From Hexactinellida sp. DTS-2022 (Eukaryota > Porifera > Hexactinellida), in contig JAPNXP010000008.1 in assembly GCA_028753945.1 (NCBI GenBank), positions 248,001 to 312,000 on the forward strand: 64,000 nt of DNA. The letters are read 5' to 3'. Below the pieces are notes generated by a model. That model did not search any database and had not been told where the DNA came from. It saw only the letters and a program-made list of their open reading frames with translations. Numbering within the stretch: position 1 is the first letter of the stretch; each line of letters starts with the position of its first letter. This document shows, one piece after another, positions 1 to 64,000 of the stretch. Made by a program: the position numbers and the translations under genes.

Positions 1-28
1 TACGAATTTCCGGTTAATACATACACTA

Positions 29-201
29 CAGTGAACTTTCTTTATAATGAAGTGCTTGGGACCTGTAAATCCCTTCGTTATATCCGGATATTCGTTATAA
101 GCGGATAATAATTAATGTATTTAGCGCTCTGGGGGAAATTTCCATTTCGTTATAAGCAGTTATTTCGTTATATCCGACTTCGTTATAACGGGAGATTACT
201 G
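29..201. mobile_element. MITE family A, copy 1
   Basis: A 173-bp element bounded by CAGT and ACTG inside TA dinucleotides. The ends match related copies at 3550-3723, 5767-5940 and 18341-18496, with terminal inverted repeats reading CAGTGAACTCTCGTTATAAC. TA targets and this style of end fit non-autonomous Tc1/mariner-pogo (Tigger-like) elements. No transposase is present. Confidence 0.8.
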
Positions 202-238
202 TATTTTAGTCTCCTTCAAAGCCTCTTCAATACATATA

Positions 239-339
239 CAGTCGACTCCGCTTAATAGAGCCACCTCGGGACAGGTTGCTTTGACCCGATTAAGCGGAGA
301 AATCTATTAACCGGTGGCTCTATTAAGCGAAGTATACTG
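239..339. mobile_element. MITE family B, short copy
   Basis: About 100 bp with inverted ends reading CAGTCGACTCCGCTTAATAG, flanked by TA. Related copies lie at 4080-4247, 7063-7247, 7712-7896, 15713-15897, 16390-16571 and 35886-36160. A family C half copy follows directly (about 342-421), so the CPT1 intron upstream of the first visible exon is almost wholly MITE-derived. Confidence 0.75.
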
Positions 340-431
340 TAATACTTAAAATACGAATTCCGGATAAGGCGAACACCTTTTGACGGTCCCCTAGTGTTCA
401 TACTAACGAGGTTCTACTGTATTTGCTTTAG

Positions 432-2264
432 GTGGAAGAAAAGATTATTTCCCAGGCAGCTATTACACTTGGCTACACTAAATCAGTTCAATTGAAATTA
501 GCACTATTCGATAGATTCGGAAATTCTCGCATCAAACAACTAAAAATGAGTCCAGATGCTTTTGTACAGATGGCAATTCAATTGGCTTATTACAAAGACC
601 AAAATGAGTTTGCATTAACCTATGAATCAGGCCTGACTAGGTTATTCAAGTTGGGACGAACGGAAACAATTAGGTAATGCCCTGGCCCGCTCCAAGGTAT
701 AAATAGAAAACCCACTTTCATTTTCACTTTAAACTGGAATTCACTTAACTTTCACTTTCAATTGGCAACTAATTAATTAAATTAAGAAATATTATATAAC
801 TTATTAGAACAAATTCATTAATTCTAATTTGAAAGGGCTAGAAATTAGTTATTAGTACTTATTACATATTTTCCTGTATTATTTGAGCATTGAAAGTTTA
901 AGATTTGTTCAGCATACTATTCATCCTTGGTTCAAATGATTTATTCTTACTGTGGAATTAATAAAAATGACCAAAAATTGATCTTACCAGTGCCTGAAAA
1001 TTATAATAGAAAGGTGTTGGCCCATATACTTTCTTTAATAGGAACACGGATAAGGAGTACAAAATTCCCCTAACCTAGTCTATACAAATTAGTCGTTTTA
1101 TCAAATTTCTGGATAATACAGTGTATTACATACAGTGCATTATACAGCCATTTGTAAATGCGCTCCTAATGCTTGGTCTGATTCAATTTTCATACGCTAA
1201 ATCACACATTAATGACGGTATAGGAGAGGATTCCAAATTTTCGCGCTCCTAAATTCTGGTGTTGTATTAACGAGTCTACTTTATAAATAATTCTATTTAT
1301 AAATGCCTTTCACAGATCTGTGACTGAAGAATCATGTAAGTTTGTTCGTGCAATGGTTGTGGATAAAATAGACGCATATAAAGCTTACAAACTGTTACAA
1401 GCCGCAGGAAACACACATTCTTCATCCACAAAACAAGCCCTGGCTGGTCAAGGGATTGATAGACATTTATTCGCTTTATATGTAACTAGTAAACTGAAGG
1501 GAATTAATTCTGAATTCTTAGGAAATGCTTTGAGTATTCCTTTTAAGATTTCTACAAGTCAGGTAGGTTATTTGTGGCTATTATTTGTCCGAGTGGAATT
1601 TTATTTGGTGCTTTCATTCAAGCGTTACGTAACGTAAAATTTAAGGAAAATTAGAAGAAATTTAGACCTTCCTATGTCACGCTTTTTAGCATGTTTGTAA
1701 TACAGTAGAACCTCGTTAGTACGAACACGGTTAAAAATACGAATTTCCCGTTTAGACGAACAAACAGTTCCACAAAATCAGGTCCCTACAATGGCTATTC
1801 AATGGGTATTACTCGGGTTAATTCAAACTCTGGATAAAGCGAACAAATTTTTCCCTTGTTCCTATTAACGAGGTTCTACTGTATTAGTCGGCACAGTAAA
1901 CTGTATTTAGATTACATAATATCCATGGTACAATAATACACCATTACTTTAGGTGATCATAAACCAGATAGGTGTTGACGTCAAAAGAAGATGTGATATG
2001 ATGGGTTTTGGAGGTGCATTTGGTCCAGTAACAAAACACGGTTACGGAATAACTTATTTCTTCCAATCCGATATAGCAATTACAATGCATATAAGTGCAT
2101 TCAATGAATCTCAACGTACAAATGCAGTGCGATTTTACGAGCTTTTAGTTGAATCTCTCATTCAATTAGAAACTATTTGTGCGCATGCAATACAGTTGAC
2201 AGGAGCTGAACGTTTTGAAGGAAAAAATCGGTTTATTTCTTATAATGATTCCATTTCTAATTAA
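432..2264 (+). CDS. CPT1: Carnitine O-palmitoyltransferase, CPT1-like, C-terminal exons (5' partial)
   Basis: Choline/carnitine acyltransferase that moves long-chain acyl groups between CoA and carnitine. CPT1 enzymes sit on the mitochondrial outer membrane and control fatty-acid entry. Predicted exons are 432-673, 1316-1562 and 1953-2264, all with AG/GT borders; the first enters in phase 0 and the gene starts left of the window. Exon 1 carries [20 protein letters not shown] and GRTETIR. Exon 2 carries [23 protein letters not shown] and STSQ. Exon 3 carries GGAFGPV, then GYGITYF and an HISAF strand. [14 protein letters not shown] and the spacing of these motifs fit CPT1 better than CPT2 or CrAT. 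The catalytic His motif would lie upstream and cannot be checked. The family's VTFHFS/FNY-type C-terminal strands are only loosely matched. Introns contain MITEs. Confidence 0.88.
1138..1255. repeat. Dispersed repeat, inverted partner at 5110-5270
   Basis: The reverse complement of 5110-5270 matches this stretch at about 85% by eye, including TATACAGCCATTTGTAAAT and the GGTATAGGAGAGGATTCCAA block. It lies in a CPT1 intron. More diverged relatives appear near 8935-9110 and 37170-37320, both with a TTTATCCAGGA or CATCCAGGA start. No coding potential. Confidence 0.6.
1703..1881. mobile_element. MITE family C, full copy
   Basis: A 179-bp element with TA flanks and inverted ends reading CAGTAGAACCTCGTTAGTAC. 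It sits in the CPT1 intron between exons 2 and 3. Close copies lie at 8070-8251 and 9830-10001. More diverged or truncated ones lie near 4998-5345, 7250-7380, 14463-14650, 14672-14828, 17292-17434, 17487-17625 and 17936-18100. Confidence 0.8.
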
Positions 2265-2900
2265 TGTTTTTTTTTTTCAATTTGAATTTTATACACAAAT
2301 CTGTACTCTGTTATTTTAACTCAAGCCGTTAATATTCTGGTGCTTTCTTACTAATTCATTTATTTATCATTTATTTTGATTATTTTCTGTTTTCTTGGTA
2401 ATTTGCCTTACCTAAAAGGGTAATTCTATTTTAAATACTAAAATGTTAGAACATTTATTTTTATAGTAATTATTGGAAATTCTTTGATTGTTGAATATTT
2501 TTATTTTATTTCGAGTGTTAAACTCATAAATTGGAGTGTTTGTTGTTTTTATTTTGATATTATATTATTTTGAATTTATTTTTTATTTTAGACCGTCTAA
2601 TTCTAGACCAGGTTTTCTTGGCTTAAATAGTATGGCAGGGGCTTTTGGTCTAGGTAGTTTATATGGGCTTTTATAGAGCGTCTACATATAAAGGAAGCTC
2701 GTTACTTTATTACTTTTATGTAATCAACAAGATTGTTCATAACTTATGATATTTGATTGTCAACATAAGAAAAACAATATAATTTGACTTAAAAAAACCT
2801 GTGCGAAATTTATAGGATATATAGTTGTTATAAGGGTTTCGTTTAAACCGACATAAAACCAGTTCACTATAATTTGAATTCAATCTTTTAATATTTTTAA
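2265..2900. other. Intergenic, 3' flank of CPT1-like gene
   Basis: AT-rich with T-tracts. A block at about 2591-2690 resembles, in reverse complement, 16120-16240 in SMU1 intron 5 and is a dispersed repeat rather than a further exon. No gene seen. Confidence 0.6.
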
Positions 2901-2960
2901 AGGCGAGAATATATACAAATAGCAGAATACAGAATAAACCACCAAAAACAATAAGAACCT

Positions 2961-3037
2961 AACTATCGAACATATAAAATCAGATTGGAAGTATGACTGA
3001 GTCTTCTACTTCTATCGTCACAGCTAGTTTGATAGCT
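2961..3037 (-). promoter_or_regulatory. SECIS element, SelW-like copy 1
   Basis: On the minus strand, in the 3' UTR about 70 nt after the TAG. The core is GTGA (3021-3018), 12 nt, AA, 21 nt, TGAT (2982-2979), which is the UGA/GA quartet plus apical AA of eukaryotic SECIS elements. Helix II is GAUaGAAGUA paired with UACUUCcaAUC. A mini-stem GAC/GUC above the AA suggests form 2. Helix I is AGCUAUC with GAUAGUU. The sequence is identical to the SECIS of the second copy. Confidence 0.82.
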
Positions 3038-3090
3038 AATGTTACGAACTGTATTGGAGTATACCCTGTAGACTACTGGAAGGAAGCTGG

Positions 3091-3345
3091 CTATTTCAGT
3101 TTAGCCAAAGCCTCTTTTACGGCTCCAAAATCAACTTCTGTTGTTGGATGACCTCCACACTTGTTATAGACTTTTTCATCTCCACATTTAATTTCGAAAT
3201 TACAGCTTGTATCCTTACAAGATATGTTGAATTTCCCAGGAAATTCCTGGTTTGTATTCGCTACGAATTTGTCGTAGCGACTTTTTCACTTTCATCATCA
3301 GCGTCAGCATTTCACTGTCAAATTATTTACATTGGCATCTGCCAT
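3091..3345 (-). CDS. Selenoprotein W-like protein with five in-frame UGA (copy 1)
   Basis: An 84-codon frame on the minus strand, ATG at 3345 and TAG ending at 3091, readable only if five UGA codons (residues 14, 16, 17, 18 and 20) encode selenocysteine. The loop reads C-U-R-U-U-U-K-U-KSRY. Family features match SelW (Rdx, thioredoxin-like fold): a short beta strand ending in Cys13, the KS(K/R)Y motif, EFPGKFNI (mammalian EFPGRLDI), FEIK (FEVM) and a C-terminal KEALAKLK helix. SelW proteins are small cytosolic thiol oxidoreductases with a CxxU motif. Residue 18 aligns with the canonical Sec. Residue 15, where the partner Cys should be, is Arg here, but C13-x-x-U16 offers a shifted CxxU. A 9-bp hairpin follows the last UGA and a SECIS lies in the 3' UTR. 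TATATAAATA occurs 103 bp upstream. Its partner lies inverted at 6106-6351. Function beyond redox is unknown. Confidence 0.83.
3253..3281 (-). promoter_or_regulatory. Candidate selenocysteine redefinition hairpin, copy 1
   Basis: On the minus strand, TCGCTACGA, loop CAAAT, TCGTAGCGA forms a perfect 9-bp stem starting 5 nt after the last UGA. This placement matches Sec redefinition elements known in SelN-type mRNAs. The outer pair is T-A here and C-G in copy 2, a compensatory change. Confidence 0.7.
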
Positions 3346-3447
3346 AATTATGTGAGTTTATAGAGACGAGGTTAAAATGTGTGATAAATTTAATGTTTAT
3401 GTGTAGGTTTGGAAAATGGATTATAGATAAATCTTCTAGTTTTACCT

Positions 3448-3457
3448 TATTTATATA
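3448..3457 (-). promoter_or_regulatory. TATA box of SelW-like copy 1
   Basis: TATATAAATA on the minus strand, 103 bp before the ATG. The same 10-mer stands before copy 2, and the sequence between box and ATG is alignable, so the duplication included the promoter. Confidence 0.5.
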
Positions 3458-3549
3458 CTAATGTCTTTGAGTACCTACTATATACTGGTCTATAGCATTG
3501 TCCTATGACAAATTTTCTCAATTACAACAAAGATGGCCTTCAAAATATA

Positions 3550-3723
3550 CAGTGAGCTCTCGTTATAACGAAGTGCTTGGGACCTGTAAATTCCTTCGTT
3601 ATATCCGGATATTCGTTATAAGCGGATAATAATTAATGCATTTAGTGCTCTGGGGGAAAATCTCCATTTCATTATAAGCAGGTATTTCGTTATATCCGAC
3701 TTGGTTATAACGGGAGTTCACTG
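3550..3723. mobile_element. MITE family A, copy 2
   Basis: Complete 174-bp copy with CAGTGAGCTCTCGTTATAAC at the left end and the matching inverted right end, flanked by TA. It lies about 205 bp upstream of SelW-like copy 1; another family A copy lies about 165 bp upstream of copy 2. Confidence 0.85.
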
Positions 3724-5766
3724 TATGTGACTTAAATATCGGCCAACACATTTTCTATTTAATTATAAGACACTAGCAAAAATCTAAAATTAACCTTCGT
3801 AAAGATGATTTATTGATTTTTTACCTAAAATAATCCCCTTCGCGAAGCTGAGTTTTTGCCCAATCTGAAATATAAATACTGAATAGGAAAAAAAATTTGT
3901 TAGGACGATTTCTTGGCCCAAATATGTTACAATTGTTACAAAAATTTCAAAGGTATCTAATATCTTATATTGATTGTATTAGGAGTTATTTTATTACATT
4001 TGTATGAGACAGTCTTGCAATTAGACGATTATCCCTGGTCAAACTCAATGAATTTTCGTTACCAGGGTCTTGACAAATACAGTCGACTCCTCTTAATAGA
4101 GTCACCTCGGGACCAGGTTGCTTTGACCCGATTAAGCGGAGAAATCTATTAACTGAAAATATTTTTAGCCAAAATGTAACTTCATCCTATAAATCCTGTG
4201 AAATTTTAACCCGATTAAACGGAGAAATCTATTAACCGGTGGCTCTATGAACTATAATTACTCAAACAATATACTTCAATGGAAAGTAAGAGGATTTAGT
4301 ATTAATTGAATTCCTTTACCACTATACGTTGTTATGTAATTAATAGTCTACAAGTTCATTCAAGGTACAATTCCTAGGAACTGATATCCTTTGAATACAA
4401 AGTAGAGCAAAAATTGAAAAGATTACTTATCTCAAAAGGGGTTGCAAAAATTTGATTGGGGGAGTAATAGCTTGTTAATGTTAACATAAATTAATTCAAT
4501 GATACATAAATTAAGGGCAGTTCTTAATGTATGTAAACCATCCCTTTAATTCCACAGAATTGTTATTGAGAATATCTGGAACAAATACCGTAAGGAATAA
4601 TAATTTTAATTTCAAAATTATGTTAATTACAGTCAGGTTCTTTTATCATGAACATTCATGGGACAAAAATTGTGTTCATAATAGAGTAACTTATAATAAG
4701 CGAACTCAACTTAATACAAACCATATGTAAGTTGTTAATTGGGACCATAGGGCTTGTTCATAATAAAAACATTCATATTAAGCAGACGAAAATAATTCAC
4801 AATAAGCCTTTACTGTATTTAGTTTTAGAATTAATTAGGAAATAAATTAAAATCTTTATTACTATAATATTAATATTATTTTAAAATAGGATAATAAATC
4901 CTGAAATCGCTAAATGAATTGCGTCCTGTTTTCATGAGAAATTGAATCCTATCCTATTCCAATTTCTGGATTTTATAGATTTTAAATCCATATACGTACA
5001 GTAGAACCTCGTTCATATGTACACCAAACTATCGTCAAAATGTGTACTCATCCGAAATTCGTATTAACTGGTGCCATTCAAGGATTTATCCAGGAACGCG
5101 AGACGCTCCTTTTAGAGCATGATTTTTTGAATTTGAATTAGGAGCTCGAAAATTTGGAATCCTCTCGCTCTCCTCTATACCGTAGCATTAATTTGTGATT
5201 TAGGCGTATTTAAATTGGATCAGACAAGGATTAGGAGCGTATTTATAAATGGCTGTATAATACACTGCCATTTGTATTGAAAAGGCTTTTGGAGGGGACT
5301 TAAATTGTGTACATATTAATTAGAAATTGTATTACGAGGTTCTATTGATTATGAACTAAATTTGAATTTGAATTTGGATTCCAATCCTTGATCCGAACCC
5401 TCTGGTTATAAGAATTTGAATTACGATTACAATGGTGTTCACCTAATAGCAATATTGCTATATTAGCAAGTTATTTTTAGTCCCCAAGCGAGCATTTATT
5501 GTTAATTTATTCATCTAATAGCAAGTTCGCCTATTAGGAAGGAAATTTCGTGCAAAATGCGACTTGCTATTAAGCGAACATACCTGCAATTTTGGTGGAT
5601 TAAGATTGTGTAATAATATGCATTAAAAAAATCACCTTAATTAGCTATAACTTCAAAATTATCGTAATTAGTCAACTAAGATTGGGAGTAATGTAATTTT
5701 TCCCTATTATTTATTTTAAATGTGATCTTACTCACAAATTTAATTTTTTTTAATTTGTATACAATA
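3724..5766. other. Intergenic between the SelW-like genes, repeat-filled
   Basis: Holds a truncated family B MITE (4080-4247), an unidentified repeat at 4381-4590 that recurs inverted at 7440-7600, a diverged family C element (about 4998-5345) with another repeat nested at 5110-5270, and a family D element (about 5431-5590, ends like GTGTTCACCTAATAGCAA). No supported gene. The 60-67 codon frames here have no family features. Confidence 0.6.
4381..4590. repeat. Unidentified repeat B-arm, inverted copy at 7440-7600
   Basis: Shares long blocks with the reverse complement of 7440-7600, including GGGGGAGTAATAGCTTGTTA and CCATCCCTTTAATTCCA, with small indels. A weaker match continues to about 4310 and 7660. 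No terminal inverted repeats or coding frame were recognised. Confidence 0.65.
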
Positions 5767-5940
5767 CAGTGAACTATCGTTATAACGAAGTGCTTGGAAC
5801 CTGTAAATCCCTTCGTTATATACGGATATTCGTTATAAGCGATTATAATTAATGCATTTAGTGCTCTGGGGGAAAATATCCATTTCGTTATAAGCGGGTA
5901 TTTCGTTATATCCGACTTGGTTATAACGGGAGTTCACTTG
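5767..5940. mobile_element. MITE family A, copy 3
   Basis: Full-length copy; the right end has one inserted base (ACTTG). It ends about 165 bp before the ATG of SelW-like copy 2 and 52 bp before its TATA box, so it could contribute to promoter activity (inference). Confidence 0.85.
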
Positions 5941-5991
5941 TATGTATATATTGCTATAAGCAATTGTATAACCAATTGTACATTCAATTCT

Positions 5992-6001
5992 TATATAAAT
6001 A
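5992..6001 (+). promoter_or_regulatory. TATA box of SelW-like copy 2
   Basis: TATATAAATA, 105 bp upstream of the ATG. The identical motif lies at the matching place before copy 1. Confidence 0.5.
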
Positions 6002-6105
6002 CACTGAACTTGAAGTTTTATCAATAACTTGCTTTTCCCAAACTTCAATCTACACATTCAAATAATTTCGCAACTTAATTCCTCATCAATAAACTTCCAG
6101 TAATT

Positions 6106-6351
6106 ATGGCAGAAGTCAAAGCTATTAATTTAACAGTGAAATGCTGATGCTGATGCTGATGATGAAAAAGCCGCTACGACAAGTTCGTAGCGGATACAAA
6201 CAAGGAATTTCCTGGGAAATTCAACATTGTTTGCGAGCCTACTACATGCAATTTTGTCGTGACACATGATGTGCAAGTATACTCCAGTGAAAAGGTTCCT
6301 ATTGGCGATGATTTTGGACTAATAAGGGATACTTTGGCTAAACTGAAATAG
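6106..6351 (+). CDS. Selenoprotein W-like protein with five in-frame UGA (copy 2)
   Basis: An 81-codon frame, ATG at 6106 and TAG at 6349-6351, with UGA at residues 14, 16, 18, 19 and 20 (6145-6165). The loop reads CUCUCUUUKSRY. Aligned to SelW (CGAUGYKSKY), Cys15 and Sec18 fall on the canonical CxxU pair; the extra Sec residues fill the loop and extend before it. The rest matches the family: an NLTVKC first strand, EFPGKFNI, a central strand region, and a short C-terminal helix DTLAKLK. The length agrees with about 87 residues in mammals. The loop has exactly the same codon count as copy 1 although its codons differ. A 9-bp hairpin starts 5 nt after the last UGA, and a SECIS lies 70 nt past the stop. 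Expected to be a cytosolic redox protein; a role in selenium storage or metal binding is speculation. A conventional reading would end after 13 residues. Confidence 0.85.
6171..6193 (+). promoter_or_regulatory. Candidate selenocysteine redefinition hairpin, copy 2
   Basis: CCGCTACGA, loop CAAGT, TCGTAGCGG: a perfect 9-bp stem beginning 5 nt after the final UGA, inside the coding sequence. Copy 1 keeps the stem with a T-A pair replacing the outer C-G pair. One of the two substitutions is synonymous (AGC/AGT) and the other is Asp/Asn. Confidence 0.72.
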
Positions 6352-6404
6352 CCAGCTTCATTCCAGTAGTCTACAGGGTATACTCCAATACAGTTCGTAA
6401 CATT

Positions 6405-6481
6405 AGCTATCAAACTAGCTGTGACGATAGAAGTAGAAGACTCAGTCATACTTCCAATCTGATTTTATATGTTCGATAGTT
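6405..6481 (+). promoter_or_regulatory. SECIS element, SelW-like copy 2
   Basis: Helix I AGCUAUC (6405-6411) pairs with GAUAGUU (6475-6481). After an internal loop comes GTGA (6421-6424), 12 nt, AA (6437-6438), 21 nt, TGAT (6460-6463). Helix II pairs GAUaGAAGUA with UACUUCcaAUC, topped by a short GAC/GUC stem, so it looks like a form 2 SECIS. About 190 nt of 3' UTR around it differ from copy 1 at one base only, far less than the coding region. Confidence 0.83.
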
Positions 6482-6529
6482 AGGTTCTTATTGTTTTTGG
6501 TGGTTTATTCTGTATTCTGCTATTTCGTT

Positions 6530-8069
6530 ATGTTTTATTAAAAAATATAAAAGTTTAAAAAGTTGGTTTAACTGCGACTCTTTAACCCATTCAATAAATC
6601 CTGTGGAAATAATTCACTATAACTTAATTGATTACGAAATTTGCTTCATTCTAAGGTACAGTATAACCTCGTTAGTACGACTACGGACTTAATAACAATA
6701 TTATTGTATACTGTATATTACTCTGTATATAGCATGTTAATTTCAGTACCCAAGGGAACATTTGGTGTTAATTTTTTTCCCCTAATAGCAAGTTCGCCTA
6801 TTAGCAAACTAATTTCGTTCAAAACTCGAACACCATGCACCACTGTATTCACAAAAGTTCAAACTTTACGAAACGCAAATTTCCAAGTAAATTAGATCCC
6901 CCTCCCTATATGTCACGCTTTTTTGGACAATTTTGTAATACAGAAAGGTTGGTCTGTCACACATTGGTTGACCCCCTACCCTTGTAAGCGTTACGTAACT
7001 TTTGAACGTCCCAAAGATCGAGTCTATATTATATTATAATATATGATAAATTGATATACGTACAGTCGACTCCGAATAATAGAGCCACCTCGGGACCAGG
7101 TTGCTTTGACTCGATTAAGTGGAGAAATCTGTTAACCGAAATTATTTTGAGTCAAACTGTAATTCCATCCTATAAATCCTGTGAAATTTTGACCCGATTA
7201 AGCGGAGAAATCTATTAATCGATGGCTCTATTAAGCGGAGTCGACTGTAAGTAGTAATCTCATTAGTACGAAGTACGAACACGGTTAATACGAACACTAT
7301 TTCAGTACCCTTCAAAGCATTTTCAATACAAATGACATTGGTTTATATGAATTCGGGATAAGGCGAACTCTTCACTGTATATCAGAAACTAGGATCGGGA
7401 TCATATTTTCTAGGATTTCTAATGCCCTTACTACTGTATTTGCTCCAGATATTCTCAATAACAATTCTATGGAATTAAAGGGATGGTTTACATGCACTTA
7501 TCATTAAATTAATTTATGTTAACAAGCTATTACTCCCCCATTCAAATTCTTGCAATGCCTTTGTAAATAAGTAATCTTTTCAATTTACAGATATCAGTGT
7601 TATTGTTACCTGATCAATGAACTATTCATAGATAACAACGTACACCTGGCCCAAAGTATTGTATCTAATGGAGACACAATAATGACTCCGGTTAATACGA
7701 ATTCAGATAATACTATTGACTCCGCTTAATAGAGCTACAGGTTAATTGATTTTTTTGCTTAATGGAATCAAAGTTTCACAGGATTTATAGGACGGAATGA
7801 CAGTTTGGCTTAAAATATTTTCGGTTATAGATTTCTCCGCTTAAGCGGGTCGAAGTAACCTGGTCCCGAGGTGACTCTATTAAGCAGAGTTGACTGTATG
7901 ACAAAATTTCGACGGTCAAGTGAACATTTACTGTTAATTTCGCATATTAGCAAACAAATTGAAAAATGTGACTTGCTAATTACGCGAACACCACTGTATT
8001 TACATCAAACGGTATGTTAACCGATATTTCGCTTTATGCGTGTTCTTATTAACGAGAGTCTACTAGATA
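6530..8069. other. Transposon-filled intergenic region before SMU1
   Basis: Contains a family D element (about 6690-6850), a complete family B MITE (7063-7247), a family C remnant (about 7250-7380), the inverted repeat arm 7440-7600, another family B copy (7712-7896) and a family D remnant (about 7900-8000). No gene is supported. Confidence 0.65.
7063..7247. mobile_element. MITE family B, full copy
   Basis: 185 bp with TA on both sides, left end CAGTCGACTCCGAATAATAG and right end the inverse of CAGTCGACTCCGCTTAATAG. Internal repeats of the CCGATTAAGCGGAGAAATCT block give the element a folded-back layout. Confidence 0.8.
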
Positions 8070-8251
8070 GTAAAACCTCGTTAGTACGAACACGGTTAAA
8101 AATAGAATTTCCCGTTAAGACGAACAAACAGTTCCACAAAATCAGGTCCCTTCAATGGCTATTTAATGGGTATTACTCCGGATAATACGAACTCCGGAAA
8201 AAGCGAACAAATTTTCCGTCCGTTGGTGTTCCTATTAACGAGGTTGTACTG
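8070..8251. mobile_element. MITE family C at the SMU1 promoter
   Basis: A family C element about 180 bp long ending 27 bp before the SMU1 start codon. The SMU1 promoter or 5' UTR must therefore lie in or beyond the element. Confidence 0.75.
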
Positions 8252-8278
8252 TAATTAGCCTTTAGTATAGTAAGTATA

Positions 8279-11200
8279 ATGACAATAGAAATAGAAGCGA
8301 GTGACGTAATTCGTCTAATCCAACAATTCCTGAAAGAAAATAACCTAATGCGCTCTCTTGCTACTCTGCAAGAGGAAACTTCAGTCACACTCAATACAGT
8401 AGATTCTATAGAGAGTTTTGTATCAGAAATAAACCATGGACATTGGGATTCAGTTCTGCTTGCTATTCAATCATTGAAATTACCCGACAATAAGCTTATA
8501 ACATTATACGAACAGATTGTATTGGAATTAATTGAGTTACGAGAGTTGGGAGCCGCGAGAAGTTTGTTGCGAAATACAGATCCAATGTTGATGCTGAAAC
8601 AGCAGCTACCTGAGAGATATCTACACCTGGAGACGCTATTGGGTAAATGGAATTCTATTTTTTATATAGCCAATAGAAATGAACTGTATTGCATTGACTA
8701 TCATTATTTTACTCTGTACTTTGAGGAAAACAATTGTGAAACAAAAAATATAAATTTCGCTGTTTTTTTCTGATAGAAATAGCACAAAAACTTAATTTCG
8801 TGTTTATTTAAAGATTTACTTTTTTATCGGCCAACATCTTTTCGGTATAAAAACCCGGCTTCGCAATGGTAAATATAAAACTTACTTTATTTCCATGCAA
8901 TGAATTGATTAGAATAAATCGGTTTCAACCAGGCTTTCATCCAGGAAAAATTACCCCGGTCCTAAATTTTGTTAGAGCTCGTTCAGTTTTAATTTTGTAC
9001 GCTTAGATTAGTCATCTTGTATTCAGTCTATGGGAGCATCTCTCGATATTGTAGGCCTAGAATCGATTTTTGTACGCCTAGATAAAAATCCTGCCAAATT
9101 ACGCTCCTTTAATTAAAATTTATGATTTTTTGATTTTTTTGGGAAATTTAAATCAATGATTTGAATGAACATAACTCAAATTGTATAATAGTTGCGAATT
9201 TCGCAGTAAGTATACTTTGTAGTATTACGTCGAAATAACTACGATTGAAATAGGTTTCACCATTTTCAAATAGTAAAAATCAACTTTAAATCAATTGATT
9301 TTTATTTTTATTTTATTTTAAAAAATATTATTTTACCATTCCTGCTATTAGGTCGCACTTTCTTCGACCCTAGAGAGGCTTACCCTGACGGAGGCAGCAA
9401 GGAGAAGAGACGTAACGTAATAGCTCAGGAGCTCTCAGGCGAGGTGTCAGTAGTGCCGCCCAGTAGGCTACTGGCGCTACTGGCGCAGTCTATTAAGTGG
9501 CAGCAACACCAGGGATTGCTGCCTCCTGGGTCTAATATAGATGTGTTTAGAGGGAAAGCTGCTCTTAAGGTTTGTGTTGTTTTTACATGTTTTCTAGTTA
9601 TTTAAGAGATCAGGCACTGAGAAAGATGTCTTTTAACAATAACAAAACTAACTCTTAAGCGGAGTCAACTGTATATACAGTGGAATTGCTTTATTAGCAG
9701 CTCTCCTATTAGCAACTTATTTTAAGTACCCAAGCGAGCTTTTTATGTTGTTTCTGTTCCCCTATTAGCAACCAAATTTCATGCAAAATGAGTTGCTAAT
9801 ATAGCAGTTCCACTGTATATATACGTATACACTAGAAACTCGTTAATACGAACACCAACGGACGGTAAAATTTGTTCGCTATTAACCGGAGTAATACTCA
9901 TTGAATAACCATTGTAGGGACCTGATTTTGTGGAACTGTTTGTTCGTCTTATCCGGAAATTCGTATTAACCGTGTTCTTACTAACGAGATTCTACTATTT
10001 TTCCATTTTATAAAATATCTTTAAGGGAACGGAAGAAGACAGATGTCCAACTCAACTTAACAAACTTATAAAGTTCAGTAAGGAATCTCATCCCGAAGTA
10101 GCCGTATTCTCGCCAGACGGTCAATACTTAGTTACGGGATCCGCAGATGGTTTTGTGGAAGTTTGGAATTTCTCTACTGGGAAACTCCGTAAGGATTTGA
10201 AATACCAGAGTCAGGATAATTTTATGTTAATGGAGGAATGTGTGTTGTGTCTCGCGTTCTCGAGAGATAGTGAGATGCTAGCTAGCGGAAGTAAAGACGG
10301 GAAAATTAAAGTTTGGAAGGTAACAAATCAAGGAATTATCAAGGAACACTTTCTGAAATGGTTTACCACCTTTATAGTGATGATGACGTTACGAAAAATC
10401 TAAAATTACAGCTTTGCCGATAGCATGTTCTTTTGGAGGCACTATAAACCACCCAAATTGAGAATCCTTATATAGAGCTGAGCTCTAGTAGAGTTCAGAT
10501 TTTTTCCCATACTAAAACCCCAGGCTTACTTTCTAAAGGTCAATTTCAAAGTTTGGGGGAAAATGACCTTTCTCAGTGCCTGATTACACATTCTGAAAAA
10601 CTGAACTCTACTAGAGCTGAGCTCTATATAAGTAATTTGCTTTCCGAAACACCTTTCTGAAATGGTTTACCACCTTTATATTGATGATGACGTGTCGAAA
10701 AATCTAAAATTACAGCTTTGCCGATTGTATGTTCTTTTGGAGGCACTACAAACCACCCAAATTTGAGTGCCTTCAAGAGGAACATGCTGTCGGCACAGAT
10801 GTAATTTTAGATTTTTAGTTCGTATCTTCTCCAGTCTAACAGTATACACTGTACTGTACAGTCTCGTTAATAGGAACACGGATAAGAAGTATAGGGAATC
10901 ACATTATTTTATCGCAACATATTTTGTTACAAATATACATTGTGTATACTATTACAGTAAAACCTTCAGTAGTGAACAACCTGGGGACCAGAAATAAGGT
11001 TCACTTTTGCGAAGTATTTACTTTTCATGATTTATCATAATGTGTCTAAAGTAATGGGGAAGATTTGGGACCGAGAAAAAGTGTTCATATTTTGGAGGTT
11101 TTACTGTATTTACCAACATTTGTTACTTATTTAGATCCAAACAGGACAATGTCTACGGCGTTTCGAACGTGCACATTTTGGTCCAACTCTCCATCTCTCT

Positions 11201-14200
11201 TTCAGCAGAGATTCAAGTCAAATCCTATCAACTTCTTCAGACAAAACTATTCGTATGCACGGTCTTAGATCCGGAAAAGCTATAAAGGAATTCAAAGGCC
11301 ACACGAGTGCAGTTAATACGGCGTTTTTCCTATCAGATTCTAATAATATTCTTTCCTGTGGATTAGATGGTACTATAAGAATGTGGAGTATTAAAACCAC
11401 TGAATGCATTGCACAGTTCAAAGGTAATGAGATTCCCAATATGCAGTAGACTCTCGTTAGTACGAACACCAAGGAATTTTTAATGTTACAATGGTATAAT
11501 AATAGTTACCAAGTGTATTATGCACAAATTAACTAATAATCAGCTAGTTTAAGTGGGAATTTCTATTTACGATATCTCTCAGCGATACAAAAGTCTTGTT
11601 GTTGTCCAAAATTAGTCAACGAATATCCGTTTCAATCTAATATTCGTCCAAACGAATATTCGGTATATTCGTTTCAGCCCTACAAGTTATATTTATAGTA
11701 ATTATAATATGACACAGTTGAGTGCAGTTTGTTATTAACAACTAATTACAAACAAATTAACAAAGTAGATACATACTATATGGGAATAATACAAGAGTAA
11801 TATGAATAGTAGACTAGAGCTGTCATAACAGTAGCATGCATCAGAGTCTCTGTATACAGTTATTATCCTTCATGTCACAGTACGTTATGTAGCCTGACTG
11901 CTCTATGAATAGTCCTGTCGGTCTGCAGATCTGACACAGTTCTGTTCCCTCCTCGAGGATACTCTCTATGTACACACCCTCTGTATTAAACACCTTTATG
12001 GCATTGTCCCAAAAGTCTGAGATGTATAATTTGACCTCCCCCGTGACTACATTAATATAGACAGAAAAGTGGTACGCCTCTGTAATCTGGTTTTCTGTAA
12101 TCACGGAACAAATTAGTTCTTCTAAGGAGAATATCTGGAGAGGAGATGGTGACCCCGTGAAAAGACAGGCCATGACATTACTAGCAGCTTTCATGTCCTG
12201 CAACCATGGATATCTGCTCGCTTTCTTGTGGCTGGTCTCGTAGCGCATAACCTGCAGAGGGTACTCTCTCTCTACGCGGTTGGTGTCCGTGTTAATCAGC
12301 AGCAGACTCGGTGCTACAGTCCCCACATACAGATTATCCTTGTTGCTGGCTGTGCAGCTTATCTGAGGGATAGCGATTGGAGTCTTGTCTTCCATGTCAA
12401 CTATTTCAGAACCTTCCCATGTCAGTATGAATTGTATTAATACATCCTTGAAGCTTACATATAGGCATCCCTTGAAGTAGGTTAGTGACACAGGAGTATC
12501 GTATTTGTCTTCATAAAAGGAACCCCTGCACGCTAGATCACTCATTCTGTACCATAATACTCTGTGTCCGTATCCGTCTGCTACTATTATTGATTTTTCA
12601 ACAACAATGACAGAAGCTGGGGTGACTAAATTGATCTGCCAATTCCCTCCTCTATCAATGCCAGATGCCGTGGGTATGTTCCTCTCTTGCATTGGCGGAG
12701 CTATTGCAATTGGAATTTTATTAATGTGAATGGCTACCGAAGGAATGTCGATTCTGTTGTTGAAATAGTGTCGTATCTTTCTAAGAATAATGTCGTATAT
12801 TGTCTTCAGCAGCTCATCATCTTGGTTCTTGTCAACAAGGTACTCGAGGCTCCGTGCGTCTCTGTACAGATCTCTCAGTTCTGTGAAAGAGAAGTTTACT
12901 CTCTTCTCAATTTCCTCATATGAACTCTTGAACAATTTAAGATGTTTGTCCATATCACTCGAATTAGTAACAACTTTTAGCTTTCGAATCGCTAATGCAC
13001 TCTCTGTATTCAACCTGTTAAGTCGTGAGTCGTATTCCTGATGGGATATCCCCCCGGGCAGTAGGTCCCTATCGGACAGGTTCAGAGGTTTCATGTCCTC
13101 CTCTATTCCGGGATGCACGAAGAATATAAATTCTCCTTTTATTACGTGTGTCATTCCCTGTCTCATAATATTAGAACACCAGGGCTCCGGTATGGGATAG
13201 GTTCTTAGCTTTAGGATCTCAGCTTGCAATTGCTTAACCAGTGACTGATACTTCTTGATAATATTATCCCATATTATTGCCGGGATAAAGTTACTCTCTG
13301 GGTCTTCTTTAATGATCTGAAGCTTTCTTATTTTCCCTTTAGCAGTTTCCCTCCACATAATCATGGTAGGTAGCGTCCATAGCTCGGGCTCGGCCAGTGT
13401 GCTCTCTATCAGGAATATGCTGTCACTGAAATCATCTGAGAAATAGTTGTTAATGAAAATATTCGTAATTTGCTTCATTTGGGAATCAAACTTTTCTAAC
13501 AGAGTTTGTTTTATGGATACTCTGATACTTTTGTTAAACTGTAACTTTTCGATCACTTTATTTGCTCTTATTAATTTTATTCCAATCTCTGCAACAATAC
13601 TTTTATTTCTTTTTCCTGCCATCAAGCATATACTGTCCATATCACGAGTAGCACTCGCTATATCTCTATACAGCTCTAGTATCAGTCGATAGCTATCCTC
13701 TATAGAGGTTCGTGTCTGCTTTGACAGTATGGCAGCCTTCTTAGTGTAGTACAGTGTGTTTATTTCCAATTGCAATACATTGCATAATTGCTCCATTCCT
13801 TCCGAACTTATTTTATTAATGTTCATGGATTTAAAGGATTTCAGTTTCTGTTGGTACTGACCAATCAGTTTTTCTTCTTTTGTCTTAAATTCTGAACTTT
13901 GTGTTGCCATTTGTTTGTTTTGTTTAGGTTTTGTTTTGTTTTCTATTCTATCTCTCTCTAGTATTTATATGTTTCAAACTAGACTAGGAAACGTGTTAGT
14001 TCCAATTACATAATACAAAAATACAGTATTATAAATGAAAGCTTTCAATGGAATTCATATGATTTAATTCACAAAAATTGTATTCATTTTGAGACGCCAT
14101 TACTTCATATAGAAAGTGTATTAATTCATATAGAAAGTGTATTAATTCATATAGAAAGTGTATTACTACCTAATTCATATAGAAAGTGTATTACTTACTA

Positions 14201-17200
14201 CCTATTTCATATAGAAAGTGTTTATTTGTGAAACTAAAAGGAAACAGTTATTGTTCACGAACAGAAAATATTATTATTTAAAACCAGTGTACGTACCACA
14301 AAATGAAATCTTGATGGTGGCTAAAAAATACTATCCACAATTTATGGTGGATTAGTTAAGCCACCAAAGCAAAGGCAAAATTTGGTGGTTTAAGAAAGAT
14401 TTTTGGTGGCTAATGCCACTAATTTGGATTCGTTCCCCTTATCCGTGTGGTAAGTAGTATAGTAGATTCTAGTTATTACGAACACCAGGGGACCGTCGAA
14501 ATACTACTTTCGTATTATCCAGAAGTTCGTATTAACCGAAGTAACCTGCATGCATGTGTAAAGCATAATTAATAATTAGGCAATTAACTTTGTATTCCTT
14601 AACTAATTCTTCGTCTTATCCGTGTTCCTATTAACGAGGGTCTACTGTAATTGTGTGTGATAAATACAATATACTCTTGTTAATACGAACACCAGGGGAC
14701 AGTCAATTGTAATCATATTAACCAGATTCACTTGCATCTATTTGTATGTATAGGCTAGGTGAATTAAACTTTGTATTACTTAACTAGTATTTCTATTAAC
14801 GAGAGTCCTATTAATGAGAGTTCACTGTATGTATATTATCTATCCATTATAGGTCCCAAGCACTTCGTTATAACGAGAATTCACTGTATGTATATTATCT
14901 ACACACTGTTCTCTCTAATAGTCCACCAGTGGGCAATTGGCCAAAAGTGGACTATTAGAGAATATGGACTATTACAGATATTAAATAGTTGATTTGGACA
15001 AGTAAATATGTGGACTATTAGAGAAGTGGACAATTAGAGAGAACAGACTGTATCCATTATAGGTCCAAAGCACTTCGTTATAACGAGAGTCTACTGTATG
15101 TATATTTTCTATTCATTATAGGTCCCAAACACTTCGTTATAACGAGAGTCTACTGTATGTATATTATCTATTCATTATAGGTCCCAAACACTTCGTTATA
15201 ACTAGAGTCTACTGTATGTATATTATCTATTCATTATAGGTCCCAAACACTTCGTTATAACGAGAATTCACTGTATATTATCTATCCATTATAGGTCCCA
15301 AGCACTTCGTTATAACGAGAGTCTACTGTATGTATATTCTCTATTCATTATAGGTCCCAAGCACTTCGTTATAATGAGTGTCTACTGTATATATATTGAT
15401 TCTCTATTCATTATAGGTCCACTGGGGCCTACTGGCGTGGAGCTTGCTATAAACTGTATAGCGATGTTACCTCGGACCTCTGACCAGTATGTGGTGTGCA
15501 GTAGGACTAACGTGGTTGTTGTTATGAATCTACAGGGAATGTCAGTCAAGTCATATAGCTCTGGTACAGTTATTAGATACATTCAAAGGCTTATTTTATA
15601 GAGCATCCTTATATGTAGAAGGTCTATTTCTAGACTGTCTATAAAAGCTAGTATTGTAAAAAGGTCGGAAATTTTCCGGAAATTTTACATGGAAAAATTA
15701 TTATACTATATACAGTCGACTCCGCTTAATTGGGTCACATCGGGACCAGGTCATTTTGACCCGATTAAGCGGAGAAACCGATTAACCGAAAATATTTTAA
15801 GCCAAACTGTAATTCCGTCCCATAAATCCGGTGAAATTTTGACCCTATTAAGCGGAGAAACCGATTAACCGGTGTCCCGATTAAGCGGAGTCTACTGTAC
15901 CTAGTTTTTTTAATTTTTGATAAACCATATCTATAATGTAGAGTTGTTACTGTGCGCTTGTTATTTTTCCTCATGACAGTCTAACTTAAGTAGCACAAAA
16001 ATTTTGGCAATTTAAAATAAAGTTCCTAAGCATAATTTGAAATTATGTAATCTTTCCAGAAATTTCCATAGAAAACAAATTTTTTGGATTTTACAACACT
16101 AATAAAAGCCCATACAAGTAAAGCTAAAATTTTTGTAGACCGTCTATAAATTCTGTAGACCAAAAGCCCTGCCGTCTATGGGTAATACTAATGTATATGT
16201 AAGAAAACCTGGTCTAGAAATAGAGTCTACATATAAGTTATTTCTATTTGATAGTGGTTAAGCATAATTATAATAATTAGAATAGTCCATACATTATATT
16301 GCGAGTTCTACTGTATAAGTAATTCCTAAATTTGTATTTAACTCAAGGTTTCACCCATAGTTAGAAATAAATGTACCATTTTTTGAATTTGAAATTTCTC
16401 CGCTTAATCGGGTCAAAGCAACCTGGTCCCGAGGTGACTCTATTAAGCGGAGTCGACTGTATATTGAATATACAGTCGACTCGATTAATAATCACCTCGG
16501 GACCAGGTTGCTTTGACCCGATTAAGCGGAGAAATCTATTAACCGGTGGTTCTATTAAGCGGAGTCGACTGTACATACAATTACCTCTATGGGCTATAAT
16601 GAATATACGGTTATAAGCACACCGGTTATAAGAACATATCGGATATAAGAAACTATGTTGGAAAACGGTTGCCATATACCCTATATAATTTATGTCGGTT
16701 ATAAGCACATAAGTGCAGTTCCCGACGATGTGCTTATAACCGGCATCCACTATATTTCCAGGCAAGAGAAGGAAAGGAGAATTCAATTGCTCCTGTTTGT
16801 CTCCACAAGGGGAATGGATATATTGTGTGGGAGAAGATAATGTGTTATACTGCTTCAGTACAAGTACTGGCAAACTAGAGCATACACTCACTGTGATAGA
16901 GCCTCAGAATAAATCTACTGCTGTTAGTACTGAAACGGAATCTGCAATGGATACAAGCAAAGGTTAACTTTTGTATATATAGCGTATTTCTCCGAATTGT
17001 TTCGTGGACCAAATTTACTCTCATTTTTTGAAAAATCCAGGAAATAATTTTCAGGTGCATTCTAACAGTAGTAAACATACCGTAAACATACCGAAATTGT
17101 TTATTTTATACTTCAATTATCAACTAATGGATAGTAATTGTATGGAGCATAGAATTAAAAGTACCTAGATAATAAGAAGTTATCATACAAATTCCATTTT

Positions 17201-17822
17201 ATTGACCCTGCGCTTATTCTGGCAAATACGTTAAATTTTGTCATAATTATTATTGTGATAGTTGAAAACAAAATCCATTTTGAACAGAATTCTGTGTACA
17301 CTCGATAGTACGAGCATCAGGGGACCGTCTAAATTCGTTCGCCCTATCTGGAATTTATATTAACCAATATCATTTGTATTGAAAAGGCTTTGAAGGTACC
17401 GAAATAGTGTTTGTATTAACGAGGTTCTACTGTAAATGCTCTAAATCCTTGGAGAGTTGGCAAGTCTTAAATAACTTTTTGTCTACAGTATAACCTCGTT
17501 AGTACGAAACTATTTCAGTCCCCTTCAAAGCCTTCAATACAATTTATATTGGTTAATACGAATTCCGGATATGGCGAACACATTTGACGGTCCCTTGATG
17601 TTCATACTAACGAAGTTCTACAGTATATAAAGAAGTTTATAATTTATTTCTATTTTAGAGGCTCCCAAATTACCCCCGGGCACTCCTGATATAATAACTA
17701 ACCCAGACCTATCCAATGACGTAATGGAACCTAATCGCGTGCTTGGAATAACACACCATCCGCATCAGAACATAATCGCTACTTATACAACAGATGGGGA
17801 ACTGCATCTGTGGAGACCTTAG
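8279..17822 (+). CDS. SMU1: SMU1, WD40 spliceosome protein (7 exons)
   Basis: SMU1 acts with RED (IK) in the spliceosomal B complex. Predicted exons: 8279-8642, 9352-9569, 10026-10319, 11135-11423, 15417-15563, 16762-16962, 17659-17822, all GT-AG and in frame, 558 residues (human about 513). The N-terminus [20 protein letters not shown] is the LisH motif, followed by the CTLH-type segment ([33 protein letters not shown]). Exon 2 holds the [10 protein letters not shown] and [13 protein letters not shown] linker. WD repeats follow ([38 protein letters not shown]), ending [10 protein letters not shown] and LHLWRP. An insertion of about 48 residues (about 483-531), low-complexity and Pro/Ser/Thr-rich, replaces a four-residue turn between the last two blades of the human protein. 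Intron 4 is 4.0 kb and carries a nested gene; the other introns are filled with MITEs. Confidence 0.93.
9678..9815. mobile_element. MITE family D, full copy
   Basis: 138 bp in SMU1 intron 2, TA-flanked, with ends reading CAGTGGAATTGC and CAGTGGAACTGC when both are read inward. Related elements with CTATTAGCAA blocks lie near 5431, 6690, 7900 and 19195. Confidence 0.75.
9830..10001. mobile_element. MITE family C in SMU1 intron 2
   Basis: An inverted-orientation copy of family C ending about 24 bp before the exon 3 acceptor (AG at 10024-10025). One end has lost its last bases. Confidence 0.7.
10353..10815. repeat. Repeat interrupted by MITE family H
   Basis: Two near-copies of a block beginning TTTCTGAAATGGTTTACCAC (10353 and 10658) lie either side of a family H element (10467-10632). 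The second copy continues into an inverted segment, so the outer unit is itself a hairpin. In SMU1 intron 3. Confidence 0.6.
10467..10632. mobile_element. MITE family H, copy 1
   Basis: 166 bp with terminal inverted repeats of about 32 bp that begin CTTATATAGAGCTGAGCTCT. A second copy at 19541-19705 has different bases in the repeat (GAGCTTTGTAGAG in place of GAGCTCTAGTAGAG), but both its arms carry the change, so the arms vary together. Confidence 0.8.
10955..11106. mobile_element. MITE family F in SMU1 intron 3
   Basis: 152 bp with TA flanks; left end CAGTAAAACCTTCAGTAGTG and right end the inverse of CAGTAAAACCTCCAAAATAT. It ends 28 bp before the exon 4 acceptor AG. Confidence 0.75.
11841..13910 (-). 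CDS. Helical/NHL-like propeller protein nested in SMU1 intron 4
   Basis: An intronless 689-residue gene lying wholly inside SMU1 intron 4 on the opposite strand. Residues 1 to about 380 are predicted helical, rich in Lys/Glu/Leu, with coiled-coil character ([27 protein letters not shown]). From about residue 410 the sequence looks like a beta-propeller with NHL-like strands ([55 protein letters not shown]) and ends NNCIQRL, recalling the NNCLQIF end of the NHL genes at 45-64 kb. No RING or B-box is seen. It is probably a distant member of that coiled-coil/NHL group; function unknown. The start is the first ATG of the frame, 6 codons before KTKEEKL. Confidence 0.75.
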   Translation of the reverse strand: MATQSSEFKTKEEKLIGQYQQKLKSFKSMNINKISSEGMEQLCNVLQLEINTLYYTKKAAILSKQTRTSIEDSYRLILELYRDIASATRDMDSICLMAGKRNKSIVAEIGIKLIRANKVIEKLQFNKSIRVSIKQTLLEKFDSQMKQITNIFINNYFSDDFSDSIFLIESTLAEPELWTLPTMIMWRETAKGKIRKLQIIKEDPESNFIPAIIWDNIIKKYQSLVKQLQAEILKLRTYPIPEPWCSNIMRQGMTHVIKGEFIFFVHPGIEEDMKPLNLSDRDLLPGGISHQEYDSRLNRLNTESALAIRKLKVVTNSSDMDKHLKLFKSSYEEIEKRVNFSFTELRDLYRDARSLEYLVDKNQDDELLKTIYDIILRKIRHYFNNRIDIPSVAIHINKIPIAIAPPMQERNIPTASGIDRGGNWQINLVTPASVIVVEKSIIVADGYGHRVLWYRMSDLACRGSFYEDKYDTPVSLTYFKGCLYVSFKDVLIQFILTWEGSEIVDMEDKTPIAIPQISCTASNKDNLYVGTVAPSLLLINTDTNRVEREYPLQVMRYETSHKKASRYPWLQDMKAASNVMACLFTGSPSPLQIFSLEELICSVITENQITEAYHFSVYINVVTGEVKLYISDFWDNAIKVFNTEGVYIESILEEGTELCQICRPTGLFIEQSGYITYCDMKDNNCIQRL
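14103..14222. repeat. Minisatellite, unit about 20-30 bp
   Basis: Five tandem copies of TCATATAGAAAGTGTATTA with variable spacers, between the nested gene's promoter side and the MITE cluster of SMU1 intron 4. Confidence 0.85.
14463..14828. mobile_element. Two diverged MITE family C elements
   Basis: Two adjacent remnants (about 14463-14650 and 14672-14828) with TACGAACACCAGGGGAC near the left and ATTAACGAGAGTCCTATTAA-type right ends, in SMU1 intron 4. Confidence 0.55.
14829..15416. repeat. Tandem array of a 59-bp MITE-end unit abutting SMU1 exon 5
   Basis: Seven units of about 59 bp, each reading roughly TGTATATTATCTATTCATTA, then TAGGTCCCAAGCACTTCG, then TTATAACGAGAGTCTACTGTA. The second part of each unit is the inverted end of family A. 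The last partial unit runs straight into exon 5: its TTCATTATAG is the acceptor and GTCC the first exon bases. Every upstream unit therefore repeats the same AG-GTCC acceptor-like site. One unit is interrupted by a family G element. Confidence 0.88.
14902..15050. mobile_element. MITE family G with TA target duplication
   Basis: 149 bp inserted in unit 2 of the 59-bp array. The ends are CACACTGTTCTCTCTAATAG and the inverse of CAGTCTGTTCTCTCTAATTG. TA lies on both sides, and comparison with uninterrupted units (CTATCCATTATAG) shows the empty site, confirming a TA duplication. Confidence 0.85.
15713..15897. mobile_element. MITE family B in SMU1 intron 5
   Basis: Complete 185-bp copy, TA-flanked, CAGTCGACTCCGCTTAATTG at the left. 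Farther right the intron holds a repeat (16120-16240) related to 2591-2690. Confidence 0.8.
16390..16571. mobile_element. Two adjacent MITE family B copies
   Basis: A half element (16390-16459) and a short full element (16473-16571) meet around a TATATTGAATATA spacer. A different TA-type element with GGTTATAAGCAC inverted ends follows to about 16755, just before the exon 6 acceptor. Confidence 0.75.
17292..17625. mobile_element. Two MITE family C remnants in SMU1 intron 6
   Basis: Elements at about 17292-17434 and 17487-17625 share ACCTCGTTAGTACGAA-type ends and an internal CTTCAAAGCC block. Confidence 0.6.
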
Positions 17823-18589
17823 TTCTAAGTTATGTATGTTATTTACTGTTATTAGTTATTGACTTCATATATTTCATGTTTTGGGTGGCCAATTTCGCAC
17901 GGATATATCCGGTTAATTTCGCAATACAGTAGAACTTCGTTAGTAGGAACACCAAAGGACCGTCAAAATGCGTTCGCCTTATCTGGAATTCGTATTAACC
18001 GATATCATTTGTAATGAAGAGGCTTTGAAGGGGATTAAATTGTGTTCGTACTAACCGGAATTTTGTATTAACTGTGTCGTACTAACGAAGTTCTACTGAA
18101 TTAAGTTTTTTAATAGGAATTATTTCTATACCTTTTCTGATGTAATTCTCATGGACTAGCAAGGTCATTTTTAACACCAAAATTAATCTTTGGGAAACTT
18201 CTTGAAAGGCGTTTATGTAGCCCTTACAGTAAAATGATGAGTTTTAGTCTAACACAAAATTTCCCATACTTGTATTTACTTTGCTTATATGAATCAGCAT
18301 TTGTTAATTTGTTAGTACATCCCAAACTTAAATTTAATAAAGTAAACTCTCGTTATGCTTGGGACCTGTAAATTCCTTCGTTATATCCCGATAATCGTTT
18401 AATAATTAATGCATTTAGTGCTCTAGGGGTAAATCTCCATTTTGTTATAAGCAGTTATTTCGTTATATCCGACTTCATTATAACGGGAGTTCACTGTATT
18501 TTCACAGTGAATTGGTCATTTCATAGTTTAATGTACAGAATTCAGATATATACATTACCCAGTACAATTGTTAACTTATTACACATTCT
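17823..18589. other. Intergenic between SMU1 and NDUFA4-like gene 1
   Basis: The two genes converge. The space holds a family C element (about 17936-18100) and a shortened family A copy (18341-18496, left end partly deleted). No other feature seen. Confidence 0.6.
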
Positions 18590-18883
18590 CTATTGTCTGT
18601 AATCAGGTCTCCTGTCTCCCTCATCTCTGTATATACCACTTTTCCTGTTAACCACATCATAGAACTTTAATACTGTTCCTGGTTTAACTCTTTCCCATGG
18701 TCTCGTATCTTTCTTTCTATCAAATGTAACTTCTGGATGAAATAGTGCCCATCTACCTAGAGCCATTGCCGCTAATGAAATACCTGTCATTGTTATCATA
18801 GCTAATGGCCAGAGGGGTGTGTGATGTCTTATTGTTCTAGCTGCTAACTTTATAACATCTTTAGAAGATTTAATTTCATCCAT
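18590..18883 (-). CDS. NDUFA4: NDUFA4/COXFA4-like respiratory subunit, paralogue 1
   Basis: A 97-residue single-exon gene. NDUFA4 was first assigned to complex I and is now regarded as a peripheral subunit of cytochrome c oxidase in the inner mitochondrial membrane. Family marks: an N-terminal RTIRHHTPLWPLAMI stretch, one transmembrane helix (about residues 26-46, MITMTGISLAAMALGRWALF), then P-E-V-x-F-D-R-K, PWERVKPG and KFYDV, matching the human P-D-V-x-W-D-R, PWNK and KFYSV order. It ends RRPDYRQ (human RPDF). It is divergently oriented to its paralogue at 19799. It has a longer N-terminus (DEIKSSKDVIKLA) than paralogue 2. Confidence 0.85.
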   Translation of the reverse strand: MDEIKSSKDVIKLAARTIRHHTPLWPLAMITMTGISLAAMALGRWALFHPEVTFDRKKDTRPWERVKPGTVLKFYDVVNRKSGIYRDEGDRRPDYRQ

Positions 18884-19798
18884 TTTCAGTGTGATTAATA
18901 CATATTATCCTATTTACCCCACACTTTATAATACAGGAAGTGAGACTATTTGTAGAGAGGTTAAACTGATTGGTTGCTGGGCTTTTGGAATTCACTGAAA
19001 ATATTTAATGTATTTGTGCAACACACATTAATTGGGTCATTTTATATTTAATTGTGATTGTTTGCAATTAAATATGAGGACCATATGATCACGACTACTT
19101 TCGTAATATAAATCTTGTTTTTGACAGTAAACTTTGTTAGTACGAACAGGTTAATAATACGATATTCCACAAGATTATCAATACATAATGTACAGTGGTG
19201 TTCGCCTAATAGTAATTGCTCTAATACAAATATTATTGCTGTTCTCAAGTGATTAAGTTCCCCTGTTAGCAAGCAAATTTCCTTCAAAATACGACTTTCT
19301 ATAACGCGATTTAACATTGCAATAAATGAATACGAAAACTATTAATAACTTATAACTTATTAATTAATAAATTAATAATATATATCATATGACATAGATG
19401 CCCTGGGGTCCAAAGTATAAATAGAAAAAAATCACTCATTTTCAATTCAAATTAAATTAAATTCACTTTCACTTTCACTTTCAATTGGAAACTGTATTTA
19501 AATATCATATATATTATTTATTTATTAATTAATGGGAATCCTTATATAGAGCTGAGCTTTGTAGAGTTCAGATTTTTTCCCATACTAAAAGCCCAGACTT
19601 ACTTTCTAAAGGTCAATTTCAAACTCTGGAAAAAAACTGATCTTTCTCAGTGCATGAATACACATAGTGAAAAACTGAACTCTACAAAGCTCAGCTCTAT
19701 ATAAGTAATTTCTTAATTAATTAAACAACTGTTACGTGATATTAGTCCTAATTAACCTATTTTACTGACTTCACAATTAGCATTAGTAATACATCGAT
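18884..19798. other. Intergenic between divergent NDUFA4-like genes
   Basis: 915 bp that must contain both promoters. It holds a family D-like remnant (about 19195-19310) and a complete family H MITE (19541-19705). The stretch 19390-19500 has TTTCACTTTCACTTTCAATTGGAA, also found near 716-768. Confidence 0.6.
19541..19705. mobile_element. MITE family H, copy 2
   Basis: 165 bp with inverted ends CTTATATAGAGCTGAGCTTT and its complement. About 80% similar to 10467-10632 by eye, with paired changes in the two arms. Confidence 0.8.
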
Positions 19799-20077
19799 AT
19801 GAGTGGTGGTTTCAGACACACAATGCAGACTATTCGTCACCACAGTCCTCTATGGCCGCTAGTAGGATTCGTGGTCGCTGGCTTGTCTCTCGCTGGCATA
19901 TCATTGGTACGAATTGGTATCCGTAACCCGGAAGTGGTTTTCGATCGTAAAAACAATCCACGTCCTTGGGAGCGTGTGAGACCACATACTGTAGTCAAGT
20001 TTTATGACGTAATTGGTCGCGGGAGTGGAGATAAGTTTAAAGATGAATTATCTCAAAAACCGGACTACAGGGATTAG
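19799..20077 (+). CDS. NDUFA4: NDUFA4/COXFA4-like respiratory subunit, paralogue 2
   Basis: A 92-residue single-exon gene in divergent orientation to paralogue 1. It shares TIRHHSPLWPL, a transmembrane helix (about residues 20-41), NPEVVFDRKNNPRPWERVRP and VVKFYDV, and ends KPDYRD. About half the residues match paralogue 1, with the best conservation after the helix, so the duplication is not recent. Expected to be an inner-membrane subunit of cytochrome c oxidase. ATG at 19799 is the only start that keeps the helix complete. Confidence 0.85.
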   Translation: MSGGFRHTMQTIRHHSPLWPLVGFVVAGLSLAGISLVRIGIRNPEVVFDRKNNPRPWERVRPHTVVKFYDVIGRGSGDKFKDELSQKPDYRD

Positions 20078-20422
20078 ATTACTGACATTCGATTATTTAC
20101 TATTGATTCGTGATTGTTGTTTTTCGTTTGTTACATGTTAGTTATATTTTGTTTACTTTGTTTTGTTAATTTGTGTGTTTATTTACAGCTATTATCGCCC
20201 TACAATCAATTATAAGAAATGTCAGTTATCTCTGTAAATTATACAACTAATTGAATTAATTTTCTTGCCTTTAAATTGATTCAAAACGCACAAAAACCAA
20301 AATTTCCAACAAAACAGTAGTTAATTTCGCATACTTAGAGAGCGATTAATTGGGACAGTTTTATAATATATTTTATTTGGCCCTATTCAATTTACACCTT
20401 ATCTATTTAGTACTTCAATAAA

Positions 20423-20475
20423 TTTACATTTCTATTATTGACTCTATAATATAGAGTCAATAATAGAAATGTAAA
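20423..20475. repeat. Perfect 53-nt palindrome upstream of YJU2
   Basis: Arms of 26 nt (20423-20448 and 20450-20475) are exact inverted copies with one central base; each arm contains TTATTGACTCTATA or its complement. It ends 42 bp before the YJU2 start codon and would fold into a hairpin in the 5' UTR if transcribed. No mismatch means it is recent or maintained. Confidence 0.95.
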
Positions 20476-20517
20476 GAGTCTATATAAAACCACTAATGCA
20501 ATAATTATTAGTAAATA

Positions 20518-21471
20518 ATGGGAGAAAGGAAAGTTCTGAACAAATACTACCCACCTGATTTCGACCCAGCTAAAATCCCTAAACTACTACTTCCAAAAGA
20601 CCGCCAGTACGTAGTGCGCTTAATGGCCCCATTCTCAATGCGCTGCACAACATGTGGTGAATACATTTATAAAGGCAAAAAATTTAACGCTCGTAAAGAA
20701 ACCGTTTGGGACCAAGAATATTTGGGAATTCGTGTTTACCGTTTTTATATCCGTTGTACACGATGTATTTCTGAAATAACTTTTAAAACTGACCCTCAAA
20801 ACACTGATTATGTTTGTGAGAATGGAGCAGTAAGGAATTTCCAAGCCGAACGGTTGGCTTTAATGGCTGCAGAAGAACAGGAGAGATTGAAGGAAAACGA
20901 GGAAGCTGACAATCCAATGTTAGCACTCGAGCGTCGAACGAAGGAAAGCAAACAAGAAATTGATATTCTTGATGCATTAGAAGGCATAAAGGATCAAAAT
21001 AGTCGATTGGAACAAGTGAGTGTACAGAGAATATTGGAAGGATATGGTACAGTAGAATGTAAGACTGAAGTTGTGATTACAGTGAATGATGATGAAGAGT
21101 TAGTAAAGAAATATTTCGGAGCAATAAAAAGTGAAAAATCAGTTGAGGATTGTCCTGAAATTGAAGTTAGCGAAATTAATCCAGAATTTGAGAAAAAAAG
21201 AAAAATTGAGGATGAACTACTCCCAGAAGGGAAGAGGTGCCATACAGATGAACTTGAAATTCAAAAACTAAACTCAAATGGCTTACAAAAGAAATCTTAT
21301 AAATCTAAACTTCAATCTTTTGTAACAATAAAATCAACAAGTAAACAAAACACAGTCTTACCAAACACGAAGAAAATTGTCACGCCAACAAAACCTGAAA
21401 TTTCTAGTTCAAAGGGACTATTAAAGCTAGGAGATTATTCGTCTTGTAACTCAGACACAGATTCTAACTGA
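20518..21471 (+). CDS. YJU2: YJU2 (CCDC94) splicing factor
   Basis: YJU2 joins the spliceosome with the NineTeen complex and promotes the first step, near the branch site. This 317-residue single-exon protein starts [20 protein letters not shown], nearly the same as human. It has the zinc-binding set [19 protein letters not shown] and CTRC (Cys at about 43, 46, 80 and 83), followed by [18 protein letters not shown] and RNFQAE. A charged helical stretch covers about 115-170 ([18 protein letters not shown]). The C-terminal 130 residues are Lys/Ser/Glu-rich and poorly conserved, as in other animals. Stop is UGA. Confidence 0.95.
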
Positions 21472-22790
21472 TTCTCATTTAATTATTTGCTTAACATTGA
21501 ATAATTAATGCATTATATATTGACTTTATTATGTTATCAGTTATCTTAGTTTGTCCGATGGTGGAATTTATGTAGATTTTTTCTACCTTGAATTTATTTA
21601 CTTTAACCCACGGCATCCCACGGTTGATTATACATCAACTCGTTTATCAAATTCGTTTGCATTATATATGATAGTATGGTTTCATAATCTATTTTCAATG
21701 ATTTTGCATTGTACTTAGCTTAGTTAACTTTTTACTCAACCAAATCTTGTATTTACTAATATAACTATATGAACTTTAAAGAAATTTTACATTGTTGCTT
21801 TCTATTTTTGTATGCATATTTTATTTTATTTTATGTTTATTTATTTCTCCAATTTCCAAGTAAGTGGAGTATATTCTCTCGAAAACTACATAACTATCTA
21901 GGTATTATTTTATTTTGCATTATTCTGTTTATCAATCCCACGATGAAATATATGGGACAACTGTATTCGCCCATTTCGAAACTATTATTACAATCCCCAA
22001 ATTAAGTTTCTGGATTCGAAACAATCACCCTCGAAAATTCGAACACTACTTACAATTGTAAATTATCACTCGAATTCTTTTATCAGAAGCGAGGACATAA
22101 TTTTTAGCAAACTAGGGGGCATGTTCTACCATGGGTAGTGGGGGAGTTTAATATATTTTTTAGGTCTACTCACCCCTAGCGAAGTACCTACTTCCCGAAT
22201 TTCTTGCTTTTGGACCCCTACACCCATACAGTAATTTCCACAAGTGACACTCTGAAGTTGCCACCTGTACTAGATTAGCATGGAGTTAATTACATCTAGT
22301 TCCCGAAGTCATTCTACTAATATTTTACCCAATCATTTTTTAACTTTTAATTATTTTTGTTGTTAAAACACAGTAATGTGAATTAATCATCAATTCTCAC
22401 CTTGTGGTGTAATAATTTACAAAAATGACCTTTACTGTAAATTCTTCATAATTTGCGGCAAAAATTTTACATAATATTGATTCGTACCCTCCATGAAGTA
22501 CCAGGTACTTCATGGGTGTACTATACTTTTCAGAATGGGACCATCACCTAGATATGGGTCATATATTTGCCGATTGACCCTCCCTAGAACTTCTACTACT
22601 TGTTGTTAATAAACCTATTTTAATGTAATTCAACAACAATATGGTAGAGTGGGACCTAATTTAAATGCGATATCTATACAAATAATATTCCCCTTCGTGA
22701 CAATATTTCTTATATTACAAAATAATATATTTGGTCGACACTGTTCCGAATAGGTAGAATATGTTATATAATTTATATTCGAATTGGGCG
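21472..22790. other. Intergenic between YJU2 and VLIG-like gene 1
   Basis: AT-rich. A 78-codon hydrophobic frame at 21769-22005 has no family features and is probably chance. A block near 22480-22510 contains a short self-complementary CATGAAGTACCAGGTACTTCATG. No gene supported. Confidence 0.55.
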
Positions 22791-23031
22791 AATACATTGT
22801 CTTGTATCTGTCATTCGAGGTATTGTTTAGGTTTGTAGTTTCTCAAAGGTTCGGCAAATGGTGAGTAGTTTCATATTATTTCTCACAATTGAAAATGAAT
22901 TTAGAATTTTACTGATCCCTGTTATACTCTGCATAATGAATATCCTTAATACTAATATATTAATATACTAATGAGTGCATATTGTATTATCAATCGCTCA
23001 TTCCAGTTGATAAACCGTTAGATAATTTGAG
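22791..23031 (+). promoter_or_regulatory. Promoter/5' UTR with intron and mini-uORF, VLIG-like gene 1
   Basis: Almost the same sequence stands before the second gene (28760-28999). Predicted 5' UTR intron 22861-23006 (GTGAGT to CCAG). After splicing, ATG at 22858-22860 joins TTGATAAACCGTTAG to give a five-codon upstream frame (M-L-I-N-R) that ends 10 nt before the main ATG. Confidence 0.55.
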
Positions 23032-26000
23032 ATGGAAGAGTTTTGTAAACATATGAATATATCTCACCCTCAATTGATAACTCTTCAGGATGCTATTAAA
23101 ATACACTCCACATTACCTCAAAAAGATATTACATCTTTTCATGAGCTACCCAAGTATATGTTGAATCGAATTATGATTCTTGATTGTGCCAGTAGGCAAA
23201 TACCGCAATCGCTCGATCAACCTGTCTCTACTCAAAATATAACTTTATCGGAAATGATGAATTTAATTTCTCAAAATAAGACCGACACTAATGCTAGCGA
23301 AGTACATCCGATGGATGTTTTTATTTATTTATTCATTAAATGCGATTCTCTATTTCGTCAAACGTTCATTACGCAGGTTTCAAAATGCCAGCTTTCTATT
23401 CCATTAATTACTACCTACCCTTCTGCACAAAATCCTACTTTTTATTTATTTGCTCTTAAAACTCTTTATAAAGACTATCTTACCAATGATAACGTAGGTA
23501 AATCTTTCTCAGTTATTGAGGAAAAACTGCCAATCATTTCATTCATGCGAATGGGTGAATGTGGCAAAAGTCAGAAATCAGAAATGTTGAATCAAATTAT
23601 TGGAATTTCAGACTATTTTTTTCATAGAAATTTGGTAGGTAATTCTAAAATGAGATTTTTTCTTGATGGAACTATTGAAATTGGTTGGTTTCTTCCCAAG
23701 TACCAACCTCAAACCTCAGGAAATGTTTTATTCTCAACGCCATTTACCATTTTAAATTTTAGAGGAAATGCATGGAAATATCATAAGCAAATAAATTTCA
23801 TCACATCCATTTCAACCCTCATATACTTGTTCATACCTATTAATCAATGTGATCATCAACTCTCCGAGTGTCTTACTGAATTTCACGAAATATTTTGTTC
23901 AAAATCGGTCTACTTGTTGTATCAAGGCGAAGAATCTATAAGTATGGATTTTGTACAAAAGATTCCCAACTTTCTTTCTATTTTAGGTGACACTGTAATA
24001 TTTCTCCATAAATGTAGTTTAGGAGACGATTCGAAACTTCTTTCTTTCAATATATTTTCAAGTCTGAGAAAAGTTGATAATCTCAAGATGTGTTTAGATG
24101 ATTGTTTAAATGTAGCAAGGAAGAACTCCATCTGTACTGACATAGACGAAGATAATATCAGAAAATCTCAACCTATAGTTGATAAAATGATAAGGAAAAT
24201 GTTGAGCTCTGTTCAAAGCGAATCGATGCAGTCAAAGCATCTTGCAGTTGTGAAACAATCTATGCTGCCATTACAAGGTGATTGTTGGTTAGAATGGGCA
24301 GCAGCAAAACGGGAATCACACAAAGTTGGCAAACCAGAGATGCTAGAATCTGCACGGAAAAAAATGAAGGAAGCGCGTAAAAATCAGTTAACAATCCTAA
24401 GAAATCCGTCTTTACTCCTATCTGATATTCTTACTCATTGTAAAACCTTTGGTAGATCTGGTGGAGAGTTTTATACCATTTGGCATTTGCTAAAAAATGA
24501 TTTGAATTCCTTATCTACCCAATACCTTCCGCCCCTTTATGAGGAATATAAAAAGTGGCATACATTGAGTTACTCTACTGATTTTGGTCCTAAATTATCT
24601 TTGGAAAATCAACACGAAAGGAAAAAAGAAAGCAAAGAGAAACTACTTTCTGCTGCAAAAAATATTGCGAAGTCCTCATTTGGAATTGAGCATATTTTCC
24701 GCGAATTAGGTCAATTGTTTGAGGCATATTCGACTTGTACTACAAAGGAAAAATATAACTTAGATAGAAGTATAGAATTCCGCTTTTGCAGTTTAAGGGA
24801 AATTGCGGCAAAACTCTTAATCGAGGGTCATGCATTCGAGATTATCGATGGTGATGTAAATCATGTTGCTATTGATTGGGTTTCTAATGTTTTGGAATGT
24901 TTATCTGATATTGTTGGATCTAAAAAGACAATATTTGTCCTTTCGATTCTTGGAACTCAAAGTACTGGAAAGTCGACTCTCTTAAATACAATGTTTGGGG
25001 CTGATTTTCCTGTCTCCTCTGGTCGCTGTACAAGAGGTATATTTATGCAACTTATCCCAATCGAAGAAAAACTAAGAGCAAAACTTAAATATGACTATCT
25101 TGTTATACTTGATACAGAAGGACTACGTGCACCTGAATTATCTATTAATTCCAATTACAAACGTGATAATGAACTAGCGACTATTGCAGTAGGTCTTGGA
25201 GATGTAACTGTAATAAATATGTCTGGTGAAAGTCATACTGATGTTCAAGATATATTACAAATTATCGTATTTGCATTTATTCGAATGAAAGAATCGTCTG
25301 TCAGACCACGTTGTATATTTGTACATCAGAATGTACCTGATGCTCATGCTCACACTAATCTCCTAACAGCAAGAAGTAATCTTATAAAAACTCTAGACAG
25401 AATGACGGAATGTGCAGCACAACAGGAGAACCAAAATACATTCTATAAAAAATTTGCGGATGTTATAGAATTTCACCCTGAGCAAGAAGTGTTTTATTTT
25501 CCTGGTTTATTCGAGGGCCAACCTCCTTTGAATAGAATTTCCGCTGGCTATTCTGAGAATGCAGCGAATCTCCGAGAATATTTGCTGAATTGTTTTTCTA
25601 ATAACCGAGTTAGGAAATTTCAAACAGTCTTAGAGTGGTCAAAAAAGCTTCAATCACTATGGAAATCTGTTTTAGAAGAGAACTTTGTGTTTTCTTACCG
25701 AAATGCTCTTGAAGTTACTTCAAGGTTTGAATTAGATCACAAAATTTCATCTTGGCACTCCTCTTACATTCAGTCGTTGAATAACTGGAAATCTAAATCT
25801 CTAAATGAACTTTTCAATGCTGATCTCGATATAATCGACGATACATGGAAAAATGTTATGTTCGATTTGCAACAAGAAAAAATTCAACCTTCAATTGAAA
25901 TTTCATCTCAAGAGGAGTTGATGAAATATTATTTCGTTGATCATGATAGTGTTGAGATCTTCTTACAATGGGGAGCCAATACTGTTTTGGATTTTGAAAT

Positions 26001-27945
26001 GAAGAGAGAAAAACATCTGAAGAAAATGGAGGAGGAATATAAGATGATTTATAAAGTCCAAAAAACTAAGAAAAGGATGGATGAAAATTTTGTTAACTAT
26101 CGCAAAGATATTGTATCAAAGGTCTTAGCTCTATTCACTGACATGAAAAAGAGAGGCGAATCTATCAAAGACAAATTTTTTGTTGACTCAAAATTTACAA
26201 CTATTTGGATTGAATGGAAATCACAAATAGAAGTTAATACTGCCCCTGAGTTATCTGACATAAGTGCTGACTTACAGAGTGCCCTACTTGAATCTGAAAT
26301 AATCAAATCAATGCATGTTTTACCAGATAAATCAACTCTCATCAATAAAACTGAAGATTTTATCATTATGGGGCAAGAAAGTTTTCAAAATCTATCGAAT
26401 CCACGTTCTGATACAGAGATTAATTCATCTTATTTTACTTTAAATGAGTTACTTCATATCAGCATTAGATATATTTCTACAATTTTTTCCGGGAAGATTA
26501 AGGCGGCTAACGCTGGTAGTAGTCAATTTAAAAATGTGTTGAGTATTTTGAGTACAGAATGTGAGAGGAAAATCAACGACTATTTATCTTCACTTTTAAA
26601 CAACGAGAGTCCATATGACCAAAACTACTTTCATATTATTATCAATCAATGCTATGAAACTTTGAGTAAGCATAATTCTTCACAGAAAAATAAGTTCAAA
26701 TGTTCACTGGAACTCAAAACTGATTTTATTTTTGATTTTATATTCTATCAATGTTGCAAGGCTATCCCAATACTTCAACAAATTAATGATCAATTCATTT
26801 CCAGAACAAGTCTCGATGTAAAGTTTGACCAGTTGGAGACTAAACTGAAATTTACTTTTGATCAACTCTGTGAAGGAATTGAATCAGAATACTTGTGTGC
26901 ATCAGAATTAGCTAAAATCACCATGTCTGGTTTAAAATATAGTTTGAGTGATTTTGTTCCACAGGTATTTCTCTCAGTTTTTCTGGATTTTCCTAAAAAT
27001 AAGTCCACGTATAGAGATAGACCTTCATTAATTCTATCTATTTTAAAAGATTTAGCTCGTAAAGGAATATTCGATGATTATTTATCCTATATTGAAAATC
27101 CAATCAATTTTTTGCTTGATTATGTTCAAAAACAACTACGAACATTTTTAATTTTGCAGGATGTTAGAAAAACTATTAAAAAGAAAGTCCTTGAAAAGGT
27201 AATCATGATAACTGAATTTTATTCTGAAGTATGTAACGAAGTTTGTACACAAGAAGATTATGAAATTCAAATTACATGGATGTATTTCAAAAAGCAATTC
27301 TATTCGGAAATAAAACACAGAATTCGTAATGTTTCATACAATGATTTTGATGTATTAGACATACATAAAATATCTAATTATTCTCAATTCTGTCATTTTT
27401 ATAGCGAAGAGCTAAAGCTTCTTATTGAAGAAACAGACTGGACTGAATGGATTGTCAGCATTATTGAGAAAGAGGTATCACTTTATAAAAATATCACTGA
27501 TACCATTCTCGAATGTGAGGAATTATGTCCTTTCTGTGCCGAACTTTGTCAACTGTCTAGTGGTGATCATGAACATTATTGTGGTACTTTTCATCGTCCT
27601 AAAGGTATCAATGGGTGGTATGGTCGTGAAAATAGGCAGATATCTTTAAATGAGTGTACCTTAAGTATTAAAAATAGAATGTCATTCTGGTATCATGATA
27701 AATTGTACGAGTACGTTAATTATAAGACTGTTAATTCAAAGTTTAACTCTTGGAAAATATTAGGACAAGATGCTCTCGAATCTAAATATTGGCACTGGGT
27801 GCTATATCAATTTGAAGATAACTTTGTGGATCATTATGAGATTCTGAAGAATGATTACACTTATAAGTGGAGTATTCTAACTAAAGAAGAGGTTATTGAG
27901 GACCTAGAAAATCATTATCGCGTTCATATTTTTAGGAAAGATTGA
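23032..27945 (+). CDS. Interferon-inducible very large GTPase (VLIG/GVIN)-like protein 1
   Basis: A 1637-residue intronless coding region, a layout shared with vertebrate VLIG/GVIN genes (about 2400 residues there). The central G domain has P-loop GTQSTGKS (641-648), the family signature NTMFGADFPVSSGRCTRGIF, G3 DTEGL (694-698) and FVHQNVPD (763-770) where other GTPases have NKxD. An N-terminal ISFMRMGECGKSQKSEMLNQ (about 170-189) resembles a degenerate second G domain. The middle is long and helical. Near the C-terminus (about 1495-1532) comes a Cys/His cluster CPFCAELC, HEHYCG and HRPKGINGW, a VLIG mark. Vertebrate members respond to interferon; the role here is unknown, perhaps immune. Tandem paralogue follows at 29000. 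Stop is UGA. Confidence 0.9.
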   Translation: MEEFCKHMNISHPQLITLQDAIKIHSTLPQKDITSFHELPKYMLNRIMILDCASRQIPQSLDQPVSTQNITLSEMMNLISQNKTDTNASEVHPMDVFIYLFIKCDSLFRQTFITQVSKCQLSIPLITTYPSAQNPTFYLFALKTLYKDYLTNDNVGKSFSVIEEKLPIISFMRMGECGKSQKSEMLNQIIGISDYFFHRNLVGNSKMRFFLDGTIEIGWFLPKYQPQTSGNVLFSTPFTILNFRGNAWKYHKQINFITSISTLIYLFIPINQCDHQLSECLTEFHEIFCSKSVYLLYQGEESISMDFVQKIPNFLSILGDTVIFLHKCSLGDDSKLLSFNIFSSLRKVDNLKMCLDDCLNVARKNSICTDIDEDNIRKSQPIVDKMIRKMLSSVQSESMQSKHLAVVKQSMLPLQGDCWLEWAAAKRESHKVGKPEMLESARKKMKEARKNQLTILRNPSLLLSDILTHCKTFGRSGGEFYTIWHLLKNDLNSLSTQYLPPLYEEYKKWHTLSYSTDFGPKLSLENQHERKKESKEKLLSAAKNIAKSSFGIEHIFRELGQLFEAYSTCTTKEKYNLDRSIEFRFCSLREIAAKLLIEGHAFEIIDGDVNHVAIDWVSNVLECLSDIVGSKKTIFVLSILGTQSTGKSTLLNTMFGADFPVSSGRCTRGIFMQLIPIEEKLRAKLKYDYLVILDTEGLRAPELSINSNYKRDNELATIAVGLGDVTVINMSGESHTDVQDILQIIVFAFIRMKESSVRPRCIFVHQNVPDAHAHTNLLTARSNLIKTLDRMTECAAQQENQNTFYKKFADVIEFHPEQEVFYFPGLFEGQPPLNRISAGYSENAANLREYLLNCFSNNRVRKFQTVLEWSKKLQSLWKSVLEENFVFSYRNALEVTSRFELDHKISSWHSSYIQSLNNWKSKSLNELFNADLDIIDDTWKNVMFDLQQEKIQPSIEISSQEELMKYYFVDHDSVEIFLQWGANTVLDFEMKREKHLKKMEEEYKMIYKVQKTKKRMDENFVNYRKDIVSKVLALFTDMKKRGESIKDKFFVDSKFTTIWIEWKSQIEVNTAPELSDISADLQSALLESEIIKSMHVLPDKSTLINKTEDFIIMGQESFQNLSNPRSDTEINSSYFTLNELLHISIRYISTIFSGKIKAANAGSSQFKNVLSILSTECERKINDYLSSLLNNESPYDQNYFHIIINQCYETLSKHNSSQKNKFKCSLELKTDFIFDFIFYQCCKAIPILQQINDQFISRTSLDVKFDQLETKLKFTFDQLCEGIESEYLCASELAKITMSGLKYSLSDFVPQVFLSVFLDFPKNKSTYRDRPSLILSILKDLARKGIFDDYLSYIENPINFLLDYVQKQLRTFLILQDVRKTIKKKVLEKVIMITEFYSEVCNEVCTQEDYEIQITWMYFKKQFYSEIKHRIRNVSYNDFDVLDIHKISNYSQFCHFYSEELKLLIEETDWTEWIVSIIEKEVSLYKNITDTILECEELCPFCAELCQLSSGDHEHYCGTFHRPKGINGWYGRENRQISLNECTLSIKNRMSFWYHDKLYEYVNYKTVNSKFNSWKILGQDALESKYWHWVLYQFEDNFVDHYEILKNDYTYKWSILTKEEVIEDLENHYRVHIFRKD

Positions 27946-28759
27946 ATTTACTCGCATCTTGTAGATTCTAGTTTACTACTAACAAATTTTCTTACCCTAT
28001 ATTATCCATTTATATATATTTATATGTATTATATTTATTTTTATATTATTATTATTAGTATTATTCCCTCTATACTTTTAGCTCCATTAGATAACGATAT
28101 AATAATTATGGTTGAGTCAATCATTATACATTGTACATACACCCTTGTTATTTACAAAGTAAGTTAACCCCTAAACCTCACTCAATTTATTCGAGAATTT
28201 ATACACTATACGTTGTTAGTTAACTATATTAGGATAATAAATATCAGTTACTCATTAGTGAGAGCATGGATAAGTAAGTTTCGATTGATTTTACATTGTT
28301 GCGATGTCCTTCGAAGACTCTGAAATCGTAGGGACATCTTAATACGAATTTCGCAAAATTTACTGTCCCATGTGTTAATTAATACGAATGGAATCGATGA
28401 GAGTCGACTCTAGTATGTAATCTTGTTATTTATGTTTATTTATTTCACCAATCTATGTTGAATATTTCACTTCAAAATTGTATGGTTAGTTTTAATTTTA
28501 AAAAAAGTTGTATAATGCGTGAATTATTTTGCATTACCCTATTAATGTATCAATATTTTTATTTATCAATAATTCGATCATCTTACATCGATTGCCCATT
28601 TTTAAAAGAGAAATGCTGTTTATGAATTCAAAACAACACCCTCGTTAAACCGAACAGCACTGTTCCAATTGTACATTAATCATTCGTATTCTTGAATCAG
28701 AGCTAACTCTTTGTTCGGAATAGGACCCTAGGCTTGGGATATGTTGTACTATATTATAT
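27946..28759. other. 3' flank of VLIG-like gene 1
   Basis: AT-rich with a run of TATTATTATTAG-type simple sequence at 28020-28065. It resembles 21472-22790 in part (TTTATTTATTTCACCAATCT), as expected for the spacer of a tandem duplication. No gene seen. Confidence 0.55.
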
Positions 28760-28999
28760 ATTTGAATTTGACGAATACATTGTCTTGTATCTGTCGTTCG
28801 AGGTATTGTTTAGGTTTGTAGGTTCGGAAAATGGTGAGTAGTTTCATATTACACAATTGAACATGAATTTAGAATTATTACTGATCCCTGTTATACTCTG
28901 CATGATGAATATCTTTAATACTAATATGTTAATATACTATTGAGTGCATATTGTATTTACAATCGCTCATTCCAGTTGATTAACCATTAGTTATTTGAG
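28760..28999 (+). promoter_or_regulatory. Promoter/5' UTR with intron and mini-uORF, VLIG-like gene 2
   Basis: A copy of 22791-23031. Predicted intron 28834-28975. The spliced uORF is M-L-I-N-H (ATG 28831-28833, stop 28988-28990). The frame, its length and the intron position inside it are the same as in gene 1. Confidence 0.55.
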
Positions 29000-31900
29000 A
29001 TGGAAGAGTTTTGTAAACATATGAATATATCTCACCCTCAATTGATAACTCTTCAGGATGCTATTAAAATACACTCTACATTACCTCAAAAAGATATTAC
29101 ATCTCTCCATGAGCTACCCATGTATATGTTGAATCGAATTATGATTCTTGATTCTGCCAGTAGGAAATTACCAAAATCGCTCAATCCACTTGTTCCTACT
29201 CAAAATATAACTTTATCGGAAATGATGAATTTAATTTCTCAAAATAAGACCGATACTAATGCTAGCGAAGTACATCCGATGGATGTTTTTATTTATTTAT
29301 TCATTAAATGTGATCCACTTTTCCGTCAAACGTTCATTACGCAGGTTTCAAAATGCCAGCTTTCTCTTTCATTAATTACCACATATCCTTCTGCACAGAA
29401 TCCTACTTTTTATCTGTTTGCTCTTAAAACTCTTTACAAAGACTATCTTGCTGATGATAACGTAGGTAAATCTTTCTCTGTCACAGAAGAAAAACTGCCA
29501 ATCATTTCATTCATACGAATTGGTGAATGTGGCAAAAGTCAGAAATCAGAAATGTTGAATCAAATTATTGGAATTCAAGATTACTTTTTCCATAGAAACC
29601 TACTTGGTAATTCTAAAATGAGATTTTTATTTGATGGAACTGTCGAAATCGCTTGGCTCCTTCCCAAGAGTCATTCCCAAAGCGCAGAAAGTTCACCATT
29701 GGTCATTCTCAATTTGAGAGGAGATGCATCGCTGTTTTCTAAGCAGCTTAATTTCATCACAGATGTATCTACTCTCTTATATATATTTATTCCTATTAAT
29801 CAATGTGATTCACAAATGTCCAAATACTTGATTGATTTCCACCAACAATTTGAGTCTAAAGCAGTTTATTTGTTGTATAAAGGCGACGATTCTGAGCGCA
29901 TTGACTTTGAGCAAGATATTCCCAATTTTCTGCTCAATCTAAGAGATTCTGTTTTATTTTTACGAAAAGAGAGTTTGGGAGATGATTCAAACATACTTTC
30001 TGTAAATATATTTTCAAATCTTCGAAATGTTCCTTTGATCAGACTATCATTGAACGATTGTTCGGATGTAGCGAGGAAGTACTTCATTGCCATCGACTTG
30101 GATGAGAATAATATGAGTGTTTGCCAGTCTATTGTGGACATAATAATTGTGAAAATGTTGAGCACTGTTCAAAATGAACCAATACAGTCAAAACATTTTG
30201 CAGATGTGAAACAGTCAATGCTACCATTACAAGGTGAATGTTGGTTAAGTTGGACAGCAGCAAAACGGGAATCTTATAAAGTTGGCAAGCCGGATTTAAT
30301 AGAATCTGCACAGAAAAAAATGCATCAAGCGCGTCAAGAACAGTTAAAGTTATTAGGAAACCCATCTTCACTCTTATCCGATATTCTTGATCACTGTAAA
30401 ACTTTTGGTAGGCCTGGTGGAGAGTTTTATGTAATTTGGCATTTGTTAAGAAATGAGTTTAATTCTTTATCTAAACAGTACCTTCCACCCCTTTATGAAG
30501 AATATAAGAAGTTTCATATGTTGAGTTACTCTACTGATATTGATTCTACTTTGTCTTTGGATGAGCAACACTCCATTCAGAAACAAAGAAGAGAAAACTT
30601 AACGACTGCAGCTAATAATATTGCAAGAGCTTCTTTTGGGATTGAACATATTTTTCGTGAATTAGGTCAAGTATTTGAGACATATTTTAACTGTAACTCA
30701 CAAGAAAGAATCAACTTAGATAAAAGTCTAGAATTTCAAGTAGATAATTTATGGAATATTGCTGCTCAGCTGTTATATGAAGGTCACGCTTTCGAAATTA
30801 TTGATGGTGATGTTAACCATGTAGCTATTGATTGGGTTTCCAGTGTTCTGAAAGGTTTAGCTAATTTTATTGGTCATAAGAAGAAAATATTTGTCCTTTC
30901 GATTCTTGGAACTCAAAGTACTGGAAAGTCGACTCTCTTAAATACAATGTTTGGGGCTGATTTTCCTGTCTCATCTGGTCGTTGTACGCGGGGTATATTT
31001 ATGCAACTTATTCCAATCGAAGAGAAACTCAGATATCAGCTTAAATATGACTATCTTGTTATACTTGATACTGAAGGATTACGGGCACCTGAATTATCTA
31101 TTAATTCCTCTTACATACGGGACAATGAGTTGGCTACTATGGCAGTAGGCCTTGGAGATTTAACCCTTATTAATATGTCTGGTGAGGGACTTAGTGAAGT
31201 CCAAGATATCTTGCAAATTATTGTTTTTGCCTTTATTCGAATGAAGGCATCATTTTCCAAACCAAGATGCATATTTATACATCAGAATGTACCAGATACT
31301 CATGCACACACTAATCTCCTAGCAGCAAGAAGTAATCTCATCAAAACTCTAGATAAAATGACAGAATGTTCAGCTCAACAGGAGAATCAAAATACAATAT
31401 ACAAACAATTTGGAGATGTCATAGAATTTCACCCTGAGCAAGAAGTGTTCTATTTTCCGGGCCTTTTCGAGGGTCGACCTCCTTTGAATAGAATTTCTGC
31501 GGGATATTCTGACAATGCAGCAATTCTTCGGCAATATATACTAAACTGTTTTTCCAATAACCAACCTAAAACGTTTCAGACAGTCATAGAGTGGTCAAAT
31601 AAGCTGAACTTACTATGGAAATCAGTTCTTGAAGAAAACTTCGTATTTTCTTACCGAAATGCTCTTGAAGTAACATCAAGGTTTGAATTAGATCATAAAA
31701 TTTCATCTTGGTACTCAACATACATTCAATCACTAAATAACTGGAAATCTGAATCACTAAATCATCTTTTTAACGCTGATCTCGATCATTTGGATGAAAC
31801 TTGGAAATCTTTAATGGACCAATTTCGACAAGAAAGAATCCAACCTTCTATTGAAATCTCATTACAAGACAAGTTAATCAATTCTTGTTTCGTCGAACAT

Positions 31901-33898
31901 GATCATATTGAGATATTCACTCAATGGAAAGCAAGTACTATTCTATACTTTAAAGGGAAGCGGGCGGAACAATTAGAGAAAATGCAAAATGAATTTCAAA
32001 AGATTTATGGATTCCAAAAGACGAAGAAAAAAATGGACGAAACTTTTATACAATATCGCAAGAATATTGTTTTAAAAGTTATAGATTTATTCAATGATAT
32101 GAATAGAATTGGTGAATCTCTCAAAGATAATAGTATCATAGAATCAAAATTTACAGGAATTTGGACGGAATGGAAATCACAAATAGAAGTTCATAAGCCT
32201 GAAATATCTGATATATGTAGTGACTTGCAAAGTGCCCTATTTGAATCTGAAATAATTAAATCAACGCATGCAATATCTAATAAATCCGCTCTCATTAACG
32301 ATACAAACAATTATATTTCCATTGGGGAAGATAGTTTTGAATATCTTTCAATATTGATCTCAAAAATAGATTCTGAATCTTCCTATTTTACCTTATTCGA
32401 TTTACTCAAGAAAATCATCATCAGCATTGGACATATTTCCAAGATATTTTCCAGAAAGTCAGATCCTGGTATTAACCAATTTAAAACCTTACTGGGAATT
32501 ATAACTACAGAATGTGACAGGAATATCAATGATTATTTATCTTCTCTTTTAAACAATGAGAGCCCATACGACCAGAATTCTTTTCATATAATTATACAAC
32601 AATGCTATGAAATTTTAAGCAAACACAATTCTTCTGAGAGTAGAAACTTTCAATCGTCATTACAACTAAATAATGATTTTAATTTTAATTTTATCTTCTA
32701 TCAATGTTGCAAGGCTATTCCAAGACTTCAACAAATCCAAGATCAATTCAATTCCAGAACAAGTCTCGATATGAAATTTAGCCATTTGGAGGAAATTTTA
32801 AGAACTACTTTTGGTAAACTCTGTGAAGGAATTGAATCAGAATACTTATGCGCATCAGAACTAGCTAAGATCACTATGTCTGGTCTGAAAGATGGTTTGG
32901 CTGATACTGTTCTCCAGTTATTTCTTTCTGGTTTTATGGATGATCCTAAACACAGTACGACATATATAGATAGATCTTCACTCATTCTGTCCATCTTAAA
33001 AGATCTAGCCCACAATAAAGTATTCGATGATTACATGTCTTATGTACAACATCCAATCAACTTTTTAGTTCATCACGTCCAAAATCAACTTAAACAATAT
33101 TCGCAAAATGATGCTGTAAGGAGAAAAATCACAAATAAAATACTTGAAGAAGTAAATGAGATAACTGAATTCTACTCTGCTGTATGTAATGAATTTCGGC
33201 CACAAGAAGATAGTGAAATTCCTATTACATGGATGACGTTTAAATCAAATTTTTACTCGAAAATAAAACACAAAATTCGTAATGTTTCATTTAATGATTT
33301 AGATATATTAGACATACATGAAATTTCGAATTATTCTCAATTCTGTGATTTCTATAGCGAAGAACTAAAGCGTCTTGTTCAAGAAACAAAATGGACTGAA
33401 TGGTTTGTCAAAATTATTAGGAAAGAGGTATCACTTTATAAAATTATCACTGATTCTATTCTCGAATGTGAGGAATTATGTCCCTTTTGTAATGAACTAT
33501 GTCAGCTGTCTTGTGGTTACCATGAACATTATTGTGGTACTTTTCATCGTCCACAAGGTATCAAAGGGTGGCATGGCCACGATGATAGGAAAATATTTTT
33601 GTATAGTTGCACAAGTGGCATTAAATTTAAAACACAATTTTATTACCGTGATGTATTGTACAATTACGTTGATTACAAAACAGTTAATGCAAGATTTAAT
33701 TCTTGGAATATTCTAGGCGAAGACAACCTAGATTCCAAATATTGGAATTGGGTTCTTTTTCAGTTTGAGGATGAATTTGTGGCTCATTATAAAATTCTGA
33801 AAAATGAGAACACTTCCCAATGGAGTAATCTAACTGCAGAAGAGGTCATTATGGACCTAGAAAATCATTATCGCGTTCATATTTTTAGAAAAGACTAA
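29000..33898 (+). CDS. Interferon-inducible very large GTPase (VLIG/GVIN)-like protein 2
   Basis: A 1632-residue intronless tandem paralogue of the gene at 23032, roughly three quarters identical by eye. It keeps the N-terminal pseudo-P-loop (FIRIGECGKSQKS), GTQSTGKS, SSGRCTRGIF, DTEGL, FIHQNVPD and the C-terminal CPFCNELC, HEHYCG, HRPQGIKGW. Divergence is highest in residues about 200-330 and in the long helical region after the G domain. In contrast the P-loop region holds 86 identical nucleotides in a row, synonymous sites included. All GTPase motifs are intact, so both genes are probably functional. The first 100 nt of both coding regions are also almost identical. Confidence 0.9.
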   Translation: MEEFCKHMNISHPQLITLQDAIKIHSTLPQKDITSLHELPMYMLNRIMILDSASRKLPKSLNPLVPTQNITLSEMMNLISQNKTDTNASEVHPMDVFIYLFIKCDPLFRQTFITQVSKCQLSLSLITTYPSAQNPTFYLFALKTLYKDYLADDNVGKSFSVTEEKLPIISFIRIGECGKSQKSEMLNQIIGIQDYFFHRNLLGNSKMRFLFDGTVEIAWLLPKSHSQSAESSPLVILNLRGDASLFSKQLNFITDVSTLLYIFIPINQCDSQMSKYLIDFHQQFESKAVYLLYKGDDSERIDFEQDIPNFLLNLRDSVLFLRKESLGDDSNILSVNIFSNLRNVPLIRLSLNDCSDVARKYFIAIDLDENNMSVCQSIVDIIIVKMLSTVQNEPIQSKHFADVKQSMLPLQGECWLSWTAAKRESYKVGKPDLIESAQKKMHQARQEQLKLLGNPSSLLSDILDHCKTFGRPGGEFYVIWHLLRNEFNSLSKQYLPPLYEEYKKFHMLSYSTDIDSTLSLDEQHSIQKQRRENLTTAANNIARASFGIEHIFRELGQVFETYFNCNSQERINLDKSLEFQVDNLWNIAAQLLYEGHAFEIIDGDVNHVAIDWVSSVLKGLANFIGHKKKIFVLSILGTQSTGKSTLLNTMFGADFPVSSGRCTRGIFMQLIPIEEKLRYQLKYDYLVILDTEGLRAPELSINSSYIRDNELATMAVGLGDLTLINMSGEGLSEVQDILQIIVFAFIRMKASFSKPRCIFIHQNVPDTHAHTNLLAARSNLIKTLDKMTECSAQQENQNTIYKQFGDVIEFHPEQEVFYFPGLFEGRPPLNRISAGYSDNAAILRQYILNCFSNNQPKTFQTVIEWSNKLNLLWKSVLEENFVFSYRNALEVTSRFELDHKISSWYSTYIQSLNNWKSESLNHLFNADLDHLDETWKSLMDQFRQERIQPSIEISLQDKLINSCFVEHDHIEIFTQWKASTILYFKGKRAEQLEKMQNEFQKIYGFQKTKKKMDETFIQYRKNIVLKVIDLFNDMNRIGESLKDNSIIESKFTGIWTEWKSQIEVHKPEISDICSDLQSALFESEIIKSTHAISNKSALINDTNNYISIGEDSFEYLSILISKIDSESSYFTLFDLLKKIIISIGHISKIFSRKSDPGINQFKTLLGIITTECDRNINDYLSSLLNNESPYDQNSFHIIIQQCYEILSKHNSSESRNFQSSLQLNNDFNFNFIFYQCCKAIPRLQQIQDQFNSRTSLDMKFSHLEEILRTTFGKLCEGIESEYLCASELAKITMSGLKDGLADTVLQLFLSGFMDDPKHSTTYIDRSSLILSILKDLAHNKVFDDYMSYVQHPINFLVHHVQNQLKQYSQNDAVRRKITNKILEEVNEITEFYSAVCNEFRPQEDSEIPITWMTFKSNFYSKIKHKIRNVSFNDLDILDIHEISNYSQFCDFYSEELKRLVQETKWTEWFVKIIRKEVSLYKIITDSILECEELCPFCNELCQLSCGYHEHYCGTFHRPQGIKGWHGHDDRKIFLYSCTSGIKFKTQFYYRDVLYNYVDYKTVNARFNSWNILGEDNLDSKYWNWVLFQFEDEFVAHYKILKNENTSQWSNLTAEEVIMDLENHYRVHIFRKD

Positions 33899-35460
33899 AT
33901 TTTACTCTAACTGTTGAATATTATTGATATTATAGTATACTGTATATATATTATATATATTGCTAATGCTTTTAGATGTTTACCTTTTATTTATGACATT
34001 AACGTTATATTGCCCACTTTTCTATATATTGTATCTTTTGTATTGATTCATTCCCCTTGATTCTTGATTATGGTACTTATTAAGCCTTTCGTGGAGGGAA
34101 TGAAAGTTTCACGAACGAACTTATTGAACTTGAACTGAACGAACTGAACGCAGAACTTTTAAGGGATTCACGCTGAACAAATCCAACGGTAAGGAGATTC
34201 GAATTCATTTATGGTCAATTTATATTATCTGTCTCTACAAAGTTATTCAGAACGCTTCAAATTTTTTATGCTCCTGCCTGGAAGTCCATAAAAATTTTTT
34301 TCTAGAAGATTATATGGTATATTCTTGTCAGGAAAGGTCAAAACGTCCCAAAATCCGTATAAAATTCGGACAAAAGGACACTAAACCACGTGGTACCGGT
34401 AATTTATAACGGGTATAAATACATTTTCAAATTGTTCCACATGACACTTCCATATATGGTATACAAAATCATAGAATGTAAAGCTTCAGGTATGTAGTCC
34501 AGTTTGTTGCCCATTGAATTTGTCTTGATAAATTGACATCGTTAATGGTTAGAGCTAGTCGCCACGACTTCTCATTCGTTAGATAAATAATTGCTACGTC
34601 ATCAAAAGTGGCACATCCATATGACCATATACTAGTATGGTCAAAAAAATTAAAATTAGCTGAATTATGAATTTTAGTCTCTCAACTGTTTAGACTCTAG
34701 AGTCATTCTAATAGGTCTAAATCCCAATTTGCTAAGGAATATGATTGAATTTTACGGACTTATAGCTGATGGCCCATTTTTTGCACCCGGCAGGGGTTGG
34801 ATTCACGACGTTTTGATCTATCCTGACAAGAATATACCATGGAATCTTCCAGAGTAAATTCTGAATGAATTTTTATGGACTTCCAGTCACGAGCATAAAA
34901 AAATTGGAGCGTTCTTAATAACTTTGTAGAGACATACAATAGAAACTGGCCATATAATACTTCGAGTCTCCTTTACAAACAAGTATGCCGATTTCGAATT
35001 TCGCATTATTTATAGATGGTGTTTACACAAAATCGGTAAACAAATAAACTAAGATTCAAAATCAACCTAGAAGTTTGCTTTCAATGAGTATTATAGGTAA
35101 ACAAGTATGCTTAACACGAATTTTCGCATTTAGAAATTTAGAATATGAAAAATAAGTTAAAACTATGTAAAGCTTATATAGGGATGTATATAACGTCCCT
35201 TTTCTACCATTTTCTATGGCAGAAAGGGTGAAGAGTAAGCCGCACAGCGGCCGTTAACTTGATTGTGTGTAGCACCGTCCGTCGCAAAGCGACCGAGACC
35301 GAAGGGCTCGTTTAAATTAAATCTAGTTACAAAACACAACAGTAGATCTTGGTGTAAATGTTAGTTAGCTAACACCTCTAGATTGAAATTTCGTATTCGG
35401 TTCTTACAGAGTTACGTCTTGTCTATACTATTATATACAATTGTTTCTTGCTACAATAGT
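33899..35460. other. Repeat-rich intergenic region before ARMH3
   Basis: Contains a 0.7-kb inverted-repeat element (34231-34945), a dispersed repeat with AGGTAAACAAGTATGC (34980-35130, again at 56280-56480), and an element end at about 35215-35325 with CGACCGAGACCGAAGGGCTC (again at 57285-57325). No gene before the ARMH3 ATG. Confidence 0.6.
34231..34945. mobile_element. Foldback element with about 130-bp inverted repeats
   Basis: The left arm from GTCTCTACAAAGTTATTCAG to CTTGTCAGGAAAGGTCAAAACG is repeated inverted on the right (34815-34945, ATCTATCCTGACAAGAATATACC to CTTTGTAGAGAC), with some mismatches. The 450-bp middle has no coding frame. Non-autonomous DNA transposon; superfamily not determined. 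Confidence 0.7.
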
Positions 35461-38400
35461 ATGTCATTAGTTCAATCCCGTTTGCCCGAGAATGAGAGCA
35501 GAGAAGAGTTCCTTATAGGCAGTAGTATAACCTTACCAATCAACAAGCCTCTGACACCTAATAACAAACAGAAACACAGCACAAGCAATGATGACCCTAC
35601 TTCCCCTATTCAAACTCCAACCAAACCCATTCGTGAGAAAATAGTTATAATATATGATGATTGGTTTAAAGGTGAAGATCCTGTTTTTGGGAGAAAGAAT
35701 TTCTGGGATGAATTCTTTCTTTTGAAAGCTAACCCCTCCCATTTGGAGAATTTGATTAATCACACGGCTTGGGAGAGACTGTTGGAGATTACAAATGTGT
35801 TACAAATCTTGTTCCATCAATGTACGGACGCAGTGCATACTTCAAAACTAGATTCAAGTGAGACTTGTCTATAGATAACATGATGCAGTTAACTCCGCTT
35901 GATGGGGTCAACCGTTAATGGAGTCATTTTAACAGGAATAGACTCATGTCAATAGAGGTTAATGCAAAAATATTTTCGGTTAATCGTGTCAAAATTATGA
36001 AATCTTCGTCCAAATTGGTTATTCTGGGAAAAATATGGGTTGATTGACTCCTTATTCGCTTAAAAACCCTCAATATAGTATAGTTTCGGATAATTGGATT
36101 CTTTGCTAAATCGGATCAAACTACCCTTGGACAAAGTGCCCGATTAAGCGGTGTTGACTGTATGTTCATTTGTTGATTGAAATTCCTTTCATCTGATGCC
36201 AATTTCAAGGAATTTATCCTATAATTTTCTTTAGCTCAACACCACATCCGTACATTCAACGCATTACAAACTCTATGTATTCTAATACGAGCCTCTTTCA
36301 AGAAGAAGTTAGCTGAATTCACATGTGATCCTCTCAGTCTACTTTTCACACCTTCAGATGATGAGAGCACTATGCGGGGTCTAATTGAGGATATGAGTAG
36401 AATTCTAACAGACGAGTTTCCAATCTCTTTGAAGAATCTGTGTCTGAAACTAATGCTGTTAATGCTGACAGCTGATCAAGATGTTAATGAGAATGCCATG
36501 CTACCTTTCTTTATGGCGAACTCAGTATTTGAGCCATTAAAGGTAGATTTTTGTTAGCTCCCCAAAAAAATTGTGTTAATTTTGTCCAAATTTGACAAAC
36601 CCTATTGTAATGAATTCCAAATTAGGTCGTCAATGGCAGTGTTTTTTTAAGCCGAATTAGAGGCCAAAAATGGACCTAATTTCACTCCAAGGGCCTCTAA
36701 TATTTAACTTGCTAAGTACTCAATATCATGAAATGTAGAGTGAGGGCCTCTAATTGTTGGCAGGGCCCTCTAAGCAAATCCTTAAAAAAACACCGGTCAA
36801 TGGTGTAGTTAGGTTTATCCATCTTTTGATGTTCAAATTAAATATTTCTTTTTTCTAGCAAATCCTCGCACGAGCTGATCTCACAGAGAAACACGGCTAC
36901 GACTCAGTATTAATCCTAACGTTACTACTCAGCTACAAGAAGAATGAGTGCTCCAATCCATACGTCATTAAGTTCAGCGTATTAGACGACATCCTAGCTC
37001 TTAACGGGTTAGGTTGTGTTATTTCTTCAGCGCTGAAGGAACATATTTCTCTTGAAGAGAAAATGTTTGAAAAAAGACAACAATCTACTGGTGTTATTTC
37101 AAGATTAGGTAACTTTTGTGTTTATATACAGTCAGTTTTCTGAAAATCTATATATATGGTATCACAATCAGAGTTTTATCCAGGAGCGCGCCATACGCCT
37201 AGAGGCGTATAAATTGGGATATGTTTGCGTTTAGGAGCACGAAAACTGCCGAAAGTACCCATAGAGTAATACAAAACTAACCTTTTAGGCGTACAAAATT
37301 CATACTCTAGTGACCTTAGGACAGTTAAGAGTGTTCAATTCTAGTCCTGTATAATACCCTGATCACAATAATCTCTCTTGAATGTGTTGTTTTTTCAATT
37401 ATTATGTATTGTAGGTAGTTACATTGGAAGTTTTGTTCCTGGCCCTCAGAAGGATGGTGTCATCATAGGACAAGACGCATCTTTTTCCTCAAAAACGAAT
37501 GATGCAGTATTACTTGCAATGTACGAGGCTGTACATCTCAATAGAAACTTCATATCAATACTAACCAGTACAAATGATGCATTAATGCACACTCATTCAT
37601 TATTTGGTATGCAGGGTCCAGCTGTTGAGGCCGTATTCCATAACTTAATTCATTCTGTTTCCCGCTTAGAATCAAGTTCTGCACCTACCACACCACTTAA
37701 TGACACAAATACAGCCACACAAGCGCCAGTTAACCTTATGGGTACTTTCTTAACGTACTCATCACTTGTTTTTCTACAAATAAATAATGTGTATGATTGG
37801 TCTGAACGTGCAACACTTTGTTTGACTATTCTGATTTGTTTGGCTGAAGATCATTACGCAGGTAGTATACTACATGATCCGAACCTTCCCTTTCCAGTTA
37901 AATTGTATAAACAACCTCAACTCGTGTCTCAAAGACCGATATCATTTCCTGCGAATGAGAATTCGCGGAATTTACCACTAGCAGGACATATTTTCGATTT
38001 GATGTCTGAATTTATTCGCGGGCAGTTGAGGAAAAGTTTGAGTTTGAAACTTTGCTTGAAATGTTTGGGTGTGATTCATCGCTTAATTTGCTTTCAAAAC
38101 AGAAATTGTATTCGGATGGACTACCAATGGTCAAATTTATGGTTCGCTTTATTTACCTTAATGCGATTTTTGTTGTCACACGAAAATATTCTGATTTCTC
38201 GTATTGATATCATGTTAATAATCGAACGTATTTTGGTTATTTTTGATATGTTTATAACATACGGAGATACTTTTCTCTCAAGCCCAGGTATTTATGATGA
38301 TCTGTATTATGAAATAATTCGCGAAAAGGACGCTTTTGAAAAAATTGACGAATTATTGAAGAAAAGACCACTCGAATTTACAGAGATTGTTCCAAAAGTC

Positions 38401-38706
38401 AAAGATAGTTTACATAATTTGATCGCGATTGTGCGGTATTTTGTACCGAAAATTGACAAATTTTCGCAGGATAACTTTAAATCTTCGCTCTCTAGTGAAA
38501 ATGTTATAAACATTATTCAGAGTAATTACGAATCACTTACTTTGAAACTACAAGAAAATTTACACTTTTTCGACAGATTCAATGAGATGAATGAAAAGAC
38601 TTATTTCAATCATCTAGTCCGTTCAATAACCATGGATTTTCAATTAAGAATTTCTGTTCAGAATATCTCACAGAAAGAACTAATGCGAGAGCTGTCTAGG
38701 ATATGA
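35461..38706 (+). CDS. ARMH3: ARMH3 (C10orf76-type) armadillo-like helical protein, 4 exons
   Basis: Human ARMH3 is a Golgi-associated partner of GBF1 and PI4KB that supports PI4P production. Exons: 35461-35857, 36235-36542, 36859-37108, 37415-38706; all GT-AG and in frame, 748 residues (human about 689). Matching blocks: KIVIIYDDWFKGEDP with FWDEFFLLKAN, HIRTFNALQTLCILIRA, GYDSVLILTLLLSYKKNE, SYIGSFVPGP, NDAVLLAMYEAVHLNRNFIS (nearly identical), TCLAEDHYA-like LICLAEDHYAGSILHD, FITYGDTFLSSP and YDDLYYEIIRE (nearly identical), and NYESLTLKLQENL. Start chosen at the first in-frame ATG (35461); the frame extends 26 codons farther up without ATG. The N-terminal 60 residues are polar and unconserved. 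Intron 1 contains a family B MITE. Converges with PSMD10. Stop is UGA. Confidence 0.92.
35886..36160. mobile_element. Diverged MITE family B in ARMH3 intron 1
   Basis: Starts CAGTTAACTCCGCTTGATGG and ends CCGATTAAGCGGTGTTGACTG. Longer than other copies (about 275 bp) and clearly older. Confidence 0.65.
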
Positions 38707-39043
38707 ATTAATTAATTAATGCTTTTGTTTACATCTGGAGAATTTATTGTTATATACATCAGAATGTGAATAATTTTGGCTAAATTTCATAGCTAAAAAA
38801 GTTGACTTGCATTTTCGCAAATTATTTCCAACAAATTGCATAGTTTCTAATTATCTCTTAAGTAAAAATTCATTGGTTTTCCCATTGCATATTTTTAGAT
38901 GCTCCATCAAGTCATAAATTATAATTTTTATTAGAAATAAAACTCTACGAAGGTCATTACACAAATTTTATTCAATGCAAGTAGCTAATCTACTCTAGTA
39001 TAAGTCTCTATGGATATATCTTAAGACCGAACCTACACAGAGT
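38707..39043. other. 3' intergenic between convergent ARMH3 and PSMD10
   Basis: 337 bp, AT-rich; must hold both polyadenylation regions. AATAAA at 38936-38941 on the plus strand could serve ARMH3. Confidence 0.45.
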
Positions 39044-40337
39044 TTAATCTAACAGTTGATAAGCTGTTTTCCCTTCCTTGTTCTTAACTTCCTTATCGGC
39101 TCCAGCTGTGATCAATAGATGTATCATGGCTTGACTCTGGAGTTCACAAGCAATGTGTAGAACAGTGTTACCTGTTGTATCCTTTGGAATGTTAAAAAAT
39201 GAAGTCAGTTAAATTAATTAATTAATATAACAAATTCAATATTTGTAATTATTAAGACAAAAATACTTATGGGTTAAGAACTAATTTATTTTTGAAATGC
39301 TAACTCCGTTTACATTTGGGTAACGGGTTGAATTGCCTAATCAGCTATTTATTTACATATACACCCTATGGCTTATACATATATTTCAAGTTCGGTACAA
39401 AATTCCATTTGAGATGGATTCAAGTTCCCAAATTTATTATGTACAAACTTAAAGTACCCTAAATTTTGTCTTTCTTAATGATAATTTTTGTGACATAGTC
39501 TAAATGACTTTGCTTTCTGATCCTTACCTTTATATCCAAATCCGCATTTGCTTCTATCAACAGTTCAATCATTCCTTTCCTCTCAGCAGACACAGCTCTA
39601 TGCATTGGTGTATGTCCGTATTTATCTATAGCATTCACATCTGCTTTATCAATCAGTAGCTTTACTATGTTTGTATGGTTCTTTGACACTGCATAGTGTA
39701 GTGCTGTGAGACCGGTGTGGTTAGTTTCATTCACTTCGGAGTTGTTAGTGATTAGAAATTCTGCTATGTTAAAGTGACCAGCTGATGATGATATTATTAA
39801 AGGTGTCCAACCTATAGAGATAATGTTAAGAACAAAAGGCATAGTCAAGAGGAGAGTGTAAATTTGATTTTTTTTTGCCACAGGTGGAAACTGTCTTAAG
39901 TTCTTTCCGAATTTATTGCAAATCATCATTTAGCTGTAAAATCAAGGTTATAGATAAGATTCGACTTTGGTATTAAGTTATTTCCGAGTTTAATAAAAAT
40001 CATCATTTAGGTGTAAAATCAAGGCTATGGATAAGACTTTTGCTGACCATAAAAAATGGCAAAAAAATTATGTCTAGTATCATTTTTGAAGTTTATCCAT
40101 TCGCCATTTTCTATCTCATTAATTACCAGAATCGTCCTTTTCATTTATTTCCGCTCCCTTGCCTACGAGCATCTTGACTATATCTGTATTTCCCGAAGAG
40201 CAAGCCCAGTGTATAGGAGCTCTCTCATTGCTATCCCTCTTGTTAACAAACTCCGGATTGTTTAGCAGAAATTGAATTAGCTCTTCTAGTTTCCCTTCGA
40301 ATGCGTAGTTACATGTGTCCAGATCTGATGCGGACAT
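39044..40337 (-). CDS. PSMD10: PSMD10 (gankyrin) proteasome assembly chaperone, 3 exons
   Basis: Gankyrin binds the ATPase PSMC4 (Rpt3) while the 19S proteasome base is assembled. Minus-strand exons 40337-40127, 39811-39528 and 39181-39044, phases consistent, 210 residues (human 226). Ankyrin repeats: CNYAFEGKLEELIQFLL, APIHWACSSGNTDIVKMLVG (human TALHWACSAGHTEIVEFLL), WTPLIISSSAGHFNIAEFLI, TALHYAVSKNHTNIVKLLID, TPMHRAVSAERKGMIELLIE and TVLHIACELQSQAMIHLLIT, ending NKEGKTAYQLLD. The human C-terminal tail after the last repeat is missing. ATG at 40337 gives the expected short N-terminus. Head-to-head with TBC1D31 across 278 bp. Confidence 0.92.
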
Positions 40338-40615
40338 TTCTTTGGCCAAATTTGTATATTTTCTAAATCAAATATATAAGATAAGTATATTAGAATTGCA
40401 ATTGACAATCAAAATACTATTGGGATATACTATCTTATCAAAGGTCAATGATATAGGTGCATTCGAAACTACTTTCAGCAATTTTTGGGACATCTAGTAA
40501 AAGGATAAAAATATTATAATTTAAAATTTCTCTCACTTTAAGTTTTGTCAAATCTAGTTTGATAGGCGCTATAAACAAAAACAACTGAATATTTGATATT
40601 TTAATTTTACTTAGC
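40338..40615. promoter_or_regulatory. Shared bidirectional promoter of PSMD10 and TBC1D31
   Basis: 278 bp between the two divergent start codons, with no repeat inside. By layout it is a bidirectional promoter; no TATA box stands out. Confidence 0.55.
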
Positions 40616-43600
40616 ATGTCACAACCTTGTTGTTCAATCGTGCACATACAAACTGGTTCTACACTCGAAAAACCACACAAACTTCTATTGCACACTATCA
40701 ACCGATCTTCAGACAAACCCTCCGTATATCCTGACAACCATGGCCTATTATTTGTCATCTGTCAAGGCAAAAATACAACCCCATTCAATGGCATTTCGTT
40801 ATCACTGCCTTCAGTAAACACTGAATACATACCCACACACACCAGACTGTATTCGAATCCAAATTTTCTTTACGCGACATTCAATAGTACTGGTGATGAG
40901 TTCTGTATTGCAGACCAGTCTAACAAACTTTATAAATTCTCAATGGTACAAAACAGATACTATCAATTTGCCACCACACCCTCTACTTGCACTGCAATAT
41001 TATGGAACCATATTTCCGACAGTGAATTATATGTTGCACTCAGTGACTGCTCACTCAGAGTATATTCTATAGCAGACGGGAAATTTCTCGCACAACTTGG
41101 CCGTAAGGATAAAGTTACGATCCAATCTCTCTCCCTTCATCCTTCTGGCTGCTACCTACTCGCTACTACAAGCCAATTCTGTACTGTATGGGATCTACGA
41201 ACTTTTTCGAAAGTGCGTTCACTTAGTGGTGGGGAAGGCGTGGGTCTAAAAACCGCATTTTACATTCCGATTTCAAGTCTCATATTCACTTGCTTTCGCG
41301 ATGACTCCATACATACATGGCACAGCTTATCATTCGAGCATCAGTACAAGCTTAAACTTCCCCCTCTAATGCAGGACGGATCTCGTAACGCGAAATTACG
41401 GTACATCGCGGTTTCGCGAGACGGTAAGTTATTAGCCGGGGCTGGTAGAGACCCTTATCTCTATATCTGGAATCTTGAAAACCAACAACTTATAAAACTA
41501 CTTGAATTGCCTTCAAAACATGGAATCTCATCCGTCAGGAGCATGGAATTCCTAGCAAGGAATTTTGACGGTGGTTCGAGTAGTTTTCTTGTTCTTTTAG
41601 GTCAAGATGGACGTCTTCGTGTGATTAATATTATCTCAAGTGAAATTGTTACCGAATTATATTTTCGCGATCCAACCGGAAATGAAAAATGTTATGAAAC
41701 CATTTTGCGTTTCACGCTGAGTCCGGATGGAGTGTACTGTCTCTGTATTATGGAGTCTGGGATTGTCCGCGTCTATGATATGGAAACAATCCTTGAGAAG
41801 AAGAAAGTTGTCATACAAAAGGTGAGAGAAAAGTCTGAAAAAGTAGTGAAGGAAAAAAAGAGACTTTCAGGTATGGATAAAAAAGGACAAGAACTTGATA
41901 TTTGGAAAGTAAAAGAGAATTTAGTTAGCAATGAAGATCCACAACAAGAAACTTCATCTAAAGGTATCAATTTAGATACATCAAGACTTATAGAAATAGT
42001 GAAAGAATTCGGTGAATACCCACAGAAATATCGCATGTTCATTTGGAAACATGTTCTGAAACTTCCTGAAAATCGCCAGGCTTACTCAGTACTGATAGAA
42101 AAAGGTCCACACGAAGCTTGGAAAGATTTGCATATAAAATGTCCATTAAAAAGCCCGAAACTACTTCGAGCGCTTGAGAAATGTGTTTCCGCACTTTCGC
42201 ATTGGACTCCACTTTTCGCTGAGATTGATTACCTTCCAGAATTTGTGTTTCCTTTCGTGAAACTCTACCAGAACAATCCACTGTTAGCATTTGAAGTTTC
42301 AGCCACATTACTTTTCAACTGGGCATATCAATGGTTCGAATTTTTCCCTAATCCTCCCATCAACGTTCTGGCATTAACAGAAAATATTTTGGCCCACCAT
42401 GACAGTACACTACTCAAACACTTGCTTGCATACAAAATAACCAGTCAACAATACGCATGGCCACTTCTACGAACAGTTTTTTCCGAGGTATTTGATCGTG
42501 AAAATTGGCTTCGTATCTGGGATAATATTTTCAGTCAACCGCCTGGGTTTATGATCTACATCGCCATCTCATTCTTGAATTCAAACCGAAGTGCTATTAT
42601 GAAATGCAATAGTATTGAAGCACTAGACATGTTTTTAGGCCAGAAAAACTCGGTTCCTGCGATGAGAATAATAAAAGAGGCATACAGGATCAAACATGCA
42701 ACCCCATCACAACTTTGTCCAATCAAGAACCTCACTCCATTCAAACCTCTATCTTCACCAACATACCCAGTATTCGACATGTACCCCATATTTATAGTTG
42801 ACTACCAAAAGCGAGAACGCCAGAGGATTCGTGACGAAGAAATGCTGTATCTACAAAACAGGCAGTCTTCAATGGAGCTTGAACAGTTACGTCAGCGAAG
42901 GAAAGCACAATTGGAGGCATGGTCGAGTCAACAACAACAGCTGATAGATGTTGAAGACCATCGAAAGAGACTTTTGAAAATTGAGGATGAGAAAGTGGTT
43001 GCACAGAGAAAACGAATACAAGCGTTGAATAGGGAATTGAAAATTAAGGAATTGCATGTATTAGATGATGTTCGGGGTAAGTTTATGGATCATATGTTAG
43101 CACAGAAAGCAAATGAAGTTGAAAAACTCGAAAAGCAATTGAATTCACGGATTTTATCACGAGATGAAGAAACAAAAACCGCACTTGCTGAGATGGAAGT
43201 ATGGCAGTTAGATATAGAAACGCGAAAGTTAGCACTTGAACAACAGTTAGCATATGAAAATGAATCTGCGCTAAATCAGTTCCAATACAAGGCTAATATG
43301 GAGTCTGACAAACAAGATTTACAACATAATAAAGCGATTAAAACCGCGTTGGAAATCCCACGCGATTTCACTGAGAATATCCATAAATGTGATGCGGCTA
43401 TTGCAAATGCCGAAGTAAAGTTAGCTGGTAGGAACCTAATAGCCGAAGCAGATAAACTTACAGATTTGGATGAGGTATCTGAACAGATAAAACTGTTGGA
43501 AAAACAAATGATACAAAATAACTTCATGAGTGAGCAGTTCAAAGATGCCCAAAATATTTTGAGAGGAAAGTTGTTAGAAAGCGAAGATGACAATATAGTA

Positions 43601-43756
43601 CAAGGAGAAAATAACTTTTCATTAGCAAGAAGTAGAGATCTTATTGACTTGAGTGAAGCGAATATTTTCCATGACATCAACAGGCGGCGTCAAAAAATTG
43701 TTTCCGGTGCAAGAGCTACAACACAGAGAGATGATAATAATAACAGTGAAAATTAG
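40616..43756 (+). CDS. TBC1D31: TBC1D31 (WDR67), WD40/TBC/coiled-coil protein
   Basis: TBC1D31 is a centriolar-satellite/centrosome protein involved in ciliogenesis. This 1046-residue single-exon product is close to the human length (about 1066). Residues 1 to about 390 form WD40 repeats (FLYATFNSTGDEFCIADQSN, ILWNHISDSELYVALSDCSL, TVWDLRTFSKVRSL, GAGRDPYLYIWNLEN). The TBC domain covers about 460-670: EFGEYPQKYRMFIWKHVLKL, then FAEIDYLPEFVFPFVKLYQN and WLRIWDNIFSQPPGFMIYIA. A clear IxxDxxR arginine finger is not seen, so Rab-GAP activity is doubtful. From about 720 to 1000 a long coiled coil follows (EMLYLQNRQSSMELEQLRQR). A coding gene of over 3 kb without introns stands out against multi-exon SMU1. 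Confidence 0.93.
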   Translation: MSQPCCSIVHIQTGSTLEKPHKLLLHTINRSSDKPSVYPDNHGLLFVICQGKNTTPFNGISLSLPSVNTEYIPTHTRLYSNPNFLYATFNSTGDEFCIADQSNKLYKFSMVQNRYYQFATTPSTCTAILWNHISDSELYVALSDCSLRVYSIADGKFLAQLGRKDKVTIQSLSLHPSGCYLLATTSQFCTVWDLRTFSKVRSLSGGEGVGLKTAFYIPISSLIFTCFRDDSIHTWHSLSFEHQYKLKLPPLMQDGSRNAKLRYIAVSRDGKLLAGAGRDPYLYIWNLENQQLIKLLELPSKHGISSVRSMEFLARNFDGGSSSFLVLLGQDGRLRVINIISSEIVTELYFRDPTGNEKCYETILRFTLSPDGVYCLCIMESGIVRVYDMETILEKKKVVIQKVREKSEKVVKEKKRLSGMDKKGQELDIWKVKENLVSNEDPQQETSSKGINLDTSRLIEIVKEFGEYPQKYRMFIWKHVLKLPENRQAYSVLIEKGPHEAWKDLHIKCPLKSPKLLRALEKCVSALSHWTPLFAEIDYLPEFVFPFVKLYQNNPLLAFEVSATLLFNWAYQWFEFFPNPPINVLALTENILAHHDSTLLKHLLAYKITSQQYAWPLLRTVFSEVFDRENWLRIWDNIFSQPPGFMIYIAISFLNSNRSAIMKCNSIEALDMFLGQKNSVPAMRIIKEAYRIKHATPSQLCPIKNLTPFKPLSSPTYPVFDMYPIFIVDYQKRERQRIRDEEMLYLQNRQSSMELEQLRQRRKAQLEAWSSQQQQLIDVEDHRKRLLKIEDEKVVAQRKRIQALNRELKIKELHVLDDVRGKFMDHMLAQKANEVEKLEKQLNSRILSRDEETKTALAEMEVWQLDIETRKLALEQQLAYENESALNQFQYKANMESDKQDLQHNKAIKTALEIPRDFTENIHKCDAAIANAEVKLAGRNLIAEADKLTDLDEVSEQIKLLEKQMIQNNFMSEQFKDAQNILRGKLLESEDDNIVQGENNFSLARSRDLIDLSEANIFHDINRRRQKIVSGARATTQRDDNNNSEN

Positions 43757-44102
43757 GTGCACCATTACAAATAATACAATTAATAACTCGCAATTACTAA
43801 ACTTTTCCATATTCGCTTACTTTATGCCACTTTGCTTATGTTTTAAAAGTTATTTAATGGTTACTTAAAAATGGAATTTCTTATATAGATTTGGGGTTAC
43901 CTTGTATTTGCTGATTTCTTACATTAGATGAATAGATTGGACAAGGCAACAAATTATGCGCCATATGGTGTGAAAATTGTTTGTATTGTTAATTAAATTC
44001 ATTTTCTAAGTCTTCGAAATATGTCAGACAAAAAATAAAATGTTTCTTAATTAAATATAATTTCAGGTTACTACATAGAAAACATAATCTAGGGAGGGTA
44101 AC
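43757..44102. other. TBC1D31-NDUFB9 spacer
   Basis: 346 bp. A TTTCAG acceptor-like site 34 bp before the NDUFB9 ATG suggests a 5' UTR intron. Nothing else seen. Confidence 0.4.
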
Positions 44103-44492
44103 ATGACCCAGTATACAATCTGGGGTCCCATGGAGAAGGTGATTAGTCACCGACAACGAGTGACTCGTCTCTACCGTAAGTCACTTCACCATATCCTATC
44201 TTGGGATATGGATCGAGCTAAATGGAGAGACAATGCTGTGAGATTACGCGTTGCCTTTGAACAATTCAAAGATGTTAAAGACCCACGAAATGCTAGGACT
44301 ATTCTCAAAAAGGCGGAGGAAGAATTTTTCAAATACCAACACCCACAACCGTATATTGCACCATACGCACCTGGTGGTACAATGCATGAACGGAATATGC
44401 CACCTCACCCTAAGACATTGGAATTGTTACCGATACAACAGGAATGGCTTGACGAATGGATTGAGTACTACTCGACTCATCCACAGGATTGA
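44103..44492 (+). CDS. NDUFB9: NDUFB9, LYR-motif subunit of respiratory complex I
   Basis: NDUFB9 is an accessory subunit of the complex I membrane arm and a member of the LYR family, which binds acyl carrier protein. 129 residues. HRQRVTRLYRKSLHHILSW carries the L-Y-R motif (human HQQKVLRLYKRALRHLESW). Next come KWRDNAVRLRVAFEQFKDVKDPRNA, LKKAEEEFFKYQHPQPYIAP (human [20 protein letters not shown]) and PGGTMHERN. It is about 50 residues shorter than human, lacking the C-terminal tail. Single exon; UGA stop. Confidence 0.93.
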   Translation: MTQYTIWGPMEKVISHRQRVTRLYRKSLHHILSWDMDRAKWRDNAVRLRVAFEQFKDVKDPRNARTILKKAEEEFFKYQHPQPYIAPYAPGGTMHERNMPPHPKTLELLPIQQEWLDEWIEYYSTHPQD

Positions 44493-45365
44493 ACTGGCCT
44501 ACATATACAATTATAATAACTACATTACCTTAGATAATGCCTGTGTATTATTATTATGAGTAGTTAATATACGAATTAGATAATTTACATTAGGAAACAG
44601 CTAATTTATATTAATAGGTTGCCAAAAGGTTTCATTTTTGGTCAATTTCAGTTTACACCCGTAATTATTTAATTTCAGTTTACACCCGTAATTATTTAAT
44701 CATAGATACAAAGGTATACATCTGCCATTATACGTGATATATCAAGTTAATGACAAAATATCTAGTACATTATTAAAATGGTAAACCTAGAGTAGTTCTT
44801 GCAGTTGGAATTGGTAGGATTTAGAAATTAGAAATTTAAGGAAATTTCTATGTTAATTCAAAATTCATTTTTAAGAAAATCAGCCATCAGCTTACAAATA
44901 CCGTATATATTTTGTTTATTTATTTTTACCTACCATCATATTATGAATAGGTACCTATAATTCCTTTGTTCCTACATGACTAATTTATTTTAATGTAAAT
45001 GACCACGACACGAAGCTGTTTGTTATATAATATTGCATGAATATTATATGGACAACAAACTATTTCAGCTATCACACAGCGGTTAAACTGCAGATGTCTT
45101 TCTATATAGAATCACTTTTAATTTCTAATTATTAACCATTTATTATTTTCAACATTGCCTCAAATAAGTCATATTTAAAGCAATTTACTTGTAATTTAGT
45201 CTACAGTGTTTAGTTAAGGTCGATATGCTTACTGAGAATATTCATTATAAGAAAACAGATTAGGTTTCAGTACGTGCTGAATAGGATGATCTTATAGTAT
45301 ATGAACTGTAAATATATTAATTTTATATTTCAGAAAACTATCTCTAAATTTCCAAAGGTTTACGA
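44493..45365. other. NDUFB9 to NHL gene 1 spacer
   Basis: Holds a 26-bp direct repeat (AGTTTACACCCGTAATTATT, twice, 44650-44702). The segment 44700-45080 recurs in broken form at 58800-58917 plus 59580-59790, before NHL gene e. The last 150 bp (45215-45365) is the family 5' leader with a TTTCAG acceptor at about 45328-45333. Confidence 0.65.
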
Positions 45366-46595
45366 ATGGCTGTTGTTAATCCATTGAGTGAAGATAACTA
45401 CGAGTTAGAATTGAATCGAGTGAGAGAGAAGATTAGAAATAAATTTGTTGAATTAACTGATTGCTTGAAAGCTAGAGAAAGTGAGCTGTTGAGAGAGTTG
45501 GATAATATTCTAGCTTCTTATCTCTCTTATAGAAGCGAATTGGAGAAAGTAAATGAAAAGAAACGAGAAATTGAAAAGACTAAAGTATACCACCAAAATG
45601 AAATTACATCGTCTCATATCAAATCTATTCATGAAAACATTATTTCACAATTGAACACTGAACTAAAAGCTATCGAAACTCCAATAGAACCTAAAATGGT
45701 TAGATTCGAATGTGACAGCAACAAAATGTTAGCTGAATTGAACAAGTTGGGTAAGTTGGTAGAGAAAGTGAGAAGTGGAATTGACTATAAAAGCAAGAAA
45801 CAACCTCTAGTGAGTGTTTGTGATAGTGGAAAGGGAATGGAACTACTTAATTTGCCACTAGGTGTAACTGTTGATAATAAAACAGGAAATATTTACATAG
45901 CAGATCAAGGTAATAACTGTGTAAAAGTATTCGATAGTACTGGCAAGTATTTGTTAAAATTTGGAGACAATGAAGGAGAAGGAAAGATGAACTTCCCATT
46001 AAGCGTAGCTATTTGTGGAGACAGGATTCTCATTTCACAAGGTAGCCATTGTATTTTGAACTATCAACTCGATGGGAAGTTTGTTTCTAAGATTGGTAAA
46101 TTGGGAAATGCAAAATTGGAATTTGACTGGCCTAGTGGTCTAACTATTGATGAGTCTAATGGAAACATTTATGTTAGTGATTGTCATAATAATCGTATTC
46201 AGATTCTTTCTCTGGACTTTCGTTTTATATCTCAGTTTGGAAAAGATACACTCAAATACCCTTATGATGTTAAACTTTCCAAAGAATACATTTATGTTCT
46301 CGATTCATCTAATCCTTGTCTCCATCTCTACAACTATAATCACATTCTAGTTAAGAGTGTTATATCTCGAGGCAAAGGAATGTACGTTATTAATCCTCAT
46401 TACTTCTTCGTTGACAAAACTGATTATATTCTAATTTCAGACCGAGATTCAAACTCTATACATATTTTCAATACTGAATTCAAATTGATTCATAAGATCT
46501 CTGTGTCTCCCCATCCTATGGGAATTACAATGGACAACAGAAGAAGAATTATAGTGGTGTGTCGAGCTAACAATAACTGTCTACAGATATTTTAG
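45366..46595 (+). CDS. Coiled-coil NHL-repeat protein, member a
   Basis: 409 residues, one coding exon after a conserved leader with a TTTCAG 3' splice site. Residues about 8-130 are helical/coiled coil (DCLKARESELLRELDNILAS, YLSYRSELEKVNEKKREIEK). After a SKKQPLVSVC linker, about six NHL repeats form a beta-propeller (LPLGVTVDNKTGNIYIADQG, NCVKVFDSTGKYLLKFGDNE, GLTIDESNGNIYVSDCHNNR, ISVSPHPMGITMDNRRRIIV), ending NNCLQIF. Layout recalls the coiled-coil and NHL parts of TRIM2/TRIM71-type proteins but lacks RING and B-box. A ligand-binding or adaptor role is possible; function unknown. One of a tandem family to the window end. Confidence 0.85.
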   Translation: MAVVNPLSEDNYELELNRVREKIRNKFVELTDCLKARESELLRELDNILASYLSYRSELEKVNEKKREIEKTKVYHQNEITSSHIKSIHENIISQLNTELKAIETPIEPKMVRFECDSNKMLAELNKLGKLVEKVRSGIDYKSKKQPLVSVCDSGKGMELLNLPLGVTVDNKTGNIYIADQGNNCVKVFDSTGKYLLKFGDNEGEGKMNFPLSVAICGDRILISQGSHCILNYQLDGKFVSKIGKLGNAKLEFDWPSGLTIDESNGNIYVSDCHNNRIQILSLDFRFISQFGKDTLKYPYDVKLSKEYIYVLDSSNPCLHLYNYNHILVKSVISRGKGMYVINPHYFFVDKTDYILISDRDSNSIHIFNTEFKLIHKISVSPHPMGITMDNRRRIIVVCRANNNCLQIF

Positions 46596-46950
46596 TAACT
46601 ATATAAACTTCTTTTTTCTTGTATTGTTTGCTAACTATTCCACTCGTTAATTGTTTCCCCATTCGTTCTATTATTGAATTATTTCTAATATTTCTTACTG
46701 CTTTGTTTGCTAGTACACAAATTATATACCTCAATTATTATCATTTTGCAAACTATTTATGTTTAAATGCCTTAATTATCTTAATATCGAGATTAAATGG
46801 TCTAGAGACTCTATAGCTCTAGTCGCACTAAACTAGAAGGGAATTTTAGAATTTTTTAAGATTCAGTCAATCACAAGCTGTGTAATATAATTTACTAAAA
46901 AATATCTGGATATTCCCTAATTTAAAAGATATAAGTATATCCCTTTAAAT
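46596..46950. repeat. Conserved 3' flank of NHL members a, b and c
   Basis: About 355 bp that recurs at 49487-49840 and 52921-53275 at over 90% by eye (TTGTATTGTTTGCTAACTAT, TTTAAATGCCTTAATTATCT), so the duplication unit includes the 3' region. Members d and e carry a different 3' flank (55640-55930 and 61112-61370). Confidence 0.8.
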
Positions 46951-47680
46951 CAGTGATTCCCAAACTGGGGGTCAATGAACAACTAAGAGGGGGTGCCAGT
47001 GCCGTAGCTGGAACAGAGCTTACCTGGGATATACTTGGGGCTTATATCAAAGTTACTCCACTTATGTCACATCGGGTTCAAGGGCAGTAGCAAACTTCTG
47101 AATGATTTTCCAGTCATGATTCGAACAACATTTCAAATGGTCTTGACTATATGTTCTGCATTAAGTATTTACTCTTGTTTACACTCAATTGTCTAACTTT
47201 TTAAGGGTACACACAGTTGTCTCTTCATGAGAGAACCCAGAATTATTTTTAATTCCATAGCGGAGTCATTTCCTTTTGGGAACCTTTTGGGCTCCCAACT
47301 AGCCAGATTAATCGAGGTAGCACTCATTTAAATATTTGAGTATTCAGATTTTGTACCTCCTCCTTGGGCGCTTTCGCCCTTGCAGCAGACCTAATATTTA
47401 AGCTGGCCGCATGGCTATAATACTAAGACGGTGGGGCGCATGAAGGTTCGGCACTGGTAAAATTTTGGAGCGACATTACCGCACAAAAGAATGATATTAG
47501 TGAGCATTATGGTTTTATAGTGTGGTTATAAGTATTATGGATGGACAAAGTGAAAAGAAGAAATATATCAAACTATTTCGTGTTAATTAACTAAAATAAA
47601 AATAACTATAATATTATAATATTATCTATCAAATATAGTTATATTTTTAGATAAGGGGGTCGCGACTTAGTACACGTACG
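46951..47680. mobile_element. hAT-like element remnant
   Basis: Begins CAGTGATTCCCAAACTGGGG, a typical hAT terminal sequence, exactly where the 3' flank shared with member c (CCCTTTAAAT) is broken. A GGGGGTCGCGAC block lies near 47655. The right end was not found, so the element is partial or rearranged. No transposase frame. Confidence 0.55.
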
Positions 47681-47904
47681 TATTTCTATTTCTATTTGTA
47701 ATAATTAATCTTTAATTAATTAATTAAACATTCGAAGTCTTCACTATTCAAACATTAATTAAATTATATTTTACTAAGATAAAATGTGATTTGAATTTTG
47801 AAATTCTAGTTAAATTATACATTGGATCGGCCTGTGCAACCAGAAGAAGAACACTCCCATCCCGTCTGTGACTATGACAGGGTTTTTTATGTATTAAGTT
47901 ACTA

Positions 47905-48078
47905 CAGTGGAAGCCGCTTAATCGGGACGCCTCGGGAGTAGGAATTTAGTCCCGTTTATCCGGTTCTCCCGATTAACCGATATACTTTATACTATTTGAT
48001 ACGAATTGGTTTCCAAAGCCTCGTCCCGAATAACCGAATTTCCCGATTAACCGTCTCCCGATTAAGCGGCTTCCACTG
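47905..48078. mobile_element. MITE family E, intact
   Basis: 174 bp with TA on both sides; ends CAGTGGAAGCCGCTTAATCG and the near-exact inverse. Internal CCGATTAACCG blocks relate it to family B. It splits leader sequence shared with the regions upstream of members c and g (ATTAAGTTACTA and ATTAACCATAATAA), which gives the empty site. Confidence 0.9.
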
Positions 48079-48277
48079 TATTAACCATAATAAATAGTTG
48101 AGAAATTATTATTTCATTCTATAGATAAGGTCGATACGCTAACTGAGAATATTCATTATAAGAAACAGATTAGGTTTCAAATAAGTGCTAAATAGGATGA
48201 TCTTATAGTATATGAACTTTATATGTGATTAATTTTATATTTCAGAAAACTATCTCTAAATTTCCTAAGAATTACGA

Positions 48278-49486
48278 ATGGCTACTGTTAATCCTTTGAG
48301 AGAAGATAATTACGAGTTAGAATTACGTCGAGTGAGAGAGAATATTATAAATAAATTTATTGAATTAACTGATTGCTTGAAAGCTAGAGAAAATGAGCTG
48401 TTGAGAGAGTTGGATAATATTCTAGCTTCTTATCTCTCTTATAAAAGCGAATTGAAGAAAATTAATGATAAGAAAAGAGAAATTGAAAAGACTAAATTAT
48501 ACCACCAAAATGAAATTACATCGTCTCATATAAAATCTATTCACGAAAACTTTATTTCCATTCTAAACACAGAACTCAAAGCAATTAAGACTCCCATAGA
48601 ACCTAAAATTATTAGTTTTGAGTGTGACAGCAACAAAATATTAGCTGAATTGAACAAGTTGGGTAAGTTGGTAGAGAAATTCAGGCCTGAAATTGACTAT
48701 AAAAGCAAGAAACAACCTCTTGTGAGTGTTTGTGAAAGAGGAGAGGGAATGGGACAACTTGCTTTGCCACGTGATGTAACAGTTAATAACAAAACAGGAA
48801 ATATTTATGTTTCAGATTTGGACAACAATGTGAAAGTATTTGATAATGCTGGCAAGTATTTGTACACATTTGGAAACAATTCCAAGCCATTAAGCGTAGC
48901 TATTTGTGGAGACACGATTCTCATTTCACAAGGTAACCATTGTATTCTGAATTATCAACTCAATGGGAAGTTTATCTCTAAAATAGGTAAACAGGGAAAA
49001 GGAAAATTGGAATTTGACTGGCCTAATGGTCTAACTATTGATGACTCAAATGGAAACATTTATGTTAGTGATTGTCATAATAATCGTATTCAGGTTCTCT
49101 CTATGGATTTTCGTTTTATATCTCAATTTGGAAAAGAAACACTCAAAGATCCTCTTGATGTTAAACTCTCCAAAGAATACATTTATGTTCTTGATGAATC
49201 TAATCCTTGTCTCCATCTCTACAGCTATAATCACATTCTACAGAAGAGTGTTATATCTCTAGGCAAAGAAATGGAAGTTATTAATCCTCATTACTTCTTC
49301 GTTGACAAAACTGATTATATTCTAATTTCAGACCGAGATTCAAACTCTATACATATTTTCAATACTGAATTCAAATTGATTCATAAGATCTCTGTGTCTC
49401 CCTATCCTATGGGAATTACAATGGACAACAGAAGAAGAATTATAGTGGTGTGTCGAGCTAACAATAACTGTCTACAGATATTTTAG
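48278..49486 (+). CDS. Coiled-coil NHL-repeat protein, member b
   Basis: 402 residues, same architecture as member a. It differs by a shortened second NHL repeat (FGNNSKPLSVAICG, lacking the EGEGKMN stretch) and SDLDNNVKVFDNAG in the first. The coiled-coil segment is of the KREIEKTKLYHQNEI type, and the end is the DNRRRIIVVCRANNNCLQIF type. ATG context and the leader TTTCAG splice acceptor are conserved (48240-48277). Confidence 0.85.
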   Translation: MATVNPLREDNYELELRRVRENIINKFIELTDCLKARENELLRELDNILASYLSYKSELKKINDKKREIEKTKLYHQNEITSSHIKSIHENFISILNTELKAIKTPIEPKIISFECDSNKILAELNKLGKLVEKFRPEIDYKSKKQPLVSVCERGEGMGQLALPRDVTVNNKTGNIYVSDLDNNVKVFDNAGKYLYTFGNNSKPLSVAICGDTILISQGNHCILNYQLNGKFISKIGKQGKGKLEFDWPNGLTIDDSNGNIYVSDCHNNRIQVLSMDFRFISQFGKETLKDPLDVKLSKEYIYVLDESNPCLHLYSYNHILQKSVISLGKEMEVINPHYFFVDKTDYILISDRDSNSIHIFNTEFKLIHKISVSPYPMGITMDNRRRIIVVCRANNNCLQIF

Positions 49487-50607
49487 TTAACTATATAAAC
49501 TTCTTCTTTCTTGTATTGTTTGCTAACTATTCCACTCGTTAATTGTTTCCCCATTCGTTCTAATATTGAATTATTCTAATATTTCCTACTGCTTTGTTTA
49601 CTAGTACACAAATTATGAACCTCAATTATTATCATTTTGCAAACTATTTATGTTTAAATGCCTTAATTATCTTAATATCGAGACTAAATGGTCTAGGGAC
49701 TCTATAGCTCTAGTCCCACTAAACTATAAGGGAATTTTAGAATTTTTAAGTTTCAGTTAATCACAAGCTGTGTAATATAATTTACTAAAAAATATCTGGA
49801 TAATCCCTAGGTTAAAAGATATAAGTATATCCCCTTGAATTATAGGTTCACAACATCAATGTTTCTATTATTGGATTTGCTACTGAAAGAAATGTGAAAC
49901 AAACAAATATAAATTCAAATGATAATTGACCCTTCGTGTTACCCATTGACCTTTTTAGTGTGCTTCTTCTACTACAAAAGGGGCTGAATGAATAGTGGAA
50001 TCTAATGGAAACTAGTGGAATTACTAAATTTAGTGGTATTGACTGAACGGTGGAATCGAGTGGAATATTTGATTGAATAGTGGAATCGAGTGGAATCTAA
50101 TGTAATCTAGTCGAATTACTAAATTTTAAATGAATACAAACTGGATTTGAACAGGAATTGTTGATAAATAATGTTTATAAGATGTGTCTAAATAACATGG
50201 TAACAAAGCCTAACAAATAAATACTATTGAGTTTCTGATTGTCTAAATATCTAATTGTTTAATAAAAACTACACTACATAACCACGGGCTATTAGCAAAG
50301 GTTCTATGAATGATCTACTTGCTCTTTGCACACTCTGTTCTGCTTTTGCTCTTCCGCTTTTCGCGCCCGGGCTTTTTCCCCGCCCAAGGATTTTTCTTTA
50401 GAATCAGTATTCTATCCGAGGAACAAACTTCTCTATCCTCCTTCTTAATATTAAATTGTAAAAACTTGAGGAAGTATGTTTTTCTTTCAGCTTCTGTTTT
50501 TCTCAAATAATGACTGTAATCAATTCTAAAATTATAAAAGTGTGAATTCAAACTGTAGTTTCCCCTTCCATAGAGTGATTTTTCTAAGTCTGAATACTGA
50601 GTTTTAA

Positions 50608-50917
50608 CAGTGATGTACTCCGTTGCTAGTAACGATAACGGTAACGGTAACGGGCATCCGTTACTTTTGACTAGTTACCGTTATCTTTAATCAGTTATCT
50701 TCCCAATACTTTACTTAACACAGTAACCGTTAATACGTAAAACTTATTCCATAGCCATTACGACATTATTTTAAATCAGTTACCGTTACATTAAGGTAAA
50801 CTGTACTGAATAAAGGAAAACGGATAAACTTAACAAAAGTAACGGAGTAACGGTAACGGGAGATATAAAGTAACGGTAACGGAGTAACGGAAGATTTAGT
50901 AACGGAGCACATCACTG
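50608..50917. mobile_element. hAT-type MITE with 8-bp target duplication
   Basis: 310 bp, ends CAGTGATGTACTCCGTT and the inverse of CAGTGATGTGCTCCGTT, flanked on both sides by AGTTTTAA (50600-50607 and 50918-50925). The 8-bp duplication marks the hAT superfamily. The interior is repeats of GTAACGGTAACG, which folds back on itself. Confidence 0.92.
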
Positions 50918-50999
50918 AGTTTTAACATGGGATATCAAGGTATTTAAAAGCGTGTGAACTGGTTGTGGTTTATAATTTATCAGATGCTTCATCAAACTA

Positions 51000-51290
51000 T
51001 TACTCGATTCCACTATTCAGTCAAATTCCACTCGATTCCACTGTTCAGTCGGTTTTTAGAAAATCCACTCGATTCCACCGTTCAGTCTATTCCACTAAAT
51101 TCATTAATTCCACTAGATTCCACTAGATTCCACCGTTCAGTCTATTCCACTAAAATTCATTAATTCCACTAGATTCCACCGTTCAGTCTATTCCACTAAA
51201 ATTCATTAATTCCACTAGATTCCACCGTTCAGTCTATTCCACTAAAATTTATTAATTCCACTAGATTCCACTGGGTTCCACCATTCAGTC
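51000..51290. repeat. Minisatellite of about 47 bp
   Basis: Four to five tandem units containing ATTCCACTAGATTCCACC and GTTCAGTCTATTCCACTAAA. Confidence 0.85.
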
Positions 51291-51300
51291 AGCCCCGTTC

Positions 51301-51419
51301 TCATGGTCTCTCTGTTGATAAAGTTAATGGAAACATTTACATTGCGGATTATCTGTGACAATATGGGGAGAGTTATTGTTGTTAATCAGGCTGATAAGGA
51401 CTGTCTACAGATATTCTAA
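51301..51419 (+). pseudogene. NHL-repeat gene remnant with internal deletion
   Basis: The first NHL repeat start (SVDKVNGNIYIADY) is fused to the family C-terminus (GRVIVVNQADKDCLQIF, stop) with about 240 codons lost between. It is closest to the decayed copy at 62325-63110 (same SVDKVNGNIYIAD). Confidence 0.8.
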
Positions 51420-51690
51420 ATGCTAATTGTAGCTGTGTGTAATTATTTGCAGATATATATATTTTCTTGCATTTATTTTTTAAGTATTAAGTTACTATTA
51501 ACCATAATAATTGAAGAAATTATTATTACCTTCTATAGATAACGTCGATATTCCACCTGAGAATATTCATTCTAAGAAAACAGATTAGGTTTCAATACGT
51601 GCTAAATAGGATGATCTTATAGTATATGAACTTTATATATATTAATTTTATATTTCAGAAAACTATCTCTAAATTTCCAAAGGTTTGCGA

Positions 51691-52920
51691 ATGGCTACTG
51701 CTAATCCTTTGAGAGAAGATAATTACGAGTTAGAATTACATCGAATGGGAGAGAAGATTAGAAATAAATTTGTTGAATTAATTGATTGCTTGAAAGCTAG
51801 AGAAAGTGAGCTGTTGAGAGAGTTGGATAATATTCTAGCTTCTTATCTCTCTTATAGAAGCGAATTGGAGAAAGTAAATGATAAGAAACGAGAAATTGAA
51901 AAGACTAAAGTATACCACCAGAATGAAATTACATCGTCTCATATCAAATCTATTCACGAAAACTTTATTTCGCAATTGAACACAGAGCTCAAAGCAATTG
52001 AGACTCCAATAGAACCTAAAATGGTTACTTTTGAGTGTGACAGCAACAAAATGTTAGCTGAATTGAACAAGTTGGGTAAGTTGGTAGAGAAAGTGAGACC
52101 CGAAATTGACTATAAAAGCAAGAAACAACCTCTTGTGAGTGTTTGTGAGAAAGGAAAGGGAATGGAACAACTTAACAATCCACTAGGAGTAACAGTCGAT
52201 AATAAAACGGGAAATATTTACATAGCAGATCAATGGAATAACTGTGTAAAAGTATTCGATAGTACTTGCAAGTATTTGTTCAAATTTGGAGACAATGAAG
52301 GTGAGGGAAGGATTAACTTACCGAGTGGTGTAGCTATTTGTGGAGATATAATTCTTATTTCTCAAGGTAACAACTGTATTCTCAATTATCAACTCAATGG
52401 GAAGTTTGTTTCTAGAATCGGTAGACTGGGAACAGGAGAGTTAAAATTTAACTTTCCCCTTGGTCTAACTATTGATGAGTCCAATGGAAACATTTATGTT
52501 AGTGATAATCATAATAATCGTATTCAGGTTCTTTCTCAAGATTTTCGTTTTATATCTCAATTTGGAAAAGAAACACTCAAAGACCCTTGTGATGTTAAAC
52601 TTTCCAAAGAATACATTTATGTTCTCGATGAATCTAATCCTTGTCTCCATCTCTACAACTATAATCACATTCTAGTTAAGAGTGTTATATCTCGAGGCAA
52701 AGGAATGGAAGTTATTTATCCATTTTGCTTCTTCGTTGACCAAACTGATTATATTCTAATTTCAGACCGAGATTCAAACTCTATACATATTTTCAATACT
52801 GAATTCAAATTGATTCATAAGTTCTCTGTGTCTCCCGAGCCTATGGGAATTACAATGGACAACAGAAGAAGAATTATAGTCGTGTGTCGAGCTAACAATA
52901 ACTGTCTACAGATATTTTAG
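51691..52920 (+). CDS. Coiled-coil NHL-repeat protein, member c
   Basis: 409 residues. Start chosen at ATG 51691 to match the MATANPLREDNYELEL start of all paralogues. Helical region as in a (RESELLRELDNILASYLSYR), first NHL NPLGVTVDNKTGNIYIADQW, later repeats GLTIDESNGNIYVSDNHNNR and the type-a end DNRRRIIVVCRANNNCLQIF. The middle repeats (INLPSGVAICGDIILISQGN, FVSRIGRLGTGELKFN) are closer to d and e, so the gene is a mosaic. Confidence 0.85.
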   Translation: MATANPLREDNYELELHRMGEKIRNKFVELIDCLKARESELLRELDNILASYLSYRSELEKVNDKKREIEKTKVYHQNEITSSHIKSIHENFISQLNTELKAIETPIEPKMVTFECDSNKMLAELNKLGKLVEKVRPEIDYKSKKQPLVSVCEKGKGMEQLNNPLGVTVDNKTGNIYIADQWNNCVKVFDSTCKYLFKFGDNEGEGRINLPSGVAICGDIILISQGNNCILNYQLNGKFVSRIGRLGTGELKFNFPLGLTIDESNGNIYVSDNHNNRIQVLSQDFRFISQFGKETLKDPCDVKLSKEYIYVLDESNPCLHLYNYNHILVKSVISRGKGMEVIYPFCFFVDQTDYILISDRDSNSIHIFNTEFKLIHKFSVSPEPMGITMDNRRRIIVVCRANNNCLQIF

Positions 52921-53394
52921 TAAACTATATAAACTTCCTATTTCTTGTATTGTTTACTAACTATTCTACTCTTTATTTGTTTCCATTCGTTCTATTATTG
53001 AATTATTTCTAATATTTCTTACAGCTTTGTTTGCTAGTACACAAAATTATGAACCTCAATTATTATCATTTTGCAAACTATTTATTTTTAAATGCCTTAA
53101 TTATCTTAATATCGAGACTAAATGGTAATGGGACTCTATTGCTCTAGTCGCACTAAACTAGAAGGGAATTTTAGAATTTTTTATGATTCAGTGAATCACA
53201 ACTGTGTAATATAATTTACTAAAACTATCTGGATAATCCCTAAGTTAAAAGATATAAGTATATCCCTTTAAATTATATGTTTACAACATCAATCTTTCTA
53301 TTATTGGATTTGCCACTGAAAGAAATGTGAAACAAACAAATATAAATTCAAATGATAATTGACCATTTGTGTTGCCCATTGACCTTTTAATAAC

Positions 53395-54060
53395 GAGCAA
53401 TCCCAACTGGATAAACTATCCAAACCTCCTAATGCCAAACGGCCCAAACCATTTGGCTACGGTAATACCTCCAAAACTCAAACCAGTGTTTTCGGAAGGG
53501 TTCCACTGGGGGAGCGGGCCCCAGTGGGACGAACCAGCATTACCGTCCAAACCAGTATCCCAAGCCAAGCCCACACAAGGGCAACGACAGGAGGGCAACA
53601 ATGCTCCCCGGGGGAGGAAATAACTCCCACGACCTCTTCAAGAGGTTCATGCGCCCACATTGGTGCCCCGAAACAATTAGCTGCTAACCGTCCTAGACCC
53701 GTAATTCTGCACTACGTAAAAGGTGTCCAGTCGGACATCCCCCAGAATCTATAGAATCGACAACTCCGCCTCACAACTGCATATCTACCGCAGAGCAACA
53801 TCTGGCAGCAAGCCAGGAGATCGACCGCCTATTGGTCATGGGAGCCATAGAGAGAGTGGAAAACCATATTTCCTAAATCCCTTCTTTCTCCGGCTCAAGA
53901 GCTCGGACCAATGGAGATTAATACTAAATCTCAAAGCCCTGAACAGAAACATTGTCTGCCAGATTGGTCACTCAAAGTCCTGGAAGAAAAGACACATGAA
54001 ACCCATTGTCATATCTGGTTTATCCGATATCCGATCGCCCAGCGAATTGACTCGTTAGAA
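53395..54060 (+). pseudogene. Retroelement fragment with reverse-transcriptase motif
   Basis: Broken frames. One reads QEIDRLLVMGAIERVEN, the helix that precedes the RT fingers in DIRS/Ty3-type elements. Another, shifted, reads FFLRLKSSDQWRLILNLKALNRN, the RT motif around the conserved Arg and L-N. Upstream is a Pro/Gln-rich gag-like stretch. Higher GC than its surroundings. Several frameshifts and stops; inactive. Confidence 0.7.
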
Positions 54061-54403
54061 TAATAACTTCAACCCTTGCCCAGCTACGAAATTGTTCTGT
54101 GGTGAACTTTGAAGGTCACTCAATGTATAATATAAAGTAACGTTAGTGTACTAAAGGATATTAAAATCAGACGCAACAGTACCTTATTATAGGAAATTAA
54201 CGCGCCATGAAATTAACGCGAATTTCTACTTGATAAATAATAATGATTTCCACAATTTGTGGCTGAATCTTCTTATCTGTAGTATACAGATTAATGTCTA
54301 TAATATAATTATACAGTACTATAAATACATAGTTGAGTCTATTATTGTAATATAAGTTCAATCTATGTTTAGAAACTATCTCTGAATTATCCTAATTTAA
54401 CTA

Positions 54404-55639
54404 ATGGCTACTGCTATTCCTTTGAGAGAAGATAACTACGAACTAGAATTGAATCGAATGAGAGAGAAGATTAAAACTAAGTTTATTGAATTAATTGATT
54501 GCTTGAAAGCTAGAGAAAGTGAGCTGTTGAGAGAGTTGGATAATATTCTAGCTTCTTATCTCTCTTATAGAAGCGAATTGGAGAATGTTAATGTTAAGAT
54601 TTTAGCTCTCGATATATTGAAAACATTTCATCAAAATCAAATTCTAACTTCTCCAATTAAGGCTGTTCACGAGGAAAGTATTGCACGAGTAAACACTGAA
54701 CTAAAAGCTATTGAGACTCCCATAGAACCTAAAATGATTAGTTTCGAGTGTGACAGCAACAAAATGTTAGCTGAATTGAACAAGTTGGGTAAGTTGGTAG
54801 AGAAAGTGAGAAGTGGAATGGACTATAAAAGCAAGAAACAACCTCTTGTGAGTGTTTGTGAGAAAGGAAAGGGAATGGAACAACTTAATAGGCCACTAGG
54901 TGTAACAGTCGATAATAAAACGGGAAATATTTACATAGCAGATCAAGGTAATCACTGTGTGAAAGTTTTCGATAGTATTGGTAAGTATTTGTTCAAATTT
55001 GGAGACGATGAAGGTGAAGGAAAAATGAACAGCCCGAGAGGTGTAGCTATTTGTGGAGATATAATTCTTATTTCTCAAAGTAACCACTGTATTCTCAATT
55101 ATCAACTCAATGGGAAGTTTGTTTCCAGAATCGGTAGACAGGGAACAGGAGAGTTAGAATTTAACTATCCCTTTGGTCTAACGATTGATGAGTCTAATGG
55201 AGACATTTACATTTGTGATAATAATAATAATCGTATTCAGATACTCAAAAGTGATTTCTCTTTCAAGTCTCAGTTTGGAAAAGAAACACTCAAACACCCT
55301 CGTGATGTTAAACTCTCCAAATAATACATTTATGTTCTCGATGAATCTAATCCTTGTCTCCATCTCTACAACTATAATCACATTCTACAGAAGAGTGTTA
55401 TATCTCGAGGCAAAGGCGAAGGAATGGAAGTTAATAATCCTTATTTATTCTTCATCGACCAAACTGATAATATTCTCATTTCAGATATTAGCTCTCACTC
55501 TATTCCTATTTTCAGCCCTCAATTCCAGAAGATTTATACAATATCTACCTCTAACAATCCTACAGGTATTGCAGTGGATAAAGAAGGAAGAGTCATTGTA
55601 GTTACTCAAGCTGCTAAGAACTGTCTACAGATATTTTGA
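54404..55639 (+). pseudogene. Coiled-coil NHL-repeat protein, member d, one nonsense codon
   Basis: A 412-codon frame matching member e throughout, but TAA at 55322-55324 stands where paralogues have GAA (KLSK-E-YIYVL). The frame continues open to TGA at 55637-55639, including a six-base in-frame insertion (RGKGEGMEV). The product would stop after 306 residues, losing the last two NHL repeats. No other damage is seen, so the mutation is young, is an assembly error, or the short form is used. Its coiled-coil segment (HQNQILTSPIKAVHEESIAR) differs from all others. Confidence 0.8.
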
Positions 55640-57180
55640 TTCCTTCTTTTCTTCCTTTCTATTAACTGAATTGAATTATTTAGCTTGTAGTTCTATCTAT
55701 TCTATACATGTTATACTGTGAAGTTTTCCTTTAGTCTAATCCCTTTCTGCTTGTTTGAATTGGTTTCTACATATGCTTTACTGATTTTAGTCGCATTGAT
55801 ATTTAATCGTGAATATTCTTTTGGGTACAATTTATTTTTGACAATTTTATAAAAAGTTCCTCCATTTTTACACTACAATTGTGTTTAGATTTACTAATTA
55901 AGTTTGCAATATTCCATTGTCTATACATACTACGTTTATAATAATTATATGATAAAATTAAAAAACTAGTAAAGTTTTTTCAAAATTTCCAAATATTCCC
56001 TAAACTTTTAATGACACTCAAAAGTCTCAAATAGTAAAATAGATCTTTCCGAATCTACTCATCTTATAAATTAATTCCAATTCACCTCAAGTTTTGTCGA
56101 AAATTCCACATTTACTCAAGTTTTCAATAAATTGATTAATATTAAATCTCGATTGTTGTTTGTTTGTGTGTGTGTGTGTGTGTGTGTTTGTTTGTCCGGA
56201 TTGTATTAAAGTGATGGGGGAATAGAAACCGCAATTAATATTGGGATATAAACTAACTTTCAAATGTTATAATAGGTAAACAAATGTTATAATAGGTAAA
56301 CAAGTATGCTGAATACGAATTTCGCATTTATAAATTACTCATATTAATATTTGTTGTTGTTGTTTACACAAAATAGGTAAACAAATTAATGAAAATTCAA
56401 AATCAACCTAGAAGTTAGCTTTCAACGGGTATTATAGGTAAACAAGTATGCTAAACACGAATTTCGCGTTTAAAAATTTCTAAACAGATGATATGAGATT
56501 TGATACCAAGGTCGGGGTCAATTATAATTTTCAATTACAATTACGCTATCCTTATAATTTCAACTACAATTACAATTATAGGGATTTGTGTTTTTCAATC
56601 ACAATTGCAACTACAATTATGTCAAAAACTTATTAATTACACTAGAATTAATTAACAATATAATTGAACCCAACCCTGTATGATACTATAGATAGTTTGA
56701 TTAATTAGAATGTAAAATTGTGTAGTTAACCAATGAGAATTTTCTACTTCTAACTATCTCTATATTAAAAGCGCAATTGTTGTGTGTGTGTGTGTGTGTT
56801 TGTTTGTTTGTTTGTCCAGAATTAATTGGAAAGACTACGAGTCCCAGAAAGCTGAAAATTTGTATACAGGGGTAATTTTGTAATGCGACAACGATCTATT
56901 GGTTTTTGAAGAGAAATATTCACAATTGAAGGTGACAAAATTTGTTAGCCAATTAAATTCAAGGGTTTATAGTATGGATTAGCAGATTCATCAATTAGTA
57001 TAAATAGATTGTGCATAATAGAAATATTTTCTGAGGCTCCAATTTGATTGATTGAAAATAAATTCGTTTAACCAATCAATCATTTGTCTATTCTATTGCC
57101 TGTTTTTCTTTTAGTATTATTTTGATTCGAGCTTTCTTATCGTGCAACTGAAATTTATTGAGCTATTAAAACTCAGTATT
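55640..57180. other. Intergenic with microsatellites and dispersed repeats
   Basis: Has a (TG)n/TTTG tract at 56158-56195 and another at about 56783-56813, each followed by a GTCC(A/G)GA-type sequence, and a repeat with AGGTAAACAAGTATGC at 56280-56480 that recurs at 34980-35130. Member d 3' flank covers 55640-55930. No gene. Confidence 0.6.
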
Positions 57181-57330
57181 AATGTGATTGCTTTTGGGGA
57201 GGGAAAGGCCGCGAAGCGGCCGTTAATTGTATCGCGTAGTGCCTAATACGAACGAACAAAAGTCGCTTCGCGACTCTTGTGAGAGAGTGATCCGTCGCGA
57301 AGCGACCGAGACCGAAGGGCTCGTTGATTA
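56744..57330. mobile_element. Non-autonomous element with GC-rich hairpin end
   Basis: Left part CTCTATATTAAAAGCGCAAT followed by TG/TTTG repeats; right part with GGCCGCGAAGCGGCC and GTCGCTTCGCGAC palindromes, ending CGACCGAGACCGAAGGGCTC. The right end recurs at 35215-35325. Helitron-like structure is possible, but no CTRR end was confirmed. Confidence 0.45.
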
Positions 57331-57379
57331 ATACACAGCAATCAATGCATGAGTGTTTTAATTAGAATCTATGGCAGTT

Positions 57380-58025
57380 GACACGAGTATGGCCCCCCTG
57401 GTGCCCGGGCCGCGGACCCCTACGCGCTCTATCCGGAGCTGAGCTATGAGCCCAGCTGCGAGCACAGGGGTTCCTCTGGCGGGCGGGCTACCAGCGGGCC
57501 TCGGACTCAGGGGGCAGGTACACCTCCGAGTACCAGCGGCAGTTCCAGCCCATCAACGCGGAGGGACAGAAGGAATTAGATAACTCTAGAAAGGAGACAC
57601 GGGAGCGTGCCCCTGTAGCGGACATGAGGGAGATGTTGAGAGTGACCAGTGGATACATTAGGCGGACAGAAGCGGTCTGCTAAGAAGAGCGAGAAGAGAA
57701 CTGCCAAGCGTCCGAGGAAATACCGGGCCGCTCCCTTCCCCCACTCCGAGTACTACCAGGCTCAGTTCCATGCCTGGGACCGTCTCATGAAGCAGAAAGA
57801 GAACGCCAGCTGTTTCCCTGTCCGAGAAATACATAAACAGACCCCTCCCCCTGACCATAGCGGTCCCGCTGGAGCAGCGAGACAGTTCCAACTTATCGCT
57901 CCCGACCTCTGACGTCACGGAGAGCCCCAGTCCCTGGTACCAGATGCACGCAGGTCTGTCTGTCGGCCCCGCGCGATCAGAAGTCAGCTGTCGACCAGCT
58001 GGGCGGGTCCCTCACTAAACAGAGT
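57380..58025 (+). pseudogene. GC-rich gene fragment with SEYxxQF repeats, possibly MDM1-like
   Basis: GC is clearly higher here than in the surrounding AT-rich DNA. Frames carry QGFLWRAGYQRASDSGGRYT with SEYQRQFQP, and HSEYYQAQFHAWDRLMKQKE. The SEY-x-x-x-F-x-W pattern is that of the repeats in the centriolar microtubule protein MDM1. Frames are interrupted by stops and shifts. The match rests on a short motif, so the identity is tentative. Confidence 0.4.
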
Positions 58026-58189
58026 CCGCCCTAATTTATCTGTAAAAGTTAATATATTTTGAGAATTGACTCTAAATTGGTTGGCACAACTTTCGACATT
58101 CTTAAAAATAGCGTTGAAATTTGTAAACGAGGTTTCCAGTGCTTCCAAACGTTCACGCATTCGAGACTCAAGCCTACACTTTACATTAT

Positions 58190-58221
58190 CTTAGCACTAA
58201 GTTTTAGAACTTAGTGCTAAG
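58190..58221. repeat. Perfect hairpin at the CDC27 fragment boundary
   Basis: 14-nt arms CTTAGCACTAAGTT and its exact complement around TTAG. It supplies the last five residues and the stop of the CDC27-like frame, so the homology break falls at this palindrome. Confidence 0.85.
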
Positions 58222-58632
58222 ACTCAGTTGGAAGAACTCCTGCGACTCCTCGCTGAGATTGCTGCGGCGCAGGGACTCCGCTACCAGCCAGTAGGCTACG
58301 CCCGTGTCCGTCTGGTAGAAACCCGGGATCTCGTCAGGAGACAGACCCGTGTTATCCGGGAGGATGTGTTGCACCTTGGGGTACTCCTTCTGCTCCAGGT
58401 AGCAGCGAGCCAGCAGCAGTCGGCACTTAGGGGTGGGGCGAACGACTTTCTCGAGGCAATGCATAGCGCGTGTTAACTGTCCGTCTCGGTAATAGGAGGT
58501 GGCCAGAAGGAAGGCGCTCTCCTCCGAGGCGACCTCTGCGTAGAGGCGCTCCGATTGAAACACTGCATCCTCTATGCAGTAGTTCTCTAGGAGATGCCAT
58601 ATAGCGGCTGATAAAGGATAACCTGATGGCAT
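58204..58632 (-). pseudogene. CDC27: CDC27 (APC3) N-terminal fragment
   Basis: 142 codons in a GC-rich block, reading SAAIWHLLENYCIEDAVFQS, ERLYAEVASEESAFLLATSY and CLEKVVRPTPKCRLLLARCY, collinear with human CDC27 residues about 8-130 (QAAIWQALNHYAYRDAVFLA, ERLYAEVHSEEALFLLATCY). CDC27 is a TPR subunit of the anaphase-promoting complex and has over 800 residues in full. Nothing resembling the remaining TPRs follows; the frame ends in a hairpin. It is either a captured or duplicated gene fragment or a first exon whose downstream exons lie at lower coordinates; none were found there. Confidence 0.75.
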
Positions 58633-58918
58633 GCGTATGTGGGAAATACACAGGGGTGCAACAAAGAGAAAGTCGTAATAGTGAGAAATAATGAGAATGT
58701 CGTAAAATCTATGCGGTAAGAGGCAGGGTGTATTTGACGGGGGCTCCAGGGATTGACCGGAGAGTTTTTAGAGCCGTGCGACGCCCGTGTATAACTAATA
58801 ATCATAGATACAGAGATATACATTTGCCATTATACGTAATATATCAGGTTAATAACAAATTTTTTTAGTACATTATTAAAATTGTAAACCTAGAGTAGTT
58901 CTTGCAGTTGGAATTGGA

Positions 58919-59579
58919 GCCAATCCAATCCAATCGATGTGAATTTTGGCAATCAACATCGATAACCTATCCAATCGATGATATGATCTGAGAATCCAAT
59001 CCAATTGATAATCGATAATCGTTACAAATCATCGATTATTTATCGATTATATATTGATTTTATATCGATTATTTATTGATTTTCAATCGATTATTTATCG
59101 ATTATCCATCGATTGTTGTATAAATATTTTAATTTATACTATATAACTTTAGGGTTCTTTAACTTGTCTCCATGAGTAAGAAATATGTACACTACCCGGC
59201 CAAAAGTATTTGAACAACAATATTATGAATTTATACATTTAAGCTTTTAGCAGCATAATAACATTCAATATGGCTGTTTACATAAAACGATACATGCAAA
59301 GTATAAGCAAATTGCAAATTTTTGAATTTAAATTTTTATGGAGGTGTTTAATTCATTAGCTATAATTTTGTAATGTTATTTCATACTTATTCGTCAAAAC
59401 AAACAAATAGAATAATATTTTTCGCTTTACACGTAAATCGAAAAAATTCGGGGAAAAATCGATAATCGATATAAATTCATATAATCCGTAGATAATTATC
59501 CAATCGATGAATACTTTGGGCAATCCAATCGATAATCCAATCGATAATTGATAAGTTCTCTCGATTGGATTGGATTGGC
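58919..59579. mobile_element. 661-bp TIR element with ATCGAT-rich subterminal repeats
   Basis: Ends GCCAATCCAATCCAATCGA and its exact inverse. The empty site is seen at 44810-44822 (GGAATTGGTAGGATTTAG), so it inserted into the copied 5' flank. The interior holds many TTATCGATTATTTATCGATT-type repeats, a sequence resembling a Tc1/mariner end (CACTACCCGGCCAAAAGTAT at about 59189) and no coding frame. Confidence 0.75.
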
Positions 59580-59881
59580 AACCCTGGGATTTAGAAAGTA
59601 GATCAGCTCACGGATATATATTTTGTTTATTTTTTTCCCTACCATCATATTATGATTGGGTACCTATAATTACTTTGTTCCTACATGACTAATTTATTTT
59701 AATTTATATGACCACGAAGCTGTTTGTTATACAAATATAATATTACATTAATATTATATTTCACCTATCACACTGATCAATAGGGAGTTTAATGTCTATA
59801 ATATTATTATATACAGTACTACATTGTATATAATTTCAATCTATGTTTAGAAACTATCTCTGAATTATCCTAATTTGACTA

Positions 59882-61111
59882 ATGGCTACTGCTATTCCTT
59901 TGAGAGAAGATAACTACGAGTTAGAATTGAGTCAAATAAAAGAGAAAATTAAAACTAAGTTTATTGAATTAACTGATTGCTTGAAAGCTAGAGAAAGTGA
60001 GCTGTTGAGAGAGTTGGATAATATTCTAGCTTCTTATCTCTCTTATAGAAGCGAATTGGAGAATGTTAATGAAAAGATTTTAGCTCTCGATATATTGAAA
60101 ACATTTCATCAAAATCAAATTCCAACTTCTCCAATTAAGTCTATTAATGAAAACATTATTTCACAATTGAACACAGAACTCAAAGCAATTAAGACCCCCA
60201 TAGAACCTAAAATTATTACTTTTGAGTGTGACAGCAACAAAATGTTAGCTGAATTGAACAAGTTGGGTAAATTGGTAGAGAAAGTGAGACCCGAAATTGA
60301 CTATAAAAGCAAGAAACAACTTCTAGTGAGTGTTTGTGAGAAAGGAAAGGGAATGGAACAACTTGATAGGCCACTAGGTGTAACTGTTGATAATAAAACA
60401 GGAAATATTTACATAGCAGATCGAGGTAATAACTGTGTAAAAGTATTCGATAGTACTGGCAAGTATTTGTTAAAATTTGGAGACAATGAAGATGAAGGAA
60501 AGATGTACAGCCCGAAAGGTGTAGCTATTTGTGGAGATTTAATTCTTATTTCTCTAGGTAACCACTGTATTCTCAATTATCAACTCAATGGGAAGTTTGT
60601 TTCTAGAATCGGTAGACAGGGAATAGGAGAGTTAGAATTTAACAATCCCTATGGTATAACGATTGATGAGTCTAATGGAGACATTTACATTTGCGATTTG
60701 AATAATAATCGTATTCAGACACTCAATAGAGATTTCTCTTTCAATTCTCAGTTTGGAAAAGAAACACTCAAACACCCTCGTGATGTTAAACTCTCCAAAG
60801 AATACATTTATGTTCTTGATGTATCTAATCCTTGTCTCCATCTCTACAACTATAATCACATTCTACAGAATAGTGTTATATCTCGAGGCGAAGGAATGGA
60901 AGTTATTAATCCTTGGTTCTTCTTCATTGACCAAACTTATAATATTCTCATTTCAGATCGTAGCTCTAACTCTATTCATATTTTCAGCCCTCAATTCCAG
61001 AAGATTCATACAATATCTACCTCTAACAATCCTACAGGTATTACAGTGGATAAAGAAGGAAGAGTCATTGTAGTTACTCAAGCTTTTAAGAACTGTCTAC
61101 AGATATTTTGA
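59882..61111 (+). CDS. Coiled-coil NHL-repeat protein, member e
   Basis: 409 residues. Start MATAIPLREDNYELEL; coiled-coil middle of the ILALDILKTFHQNQIPTSPI type shared with d. NHL repeats include RPLGVTVDNKTGNIYIADRG, VKVFDSTGKYLLKFGDNEDE and GITIDESNGDIYICDLNNNR. The C-terminus is the second family type (SPQFQKIHTISTSNNPTGIT, EGRVIVVTQAFKNCLQIF) with UGA stop. Leader acceptor is TATGTTTAG rather than TTTCAG (59838-59850). Confidence 0.85.
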   Translation: MATAIPLREDNYELELSQIKEKIKTKFIELTDCLKARESELLRELDNILASYLSYRSELENVNEKILALDILKTFHQNQIPTSPIKSINENIISQLNTELKAIKTPIEPKIITFECDSNKMLAELNKLGKLVEKVRPEIDYKSKKQLLVSVCEKGKGMEQLDRPLGVTVDNKTGNIYIADRGNNCVKVFDSTGKYLLKFGDNEDEGKMYSPKGVAICGDLILISLGNHCILNYQLNGKFVSRIGRQGIGELEFNNPYGITIDESNGDIYICDLNNNRIQTLNRDFSFNSQFGKETLKHPRDVKLSKEYIYVLDVSNPCLHLYNYNHILQNSVISRGEGMEVINPWFFFIDQTYNILISDRSSNSIHIFSPQFQKIHTISTSNNPTGITVDKEGRVIVVTQAFKNCLQIF

Positions 61112-62324
61112 TTCCTTCTTTTCTTCCTTTCTATTAACTGAATTGAATTCTTTAGCTTGTAGTTCTATCTATTTTCTACATGTTATACTGTGAAGTTTTC
61201 CTTTAGTCTAATCCCTTTCTGCGTGTTTGAATTGGTTTCTACATATGCTTTTACTGATTTTAGTCGCATTGATATTTAATCGTGTATAATCTTTTGGGTA
61301 TAATTTATTTTTGACAATGGGCAAAATAGTTTCTCCATTATTACACTACACTGTGTTTAGATTTTTAGTGTGCTTCTTCTAGTAAAAACGTTATAGTAGG
61401 GTCCTACTATAATTTTATACTAAAAGTATTGAATTTACCTCTGTCGGACTTCCGGCCGGCCGTACGCGATGGCCTGACTAAACAATTGGCGATAGAGATT
61501 TAAAATTTGGACAGGAGATATAGAATTTCCTGGAGTTGATCACCTCGAAGCCCGATTTCTCAATTTCGCTTTTGTTCGTCAGTTATATCGAAATTCGTGT
61601 TCTGGTCCAGTGACTCTTTAATAATTTGAATTAGCATTGAAATTATAGAGGTTGTATTCCCCTAAGGATGTTCTTTCTATATATCATTTTAAAATTATTA
61701 GGTCGCTAATCAATTCTACGTTTTATTAACGATTATTTACATAAATCAGCCATCTTCTCCATATTGTAATTACACTTTCTTTACTATTAAATCCTTCCTT
61801 GTATCTACAATGCAATACTATTCAAGGTTTCAAAATTAACCAGAAGAAGCACACTCCCATCCCGTTTGTGAGGGGTTTTTAAATATCTATTTTTAATATC
61901 TAAACATTCTGTAACACAAGACGATATGCAAAATACGTATCTATGATGCTAGTCAATCAATTAATTTTGATAGATTTCTAATACCAAAGAAATTACCTCT
62001 ACTGTTTCTGGTAAATTGGTTTCTCATAGGATGATTATGTTCCTTGCATCAATCTAGTTTTCTATGCGCATAACCATGACGATAATCATAAGTAATTCGT
62101 ACTATAACTTGACAAACATCGAAATTCCAAATGGGTCATGGGTCACAGAGCCGTGACCCATCGACCCATGGTATTATTGGTATATTCTGCAGTAGACCCT
62201 CACGCGTTTGGAAATACCTCTTATTAACTTTGCGTTCTCCTTTCATGTTGTCAGCATAATCACCATACTGGTCTCAGCTTGGCATTTCATTTGTAGAAAA
62301 CATTGAACAAAATCAATCCAACAG
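61112..62324. other. 3' flank of member e and spacer
   Basis: 61112-61370 matches the 3' flank of member d. The sequence CAGAAGAAGCACACTCCCAT at about 61842 matches 47841-47860. Otherwise AT-rich with no gene. Confidence 0.55.
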
Positions 62325-63110
62325 AATCTATTGGAACAAACAGAAGCACAAATAAGCCCGATTTCTATTACTATTGAACCGAAAATGGTTAGTTTTGAAT
62401 GCGAAAGTAGTAAAATAATGGAAGAATTAAGTGAACTAGGCAAACTCATTGAAAAAGTAGTTGCTATTGATTATAGTTTCAAACTATAACCGTTTCTAAG
62501 TAAGTGTGAAATTGGGAAAGGAAAAGAACAACTATGTAGTTCTCATGGTATCTCTGTTGATAAAGTTAATGGAAACATTTACATTGCGGACCAATTAAAT
62601 TTCTTTATTAAAGTTTTTGATAAATTTTGTGAGTTTAAATTTAAGACTGGTGATATAGAAGGTGATTGAAAGATGAGTTATCCAAGAGGAATAGCTATTT
62701 ACGGCAATCGTATAGTTATAACGCAAAACTTTTGTTTGGAAAACCTAACTTGATTTAGTTTATGATATTGAAGGGAAATTTCTGTTTAACTTTGGTAGAA
62801 ATGGAAAAGGCGAGAGTGAATATAATTTTCCTTCCGGAATAGAATTTGATGAGACAAATGGAGATATTTACGTTTGTGACTGCAATAATACTCGTGTGAA
62901 AGTACTCGCGAATGATTACACATTTAAATCACAATTTGGTAATTCATATCTAATTTCACCTCGTGACGTTAAATTGTCAAAAGATTCTATTTATGTTCTA
63001 GATGTCTCAAATCCATGTGTCCATCTATTCGACTGCAACTACCAACTACAAACAAATGTTCTTTCAAGAGGACCTGGAATGCAAATAATCGATTCATTCT
63101 GTTTCTACTA
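62325..63110 (+). pseudogene. Decayed coiled-coil NHL gene, member f
   Basis: Readable pieces in order: IEPKMVSFECESSKIMEELS, HGISVDKVNGNIYIADQLN, YNFPSGIEFDETNGDIYVCD, DYTFKSQFGNSYLISPRDVK and IYVLDVSNPCVHLFD. Several stops and frameshifts interrupt them. The N-terminal coiled coil and the last repeat are missing. More diverged from a-e than they are from each other, so an older copy. Confidence 0.85.
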
Positions 63111-63369
63111 TATAGATATATTTCCCTGCATTTATTTTTTGTGTATTAAGTTACTATTAAGTATTAACCATAACAAATAGTTGAGCTTATTAAAGAATAT
63201 ATTATTTCCTTCTATGGATAATGTCGATATTCTAACTGAGAATATTCATTATAAGAAAACAGATTAGGTTTCATTACGTGCTAAATAGGCTGATATTATA
63301 GTATATCAACTTTAAATATATTAATTTTATATTTCAGAAAACTATCTCTGAATTATCCTAATTTAACTA
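63111..63369. promoter_or_regulatory. 5' leader of member g
   Basis: Matches the leaders of a, b and c (AAACAGATTAGGTTTCA, TTATATTTCAG) up to the acceptor, then the d/e type after it (AACTATCTCTGAATTATCCT), showing recombination between the two leader types at the splice site. Confidence 0.6.
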
Positions 63370-64000
63370 ATGGCTACTGTTAATCCTTTGAGAGAAGATA
63401 ACTACGAGTTAGAATTACATCGAATGGGAGAAAATATTAGAAATAAATTTGTTGAATTAAATGATTGCTTGAAAGCTAGAGAAAGTGAGCTGTTGAGAGA
63501 GTTGGATAATATTCTAGCTTCTTATCTCTCTTATAGAAGCGAATTGGAGAAAGTAAATGAAAAGAAAAGAGATCTTGAAACTTTGAAAACGTTTCATCAT
63601 AATCAACTTTCAACTTCTGCAAATAAGTCTAATCTTGAAAACATTATTTACCAACTGAATACCGAAATTTATTCAATTGAAACATTGAAAGAACCCAAAA
63701 TGTTTCGTTTTCAGTGTGACAGCAACAAAATGTTAGCTGAATTGAACAAATTGGGTAGGTTGGTAGAGAAAGGAGTAAGTGAAATTGGCTATAAAAGTAA
63801 GAAAATACCTTTTTTAAGTGTTTGTGAGAAAGGAAAGGGAATGGCACAACTTGCATGGCCACGCGATGTAGCTGTTGATAATAAAACAGGAAATATTTTC
63901 ATTACAGATCAACACAATAACTGTGTGAAAATATTTGATAGTACTGGTAATTATTTGTTCAAATTTGGTGACATTGAAGTAGAAGGAAATATGTACTTAC
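63370..64000 (+). CDS. Coiled-coil NHL-repeat protein, member g (3' partial)
   Basis: The frame is open from ATG 63370 to the window end (210 codons). MATVNPLREDNYELEL start and RESELLRELDNILASYLSYR helix are as in the others. The next segment (KRDLETLKTFHHNQLSTSAN, YQLNTEIYSIETLKEPKMFR) is the most divergent in the family, then SVCEKGKGMAQLAWPRDVAV opens the NHL repeats. Confidence 0.85.
   Translation, partial: MATVNPLREDNYELELHRMGENIRNKFVELNDCLKARESELLRELDNILASYLSYRSELEKVNEKKRDLETLKTFHHNQLSTSANKSNLENIIYQLNTEIYSIETLKEPKMFRFQCDSNKMLAELNKLGRLVEKGVSEIGYKSKKIPFLSVCEKGKGMAQLAWPRDVAVDNKTGNIFITDQHNNCVKIFDSTGNYLFKFGDIEVEGNMYL

Follow-up and report, generated by a model that had tools for sequence, protein, structure and literature searches.

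A SelW-like gene pair in a hexactinellid sponge with five in-frame UGA codons in the predicted active-site loop: a probable five-selenocysteine SelW

Can a SelW-like reading frame that contains five UGA codons within a stretch of seven codons encode a selenoprotein, or is it the remnant of a gene? This question is raised by a locus of Hexactinellida sp. DTS-2022 located in a 64,000-nucleotide stretch of contig JAPNXP010000008.1 (referred to here as C17; C17:248001-312000), termed the window below. The original prediction of a SelW-like frame running from ATG to TAG, with five UGAs at codons 14 to 20, was confirmed at positions 6106-6351 (+). This frame, designated copy A, starts with an ATG at 6106, ends with a TAG at 6349-6351, and encodes 81 amino acids (MAEVKAINLTVKCUCUCUUUKSRYDKFVADTNKEFPGKFNIVCEPTTCNFVVTHDVQVYSSEKVPIGDDFGLIRDTLAKLK). 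Its UGA cluster (6145..6165, +) reads U C U C U U U and comprises codons 14, 16, 18, 19, and 20 (6145-6147, 6151-6153, 6157-6159, 6160-6162, and 6163-6165); no other stop codon precedes the TAG. The five predicted Sec residues are accompanied by five Cys residues (13, 15, 17, 43, and 48), giving rise to three CxxU motifs, namely, C13-x-x-U16, C15/U18, and C17/U20.

The same window contains a second five-Sec SelW-like coding sequence, copy B, that was overlooked by the earlier reading. It is oriented divergently from copy A (3091..3345, -; stop TAG at 3093-3091) and encodes 84 amino acids (MADANVNNLTVKCURUUUKUKSRYDKFVANTNQEFPGKFNISCKDTSCNFEIKCGDEKVYNKCGGHPTTEVDFGAVKEALAKLK). In its cluster (3286..3306, -), which reads U R U U U K U, codons 14, 16, 17, 18, and 20 are TGA, and copy B also has five Cys residues (13, 43, 48, 54, and 63) beside the five Sec. 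Four of the five TGA codons of each copy (14, 16, 18, and 20) are common to both, as are Cys 13, Cys 43, and Cys 48. The alignment of C15 and U18 with the canonical CxxU, which had been proposed initially, holds for copy A but not for copy B, which has Arg15 and lacks both the C15/U18 and the C17/U20 motif. The sole CxxU kept by both copies is C13-x-x-U16, located after strand 1. With respect to the canonical paralogues, the loop of both copies is longer by one codon, and both show a three-residue deletion that, like Cys 43 and Cys 48, is absent from these paralogues. TAA, TAG, and frameshifts are absent from both copies, and their length differences correspond to whole codons. A genome-wide scan with the pattern AAATGCTGAYGCTGATG resulted in two matches, one in each copy, indicating that the cluster is unlike a dispersed repeat.

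We have searched the genome (112.4 Mb, 18 contigs) with copy A, which resulted in at least six matches at an E value of ≤0.001, all of them on C17; this search scores the best candidates only, and the match counts are thus lower bounds. At least four one-TGA SelW genes, likewise overlooked by the earlier reading, are present elsewhere on C17, containing either CGGU (L003 and L004) or CSGU (L005 and L006). A query of the L005 type produced at least nine matches up to an E value of 10, corresponding to the six genes, L026/L027, and L028; copy B was reached only downstream of its UGAs. L026 and L027 (C17:414568 and 481379) contain CCGU and were matched with an E value of 0.008 each, and L028 (C7:3383969), with GQSU, was a weak match (E value of 0.416). 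L026/L027 possess an extra in-frame TGA near the C terminus (in L026, ..KALNK-TGA-12 codons-TAA), as does L028 (..IKNA-TGA-AGC-TAG), which may be either a stop or a second Sec. A canonical SelW block, consisting of three genes and a relic, is found twice in very similar form (C17:414.5-419.4 kb and 481.4-486.3 kb); these blocks are 66-67 kb apart and represent either a recent segmental duplication or an assembly artifact. Homologue searches with copy A (Cys replacing Sec) and with an alignment of the sequences that follow the UGAs in both copies retrieved no homologue, and a search with the canonical L003 protein retrieved two canonical-type fragments of 58 residues that start after the Sec position. 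There was no match to the cluster pattern in the viral contigs scanned, nor to the SECIS pattern in the prokaryote genomes scanned.

Profile scans, like the comparison with canonical paralogues, were conducted with frames that were one residue short at the C terminus. Canonical proteins of the L003 and L005 types scored over the cut-off with Pfam Rdx (E values of 1.8e-13 and 5.8e-14, respectively) and TIGR02174 (8.2e-16 and 1e-14). Copy B matched TIGR02174 with an E value of 1.2e-5 and Rdx with 0.021, both below the cut-off, and no match of copy A to either profile was reported up to an E value of 10. SelP_N was found in neither copy (Pfam up to an E value of 10; for copy A also at 0.001); it was also found nowhere in the genome, but the control likewise matched nowhere, so that this result does not demonstrate its absence. 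AlphaFold2, supplied with four sequences, generated a low-confidence model (pLDDT of 55.8) with the arrangement E7-13, H18-34, E39-45, E51-55, and H67-80, in which the UGA cluster falls in the loop that follows strand 1 and in the first part of helix 1. The best Foldseek match of this weak model in the PDB was mouse SelW (2NPB; E value of 0.038, probability of 0.96, rmsd of 10.6), with no match at an E value of 0.001. In sequence searches against the PDB, canonical L003 matched C17orf37 (2LJK; 1.4e-6) and SelW (2NPB; 1.1e-4), and copy B had no match up to an E value of 5.

How often would such frames be expected by chance? Frames of at least 70 codons that are free of TAA/TAG and contain five TGAs in seven codons were observed twice in the window, namely, in copies A and B, and once in 60 Markov resamplings (3.84 Mb; approximately 0.02 per window). 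Three-TGA frames numbered 8 in the window, compared with 115 over all 60 resamplings (approximately 2 per window), which shows that this null is lenient. Comparison of the full frames of copies A and B from codon 21 to the end revealed a dS of 0.75, a dN of 0.30, and an omega of 0.40; bootstrapping by codon placed omega between 0.16 and 0.84 (2.5 to 97.5%), with 0.7% of the values at or above 1. Of 1,000 neutral replicates with the same difference count, 23 had an omega as low, 166 were free of stops, and 9 combined both features. The most constrained part corresponds to codons 21 to 41, with an omega of 0.12 derived from 3 synonymous and 2 nonsynonymous changes. In neutral simulations that considered TAA and TAG only, both daughters were stop-free in 29 to 263 of 1,000 cases, depending on the divergence and the starting copy, and the absence of stops alone is thus weak evidence. 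The neutral probability of keeping all four shared TGAs was 0.031, 0.0045, and 0.001 at divergences of 0.3, 0.5, and 0.67, respectively. The chance, TAA/TAG, and TGA retention simulations, as well as the following distances, are based on the frames lacking the C-terminal residue. The N-terminal halves of copies A and B differ at 11 of 96 positions (0.11), whereas the distance between the C-terminal halves (50/120, 0.42) resembles that of copy A to the canonical genes (46/120 and 45/120, 0.38). The half containing the cluster may thus have been homogenized between the copies. The UGA cluster may have been spread by gene conversion, and some of the constraint on the C-terminal half may predate the cluster.

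The two copies also share their downstream region with the canonical genes. The 3'UTR segment of copy A (6352..6530, +) is nearly identical across six paralogues and is also present in copy B (2917..3090, -). In full-frame comparisons, the 180-nt 3'UTRs of the six SelW genes showed 96-99% identity in the five pairs measured (174-178 of 179-180 aligned positions). This identity begins directly at the stop codon; in the coding sequences of these pairs, synonymous divergence ranges from 0.5 changes per site to saturation. At +200..+350, similarity was slightly above the maximum of the shuffles for L003-L005 (0.43 versus 0.41) and did not exceed it for the other four pairs. A 185-nt query starting at the end of the coding sequence identified eight places, all on C17. 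Six of them belong to the SelW genes, with identities of 97-99% (100% for the query itself), and the other two are orphans (77%). These orphan 3'UTR relics (L013 1501-1620 and L014 1501-1621; C17:419278 and 486150) have lost the SECIS 3' TGAT, and no SelW frame was found upstream of them in the flanking DNA examined; in one relic, 95 of 114 aligned positions match the UTR. The 3'UTR uniformity may be due to selection, in the form of a very strong constraint, to gene conversion or concerted evolution, or to both.

Within this segment, the SECIS candidate that had been noted (GTGA-N12-AA-N21-TGAT) is present with precisely this spacing at 6421..6463 (+), 255 nt after the last UGA codon of copy A, and copy B has an identical core at 2979..3021 (-). 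The core spacing is kept in nine paralogous sequences, and in L026 the core is retained while the rest of the UTR has largely diverged. The motif combined with a helix filter retrieved 8 rows (6 sites) from the window and 7, 3, 6, 8, 9, 3, 2, 5, 5, and 9 from ten resamples. Since the motif is no rarer than expected by chance, it was not taken as independent proof. Rfam made no SECIS call in the whole window at the gathering threshold or in 6300-6700 at a relaxed threshold, and the predicted fold of 6390-6490 was no more stable than expected (z of -0.52). For the 12 SECIS pairs, 85.4% of the cells pair across nine rows that represent four distinct sequences; a single pair changes on both sides, which for four distinct sequences was equaled in 205 of 500 shuffles.

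Upstream, both copies have the sequence TATATAAATA, a possible TATA box, whose end is separated from the ATG by 104 nt in copy A (5992..6001, +) and by 102 nt in copy B (3448..3457, -). The similarity between the copies, measured on full frames, exceeded the shuffled maximum at -105..-1 (0.62 versus 0.48), -200..-106 (0.52 versus 0.46), and -350..-201 (0.46 versus 0.39). As this likeness extends to -350, it does not single out a promoter.

Does the sponge possess the machinery to insert Sec? The tRNA-Sec profile had five matches in the genome. One of them was over the cut-off (75.8 bits) and was identified as tRNA-Sec (tca) by ARAGORN, which assigned the remaining four to tRNA-Ser; in the control, the profile matched 14 of 14 genomes, 5 of them above the cut-off. 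SepSecS was represented by one match (E value of 2.8e-126), obtained with a profile that is not wholly specific, since it matched 3 of 14 control genomes, including Bacillus subtilis. The earlier statement that UGA is a normal stop nearby agrees with the window, in which 6 of the 15 ORFs of at least 150 amino acids end in TGA, some of them with clear Pfam domains; they include a Yju2-like ORF (20518-21471) and one URGCP-like ORF. A changed genetic code was therefore rejected, given these TGA-terminated ORFs and the tRNA-Sec in the genome.

Several explanations that dispense with a five-Sec protein were considered. Copies A and B could be decaying SelW duplicates in which the UGA cluster is a scar of stop codons, produced by expansion of a TGATGC repeat, and the full-length protein has been lost. 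In accordance with decay, the cluster of copy A is nearly a TGATGC repeat, copy A has no Pfam Rdx match, and the C-terminal halves of the copies are as distant from each other as copy A is from the canonical genes. However, decay is difficult to reconcile with the existence of two copies that are free of frameshifts, have TGA as the sole in-frame stop, and show an omega of 0.40 past the cluster. Moreover, AAATGCTGAYGCTGATG is confined to these two genes, and their 3'UTRs belong to the set with 96-99% identity in five pairs, as opposed to the 77% of the orphan relics. We consider such a pseudogene scenario unlikely.

The excision of the cluster as a short intron is, in our judgment, very improbable. 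Nucleotides 31-99 of the coding sequence form a 69-nt, phase 0 GT...AG segment that is in frame in both copies, where the GTGAAA donor and the AG acceptor occupy equivalent positions, and its removal from copy A would join MAEVKAINLT to EFPGKF...; other in-frame GT-AG pairs also exist (8 listed for copy A and 6 for copy B). Yet there is no pyrimidine tract before the AG, and in the alignment this segment corresponds to coding sequence in four one-UGA paralogues that have the same SECIS core. Its excision would remove the loop together with the larger part of helix 1, and codons 21 to 41 are the most protein-constrained of the frame. Alternatively, only the first UGA or two might be decoded, at a low rate, and the transcript would act as a selenium-sensing mRNA or specify a short peptide, with full-length protein being rare. 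UGA decoding competes with termination (PMC9599142), and the first UGA is codon 14. Nevertheless, a pure sensor would not need a constrained frame after the cluster, and we regard inefficient decoding of this kind as quite improbable.

The reading of copies A and B as a real selenoprotein gene pair coding for a five-Sec SelW is probably correct on sequence grounds. The multi-Sec SelW put forward originally is supported by the five-TGA paralogue, the intact frames, the constraint beyond the TGAs, the common SECIS core, and the presence of tRNA-Sec and SepSecS. We judge it likely that both genes specify a SelW-fold protein with a five-Sec loop, in which all UGAs are redefined via one SECIS and which probably conducts selenol/thiol chemistry. 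Transcription of both copies, Sec insertion at every UGA, and the activity of the product are the parts of this reading that we infer. In the proposed mechanism, the mRNAs of copies A and B would run through the frame unspliced, and SECIS-bound factors would bring Sec-tRNA to the five UGAs in turn, with one SECIS of the same kind as in the ordinary SelW paralogues serving all of them. The single CxxU loop would have turned into a five-Sec cluster between strand 1 and helix 1, in which the five Sec are accompanied by three Cys (copy A) or one Cys (copy B), and the product would be a SelW-like protein whose loop combines Sec and Cys. The many close selenols together with the added Cys pair suggest that the protein may bind metals or electrophiles or perform multi-electron redox reactions, and a dense selenol/thiol cluster for these purposes would be the most likely function; alternatively, the copies may serve as a selenium store. 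On balance, we lean slightly toward a polyselenol SelW, present as two paralogues, that has five Sec, three of them consecutive, in a thioredoxin-like active loop, is served by one SECIS, and plays a metallothionein-like or selenium-storing role.

SELENOP is the main known case of an mRNA in which many UGAs are decoded. As predicted for copies A and B, numerous Sec are found in this single animal gene product, but it differs in its N-terminal domain and in the location of its Sec, mainly in the C-terminal part (PMC3473315), and it has two SECIS (PMC3316567). The same paper describes SelL, which resembles the reading proposed for copies A and B in having close Sec inserted via a single SECIS but belongs to another family and has two Sec, two residues apart. 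Canonical CxxU SelW proteins of the Rdx (SelW-SelT-SelH) group are similar to both copies in length and flanking sequence but contain one Sec instead of the five predicted here. SelW with two Sec was reported in amphioxus (PMC3473315), UxxU SelW in amphioxus and Ostreococcus lucimarinus (PMC7539508), and multi-Sec SelW also features in PMC2375036; these proteins share the multi-Sec character predicted for copies A and B but have two Sec and no five-Sec cluster. PDI_e, which has a GUGUU motif, occurs in algae only and was introduced as the first known selenoprotein to have two Sec next to each other, both according to PMC7539508. As predicted for copies A and B, Sec are clustered and partly consecutive on a thioredoxin-like fold, but PDI_e has three Sec, two of them consecutive, and belongs to another protein family. 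The initial claim of no described equivalent was thus too strong, as UxxU SelW and GUGUU PDI_e are in print. Among the matches listed in the accessible parts of the open literature compared, which included PMC2874816, PMC3828610, PMC13188914, PMC8744743, PMC2398784, and PMC9925728, there was no SelW with more than two Sec and no case of five Sec within seven codons.

Because genes with one UGA and genes with five occur in the same genome and are practically identical in 3'UTR and SECIS core, the influence of UGA number and spacing can be separated from that of the SECIS. Three consecutive UGAs would show how the Sec machinery copes with adjacent recoding events, and a thioredoxin-like scaffold bearing five selenols within seven residues would, if true, be unusual for redox or metal chemistry. 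Such genes are easily overlooked where annotation reads UGA as a stop.

The window also contains two tandem, uninterrupted ORFs of URGCP-type GTPases (23032-27945 and 29000-33898; 1,637 and 1,632 amino acids). Two adjoining ORFs of like size encode NHL-repeat proteins (45366-46595 and 48278-49486), and ORFs of similar length to the latter are located at 51685 and 59882.
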